From: a virus
Virus record (IMG/VR): IMGVR_UViG_3300024518_002918
Span: 1-21,744 of that record
Length of the DNA stretch: 21,744 nt
Strand: one strand, 5' to 3'
Each line of letters opens with the position of its first letter. Positions within the stretch are counted from its first letter, which is position 1. Below the pieces are notes generated by a model. The model was not told where the DNA came from. It saw nothing but the letters and a program-made list of their open reading frames with translations, and ran no database searches. Both the position numbers and the translations under genes were made by a program. Shown piece after piece: positions 1 through 21,744 of the stretch.

Positions 1-1374
1 AACAATGATCTCTCTTTGATCATCGAAGTCACCACGATCATTGATTATAGTCAAAGCGATAGACTCGGCATTCGCATCGTCCTGAATGAAGTCGTTATCG
101 ATTCGGAAGAGCTTTTCATCAAACCCATCTGATGTGCCGATACTTGCATCATTCTGTTCTCGAATATAGATATGCTTTATAACCTTCGCAGGTGTACCAA
201 ACAATTCAATCTGCGTAATGAACACAGAGGCAGCACCGGAGTTGCTAAACTCCATCTTAAAAGATGTCGAGAATAGGGTAGTATCATCAAGGGAAATATC
301 ACCGTTCTTCGGAGCGCCCGAACCGTCTAGCTTCTCATTTGTAGCGTAGAGGCTTGTTGTTTTGCTATCGATATAAACCGGATCATCTACAGCAGTGGTC
401 GGAATGTCACCATCATTATCACTAAAGTTTGCGAATATATCGACACTGTCACCGGCAGGGACTTCAATTGCGCTTTCAAGTTCCCAGATCTTCTGGTTCG
501 ATTGTACGGCACGTACATTACTAAAGACTTCTGCAACGTTGATGATCCGCTCCTCACCGGGGGTTCGTATATCAAGAACAGTATTCGTTGAGAAATCCCA
601 GACCTTCGTATTGCTGAGCCAGTTAACACGGTTCTGAAAGCGCGTTACGCCATTCTCATCAACGAAGAAATTACCAAGATCGGCAGAGACAACCTTATCA
701 ATGCCATCTTTAATCGTTGTTCCTTTAGGGAAATAGGCGAATGGGATTGTAATCGTTCCGGTATCAAGATCGAACTGTGACGAGAGAAGGCCAGCGTGAT
801 CTTCTAAGAGGTTCTGGATAATCTCATCACTCCGTAGATCCTCGTAGATCACGGCCTCATCCAATGGCTTGTTGATAAAGGACGTCATGAAGTCTACACA
901 GTTGAATGTCGCTGTCTTGCTCTTCTCATCGACAACGGGAAGGCCAACAGTAAGCCCTACGAATACTTGCAGCAGCTCATCATTAAAACCCATAAGAACT
1001 TTAACGGGACGTCGAGGCAAGATGAAATCACCAAGAGAGCTTGAGCTATTACTCGGCGTGAAAAGACCATCGCTATTATTAAGAACAAACTGTGCCTGCG
1101 CAACTGTAATCGAAGACGTCGGCTGATCAACTTCACGATTGTAGTTAATCGATATAATGCGATCCGAGAAGTCCTCATAATCAAACTTGTCCCATTCTTG
1201 TACGACGTCCTGCGTGCCTTTCAAAAGATCGGTGCCACCAATTAAGGAAGTACCTACCTCAAAGAAGTCGATGCTGGCATCGTAATCCTTCTTGAAGCTT
1301 ATGTAGATCTTGCTGCTAATCTTACGTAAACCAGCTTCTGTCGTGTCAAAGAATTCTTGTGTGACTTCTTGCAT
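1..1374 (-). CDS. Tail hub / baseplate-like protein, partial (C-terminus beyond window)
   Basis: The reading frame is open from an ATG at 1374 to the window edge, giving 458 codons with no stop, so the C-terminus is missing. The start forms a TAATG overlap with the upstream gene and has an SD (GGAG) seven bases before it. The N-terminal 170 residues include a stretch near residues 95-165 with 'NNSDGLFTP' and 'LPRRPVKVLMGF', followed by a 'FNCVDFM' strand. This pattern is typical of siphovirus tail-hub or tail-associated proteins that cap the tube below the distal tail protein. Position directly after the tape measure and a small Dit-like gene supports that role. Residues beyond about 290 look like beta-sandwich, possibly carbohydrate-binding, which is inference. 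No enzymatic motif is visible. The role as hub is likely; the exact family is uncertain. Confidence 0.8.
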   Translation of the reverse strand, partial: MQEVTQEFFDTTEAGLRKISSKIYISFKKDYDASIDFFEVGTSLIGGTDLLKGTQDVVQEWDKFDYEDFSDRIISINYNREVDQPTSSITVAQAQFVLNNSDGLFTPSNSSSSLGDFILPRRPVKVLMGFNDELLQVFVGLTVGLPVVDEKSKTATFNCVDFMTSFINKPLDEAVIYEDLRSDEIIQNLLEDHAGLLSSQFDLDTGTITIPFAYFPKGTTIKDGIDKVVSADLGNFFVDENGVTRFQNRVNWLSNTKVWDFSTNTVLDIRTPGEERIINVAEVFSNVRAVQSNQKIWELESAIEVPAGDSVDIFANFSDNDGDIPTTAVDDPVYIDSKTTSLYATNEKLDGSGAPKNGDISLDDTTLFSTSFKMEFSNSGAASVFITQIELFGTPAKVIKHIYIREQNDASIGTSDGFDEKLFRIDNDFIQDDANAESIALTIINDRGDFDDQREIIV

Positions 1375-1754
1375 TACGAGACTCCAGCAAGGTTGTCTGG
1401 GTCTTCCGGTTCAAGTGTTATAACGAATTTCTTTACATGGTGCTTCGTGAACTTTAATTCCGCCTTTGTCGGCATGTTCAAATAGACAGAGAGATTGCTG
1501 ATTCCTTCATTATCTTCGCTGAATGTCAGAAGCTCATTGTTCGTATACTGGTCTTCGTAAACATCTCGTAGATCGTCATATTCAGAACAGGTTAGATAGG
1601 CAAACTCTACCGTCCAGATCGTTCGGTTATTAAATGTATCGACAACTTGTTTGCCATTCAATGTCTTGTTTTTCGCAGCTATCGGGTCTGTCCCCTGTAT
1701 CAGCTTATACCGATCGTCTACTGAGAATGAGTTGCCTACACTATCTAAATCCAT
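1374..1754 (-). CDS. Small tail protein, Dit-like (putative)
   Basis: This 126-aa protein lies between the tape measure and the tail hub, where siphoviruses normally encode the distal tail (Dit) protein. It is rich in beta strands, with a central 'WTVEFAYLTCSEYDDL' segment and a hydrophobic alternating C-terminal half, as in short tail-tip proteins. It starts with ATG in a TAATG overlap with the tape-measure stop, with GAGG five bases upstream as SD. Its last codons (Gly-Val-Ser) contain the GGAG that serves as SD for the next gene. It is much shorter than two-domain Dit proteins of about 250 aa, so it could be a minimal Dit core or another tail-tip component. Assignment rests mainly on position and general composition. 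Confidence 0.65.
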   Translation of the reverse strand: MDLDSVGNSFSVDDRYKLIQGTDPIAAKNKTLNGKQVVDTFNNRTIWTVEFAYLTCSEYDDLRDVYEDQYTNNELLTFSEDNEGISNLSVYLNMPTKAELKFTKHHVKKFVITLEPEDPDNLAGVS

Positions 1755-3589
1755 TACGACCTCACGATTACTGGTTTACCGGCGCCAGCAAGCCGCTCAT
1801 TTGCAGCCTCGACGCCATCGATCATAAGATCTGCTAGTTCTGTCCGTGACCGCACAAATGCACCATCAATGTTGATAATGAATGTGTTCCCAGCAACAGC
1901 AGTAGAACCAGTACCGATTGCAGGTGCTGCTGATTCTTTTGCTGATGGCACTTGAAGATCAAATAGGCTTTTATATTCTTCCTCGATTACACCAACGCCA
2001 GCTTTGACGTTATCAACAAGCGAAGGGGACTCACGATGGAAAGGATTAATCTTCTGAAGAGAATCTCTGATGCTATCGGACTTATCGGAGATGAAACCAA
2101 GAGCATCAAGGAAAAACTGTTTCACCTTATCAAACGCTTTCCGAAACGGTTCAGATATTGCGTCTCCTATGCCAGAGAAGAAATCCGCGATCTTTCCACT
2201 AACCCTTAGTGCGAACGCTTGCAATCTTAGAAACCATGTTATAACCTTTGTGATCGCACGGATTATAGAGAGAATGGCGACAATAAAGATACCGATAATG
2301 ATACCAGCAACAACACCGAGTACGGCACCAACGATCTTCAATGTATCTATGATCTCTTGGCCGTGTTCTTCCCAGAACTCTTTCAAGGTGGGGATCAAAT
2401 CGTTCTTTATCGTGTCCCATAAGTCTTGGAATGCTGGCAACATCGCATCCCATACGTTCTTCGCAATATCAACAATAACCTTGAGAACCGGCTGCATGCG
2501 CTCCCATAGCTCTACGAGCTTATCCTTTACGCCGACGATGATAGGCTGAATCGTTTCCCATGCAGCTCGCCAGCCACCCATGCGTTCTACGATTAAGTTC
2601 ACGAGAAATCCTATAGCAGCTCCAATGGCTAAGAAGGGGAGTAGTGGCGCAAGGGCCGTCCAAATCGATGTGCCAAGTGCTACAAACGCAGGTACCAACC
2701 CGCCTAAGATAAACCCAATAATTATTGGAAGCTTCTCTTCAAACTTTGGGAAGATCTCATCATTAAATTTCTTCATCAAACCTTCTGGGCCACCCATTGC
2801 TTCCATCCAATCATTGAACGCATCGATCATAGGCCCAATCTTATCTGTGATAGCTTCACCAATCTTTTCACTAAAGTCACCGAGTATATTCTTCGCAGCC
2901 GCCATCTTACCTTGGAATGTATCACGCAATGCTTCATTGACACCGCCATAGTTTGCAGCAAGAACCTCAGCGAGCTTAGCAGCACGCTCTGTCTCGGTGC
3001 CATTCTTGATAATCTCTTCGTCAGCTTCGGAGAATGAAACACCATATCGGCCAAGTGCACCGATATTACCTTCCATGACCTTACCCATCAGATTGCCAAT
3101 ATTAACAAAATCATCGCCTGTAGCATTAACGCCTTTCTGTTTCGCTACCATATCTGCCATTGCTGGTGTTAATGACTTAATCGCGTCAGTAGACAGCTTG
3201 AATGTTGCGAGCTGTGATTGACCTGAAATGATCGCCTCATCGCCAATAACACCAACTGCCTGCTGTGCAGAAGCGAGTTCAAAGAGCTCTTGTGTCTGTT
3301 CCTTCGTGGCCCCAGTATTCTCTTCATGTAATTGAATAAGTTCCGCCTCAGCACGAGCCTGTATATTAAACGCCTCGACGGACTTTACACCGATAGCAAC
3401 GAGCCCAACACCAATTCCAGCAAGGCCTTTGGCCAAAGACTTTGAACCACGCTCAGCGGCTTTGAAGCGCTTTTGCATAGCCTTCGTTGCATTTGAAACC
3501 TGTGTCTTTGCTGAGCCAAGCCCTTTTCGGAAATCCTTAGTGTTGAGATCAAGATTCCATACGACTGAACCACCTACTACATCTGCCAT
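1754..3589 (-). CDS. Tail tape measure protein
   Basis: This 611-aa protein is the longest tail gene and follows the two chaperone-like genes, the standard place for the tape measure. It would set tail length and be ejected with DNA. The first 80 residues are helical with a Gly/Ala-rich hydrophobic stretch (about 54-68). Residues 80-260 are predicted helical and contain a 'GRYGVSFSEADEEI' segment typical of phage tape-measure proteins. Two strongly hydrophobic regions (about 289-334 and 419-443) look like membrane-spanning segments. Trp and Phe recur between 340 and 460, and the C-terminal 70 residues are beta-like. At roughly 0.15 nm per residue, a known rule for tape measures, the tail would be near 90 nm. 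No lysozyme or peptidase motif is seen. Only a weak SD precedes the ATG, and the upstream gene ends four bases away. Confidence 0.93.
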   Translation of the reverse strand: MADVVGGSVVWNLDLNTKDFRKGLGSAKTQVSNATKAMQKRFKAAERGSKSLAKGLAGIGVGLVAIGVKSVEAFNIQARAEAELIQLHEENTGATKEQTQELFELASAQQAVGVIGDEAIISGQSQLATFKLSTDAIKSLTPAMADMVAKQKGVNATGDDFVNIGNLMGKVMEGNIGALGRYGVSFSEADEEIIKNGTETERAAKLAEVLAANYGGVNEALRDTFQGKMAAAKNILGDFSEKIGEAITDKIGPMIDAFNDWMEAMGGPEGLMKKFNDEIFPKFEEKLPIIIGFILGGLVPAFVALGTSIWTALAPLLPFLAIGAAIGFLVNLIVERMGGWRAAWETIQPIIVGVKDKLVELWERMQPVLKVIVDIAKNVWDAMLPAFQDLWDTIKNDLIPTLKEFWEEHGQEIIDTLKIVGAVLGVVAGIIIGIFIVAILSIIRAITKVITWFLRLQAFALRVSGKIADFFSGIGDAISEPFRKAFDKVKQFFLDALGFISDKSDSIRDSLQKINPFHRESPSLVDNVKAGVGVIEEEYKSLFDLQVPSAKESAAPAIGTGSTAVAGNTFIINIDGAFVRSRTELADLMIDGVEAANERLAGAGKPVIVRS

Positions 3590-3592
3590 ATT

Positions 3593-3862
3593 CTACTTAT
3601 TGATTATGCTCTGATAGTATTTTAGCATTTTCTGGGTTCCTTGTCCCTTCTTAGTATGAGGCCCTGCGACGATCCTTGTGAGTTCGTGCATCTTTCTCGC
3701 TTCCTCTTTCGCCGCTATATTGAGTAGCCTCAAAACACGAACGTAAGGCATCCTCCTTGCTTCGGAGTATTTATACTGTGGGTAGTGATAACAAAAGCGC
3801 CCCAGAACGTCCTCGGATTTGATTTCCTTCTGGGGTACTCTTTGCGCCTTTATTACTGGCAT
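3593..3862 (-). CDS. Tail assembly chaperone, second (gpT-like) gene
   Basis: This 89-aa basic protein lies directly before the tape measure. Helical segments ('SEARRMPYVRVLRLLNIAAKEEARKMHEL') are followed by a Gly/Lys/Gln-rich end, as in the downstream half of lambda G/GT-type chaperone pairs. Such proteins bind the tape measure while tube subunits polymerise. The ATG lies only four bases beyond the stop of the preceding gene, with a weak SD. The frame is +1 (equivalent to -2) relative to that gene, not the usual -1, and it stays open for 12 codons upstream of the ATG. It may therefore be made by reinitiation or by a +1/-2 frameshift. The role is inferred from position and size. Confidence 0.75.
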   Translation of the reverse strand: MPVIKAQRVPQKEIKSEDVLGRFCYHYPQYKYSEARRMPYVRVLRLLNIAAKEEARKMHELTRIVAGPHTKKGQGTQKMLKYYQSIINK

Positions 3863-3866
3863 TTTA

Positions 3867-4196
3867 TTACTTCGTATCCATTCCCATCTCTTTGTGTATC
3901 ATCGCCCAGAAGTTACGCCATCGTGGGATCGTAAGCTTCTCTGCGACTTCACTGAATGGCGGAACCTCTTCTCCAACGGGAGTAATGAACTGATACATAT
4001 ATTCATTACTCTTATCTGCATCACCTTTGCTAATTTTTTCGATCTCATTGAATTCTTCAGTATTTGGGTGACGGAAACTATATGTATGTCCCATCACTGT
4101 GAATTCAAAGCTCTCTACTACGTCATCTTCAAGATCATAAGTATGGTTCATTTTGGCCTTATCTATTTTATCTTGTAGATTCTTGACTTTAGTCAT
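3867..4196 (-). CDS. Tail assembly chaperone, first (gpG-like) gene
   Basis: This 109-aa acidic protein sits between the major tail protein and the tape measure. It contains a beta segment 'FEFTVMGHTYSFRHPNTEEF' near residues 30-50, like the opening of many phage tail-assembly chaperones, and a helical C-terminal half ending in 'NFWAMIHKEMG'. The known role of the family is to coat the tape measure during tail assembly. It starts in a TAATG overlap with the major tail gene, so the two are probably translationally coupled. Its stop is followed after four bases by the second chaperone-like gene. No classical slippery heptamer is evident near the end. Function is inferred from context and general similarity. 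Confidence 0.78.
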   Translation of the reverse strand: MTKVKNLQDKIDKAKMNHTYDLEDDVVESFEFTVMGHTYSFRHPNTEEFNEIEKISKGDADKSNEYMYQFITPVGEEVPPFSEVAEKLTIPRWRNFWAMIHKEMGMDTK

Positions 4197-4702
4197 TAGC
4201 TGACTACAGAGATTGTGCCTGCTGCAAAGAACTGCATCGTTGCTTCGTCTGCCGCTGCTTCACCGATGAACTTAACCATTATCTTCTCAAGCTTGTTATC
4301 AATCTCGATACCTTCAAGCTTCGTACGCGCATTAACGAGTCGTGTGACTTGTCCTGGATTTGCACAAGATGTTATATCAAGGTTGTTATAGATGTCATTA
4401 GTATCACAAGCAAGTGGTGCAACATCGATTGCGCCATCAGCATTGTTTACTGTCTCGCCAGTGCTTAATACTTCACCGTTAGCAACAAAGTGCTGTGGTA
4501 AGAGAGCAGCTAGGGTTGGAATATCAGAAGCAAGCAACGTGATGATTGCTGTTGCCTTGAAATTTCCATCAATTTCTACAGTACGACCACCGAGGGTTTG
4601 AAAATCCTCTGAGTCAATTTCATGTTCTGCGTCGATTTCTTCAACGTCATTTATTGTATTGTCACCCCAGTTAAGGGTGAACGGGCCACGTATGATTGCC
4701 AT
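4196..4702 (-). CDS. Major tail (tube) protein
   Basis: This 168-aa protein is predicted to form the tail tube by stacking of hexameric rings. It is beta-rich, opening with 'RGPFTLNWGDNTINDVEEID' and ending in hydrophobic strands ('GTISVVS'), as in short siphovirus tube proteins. Cys99 and Cys113 bracket a loop and might form a disulfide or simply be buried. It follows the tail terminator and precedes two chaperone-like genes and the tape measure, the usual order. The ATG has an AAGGA site ten bases upstream, the strongest SD in the tail block, fitting a highly made protein. A promoter-like sequence overlaps this leader. No extra Ig-like domain is present. Confidence 0.88.
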   Translation of the reverse strand: MAIIRGPFTLNWGDNTINDVEEIDAEHEIDSEDFQTLGGRTVEIDGNFKATAIITLLASDIPTLAALLPQHFVANGEVLSTGETVNNADGAIDVAPLACDTNDIYNNLDITSCANPGQVTRLVNARTKLEGIEIDNKLEKIMVKFIGEAAADEATMQFFAAGTISVVS

Positions 4703-4713
4703 TATTTTGTTTC

Positions 4714-4741
4714 CTTATAATTCTTAGTCATGTATTGTCAC
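4714..4741 (-). promoter_or_regulatory. Possible promoter before the major tail gene
   Basis: On the minus strand GTGACA (4741-4736) and TATAAG (4719-4714) are separated by 16 bases; each differs from the sigma-70 consensus at one position. The box would drive the major tail protein. However, the -10 overlaps the AAGGA ribosome site, so a transcript starting about seven bases downstream would lose that site. Chance occurrence is quite possible. Confidence 0.25.
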
Positions 4742-5113
4742 CGTAACTTGCACAACGCCTATCGTTCTATCTTCTAGCCCCAGGTCTTGCGAAGTGGGGA
4801 AGGCTGTTGCTTCTAATTCTATTGTATCATAGCCAGATAACTGTGTGCAATCGTCACTGTTCACCGTCTCCTCGAATGATTGCAATATCTCGTGAACATC
4901 GTTCGAATCAATGTTCCTGTAGAAAACCTGTAAGATATAGTTCTTCAACATCTCATTCGTCTGGTTCTTCTGCAATGCTGCACCCCCACCTGCTACTACC
5001 CAAAAGCATGCATCGGGCGCATCTTCTGCTACACCGTTAATAAAGAGATCAGTTCCAAATGTACCGAAACCCTCATCCTCCATGAACGTGGCAAATGATC
5101 GTGCGATGTTCAT
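4724..5113 (-). CDS. Tail terminator / minor capsid-type protein
   Basis: This 129-aa acidic protein occupies the slot between an HK97-gp10-like protein and the major tail protein, where tail terminator proteins are found. The opening 'ARSFATFMEDEGFGTFGTDLFI' (helix then strand) and a central 'NYILQVFYRNIDSNDVHEIL' segment resemble the 'minor capsid protein from bacteriophage' group common in Firmicutes phages. The family has a helix followed by a sheet and forms a ring closing the tail tube and joining it to the neck. It starts in an ATGA overlap with the upstream gene. After the stop, 21 bases separate it from the major tail start. The identification comes from order and pattern; confidence is moderate to good. 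Confidence 0.72.
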   Translation of the reverse strand: MNIARSFATFMEDEGFGTFGTDLFINGVAEDAPDACFWVVAGGGAALQKNQTNEMLKNYILQVFYRNIDSNDVHEILQSFEETVNSDDCTQLSGYDTIELEATAFPTSQDLGLEDRTIGVVQVTVTIHD

Positions 5114-5448
5114 GATAAACCTGCCATCTTAGCGACTGAAGCTGTCTTTTTTGACGCAGCATCTTTAACAGCATTCTGGGCATAATGTGGCCCAGTCCCT
5201 GGTGTCGTGTAGTTTTGGAAACGCCTTGATTCCTGAATCTGTGCGTACTTCTTATTCCAAGCGATCTCACCCTTTAACTTGCCGATAGTTATAACAACAT
5301 CTTGTCGTAGATTACCTTTATCCTTTGGGGTCTTTGATTTCGCTAAAGCTTTAATCGCATCACCCATGAAACGGAGAAACGTATTAGATCGTGCTTCCAT
5401 CATGGTAGCCACTTGGTTCGTATTATCTTTTACTTTTACTGTGGCCAT
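5110..5448 (-). CDS. HK97 gp10-like neck/tail-completion protein
   Basis: This 112-aa basic protein contains the features of HK97-gp10-like or minor-capsid proteins: an N-terminal helix ('NTFLRFMGDAIKALAKSKTP'), then 'DKGNLRQDV', a strand around 'GEIAWNKKYAQIQES' and a closing 'GTGPHYAQNAV' helix. Proteins of this group act at the head-tail joint. It overlaps the upstream gene as TAATG and is preceded by a near-perfect AAGGAG seven bases from the ATG. It overlaps the downstream tail terminator as ATGA. Gene order (connector, closure, gp10-like, terminator) matches the standard siphovirus neck block. I am confident of the family, less of the exact structural role. Confidence 0.82.
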   Translation of the reverse strand: MATVKVKDNTNQVATMMEARSNTFLRFMGDAIKALAKSKTPKDKGNLRQDVVITIGKLKGEIAWNKKYAQIQESRRFQNYTTPGTGPHYAQNAVKDAASKKTASVAKMAGLS

Positions 5449-5825
5449 TACGATACTCCTTGTAGGGGTCGTGTCTTCTTCAACTGCATGTCAATGTTAT
5501 CAATCTCATTCGCTAGGAGATGGTCGCGGTTCACATTGACGCTGACAACCTTAAACCAGCTCTCATCATCTGATGCACCAAACAGCGGCATCAAGATATA
5601 CATTCCTTGGAGACGATTAAAGTTTCCCGATATAAAAGTATTTAACGGATCGGGATAGCATACTGCATCAGAGTCCGTATTCTCCTGGAATGAGCCTTGT
5701 TCAAAACCAGTGTTCTGTAAAAAGATTACATCAACACTTGCGGATTCTGCAACGGTTTTATCGCCTCTATATCCACCTGCTGTTACTCTGTAGAATGTCG
5801 CAGTGTCTTTGTATTCTAGATTCAT
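5448..5825 (-). CDS. Head closure (stopper) protein
   Basis: This 125-aa beta-rich protein follows the head-tail connector and precedes the gp10-like gene, the normal place for the head-closure or stopper protein that binds under the connector and holds DNA in the filled head. It begins 'NLEYKDTATFYRVTAGGYRGDKTV', with short strands typical of SPP1 gp16-like closure proteins, and ends with a basic 'LKKTRPLQGVS'. The start overlaps the upstream stop as ATGA. Its last codons carry the AAGGAG that serves as SD for the next gene. Assignment relies on order and size; the sequence alone is not diagnostic. Confidence 0.7.
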   Translation of the reverse strand: MNLEYKDTATFYRVTAGGYRGDKTVAESASVDVIFLQNTGFEQGSFQENTDSDAVCYPDPLNTFISGNFNRLQGMYILMPLFGASDDESWFKVVSVNVNRDHLLANEIDNIDMQLKKTRPLQGVS

Positions 5826-6520
5826 ATCGTCAGGGTCTTAAATTCCGAACCATTCGGGCCAGCATACTTCTTGATTACTGACTTATTATGCGCTTCCATC
5901 TCTGGCCGTGTATCATCCCACTTGCTGTAATTGTGCGTACCGAGTGTCTGGGATCGTACGTTATTATTTGGATCTGAATACCAGGTAGTCATCTCAGCCC
6001 ATACCTGATTCAAATCATCAGGGATTGCAGGTGAACCGTCCCAGAGCCAATCAGCATCAACGGCCATCTGTACGCAAAAACAAGATGCAGTAGCACAGAA
6101 GCACCAATCCTCACAATCTTCGATGTATTTAATAAAGCCCTGTCGCTCTTGTAGTCGATATTCATCAGGGTCGAGCGTTCTAAATGTCACACCGTCTTTC
6201 ACAAGCTTTACAGCGTGTACGTCTGTGCATGGATCAATGACAAGGAAATGATCTTTTAGATTATAGCGGTACATCCTATAGGCATACACAACCGCATCCG
6301 GGTCTTCCAAATCATCTACATCAATGTTCGGGCACGGGCATTCGAGTGCAGTCTTACCAATTTCGGTATATTCGTTATCGTTAGCATCTGCTTCGGTTAA
6401 CGTAAAACCTAGCATCGTTTCAAGAATCCGCTGCGTTCGAGTAATCTGAGCGGTTACGACGTCTACACGGTTTGCTGGAACCGTTATACCAGTTAATGTT
6501 TCGTATTCATTCAATGTCAT
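5822..6520 (-). CDS. Head-tail connector (adaptor) protein, Cys-rich
   Basis: This 232-aa protein is the likely connector that docks on the portal. The N-terminal 'LNEYETLTGITVP' and following helix resemble gp6/gp15-type adaptors, and the C-terminal 'SVIKKYAGPNGS' is basic. I chose the ATG at 6520; a longer frame would start at 6562 inside the terminator hairpin with no ribosome site. The chosen ATG also lacks an SD but lies exactly six bases after a TATAAT box, suggesting a leaderless message. Eight cysteines occur at residues 61, 63, 98, 136, 140, 142, 147 and 149. The cluster C-x3-C-x-C-x4-C-x-C lies in a possible loop and could bind metal, which is unproven. It is longer than simple adaptors of about 100 aa, so an extra domain is present. 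Confidence 0.78.
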   Translation of the reverse strand: MTLNEYETLTGITVPANRVDVVTAQITRTQRILETMLGFTLTEADANDNEYTEIGKTALECPCPNIDVDDLEDPDAVVYAYRMYRYNLKDHFLVIDPCTDVHAVKLVKDGVTFRTLDPDEYRLQERQGFIKYIEDCEDWCFCATASCFCVQMAVDADWLWDGSPAIPDDLNQVWAEMTTWYSDPNNNVRSQTLGTHNYSKWDDTRPEMEAHNKSVIKKYAGPNGSEFKTLTI

Positions 6521-6526
6521 AACGTG

Positions 6527-6535
6527 ATTATAACA
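6527..6535 (-). promoter_or_regulatory. Extended -10 promoter giving a leaderless connector mRNA
   Basis: On the minus strand TGTTATAAT is a perfect extended -10 (TGn plus TATAAT) in the short gap after the capsid terminator. There is no good -35 at normal spacing, which extended -10 promoters do not need. Six bases (CACGTT) separate the box from the ATG at 6520, so the predicted start site falls on or next to the start codon, and no SD is present. It would drive the neck and tail genes. Confidence is moderate because only sequence is available. Confidence 0.6.
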
Positions 6536-6543
6536 TTTTTCGC

Positions 6544-6573
6544 ATAATAAAACACCGCCCATGCGGACGGTGC
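6544..6573 (-). terminator. Intrinsic terminator after the capsid gene
   Basis: In the minus-strand transcript, CACCGUCC (6572-6565) pairs with GGGCGGUG (6560-6553) around a GCAU loop. This gives eight pairs including one G-U, and one more wobble pair is possible outside. It is followed by UUUUAUUAU. It lies 29 bases past the capsid stop and just before the connector promoter, so it would limit read-through from the head operon. Confidence 0.7.
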
Positions 6574-6601
6574 TCTACTGTAATTGACTTTTAGTGTTCG
6601 T

Positions 6602-8515
6602 CTAGCTTACGCCAGGTGCTGACATGCCGACGACACGGCTTGTGTCTCGGATTGCTGCACCGCGGAAGAATGAGCCACGAAGGACTAATTCATTTCGCTG
6701 GAATGCGCTCTTAACTGTTCCGCTTTCCTCGTAAGCAGCTTCGGTCGAGAGGTCGAATGAAAGACCACCACTCTGACGTCCGCTGAACTTCGAAGCATCG
6801 ATGTAGAATACTGCCTCTGTGATCGTCACAGTTGCACCTTCTACAGTGAATGACTTCGTTTCTGCTGTGTTCAATGTTGGGAGAAGTTCGTTCGGTACAA
6901 CGATGTATGGTGAACCTGCGATTAACGGCTGATCACCAGTGGTGAACAGACCTGCCAATGGCCCACTAATACCTGCGCCAATTGCTGTGCTCAGTAGCTG
7001 ACCATAAGTCTTCTGGTTGAAGATGAATACGCCGCCCATAATCTCTTCCTGTGCAAGCGTCCAAGTATCAATCCAACTCTTGAGACTATTTACGTCACTG
7101 GTTGTAGCGTACGTGATCGACTGACCGGTTGCATCAACTGCCTGCTGCATGCGCGCAATGGCGAGCTGTGACTTCTTACGATCATGATCCGTTCGATAGC
7201 CTTGTGAGATGTCACCAATCATGTCAGTTGCAAGGAATCGCGTAGCGTTGTTACAAACTGGTGTAACTGCTGCAAGCTCCTGCAAGTTCGATGTATTGAT
7301 ATTCGCCGTGTACTCACTGATTGGCTTCAATTCACCGTCTGCACCGTCGTTGCAATTCTCAACTTCCGTCATATCAACGTCACCGTCGCGTGTCAACCAT
7401 GACATTTGGAGACTGAGTGTCTCTCGGAATTCGAGGATACTCAAGAATGATGCAAAGTCGCTGCGAAATCCCTCAATATCGCTAAGCAACTCTGGTGAGA
7501 TAACGAAGTTGCCAAAGTCAGCAATCGTCATCGCGTTCGAGACTTTGCCTTCCTTCTGCAATGCTTCTACATGGAACTTGTTAACATCTTCGAGCTTCTT
7601 ACCAGCTTCCTGGTTGCCGCCCTTGAGGTAATCCCATGCGTAATTGATCTGATTCTGCGTACGTTGCAGATGATCCATCGATGAGAGTTCGTTCGAAACA
7701 GACTTAGCCTTCACGTCTGTTTTGGTAAACTCTGGTTCCTTCGCCGAGTTGTCAAAGACCTTCTGCTCAATTGCATCGATCTTTTCGTTTACTTCCGTAA
7801 AAGCACTTTTGATAAGCTCACTAACAGACTCATCAGTCTTTTCAGCCGGTGCGTCTTCCTTGACTTCTTCTTTTGGCTCATCTTGTACTTCCTCTTTTAC
7901 TTCCTCCTTAACTTCTTCTTCGTTCTTCACTTTTTCCTTCATGCCTTTTTCCAAATTAGTTTCTTGCTCCCCATTTTTAGTTTCCTGTCCATTCAAGTAT
8001 ACTTTTTCCACAGAGCTGGTGTCAAGACCGTTCTTCTGGGCCTTCTTCACAGAATTCAGCGCGACTTCATTGATCGCCGCTGATTTGTTATTTCCCATGA
8101 CAACTGCGCTCAATCCAACTAACTCTGCATCATGATAGACACCGTCGTCATCCGGTGGTGGCCCGACTGTCTCAATTGAGAAGTCTGTCAGGAACCCACC
8201 TTTAATCATGTCATACGAGAACTGCGCTAATGCGCTCTCTTTTGTTGCGAACTTGATACCGTCAATCGTTACCTTATTCCCTTGCTTCTTTACGCCAAAG
8301 GTCTTACCGATAATCTCTTGAATATCGTTGCTATGATTTGCTGTAAGATTGTCCTTATATGCATCAAGCTTCATTGAGGGAATATCGTAACGGGTGTCAT
8401 TCCATTGCGTTGAATCATCGGTGATTGTCAGACTGTTCGTGAAGCTAACCGTATCGGTACCATCATCGACAATAGTGTTCGTATCAATGCTGAACGTTTG
8501 CGTATATTTACTCAT
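6602..8515 (-). CDS. Prohead protease-scaffold-major capsid fusion polyprotein
   Basis: The 637-aa product combines three head functions. Residues about 1-160 resemble HK97-type prohead proteases (peptidase S78): His61 in 'NHSND', Ser113 in 'FLTDFSIETVG', and a following 'AELVGLSAVVMGNNKSA' strand. Residues about 185-265 are Glu/Lys-rich and helical with five EEVK-type repeats, like the delta/scaffold region. Residues about 270-637 form an HK97-fold capsid, with 'DFGNFVISPELL', 'GGVFIFNQKTYGQL' and a final 'FQRNELVLRGSFFRGAAIRD'. In HK97 the protease and capsid are separate genes. Here cleavage between scaffold and capsid would release the shell protein. The ATG at 8515 overlaps the previous stop by eight bases; a TTG at 8605 extends the frame but lacks an SD. 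No separate protease or scaffold gene is present in the window. Confidence 0.9.
   Translation of the reverse strand: MSKYTQTFSIDTNTIVDDGTDTVSFTNSLTITDDSTQWNDTRYDIPSMKLDAYKDNLTANHSNDIQEIIGKTFGVKKQGNKVTIDGIKFATKESALAQFSYDMIKGGFLTDFSIETVGPPPDDDGVYHDAELVGLSAVVMGNNKSAAINEVALNSVKKAQKNGLDTSSVEKVYLNGQETKNGEQETNLEKGMKEKVKNEEEVKEEVKEEVQDEPKEEVKEDAPAEKTDESVSELIKSAFTEVNEKIDAIEQKVFDNSAKEPEFTKTDVKAKSVSNELSSMDHLQRTQNQINYAWDYLKGGNQEAGKKLEDVNKFHVEALQKEGKVSNAMTIADFGNFVISPELLSDIEGFRSDFASFLSILEFRETLSLQMSWLTRDGDVDMTEVENCNDGADGELKPISEYTANINTSNLQELAAVTPVCNNATRFLATDMIGDISQGYRTDHDRKKSQLAIARMQQAVDATGQSITYATTSDVNSLKSWIDTWTLAQEEIMGGVFIFNQKTYGQLLSTAIGAGISGPLAGLFTTGDQPLIAGSPYIVVPNELLPTLNTAETKSFTVEGATVTITEAVFYIDASKFSGRQSGGLSFDLSTEAAYEESGTVKSAFQRNELVLRGSFFRGAAIRDTSRVVGMSAPGVS
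7859..7918 (-). repeat. Five imperfect 12-base repeats encoding EEVK
   Basis: Five 12-base units within the capsid polyprotein encode EEVK, EEVK, EEVQ, DEPK and EEVK. The codons vary between units, so the repetition is kept at protein level more than at DNA level. They belong to the charged helical scaffold-like segment between protease and capsid domains. Confidence 0.8.
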
Positions 8516-8702
8516 CCTGTTTCTTGAACTTACGATTCTTTCTTTTAACTTCGACCTCGTGTTTTGCGAAACTGTCATTGTGGACGTTAGGCCCACCGAA
8601 CTCAACCATTGGCTGTCTAGTTTCTTTGGTATACTCGTCTAACTGCTTTTGGCTAAGCTTGTAATGCGGATTCCTCTTCAGTTTCTCAAGTGTATTGTTC
8701 AT
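8508..8702 (-). CDS. Small basic phage protein, unknown function
   Basis: This 64-aa protein is highly charged and mostly basic. It has an N-terminal 'NNTLEKLKRNPHYKLSQKQL' segment, a middle 'MVEFGGPNVHNDSFAKH' and a lysine-rich tail ('VKRKNRKFKKQDE'). I recall similar short proteins in the structural clusters of other phages, but the function is unknown. The basic tail could bind DNA or the acidic scaffold, which is speculation. It starts in a TAATG overlap with the 40-aa gene upstream and overlaps the capsid ATG by eight bases at its end, so it is co-translated with the capsid polyprotein. Tight coupling on both sides argues that it is real. Confidence 0.75.
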   Translation of the reverse strand: MNNTLEKLKRNPHYKLSQKQLDEYTKETRQPMVEFGGPNVHNDSFAKHEVEVKRKNRKFKKQDE

Positions 8703-8824
8703 TATCCTTGAACCTTCTTCATATCGCGTTTCGTAGATTCTTTCAGCTCCTGAATCATCTCCTTAGTTTCCTCACGCTTCCTACGAGCCATTCTCATCTG
8801 GTCTTTTGTCAGTTTGAACTTCAT
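8702..8824 (-). CDS. 40-aa charged helical protein, unknown
   Basis: This short frame encodes MKFKLTKDQM followed by a run rich in Arg, Lys and Glu, and ends 'RDMKKVQG'. It is probably one amphipathic, possibly coiled-coil helix. A good SD (AAGGA) lies eight bases before the ATG, and the stop overlaps the next start as TAATG. It fills the gap between a fibre-like gene and the capsid genes that would otherwise be empty. No function can be assigned. The start, stop overlap and SD make it likely to be translated. Confidence 0.7.
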   Translation of the reverse strand: MKFKLTKDQMRMARRKREETKEMIQELKESTKRDMKKVQG

Positions 8825-8833
8825 AGCTTTTCC

Positions 8834-9961
8834 TTAAAGATCATTTAGACATCCTATTTCTTTTTTCCAATCAGTCCCATCGTAATTGAATTCGAAGTAC
8901 CAATCCTCTGCATTTCCATTGTTCAGGCTAATAAGATCTGCACCTGCATCACCGTTCCTAATCTTAATCGTTGGGTTTGCAGAAGCAGCCTTAACAATAT
9001 GGATCTTGAAGTGAGAACCCTCTACTGCTGGGCCCTTTTGAAGATCAATGTTATATGTGTATCCTCCACTGCCTGCGGCAAAGTCATAGCGTTGTACCTG
9101 ATCTTCAGTCCCAACACCAAGCGTTACTGTATCTGCTGCTGATACCTGTGCAACTTCTGTTGTATGACCAGTTCCAAAGTGCGTGTTATCAACGACAGCA
9201 AATATCCCACTAGAGAATGTTCGCCAGATGACACTAGCTCCAACCTGGGCCTGAACGACACCACCAGAAGCATCTTGTGCTATAAGGGAAAGTGCTCCGC
9301 CAGTACCAGCACCGTCTGCGTTACCAGCCAGAAATTGTAGACTTCCGCCGTCTCCGCCTCCACCACCTGCTGCATCCGAAGCCTGTAAAGAGACGTCATC
9401 TCCATTGGTATTACCGAACGCATTGATCGTTACGATGTTTATTCCATTCGACACATCAAGCATGGTAACGTCCCAGTCACCAGCAAATACAAACGCTGCA
9501 TTATCTGAGCTACCACCGTTTCGATCGCAGCTGGCAAGCATCGCATTGTATTGGATGTCAGCGTCATCATCTGCATGCCCTGTCACAGTCGTAGAGAACG
9601 ATGGCATGAACGGTTCGTTCGTTCCAGTCAAGCCACCAGATTCGAGTGTATAGCTATACCCGACAAAGCCATCTTCGGCAGGTGTAATTGCGCCTGTTAT
9701 TACCGATACATTAAACGCAACGAATTCATCAAGCGTACCTGGGTCATCGTCACCATAGAGCAGTTCAAACCCTGTGGTTGCGTTAGATAGATCGTTAGCT
9801 TCTATTTGAACTAATGCGCCTGGATCAGCAACGTCACCGTAAACACTAAGGACGCCATCGGCAACCATTGCACCACTGCCGTCGAGATAAACTACTGAAT
9901 TGTTTGTTCCTCCTACAAACAGATCACCAGATGATACTCTGGCTTTTCTGTGTACAGGCAT
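8834..9961 (-). CDS. Fibre-like structural protein, upstream of capsid
   Basis: This 375-aa acidic protein is rich in Gly, Ala, Asp and Ser, with little Lys except at the end. It opens 'RKARVSSGDLFVGGTNNSVV' and continues with repeated short beta strands, a Gly run ('AAGGGGGDGGS') and further strands. The last 110 residues ('GSGGYTYNIDLQKGP', 'IKIRNGDAG', 'DWYFEFNYDGTDWKKE') look like a beta-sandwich tip. Such composition is typical of trimeric phage fibres or other virion appendages. It lies in the head gene block rather than after the tail genes, so a head fibre or decoration is plausible. The ATG follows the upstream stop directly (TAAATG). There is no signal peptide or enzymatic motif. 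Role and attachment are inferred. Confidence 0.6.
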   Translation of the reverse strand: MPVHRKARVSSGDLFVGGTNNSVVYLDGSGAMVADGVLSVYGDVADPGALVQIEANDLSNATTGFELLYGDDDPGTLDEFVAFNVSVITGAITPAEDGFVGYSYTLESGGLTGTNEPFMPSFSTTVTGHADDDADIQYNAMLASCDRNGGSSDNAAFVFAGDWDVTMLDVSNGINIVTINAFGNTNGDDVSLQASDAAGGGGGDGGSLQFLAGNADGAGTGGALSLIAQDASGGVVQAQVGASVIWRTFSSGIFAVVDNTHFGTGHTTEVAQVSAADTVTLGVGTEDQVQRYDFAAGSGGYTYNIDLQKGPAVEGSHFKIHIVKAASANPTIKIRNGDAGADLISLNNGNAEDWYFEFNYDGTDWKKEIGCLNDL

Positions 9962-10288
9962 TTAGTTATCCCTTGTCCGTGCAAAAACACTTACTGACGC
10001 GCCATCCTCTGTGCTATCGACATACAGATCCTCCATCTTCCTCCCAGCTACTTTTGTGCGGGATTCGTCGTCATCTTCTGAATAAACGTCTTGTGGGTCA
10101 AGCGACAAGCCAACCTCATTTGCTGAATCAACATCTTCACCACCGTAGTGTATTCGAGCACCGTCAGCTATATCTGCGTTGGTTGCAACTGCTTCAACAT
10201 TCAATTCAACAATCGTCCCTGCTTCAGCTCCAAGCGGTACTCGCGTGCCTGCCGTCGTTACTGTAACCTTCTTTGTTATAATCGCCAT
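9962..10288 (-). CDS. Small beta-sandwich decoration-like protein
   Basis: This 108-aa protein contains 'VTVTTAGTRVPLGAEAGTIVELNVEAVATN', a 'GARIHYGGEDVDSANEVGLSLDP' middle and a closing 'EDLYVDSTEDGASVSVFA'. The pattern (threonine-rich strands, a 'YVD' strand followed by a Gly turn) is common in small virion-associated proteins of phages that decorate capsids or form fibre bases. The ATG at 10288 is chosen because AGAGGAAAGAG precedes it; a GTG at 10312 directly after the upstream stop would add eight residues. The C-terminus meets the fibre-like gene with no gap. Capsid decoration is my best reading, from composition and location, not demonstrated. Confidence 0.6.
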   Translation of the reverse strand: MAIITKKVTVTTAGTRVPLGAEAGTIVELNVEAVATNADIADGARIHYGGEDVDSANEVGLSLDPQDVYSEDDDESRTKVAGRKMEDLYVDSTEDGASVSVFARTRDN

Positions 10289-10312
10289 AATTCTCTTTCC
10301 TCTTTCGTGCAC

Positions 10313-10684
10313 CTACATTGTAGCATCTTTTTTCTTCGATGCAGAGCCCTTCGCCGTGTCGATGCTTTTTTCATCTTCTAAACCAGAAAGTAATAGTACT
10401 TGGCCCAATACAAATGGTGTGAATCCTGCACGGTTTGCGTCACATGAACGCTTAATCAGATCAACGACACCGGTATCAACAGTAAACTCATCACCTGCGT
10501 CGTGAATCTCTTTCGCTGCGTTATAAAGGCGTGCTGCCTCAAGTGGTGTAGCTTTTTCAAATCCAGCGGCAACAATGTTCGCAATAACCGACTTTACTGT
10601 CTCGCCTTCTTCTGCCTTCTTATCAAGCTTGATTTCATCGCCGTTTAGGTCAAGAATCTTTGTATCGAGGTTTACGAGCTTCAT
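10313..10684 (-). CDS. Unknown 123-aa helical head-region protein
   Basis: I do not recognise the function. The 123-aa protein begins 'MKLVNLDTKILDLNGDEIKL', a beta hairpin, then is helical ('ATPLEAARLYNAAKEIHDAG', 'PFVLGQVLLLSGLEDE') and ends in a Lys/Ser-rich tail. The layout recalls small cytosolic assembly factors in phage structural clusters, in which a short strand region is followed by helices. I chose the ATG at 10684, which has AAGGGA eight bases before it and lies one base after the upstream stop; a TTG five codons earlier is less likely. It could be an assembly factor for the neighbouring fibre or decoration proteins, which is inference from position. Confidence 0.6.
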   Translation of the reverse strand: MKLVNLDTKILDLNGDEIKLDKKAEEGETVKSVIANIVAAGFEKATPLEAARLYNAAKEIHDAGDEFTVDTGVVDLIKRSCDANRAGFTPFVLGQVLLLSGLEDEKSIDTAKGSASKKKDATM

Positions 10685-10685
10685 A

Positions 10686-11006
10686 CTATTTCCCTTCAAT
10701 AATTATATCTTTGCCTGCGTGCTTCTGGCCCACGCTATTAATAAAGTTTTTTCCTGCTGTTTGCTCAGCAACGAGAACCTCTTTGTTCGTTGCACGAGCT
10801 TTCTTGTTTATTATGGTCTTCCTACGTGTTTGTCGATCGACCGTCTTGCCGTCTACTTCTAACAGGTTACCATCGCTATCGAGCAAATCAAACATAAGGG
10901 TGAAGATCGTCTGGTACTTCCCTGTCTTACCACTTAATCGATTGATACGAGTACTCTTTATTATGATCTCAATATCAGCACATTCGTTGTAGAGTTGTTT
11001 TGGCAT
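10686..11006 (-). CDS. Unknown 106-aa basic protein
   Basis: This 106-aa basic protein has an N-terminal beta part ('IEIIIKSTRINRLSGKTGKYQTIFTLMF') and a Lys/Arg-rich middle ('RQTRRKTIINKKARATN'). It ends with 'GKNFINSVGQKHAGKDIIIEGK'. I do not recognise it. The start overlaps the upstream gene as TAATG and the stop lies one base before the next ATG. Its end (GAAGGGAAATAG) also contains the SD for the next gene. It belongs to the block between portal and capsid and may be virion-associated or an assembly factor. The basic middle would allow nucleic acid binding, but nothing proves this. Confidence 0.6.
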   Translation of the reverse strand: MPKQLYNECADIEIIIKSTRINRLSGKTGKYQTIFTLMFDLLDSDGNLLEVDGKTVDRQTRRKTIINKKARATNKEVLVAEQTAGKNFINSVGQKHAGKDIIIEGK

Positions 11007-12235
11007 TATTCTTCTATATGTCCTTGTGCTTTAAATTGCGCGTCTTCTAAATCGCCACCTGTTAAATCGTCTTGTAGCAGAATCTCTAGGTAGTCGCTGG
11101 TGCTTCCATCAAGATGCACGTAGGCATCTGATTTCTTAATTGTGAAACGGCCCTTCAATCCGAATTTGTTTGCTGGTGCCTTTGGTACCGAATCAAAATC
11201 AAACATGTCCTCCATCAGGTCCTGATCTGTTTTCCAGTTTGATATTAAGCGGGTCACACCATCATTGTTTATTCTCATCACAACGCCATTCGTCAAGGCT
11301 GTAAGGGATAAGAATTTATTAGTAGCTGATTGTGAATCCGTAATCGCAGCCCACACAACTCTCCATATATGCCACACCTCACCAGATGGTGGTTGCAGCT
11401 TGTACGATACAGGAGCAGCGAGACTTCCGGCTGCTGTTGCTATATTCGGATCTACGATCTCTACAGTTGCAGGAGTTGAGGTCGTATACGCATTATCCAT
11501 CGGCCTGTCTAGGGTAAGTACATTAGCTCCTAGCTTTGCTGTGATCTTTGCAAAGTTGGTTTCTTCCGTGTCACCTTCAGAGATGTTAACCCAGTCACCA
11601 ACAGTAAACGCAGCATCGCTTACGACCGTTACAGCCGTATCTCCCGCCGATGCGTTGGCATTCACATTCGATGACGTTCCACTAGACTCAATGAAGTACC
11701 TGTTGATCATCTTCCTGTGAACATCGGAAACGTGTGTATTTATTGCTCCTTGCGTGGAGCCAACATTCAAAAAGTCTCCGGTAGTACTATCGAGAGTTGT
11801 GATGACTGACTTCACAAGCTCAGCATCATCCTGGCCCGAGATGGCGTCGGCAACTCTATGGCTTGAAGGCTTGATATAAACAGATTTGAGAATCGTTTGT
11901 AGCCTGAATGTAGCCTGTGCACCAGCGCCATTTGTATAGACTACTCTGAAGTACTTCGCCGCTGGCTGGAAGCTGTATGTCTCTGCGGTACCAGCAGCTA
12001 TTGTGTATTCGTCTGTATTGTCTACATTGACTCCATCAGTTGAGAACTGAACGACAAGACCATCAGTTGCACTCGCAACATCGGCAAACACACTGATCTG
12101 AATAACACCAGTATTCGTTATCTCTTCGAAAGCCCCAGGGAAGTTGTCATTCCCGACAAGCGGCGTGTCGGTAGAGTTATCAGTGGATACCGATCCCTGA
12201 ATCTCTGTTATTACCATTTCTCTAATCTTTGTCAT
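11006..12235 (-). CDS. Virion structural protein with beta-sandwich domains
   Basis: This 409-aa acidic protein has an N-terminal domain (about 40-120) with 'GLVVQFSTDGVNVDNTDEYT' and 'YSFQPAAKYFRVVYTNG', a beta-sandwich pattern I recall from structural proteins of many phages. Then comes a helix-containing hinge ('SSHRVADAISGQDDAELVKSV'), a domain (about 200-260) with Thr/Val strands ('AGDTAVTVVSDAAFTVGDWV'), and a C-terminal domain with 'GEVWHIWRVVWAAIT' and 'YVHLDGSTSDYLEILLQDD'. No enzyme motif is seen. It is probably an appendage on the head or neck, given its place between portal and capsid. Three bases separate it from the upstream fibre-like gene, and it overlaps the following gene as TAATG. 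Confidence 0.65.
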   Translation of the reverse strand: MTKIREMVITEIQGSVSTDNSTDTPLVGNDNFPGAFEEITNTGVIQISVFADVASATDGLVVQFSTDGVNVDNTDEYTIAAGTAETYSFQPAAKYFRVVYTNGAGAQATFRLQTILKSVYIKPSSHRVADAISGQDDAELVKSVITTLDSTTGDFLNVGSTQGAINTHVSDVHRKMINRYFIESSGTSSNVNANASAGDTAVTVVSDAAFTVGDWVNISEGDTEETNFAKITAKLGANVLTLDRPMDNAYTTSTPATVEIVDPNIATAAGSLAAPVSYKLQPPSGEVWHIWRVVWAAITDSQSATNKFLSLTALTNGVVMRINNDGVTRLISNWKTDQDLMEDMFDFDSVPKAPANKFGLKGRFTIKKSDAYVHLDGSTSDYLEILLQDDLTGGDLEDAQFKAQGHIEE

Positions 12236-12238
12236 CTC

Positions 12239-13699
12239 TTACCACCATCCTTCAGTTGTTTCATAATGGAGAATTAATGCTTCTGAGTCTACGAGATCGA
12301 AGCTCACACCAGCCCCGAAGCCTAACAATGTTTCTGATCCATTTGGATCAATCGTTAGATCGTTTCCTGAACCGCCTACATTGATTATACGATATTCTGT
12401 GCCATCAATACCAGCAGGTAGATTTAACGTCCATGCCCCACCGTCGGTATCGCAATAGACTATATGGTGAGTCTCATCAAGAGTCTGAGGCCCACTGGTG
12501 AAACGTGTCGTACCAACGATTCGCCCTTGTGTTGTATGGAGCTGAGCACTTGGGTTGGGTGTTCCAATCCCGATTCTATTGGTGCTTACTTTAACCCATA
12601 AGAGATCAGCGTCTGTCTGACCCATTACGAGGAAGTCGCCTGTTGCTGTTTGGCCTGTGTTAAAGTCAATCATTCCACCAATAGAACGCATTGTCCTATT
12701 GATACCAGGGGAGCCGCTTGTTTCGTCAAGGATTATACCGGCCGCATTGGCGATATTAGCATGTCCCTGGTTATTGACTATATAACCAATGTTCACACCG
12801 CTGATAGTTCCGTTACCGGCCATTAACGGAGAACTCGCCTGAAAGGCAAATGTCGCAACAGAGTCCGCAGCATTTGTGCTTATGTTACTGACACCACCAA
12901 CAACGCCAACCATGTTTGTGGCAACACCAGATGAGGCTGCATCCATTTGCGCAAGATAGAGACCACCAACAAGCGAATCTATCAGGTTACTACCACCGTA
13001 GATCGAGACGCCATCCACGCCCTTCATTTGTCCAATATGGCCGGTACCAGTAGCAAATGAGATGAATCCCATTGACGTCGATGAAGCAGCCGACGCGTCT
13101 CCTACAGGATTATGGACGGCATTATAAAGCATGCCTCGCCTGATACCGGTTGTATGTGTAAATACTTCAGCAGCGCGTACAACGTTATCAGCGTCAGGTG
13201 GGAAGGTACCAATGCCAATATGGCCACTGAAATACGTCGTACCAGTGATCTCTAAGGCATCAGCATTGCCAAGATCGGTACTTGAGCCAATGAGCGTCTT
13301 ATCGAGGAGTACAATATTCCCTTTGCTCGCATGGCTTGTGCTTTCAAAGGTTAAATCATCGCCACTAGCAGTGCCACCAATAAGAGTCTGGCCACCAGCA
13401 CGGCCAGCTAGGAGAGCATATTGTGTATGGTCATCATCGCCAAGGCCCGCTAAACCACCATGGTGTACACCGCCAGCAATAACATCGGCGGTAATCGTTC
13501 CTGCTATGCGGTCATATGTAAAATCAACAGAAGCAGAATCAACCAGAATATTTCCAACTGCATCTTGTGCTCGTTTGTCATTATAAAGATCACCGGTGAA
13601 TTCTATGTTTCTTTTATTCGCGTCTTCTATGAGATCAAAAACACCAAGGGCCTCAAGCCCTATTTCCAAATCTACAAGTTTTTGACCCATGCTAGCCAT
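12239..13699 (-). CDS. Fibre-like protein with GIGT-type repeats
   Basis: This 486-aa protein looks like a trimeric fibre. After a short helical start ('QKLVDLEIGLEALGVFDLIE') comes 'HHGGLAGLGDDDHTQYALLAG', a motif seen in many phage fibre-like proteins, then Gly/Ser/Thr-rich strands. Two 'IGIGT' segments ('GHIGIGTFPPDAD' and 'NRIGIGTPNPSAQLHT') match the repeats found in fibres of phages and surface proteins. The end ('WTLNLPAGIDGTEYRIINVG', 'LILHYETTEGWW') is a beta-sandwich with a Trp-Trp terminus. No intramolecular chaperone domain follows. The ATG at 13699 overlaps the previous gene by eight bases; an internal ATG at 13690 lacks an SD. Its location between portal and capsid suggests a head fibre, though a tail fibre cannot be excluded. 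Confidence 0.72.
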   Translation of the reverse strand: MASMGQKLVDLEIGLEALGVFDLIEDANKRNIEFTGDLYNDKRAQDAVGNILVDSASVDFTYDRIAGTITADVIAGGVHHGGLAGLGDDDHTQYALLAGRAGGQTLIGGTASGDDLTFESTSHASKGNIVLLDKTLIGSSTDLGNADALEITGTTYFSGHIGIGTFPPDADNVVRAAEVFTHTTGIRRGMLYNAVHNPVGDASAASSTSMGFISFATGTGHIGQMKGVDGVSIYGGSNLIDSLVGGLYLAQMDAASSGVATNMVGVVGGVSNISTNAADSVATFAFQASSPLMAGNGTISGVNIGYIVNNQGHANIANAAGIILDETSGSPGINRTMRSIGGMIDFNTGQTATGDFLVMGQTDADLLWVKVSTNRIGIGTPNPSAQLHTTQGRIVGTTRFTSGPQTLDETHHIVYCDTDGGAWTLNLPAGIDGTEYRIINVGGSGNDLTIDPNGSETLLGFGAGVSFDLVDSEALILHYETTEGWW

Positions 13700-14192
13700 C
13701 TATTTTCTCTGTTGTCCACGAGAAACCCCCATTACTTTTTCGTGTGAACTTTGTAACAAGTTTAAAACTGTCAAACTGCTCTTCAACAGAACTCAACCGA
13801 CCCTGACTATCTTTGAAAATCTGGCCGCTATTCGATTCCTCATCAATGAATATATTCTGAACTTCAAGAACGGCATTCTTGATAATGCCTTCCACCTCTT
13901 TCTCTGTAGCAGGTTGCACTCTATCCAACTCAAGACTGATGAGACGCTCGATACTCTTCCTAATGTCTACTGAGAGCCCCTCTTCCTTCTTCTCCTGCGT
14001 CTTAAGATAATCAACGACAGTATTCTCCGCAAGCGCATCGATTCCTTTGGCGATCTTTTGGACATGGTTCAACACCTCATTGCGATCCCGCTCAGCGAGC
14101 TTCTTTGCTTTTATACGAAGCTTCTCTGTCGTCTTTGCGAGTGAGGTGTTACGTTTCTTTTCTGCTTTTTTCTTGAGATCATCTAACTTCAT
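13692..14192 (-). CDS. Coiled-coil protein after portal, unknown role
   Basis: This 166-aa protein is almost all helix for its first 115 residues, opening 'KLDDLKKKAEKKRNTSLAKT' with further Lys/Glu-rich heptads. The C-terminal 50 residues change to strands ('FKLVTKFTRKSNGGFSWTTEKI'). Coiled-coil proteins at this position could be scaffolds or base pieces for the following fibre. The C-terminal part resembles attachment tips of fibre assemblies. It starts in an ATGA overlap with the portal gene and overlaps the fibre-like gene by eight bases, so it may be made in step with it. A scaffold-like role is less needed because the capsid polyprotein carries its own scaffold segment. Function unknown. 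Confidence 0.6.
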   Translation of the reverse strand: MKLDDLKKKAEKKRNTSLAKTTEKLRIKAKKLAERDRNEVLNHVQKIAKGIDALAENTVVDYLKTQEKKEEGLSVDIRKSIERLISLELDRVQPATEKEVEGIIKNAVLEVQNIFIDEESNSGQIFKDSQGRLSSVEEQFDSFKLVTKFTRKSNGGFSWTTEKIDG

Positions 14193-16456
14193 AGTCCTTC
14201 AAGTAGATCATCAAGTTCATCTACATCCTTCGCAAAGTCCCTCTTCTCCTTATTCACTTCCTGCCGTTCCTTTCGCACATCCTTCAAGACTTCTTTTGCT
14301 TCTTTGACTTCATTGATTATAGCGTTCTCAGCTTCTGTTCGAATAACGAGTTCGTAAATACAAGCACAATTCACATGTGCGTTTCCAGCCTCAAGATCGG
14401 TATAGTTCACATCCAATACTTGCTTGCTATCGCCCTTGCCAACAACAACCGTATCCCCAAGGTTTCTAAAGTTGCTATCAAATGGAACCTCACCCTCGGC
14501 TTCTAAGGAAAGACAGAAGTCACATGGATCATCAGAGCGCGTTACCCATCGCTTAAAGGCACGGCTCTCTAAACCGTTCTGGCTGATGAACTGACGATCT
14601 GCATCAAACTGCGCCATGGTAAATGCACGATTCGTTTCAGTACGTGCTATCGCTTTAGCCCTGTTCTCAGAGATCTTCGTACCGAACGATTCCGTGATCT
14701 TTCCTTGAATCTCAACAACAGATAGGCCTTGTTTCGCACCATCTCGTGCCACTTGTAATACATCGCTTACAACAGTATCGACGTGAGACTTGGCGGTCTT
14801 CTCAGAGATCTTGTTAATAAAAGCGTTTGAGTTCTTATCAATCTTGTACTGACCTGGAAGTGTAAACGTGCTGATCCTCTTGTTAATCACGTTCTGTCCT
14901 TCTAGGAAGAATACGACTCCATAGAATTCGATTAATACCGTCTTGAGTTCCCTCTCTACGCGCTCCTGCTCTGTAGCTGTGACAAGGTCATCTTCCTGTA
15001 ATTGATTATCGATCTTCTTTGGCAACCGATCTATAGCAGCAATAACGAGCTGCTCCTCAGCCTTAATAATGGCGTTTTGTAATGCACCCTGCTGCTCTTG
15101 TACAAGACCCTGTTTCTCCTCTGCCTTCTCTTCTTCGAACTGATTCAATGTAAAAGATTCTTCTGTAAGGTCTTCTTCTAGCTCCTCGGGTTCTTCGGAT
15201 TCTTCGTCTTCATCTTCTGGTGGTGGTATAATCGGCTCTGGTAATTCAGGCTCACCGATTGCATCAATATCTAACGTACCGTTAACATACCCAGCCGCTG
15301 TATCTTCGTCATAACCAAGACGGATCATTTCAATGAAAAGCTCTAGCTCACTTGCACGCACATCGTTTGCAAGCTTGTCTCCAGCATGGTCAACAGGCAG
15401 TGGGTTATCAACAACAATAACAGCTTGATTGCTTTCAAAATCTTTAGGATAGAAATTCTTATAATCCTGGTTTAGGGCATCTGTGATAAGAGTGATACGC
15501 GGCAAGATATGATCTTCAATACTGAGTTGCTTCTGTACACCAGCAGTATCTCGTGTTGTACCAGATTGCTCGATATTCATCGTTGTCTTGGAAACACCCA
15601 TGACAGAGAATAGCGTATCGCGGTTCACTTCATTCACATCCTTCAACGCAGACTTCGATAGTTCAACACCCATACTTTGATATTTGATTGAGTTAGCTCC
15701 GTTACCGAATACCACCTCACCCTTGGTGTGTCCCTTAACTCGATCTGTAAAGTTTGTGAATTCTTCGTCAGGTAGGATAACGTCAGTCGATAGAATACCA
15801 GGTGAGTTGATATTATGCTTCAACGAATGACGTGTATGATCGTTAGCCGTCTTCAATGTGAACTGACTCTCTCTCGCAGCATCCGTTAATGAATACGAAC
15901 TATTTTCATCAAAAGGGTTAAGCTCACGCATCTCGATAATCATCTCTTTCGGTATCTCTCGGATTTGACCATTACGCGATTCGATATATCCTGCAACTTC
16001 AAATGTACTCTTATCGATAACACGCTTTACATCGAAAGGGTTTAAGAGTTTGAATTCTGTCACATTGCCGATACGTTCACCTTCAACTGCGCGTACTACC
16101 ATAAGATAATACACACCTTCGAGATCCATGTATGTTGATATATCGTTCCAAAATTGTGTGTCTGTGAATGTAGAGGAGTCTTCAATCACTTCGAGATACG
16201 GGTGTACAAAACCTTCTATCTCAGAGACAGTTCGTATATTCTCGGTTGCTGTCTTCTTGACCTTATTAGCACGATTCCGAATAGCAGCATATGAATAGCC
16301 AGTATAGAAATCTTCGTCCTTCATATTGATCTGCGTCCAGTCGGCAGTCATCATTTTGTTGCCGTGCTTCAAAAACTGTCTTGGCAGAGACATAGTGTTT
16401 TTCGCTGGAGACACAATACCTGCGATTCTACTACGGAGGTTATCTATCGTACTCAT
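14189..16456 (-). CDS. Portal protein fused to MuF-type minor head domain
   Basis: The 755-aa product joins two head proteins. Residues 1-395 resemble HK97-type portals, which form the 12-subunit ring for DNA entry and exit: 'YTGYSYAAIRNRANKVKKTA' near 51-70, 'KLLNPFDVKRV' at 136-146 and 'RDTLFSVMGVSKTTMNIEQSG' at 279-299. Residues 400-450 are an acidic, Pro/Glu-rich linker. Residues about 470-705 carry a Mu gpF-like domain: 'RAKAIARTETNRAFTMAQFD', then Cys645 and Cys648 in 'DPCDFC', then 'HVNCAC' with Cys697 and Cys699. The last 50 residues are a charged coiled coil. MuF proteins are usually separate genes next to the portal and enter the head in small numbers. The start overlaps the terminase stop as TAATG. 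No toxin domain follows MuF. Confidence 0.9.
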   Translation of the reverse strand: MSTIDNLRSRIAGIVSPAKNTMSLPRQFLKHGNKMMTADWTQINMKDEDFYTGYSYAAIRNRANKVKKTATENIRTVSEIEGFVHPYLEVIEDSSTFTDTQFWNDISTYMDLEGVYYLMVVRAVEGERIGNVTEFKLLNPFDVKRVIDKSTFEVAGYIESRNGQIREIPKEMIIEMRELNPFDENSSYSLTDAARESQFTLKTANDHTRHSLKHNINSPGILSTDVILPDEEFTNFTDRVKGHTKGEVVFGNGANSIKYQSMGVELSKSALKDVNEVNRDTLFSVMGVSKTTMNIEQSGTTRDTAGVQKQLSIEDHILPRITLITDALNQDYKNFYPKDFESNQAVIVVDNPLPVDHAGDKLANDVRASELELFIEMIRLGYDEDTAAGYVNGTLDIDAIGEPELPEPIIPPPEDEDEESEEPEELEEDLTEESFTLNQFEEEKAEEKQGLVQEQQGALQNAIIKAEEQLVIAAIDRLPKKIDNQLQEDDLVTATEQERVERELKTVLIEFYGVVFFLEGQNVINKRISTFTLPGQYKIDKNSNAFINKISEKTAKSHVDTVVSDVLQVARDGAKQGLSVVEIQGKITESFGTKISENRAKAIARTETNRAFTMAQFDADRQFISQNGLESRAFKRWVTRSDDPCDFCLSLEAEGEVPFDSNFRNLGDTVVVGKGDSKQVLDVNYTDLEAGNAHVNCACIYELVIRTEAENAIINEVKEAKEVLKDVRKERQEVNKEKRDFAKDVDELDDLLEGL

Positions 16457-17862
16457 TAAAATATGATCCTTTTTGAATTCCGCCGTGGGTCTGCATTACC
16501 TTGGGCGCACCAATATGCTATATAGCAGCTTTCAGCGTAGTCCGGGCTTACACCCAAAACTTCTTTTATCAATTGTTTTGATTTTACCATAATCGTACGC
16601 TCTTCGGTAGTATACTCATGCGCCATTAACTGTTCACGCAATTTATCCATTGTTTCAAGACGAGAATATAATTTGAATTCGCCCTTGTCCATGGCTTGGC
16701 TCATCCCATAGATTGCCTCACCACGGAGATTCTTAAAGCTTCCTTCAGATCGTCCACCTGCAATAAATCCTCGTGCATACCATCCCTTAGATCGTAGGAA
16801 ATCTCTTGTAGATACACCCACACCAATCGCATCAATCGCAATCCTATCTGCGTCCTTCGGCTCGAAGCCATTCTGTTGTGCATACTTAATAATCTCTAAA
16901 GCAATCTGATCGCCAATAGCCTCAGTCTTGTCTACCTTAATCTGTCTTTGTTCAGTGACGATATTATTTTCTACCATGGTCATTACAGTGTGGTCGCTAC
17001 CAGTATCTGCTATATCAGCCCCAATGTATTTCTCACCAGCTTCAATCTTATCAACGAATGATCGATCTATGAGAGAAGGCTTATAGAGCATTGCATCAGT
17101 ATCTTCGAAATTCCAATCACCTTCAAGTAGTCGCTTTCTCTCAGCATCAGGAAGCTTTCTGAGTACCTCAACATAATTCTTCGGTAGGAAGGGATTGTCT
17201 GTTGCCAGTGATGGAACATAGACTCTATACCCCCTCTTCATCTCACCGTCAACTTCCACATTGCCATACTTCCACTTTTGGCACTCTCCACCGCCGAGTG
17301 CTACATAGGGCTTGTAGTATTCCGTCTTGATATAGTTCTGAGAAGGGTTGCATGTTGAGATGCTTTTGCCAGTTAGCTTCAGCTCACCATTGAGGTATCT
17401 ATTCTTACGAGAGATAAACATATTACGGGCCTTCGCTACAACCTCTCCTACCTCTTCAGCCACAACATGTGTGAAGTTCAAAGAACCCATCGAATCAAAG
17501 TTCGGGTCACTTGGTTGCTTGATAAGGTCGATCAACTGAATGCTCGATCCATTGATGTATGTTATGAGGCCCTTATGCTCCCTGTAAGTAAACTCGCTTT
17601 CAGTAACGCCAAGCATTGGGTGTGCCTCTTTTAAGAGTGTCACAACCGTTGTCTGTTTAAGCCTCGTTAATTCCTTTCGTCCAAGACCGATTCTAATGCC
17701 AGGGTATTCTCTACACTGTAAAATCATCCACAGGCAAACGAGGATACTTTTCCCACCGCCAGCGCCACCGCCAAATAGAATATCGACTACTTGCGGATCA
17801 TTCAGTAGGTTCAGCGCTAGGTTCTGTTTCCTGCTTATCTGAAGGTTCGTCAACGATTTCAA
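16456..17862 (-). CDS. terL: Terminase large subunit
   Basis: This 468-aa enzyme packages DNA into the prohead, combining an ATPase motor with a nuclease. Walker A is GGGAGGGKS (31-39) and Walker B is 'THVVAEEV' (131-138), with Glu136 or Glu137 as candidate catalytic acid. The coupling motif is 'STCNPS' (169-174). The RNase H-like nuclease carries likely metal ligands Asp283 ('IGADIADTGSD'), Asp344 ('IAIDAIGVGV') and Asp441 ('SPDYAESCYIAY'). The length is typical. The start is a TTG at 17862 with a weak site, inside the end of the small-subunit gene (65-base overlap), so translation is probably coupled. No ATG lies nearby, and the frame fits the usual distance to Walker A. It ends in a TAATG overlap with the portal. 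Confidence 0.96.
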   Translation of the reverse strand: MKSLTNLQISRKQNLALNLLNDPQVVDILFGGGAGGGKSILVCLWMILQCREYPGIRIGLGRKELTRLKQTTVVTLLKEAHPMLGVTESEFTYREHKGLITYINGSSIQLIDLIKQPSDPNFDSMGSLNFTHVVAEEVGEVVAKARNMFISRKNRYLNGELKLTGKSISTCNPSQNYIKTEYYKPYVALGGGECQKWKYGNVEVDGEMKRGYRVYVPSLATDNPFLPKNYVEVLRKLPDAERKRLLEGDWNFEDTDAMLYKPSLIDRSFVDKIEAGEKYIGADIADTGSDHTVMTMVENNIVTEQRQIKVDKTEAIGDQIALEIIKYAQQNGFEPKDADRIAIDAIGVGVSTRDFLRSKGWYARGFIAGGRSEGSFKNLRGEAIYGMSQAMDKGEFKLYSRLETMDKLREQLMAHEYTTEERTIMVKSKQLIKEVLGVSPDYAESCYIAYWCAQGNADPRRNSKRIIF

Positions 17863-18190
17863 TCTTTAGTTTATCGCTAGAAAAGAGACCGCCCTTATGA
17901 ATGATTGTATCAGGAGCCTTGCCGTGTGTACGGTCCATAATGTCTTTGAAGTATTGGAAGTTGCCCTTCTTCGCTTCTTCAACTGCCTTTTTCATGACTG
18001 CATTCACAACCTCATCTACACTTGCAAACTCGCCATCGCTATTTTCCGCAATACTCTTAAGCGCCTTATCTAGCTGATTCTTAAAGCTTACTGAGCCTTT
18101 TGGTCGTCCACCACCAGGATTACCTTCTTTGAACAAACCGTTCTCATCAAGGTAGGTTTTCTCTCCGTTTTTTAACGATTCGTCGCTCAT
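17798..18190 (-). CDS. terS: Terminase small subunit (putative)
   Basis: This 130-aa protein precedes the large terminase and overlaps it. Residues 23-32 are GNPGGGRPKG, a DNA-binding-like loop common in DUF5681-type phage proteins next to terminases, followed by helices ('FKNQLDKALKSIAEN', 'NAVMKKAVEEAKKGNFQYFKDIMDR') and the 'HGKAPD' element seen in this group. The C-terminal 25 residues are acidic and Pro-rich; their DNA overlaps the large subunit. The role would be to recognise the packaging site and load the large subunit. The ATG overlaps the zinc-ribbon gene stop as ATGA. Family assignment is good; formal proof as the small subunit rests on context. Confidence 0.85.
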   Translation of the reverse strand: MSDESLKNGEKTYLDENGLFKEGNPGGGRPKGSVSFKNQLDKALKSIAENSDGEFASVDEVVNAVMKKAVEEAKKGNFQYFKDIMDRTHGKAPDTIIHKGGLFSSDKLKIEIVDEPSDKQETEPSAEPTE

Positions 18191-18306
18191 ACCTTCGTCT
18201 CATAACTACCGCACCTTCTGCAAACTCTCCCTTCAGGATCAGCCCCTTCTTTGTGGGTAACCATAAAGTTATTCCCACAGTTCTGGCAATTCACCGTTGT
18301 CCTCAT
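18187..18306 (-). CDS. Zinc-ribbon mini-protein (39 aa)
   Basis: The frame encodes 39 residues with two CxxC knuckles: Cys7/Cys10 in 'NCQNCGNNF' and Cys29/Cys32 in 'RVCRRCGSYE', a classic zinc ribbon. The stop overlaps the small terminase ATG as ATGA, typical of coupled genes. The start overlaps the end of the DUF1360-like gene by 38 bases. An alternative GTG at 18294 has GAGG six bases upstream and would give 35 aa (starting MNCQNCG) with both knuckles kept; this may be the true start. Zinc-ribbon proteins often bind nucleic acid or proteins. Placement suggests a link with packaging or transcription, which is inference. Confidence 0.75.
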   Translation of the reverse strand: MRTTVNCQNCGNNFMVTHKEGADPEGRVCRRCGSYETKV

Positions 18307-18583
18307 CTTTTTCTTGCAGTTGCACATTGTTTAATCTGTCGACCACTTCATTTACTATTATAGCACCAGCTGAGTAGGCCAGCCAATATACGATAAAGTT
18401 CTCTGAGAAGTAAGCAAAAGGGATTGCTACCCATATCGAGAGACACCAGAAGCAGTCAAATGCTTCAGTGTATTTACCTACAGTCTTTCTAACAGTCTCA
18501 AATATATGAAATGGCCCATCCTCAGCATGCAGTAAACTTGTTACTCGCCATATTGCCAATATGATTATGATAAACTCAATCAT
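18269..18583 (-). CDS. DUF1360-like small membrane protein
   Basis: This 104-aa protein matches the layout of DUF1360: an N-terminal hydrophobic helix with 'IWRVTSLL' (11-18), then 'EDGPF' (21-25), a 'VRKTVG' segment, and 'FDCFWCLSIWVA' (42-53) where the CxxC pair leads into a second membrane helix. A third hydrophobic stretch (about 64-80) and an acidic tail follow. The family is found in phages and bacilli; its function is not known. The ATG at 18583 has GGAAGGAG five bases upstream, one of the best SDs in the window. A longer frame to 18625 lacks such a site. It lies between the glycosyltransferase cassette and the terminase genes. Membrane location suggests a host-interaction role, which is inference. 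Confidence 0.85.
   Translation of the reverse strand: MIEFIIIILAIWRVTSLLHAEDGPFHIFETVRKTVGKYTEAFDCFWCLSIWVAIPFAYFSENFIVYWLAYSAGAIIVNEVVDRLNNVQLQEKDEDNGELPELWE
18357..18365 (-). promoter_or_regulatory. Possible extended -10 inside the DUF1360-like gene
   Basis: The minus strand reads TGCTATAAT, a perfect extended -10, about 50 bases before the zinc-ribbon gene and 170 before the small terminase. No convincing -35 is seen, and it lies within coding sequence, so it may be chance. If active it would give the packaging and head genes their own start. Confidence 0.25.
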
Positions 18584-18764
18584 TGATCTCCTTCCTGCCG
18601 ATGTACGTAAAGCTGCATTCAACAATAAATATCTTCATAAGCCAATTCCTAGAACAGGTGTACCTATACCTTTTTATCGCTTCCCCAGTATCGCTCTTAT
18701 AGCCGGTTAGATACTCTATCTTTTCCATTGGTTTCCCACAGCCCTTACAATAAAGTTCGATCAT
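18576..18764 (-). CDS. Small Cys-containing protein, zinc-binding candidate
   Basis: This 62-aa protein has Cys6 and Cys9 in 'YCKGCGKPM', then 'YLTGYKSDTGE' and Cys37 and Cys50. An N-terminal CxxC with two further cysteines is a common design of small phage zinc-binding proteins. The ATG overlaps the stop of the glycosyltransferase gene as ATGA, with AAGGG ten bases upstream. Its end overlaps the DUF1360-like gene by eight bases. The function is unknown; it could bind RNA, DNA or a protein. It is one of three Cys-pair proteins in this part of the operon, which share little sequence beyond the knuckles. Confidence 0.72.
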   Translation of the reverse strand: MIELYCKGCGKPMEKIEYLTGYKSDTGEAIKRYRYTCSRNWLMKIFIVECSFTYIGRKEIND

Positions 18765-19534
18765 TTTGTTTGTACCCTTCTTAGCGTCCAGCCGTTCTTG
18801 CTTAAATCATCCCTTGTAAATTGCACCTGCTCAATGTTTTGTCCCTCGAAAGATACCTCTCCCTTCTTCATAAGATGACGACAATGCACAGAGTTATCCA
18901 CATAGTTGATAAGTCCATTTCTCCGCATGGTTAAGCCATAATCTACGTCTGGGCCAAGAACATCCTCGAATGGCAGGAAATTGTGCCCAATATAGTTTTC
19001 CTTCTTGGTGAGACAGCAATAGAATCCTGCTGCATCTACTTTCTCAACCGTACTCTTCAAGGGTGTACTGACGATCTCATTCACATCATAAACATCATCA
19101 ACTTTCCAGGCTCCTATATGCAGATACCCCCATCGTCCCAACTCCACACCGGATATGAATCCTGCATTGGGGTGACTTACATATGACTGCATCAGCTTTG
19201 ATAAAGCATTGCCTGGCACAATGGTATCATCTTCGATCATGAAGATATAATCACAGGCCTGGATTAAGTCTTTCATCTCATTGTGCACATCAGCGATTCT
19301 TTGTCTGCGTCTTTTAATACTAGACGTGCTTGGTAGGCCTTTTCCTCTAAAGACACAAAGACGGTCTTTGAACTTACTATTCACTGTGTAGTTTCTTACC
19401 TTGTCGAATAGACGATGGTCTGAATCTACATAGGTCAGAAGGTTCGTATCTTTAGGTACCTCAAGGAACTCAAGAGAGGCAAACAATTGTTCTAAGAATG
19501 TTCCACGTGAAACTGGTATGACTATTGTGATCAT
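18761..19534 (-). CDS. Glycosyltransferase, GT-A (GT2-like)
   Basis: This 257-aa protein opens 'MITIVIPVSRG', the first strand of GT-A enzymes. The acidic motif IEDDT (100-104) would bind metal and nucleotide sugar. 'GPDVDYG' (194-200) lies where the acceptor-site acid is expected, and His217 and His220 follow in 'SVHCRHL', as in GT2-like enzymes that end with a metal-binding His. There is no transmembrane helix, so it is probably cytosolic. The natural donor and acceptor cannot be told. It lies in a cassette with two other glycosyltransferases and overlaps genes on both sides as ATGA. It may glycosylate phage proteins, phage DNA or host glycans. The enzyme class is reliable; the target is not. 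Confidence 0.85.
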   Translation of the reverse strand: MITIVIPVSRGTFLEQLFASLEFLEVPKDTNLLTYVDSDHRLFDKVRNYTVNSKFKDRLCVFRGKGLPSTSSIKRRRQRIADVHNEMKDLIQACDYIFMIEDDTIVPGNALSKLMQSYVSHPNAGFISGVELGRWGYLHIGAWKVDDVYDVNEIVSTPLKSTVEKVDAAGFYCCLTKKENYIGHNFLPFEDVLGPDVDYGLTMRRNGLINYVDNSVHCRHLMKKGEVSFEGQNIEQVQFTRDDLSKNGWTLRRVQTK

Positions 19535-19776
19535 TTTTCCAATTCTTTTCGTGCGATCTTTTCTATTGCATTAGTAGACGAAGCAGTGAGGTCTTGGTAA
19601 TAACCGCATCGTTTGCATGTAACAGCATAACGCCTTGATGCAATAATTACGATCTTAATATCAAAGTCTTCATGTTCGCAATCTTCCTGTATGTTGCGAC
19701 GTTCGAGTCTTTTTAATCGTGACTCAATATTCTCTGTATCATCTTGATTAGTCTCACATTTCTTAGAAAACCACAT
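19531..19776 (-). CDS. Small Cys-containing protein with helical N-terminus
   Basis: This 81-aa protein has a charged helix ('NIESRLKRLERRNI') followed by Cys33-x-His35 and Cys54-x2-Cys57 ('TCKRCGYYQDL'). The set Cys-x-His and CxxC fits a zinc ribbon. The ATG at 19776 is chosen for GAGGA seven bases upstream; a GTG at 19788 would add four residues but has no site. It overlaps the next gene as ATGA and lies 13 bases after the GT-B gene. The function is unknown. The pairing of helix and zinc ribbon allows binding to nucleic acid or to a partner enzyme. I have no family name for it. Confidence 0.7.
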   Translation of the reverse strand: MWFSKKCETNQDDTENIESRLKRLERRNIQEDCEHEDFDIKIVIIASRRYAVTCKRCGYYQDLTASSTNAIEKIARKELEK

Positions 19777-19789
19777 GATATTCCTCACA

Positions 19790-20830
19790 TTATTTATTGA
19801 ACAATTCTTCGTACTTCGGTCTTAATACTGTATCGCTAAAGTTATTATACCCTAGATCAAATGCTTCGACCTTCATTTGTTCCATGTCTTGACCTACGAT
19901 CCAATCGATCTTCTCAGCTAAGGCATCAATGTCAGATTGGTAGACATCAATTGATACCCTCGCTACAAACGATTCCTTGAACGTCGCAGGGTATAACCAC
20001 TCTTTAGGCAGTAACTCGTTATTCGGGCTTATATCAGGCATGAATACTGGGAGCCCTGACATCAAAGCTTCGTTCGTTGTAAGGGAAAGACCAGCATAGC
20101 GTCGTGGGAGGATTAACGCATCGAAATCAGCGTACATGTCCTGTGCTTCTTGTGCATTCTCAACACGGTACTTTATGCGATGATCTGTTCTCATGTACTC
20201 ATCTGGCAGGGGCTGTTGAGAACGAATGACAATCTCGTAGTCTGACTGTGACTTTTCCACAGCATTGAGCAGGTCTAGTGTACCATTTCTGTCATTCGCT
20301 GCTAACGTTCCAACGATATGCAGGAACTTCTTGGTACCTTCTCTTTCAAAGTTCTCTTCCCGCGCTTCCTTAAATTCATTCGGGTCAATTGGTGGTGGTA
20401 GATACATGACCTTATCGTCACCAAATCTTTCTTTCATTGTATCCACATGCCAGTAAGAAGGCATCAAGAATTTATACGGCAGTGCAATATTCCTATTGAG
20501 ATGGTCGCAGAATTCGTAGTTGCTTTGTATGTAGACCTTAACCCCCACGCGCTCAGCAATAGACATGAGATTCAGATTCAGCGGGTTTTCACACACAAGC
20601 ACATCAGTTAAACCTTGCATGAATTTCCTAATCTCCATGTTGTTCGGAAACCCTTTTACAAGGTAGCCATCAAAGCCATCATACCAATCAAAGTGCTGTT
20701 CCTTATTCTTCGAGAAGCCAGATGAATCGATCGCAAGGATACGATCTGGTTTTAACATGTACGTCAGACGACGCGTTTGCGCACCGAGTCCACTATTATT
20801 CGCGAATACGATTAGTCCGAGTTTTACCAT
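19790..20830 (-). CDS. Glycosyltransferase, GT-B fold (GT4-like)
   Basis: This 346-aa enzyme has an N-terminal 'LIVFANNSGLGAQTRRL' with the Gly-rich loop typical of GT-B acceptors. In the C-terminal half, 'FLHIVGTLAANDRNG' and 'GLSLTTNEALMSGLPV' (247-262) form the donor-binding region; the latter is the GT4 signature with Glu254. It is about the usual length for the fold. No membrane segment is seen. It would transfer a sugar from an activated nucleotide donor to an unknown acceptor. It overlaps the upstream glycosyltransferase by seven bases and is followed by a small Cys-pair protein. As in the other enzymes of this cassette, the target might be virion proteins, DNA or cell-surface glycans. 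Confidence 0.88.
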   Translation of the reverse strand: MVKLGLIVFANNSGLGAQTRRLTYMLKPDRILAIDSSGFSKNKEQHFDWYDGFDGYLVKGFPNNMEIRKFMQGLTDVLVCENPLNLNLMSIAERVGVKVYIQSNYEFCDHLNRNIALPYKFLMPSYWHVDTMKERFGDDKVMYLPPPIDPNEFKEAREENFEREGTKKFLHIVGTLAANDRNGTLDLLNAVEKSQSDYEIVIRSQQPLPDEYMRTDHRIKYRVENAQEAQDMYADFDALILPRRYAGLSLTTNEALMSGLPVFMPDISPNNELLPKEWLYPATFKESFVARVSIDVYQSDIDALAEKIDWIVGQDMEQMKVEAFDLGYNNFSDTVLRPKYEELFNK

Positions 20831-21744
20831 GTTTGTGTGTCATCATATTTAGCTGCGCCAGCACGACCGTCTGTATGATACGACCGCTTAATATTATCTC
20901 CCTCTGGGTGATAGATATGAAGTCTCCACTGATTCCAGCCCTGCTCCTTATCTTTCTTCCAGTCTTCAATCACCTTGCCATGTACTAAGTCTTCTATGAA
21001 ACAGTTTGCCTTATCTGAAAACTGTTCTGATAGAAGTCGGCGATAGAAAGCAGTACTCGCAATGTGTGGTCTCTGGCTCCACTGCACAGTCTTCAAGAAC
21101 TCATTCTCTGGCTCACCGATCATTAGGTGTTTATGTTCATCTGGTACCATAGCCTCGAAATGTAGGCGTACAAGATTCGAATCACCAGTAGTAATCAACT
21201 CCACAATCTTATCGATATCGATAGCACAATCCGTTACGAGTGGCGTATCCTGTTCAACGTACATAACAAAGTCGGAAAAGACATGGTCTATCACCTTACG
21301 TGCCATGCCGACCTGGTGTACGTGCTCGTCAAATATATAAGGCGTAATACCCCACTCTGAAGCTTTCCATAGTACACGGCGGATATGCTCCTCATAGTCT
21401 GCACGCATGTGTTCCTGTTCTTCCCTTACACCGTCAAATGTAACGATGATCTCACTGTGTGGAAGATGGTGTCTAACGCTGTTAATCGTCTCTTCAATGA
21501 TTGATATATCTGGGTGGCTCTTAATTGGTGATACAGGAATAATTACAGATACATTTTTGTCATTAGTACCTTGCATATCAAATCCGAGAGAGTGCATCTG
21601 ATTTAATAAAAGATTCTTCATCCATATTTTATATTTGATCCATGACTCTTGAACTTTATTGTTAACATTGGGGTATTGGGCTAGTAACTCATTTGTATAA
21701 CCTGGTAAGCTAGACCAATCAGATATTGTTGTGAGCTCGATCCT
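20824..21744 (-). CDS. Glycosyltransferase-like protein, partial (N-terminus beyond window)
   Basis: The frame is open from the stop at 20824 to the right edge: 306 residues are visible and the N-terminus is missing. An internal Met at 21621 has no SD and is preceded by 41 open codons, so it is not the start. From about residue 65 a GT-A domain begins ('VSVIIPVSPIK'), with 'TFDGV' and 'VMYVEQDTPLV' (the EQD at 164-166 in the DxD position). Later come 'VRLHFEAMVPDEHKHLM', 'WSQRPHIAST' and 'CFIEDLVHG', patterns shared with phage glycosyltransferases I recall. The unseen N-terminal part could hold a second domain; the visible 60 residues before the GT-A strand look helical. The enzyme class is good; the substrate is unknown. 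Confidence 0.8.
   Translation of the reverse strand, partial: RIELTTISDWSSLPGYTNELLAQYPNVNNKVQESWIKYKIWMKNLLLNQMHSLGFDMQGTNDKNVSVIIPVSPIKSHPDISIIEETINSVRHHLPHSEIIVTFDGVREEQEHMRADYEEHIRRVLWKASEWGITPYIFDEHVHQVGMARKVIDHVFSDFVMYVEQDTPLVTDCAIDIDKIVELITTGDSNLVRLHFEAMVPDEHKHLMIGEPENEFLKTVQWSQRPHIASTAFYRRLLSEQFSDKANCFIEDLVHGKVIEDWKKDKEQGWNQWRLHIYHPEGDNIKRSYHTDGRAGAAKYDDTQTW

Follow-up and report, generated by a model that had tools for sequence, protein, structure and literature searches.

In phage lambda (C/Nu3) and in the herpesviruses (UL26/UL26.5), one reading frame yields both a protein combining protease and scaffold and a product that lacks the protease. The closest described counterparts of the gene studied here are fusions of the protease to the capsid protein itself. 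Such capsid-protease fusions were reported in Arthrobacter AM, AU and AN phages and in RRH1 (PMC5513430, 2017), they have been called common in small-genome siphoviruses (PMC9671004), and more of them were described in PMC12760985 and PMC13313380. Across these papers, the groups with published fusions are Arthrobacter AM/AU/AN, Microbacterium EE, Arthrobacter AW and Rhodococcus CF phages (PMC5513430, PMC9671004, PMC12760985, PMC13313380). Family models exist as well, namely NF045541 and the PHROGs entry phrog_4523, annotated as "major head and protease protein".

The DNA analysed here (the window, that is, the whole stretch of 21,744 bases, an IMG/VR virus record) carries one gene that a sequence-only reading had considered unusual in kind, for joining prohead protease, scaffold and major capsid in one polyprotein. 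Because protease-capsid fusions had already been described, this view was not borne out, and the gene is better regarded as a divergent addition to a fusion type already known. Such a protein raises the question of how a shell forms from subunits each carrying a protease, to which a second start codon would be a concrete possible answer. The interpretation we favor, with a probability of roughly 0.6, is that of a single-chain head-maturation module read from two starts, with the protease dose set by translation.

The fusion gene, its neighbors and its relatives

The 637-aa open reading frame at 6602-8515 was confirmed, but on the minus strand, with its ATG at 8515 and its stop ending at 6602; a plus-strand reading of this interval was ruled out by its many stops.

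6602..8515, minus strand: protease-scaffold-capsid fusion gene, 637 aa (translation; 13 full-length relatives)
8508..8702, minus strand: 64-aa ORF, its stop overlapping the ATG of the fusion (ATGAGTAA)

The ATG at 8515 was taken as the start because it is matched by where the relatives start and shares bases with the stop codon of the 64-aa ORF; an in-frame TTG at 8605 represents an alternative upstream start, which would yield 667 aa. The full-length start lacks a Shine-Dalgarno (SD) sequence (-0.2), and it is possibly coupled in translation to the preceding 64-aa ORF. Profile searches with window proteins placed a portal-MuF fusion (16456-14189) and a tape measure gene (3589-1754) on either side of the fusion gene, which comes after portal/MuF and before the head-tail genes, an order shared by three relatives (L001, L003 and L024).

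Some features of these surroundings can be recorded in their own right. The portal and a MuF-like head protein are likewise fused, both in the window (14189-16456, minus, 755 aa; PF04860, phrog_2662) and in L001 and L003, and the L003 version (L003:511-3513) is interrupted by an intein-like sequence flanked by "HPNC" and "SNCACEY" (PF14890, E=1e-9). Near the terminase, positions 18761-21621 of the window (minus) hold three glycosyltransferase-like or hypothetical genes, and the interval 19790-20830 matched glycosyl transferases group 1.

Thirteen homologues were found, 12 in IMG/VR and one in a bacterial MAG (L030); those that were aligned over their full length show 47-62% identity to the window protein. 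All 14 members are full-length fusions in one uninterrupted frame; since the whole frame is kept open in the 13 homologues, the ORF is not a product of chance. Searches with the 637-aa protein against Pfam, NCBIfam, PHROGs and PDB sequences yielded nothing significant, the sole head-related PHROG match being a weak, non-significant one to phrog_3270, "head maturation protease" (E=0.0087, residues 56-292), and tblastn in phages detected no relative. A scan of genome contigs gave one relative locus, L030 (CALMES010000058.1), in an assembly titled Candidatus Peregrinibacteria; on this basis the family may infect CPR bacteria, a binning error being possible. The window family adds, in any case, a divergent protease-capsid group without a useful database match, one of whose members is in a Peregrinibacteria MAG. 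Among the relatives, L004 carries ~120 extra residues ahead of the protease domain (L004:1318-1683; no Pfam match), and in L006 a protein of >1000 aa (L006:1-3399), made largely of repeats like "SHTTDANKRKA", adjoins the head genes.

The protease domain

8066..8476, minus strand: S78/assemblin-like prohead protease domain, residues ~14-150 (AF2 model; Foldseek against PDB and BFVD)
8333..8335, minus strand: His61 codon, candidate catalytic His (invariant in 14/14, alignment)
8177..8179, minus strand: Ser113 codon, candidate nucleophile (invariant in 14/14, alignment)

The sequence-only reading had proposed S78-like protease features at the N-terminus, namely His61, Ser113 and an AELVGLSAV strand. 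All three are as described: DSSP assigns a strand to residues 131-138, and H61 and S113, together with E115 and T116, are invariant in the 14 aligned members. An AF2 model of residues 1-165, built from the 14-sequence alignment (pLDDT 80.5, pTM 0.74), was compared by Foldseek and retrieved assemblin/S78 relatives. BFVD gave 93 viral matches at E<=1e-3; prohead proteases make up most of those that carry a name, and several of the matched proteins were 558-685 aa long, one of them named major capsid protein. In the PDB, herpesvirus assemblins and T4 gp21 (TM 0.50) headed a list whose matches are individually weak (best E 0.008) but belong to one superfamily. At the sequence level, the window protein had no PF04586 or TIGR01543 match in Pfam and NCBIfam, and hhalign of the window family against known S78 sets was not significant. 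The predicted fold supports the assignment of the N-terminal domain as a capsid maturation protease of the S78/assemblin type, with putative catalysis.

The linker and the capsid part

7721..8062, minus strand: low-complexity scaffold/delta-like linker, residues ~152-265, with EEVK repeat (alignments; varies among relatives)
6605..7702, minus strand: capsid-like domain, residues ~272-637 (alignment; gene position; weak Foldseek matches)

The scaffold-like EEVK segment noticed earlier is indeed present in the window, but it is not a family feature: the repeat is peculiar to the window among the 14 members, and the relatives have other sequence in its place. Ten of the 14 carry a small module of ~45 aa in the linker ("MKFVTIKNSRDF..."), starting M(K)(F/Y)VT(I/V)KNSR, whereas L003, L004 and L010 have unrelated low-complexity sequence instead. 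The module, "MKFVTIKNSRDFxVxVKYKNAAGxxVExxLxxGxxVDVSEDQ", is found in L001 (2973 onward), L005, L006, L011-L013, L015, L016, L024 and L030, and not in the window.

Conservation is highest over the C-terminal ~395 residues, where the mean column identity in the family alignment is 67%. An HK97-fold capsid had been proposed for this region, of which the capsid-like nature stands, resting on conservation and on the fitting gene position, and the fold itself is proven neither by profiles nor by the model. Profile searches with the window protein gave no match demonstrating an HK97 fold, and hhalign of the capsid parts had no power, as known capsids miss each other too. The AF2 model of the capsid part had a mean pLDDT of 45, and its top Foldseek matches, which included the NF5, PLE-hijacked, T7, phiTE, D3 and T5 capsids, were non-significant (E>=0.55).

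A candidate internal start between protease and capsid

7940..7942, minus strand: ATG codon 192, sole Met of the linker, candidate internal start (ATG there in 14/14 members)
7952..7954, minus strand: TTG codon 188, alternative internal start with SD-like GGGGAG upstream (-6.7 kcal/mol; window only)
6602..7942, minus strand: predicted nested scaffold-capsid product without protease, 446 aa (from the conserved internal start)

The linker ATG lies 22-46 residues past the end of the protease in 13 of the 14 members, and 102 residues past it in L015, which has an insertion there; other Met residues are scarce in the linkers (10/1419 residues, 0.7%). In 10/14 the small module begins with this Met; in the four members that lack the module, the Met was equated by position, and MAFFT leaves it unaligned. 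An SD of -5 or lower precedes the linker ATG in 8/14 members, while for other Met codons the figure is 27/168 (Fisher p=0.001), and the mRNA around the linker ATG folds less (-3.3 vs -6.7 kcal/mol, p=7e-5), a difference to which composition may contribute in part. Among the six members with an SD above -5, the L001, L003, L011 and L030 phages use little SD elsewhere, unlike the window (-3.3) and L010 (0.2); in five of the 14 there is no SD at all before the linker ATG, and four of these five show little SD at other genes. ATG192 of the window has a weak SD, and the stronger one precedes TTG188.

A second candidate, Met382 (nt 7370-7372, minus, capsid domain), is also ATG in 14/14, with SD-like upstream sequence in most members; it was set aside as an internal start because it sits in a conserved capsid motif, of which it is probably just a part. 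The Met382 pattern implies that a conserved Met accompanied by an SD may reflect protein constraint.

These data bear on the earlier claim that each capsid subunit would carry its own protease, so that the protease-to-capsid ratio would be fixed at one. Judging from the sequences, this is probably wrong: a start codon conserved between protease and scaffold/capsid in three families (the other two are described below), usually with ribosome-binding-like sequence, would yield a protease-free chain, and the ratio would then not be fixed. The second start codon predicts, for the window, a nested scaffold-capsid product without protease, although the window's own signal is weak.

Candidate internal starts in known fusion families

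Phages of the phrog_2263 type (EE, AN and RRH1-type) have the ATG in 12/12 cases, with an SD of -5.7 or lower in 11/12 compared with 47/386 other in-frame start codons, and the residues encoded at the start signal differ among them (RED, KEE, KEA, KED, REA, EGT, QEH). In six EE phages, GAGAGG or AAAGAGG precedes an ATG between the protease and a helix, despite varying linker length and residues, and the same arrangement is found in the AN phages Decurro, Noely and Sputnik, as well as in RRH1 and McGonagall; in EpicDab the sequence upstream of the ATG is a weaker AAGG. In the EE phage Anseraureola, the ATG is codon 166 of gp5. Since the three of these phages that were scanned all fall in phrog_2263, they are not fully independent of one another. 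An ATG of EpicDab at 5870 (PMC9671378) corresponds to a different proposal, as it lies ahead of the protease and concerns a holin-like N-terminus.

The phrog_3270 type was represented by 15 phages of Arthrobacter, Gordonia, Streptomyces, Rhodococcus, Curtobacterium, Microbacterium, Bifidobacterium and Lactococcus. One alignment column holds start codons in 15/15 (12 ATG, 1 GTG and 2 TTG), all with an SD of -5.7 or lower, and it is the only column with at least 93% start codons; the chance that the three non-Met codons in it would be start codons is ~0.02.

Relative to other in-frame ATG/GTG/TTG codons, the SD enrichment gave p=2e-11 for phrog_3270, 3e-9 for phrog_2263 and 1e-4 for the window family, values that are too small because the sequences are related. 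When compared with synonymous shuffles of the same residues, the SD was in general no stronger; this applies to phrog_3270 and phrog_2263, where protein-level selection could consequently account for it. An internal start in protease-capsid fusions was not found described in the openly accessible literature.

Taken at its broadest, the proposal would be that tailed-phage protease-capsid fusion genes generally carry a conserved internal start, and that most chains in the shell are protease-free capsid chains, co-assembled with a minority of full-length ones, a generalization whose odds we place slightly above even. If it is true, single-protein annotations in public records hide the true major capsid precursor, and hundreds of deposited protease-capsid fusion annotations omit the major product.

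Proposed mechanism and alternative explanations

The fusion, the protease fold and the conservation have a basis in sequences and models; what we infer is the two-start reading, how much of each chain is made, the cleavage, and the position of the mature end. Briefly, translation from 8515, a start without SD that overlaps the previous stop, would produce the full-length protease-scaffold-capsid chain as the minority product, and translation from the linker start (ATG192 at 7942 or TTG188) would produce the protease-free scaffold-capsid chain as the majority. The shell would consist mostly of short chains, with some full-length ones co-assembled through the shared capsid domain and, as a consequence, the protease would be carried inside the shell. 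Proteolysis would start at assembly, when linker and protease would be cut off near residues 265-280 and then released. With the dose of protease set by translation, early cleavage would be limited by this low dose and by concentration-dependent activation.

A rather unlikely alternative, which nevertheless deserves weight, is that, in keeping with the sequence-only reading, the gene makes one polyprotein only, so that every capsid subunit brings a protease. The linker Met would then have no special role, and premature cleavage would be avoided because protease activity requires concentration within the assembled shell. The frame is uninterrupted in all 14 members, the SD at the window's ATG192 is weak and, in the related families, the SD does not exceed the synonymous null, all of which would suit such a protein. 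It would not be expected, however, to retain a single ATG, in all 14 members, within a linker that otherwise varies, to let GTG and TTG substitute for ATG at one phrog_3270 position, or to maintain the phrog_2263 start signals with differing encoded residues.

It is improbable that the linker Met simply marks the junction of once separate protease and scaffold-capsid genes, fused by stop loss, with the start persisting as an unused relic. The protease and capsid genes of HK97 are adjacent and separate, and in 10/14 members the Met opens a small module resembling a protein N-terminus, as such an origin would predict; yet a relic would decay, and the ATG is kept in 14/14 at 47-62% identity, most members from SD-using phages have an SD, and the phrog_3270 codon varies among start codons only. 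There is equally little to recommend a degenerate, non-catalytic protease retained for scaffolding, cleavage being left to another protease or not taking place: the invariant Gly134 where the S78 "EVSLV" strand has Glu and the lack of a significant S78 profile match speak for it, but the Gly134 register (against phrog_3270 proteases) comes from a non-significant hhalign alignment (E 0.009), the invariance of H61, S113, E115 and T116 would be needless in a dead enzyme, and no other protease gene was recognized among the eight window proteins searched.

Comparison with known systems

The two-start reading can be set against several described arrangements. The actinophage fusions (Microbacterium EE, Arthrobacter AN, Rhodococcus RRH1, Gordonia EpicDab/McGonagall) likewise encode an S78 protease, a variable linker and a capsid as a single gene product of 524-661 aa, and have a lone ATG with SD-like sequence just past the protease core. 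Unlike the window protein, with which they share no detectable sequence similarity, those scanned match TIGR01543, and EE retains the Glu of the S78 "EVSLV". The phrog_3270 fusions (Arthrobacter AU ScienceWizSam, Lactococcus P162/CHPC971, Rhodococcus Pepy6, Gordonia, Streptomyces) also have protease, helical linker and capsid in one gene, and an SD precedes the candidate internal start in all 15, but this start is located past the helical linker, beside the capsid, and their alignment with the window family is not significant. The NCBIfam prohead protease/major capsid fusion NF045541 (scaf_prot_MCP2) is of the same fusion type and of similar size (634 positions), although the window protein has no match to it.

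HK97 gp4 and gp5 resemble the window protein in the type of protease, in the similar His-Ser spacing (65/114 in gp4 versus 61/113 in the window) and in the delta-like segment ahead of the capsid. They differ in that protease and capsid are encoded by two separate genes, and gp4 Glu141 ("REISV") corresponds, in the register of a non-significant alignment, to Gly in the window family. If the two-start reading is true, the protease-to-capsid ratio is governed by translation, as in lambda C/Nu3; the nested product of C/Nu3 and UL26/UL26.5 is the scaffold alone, whereas the one predicted for the window would carry the capsid protein as well.
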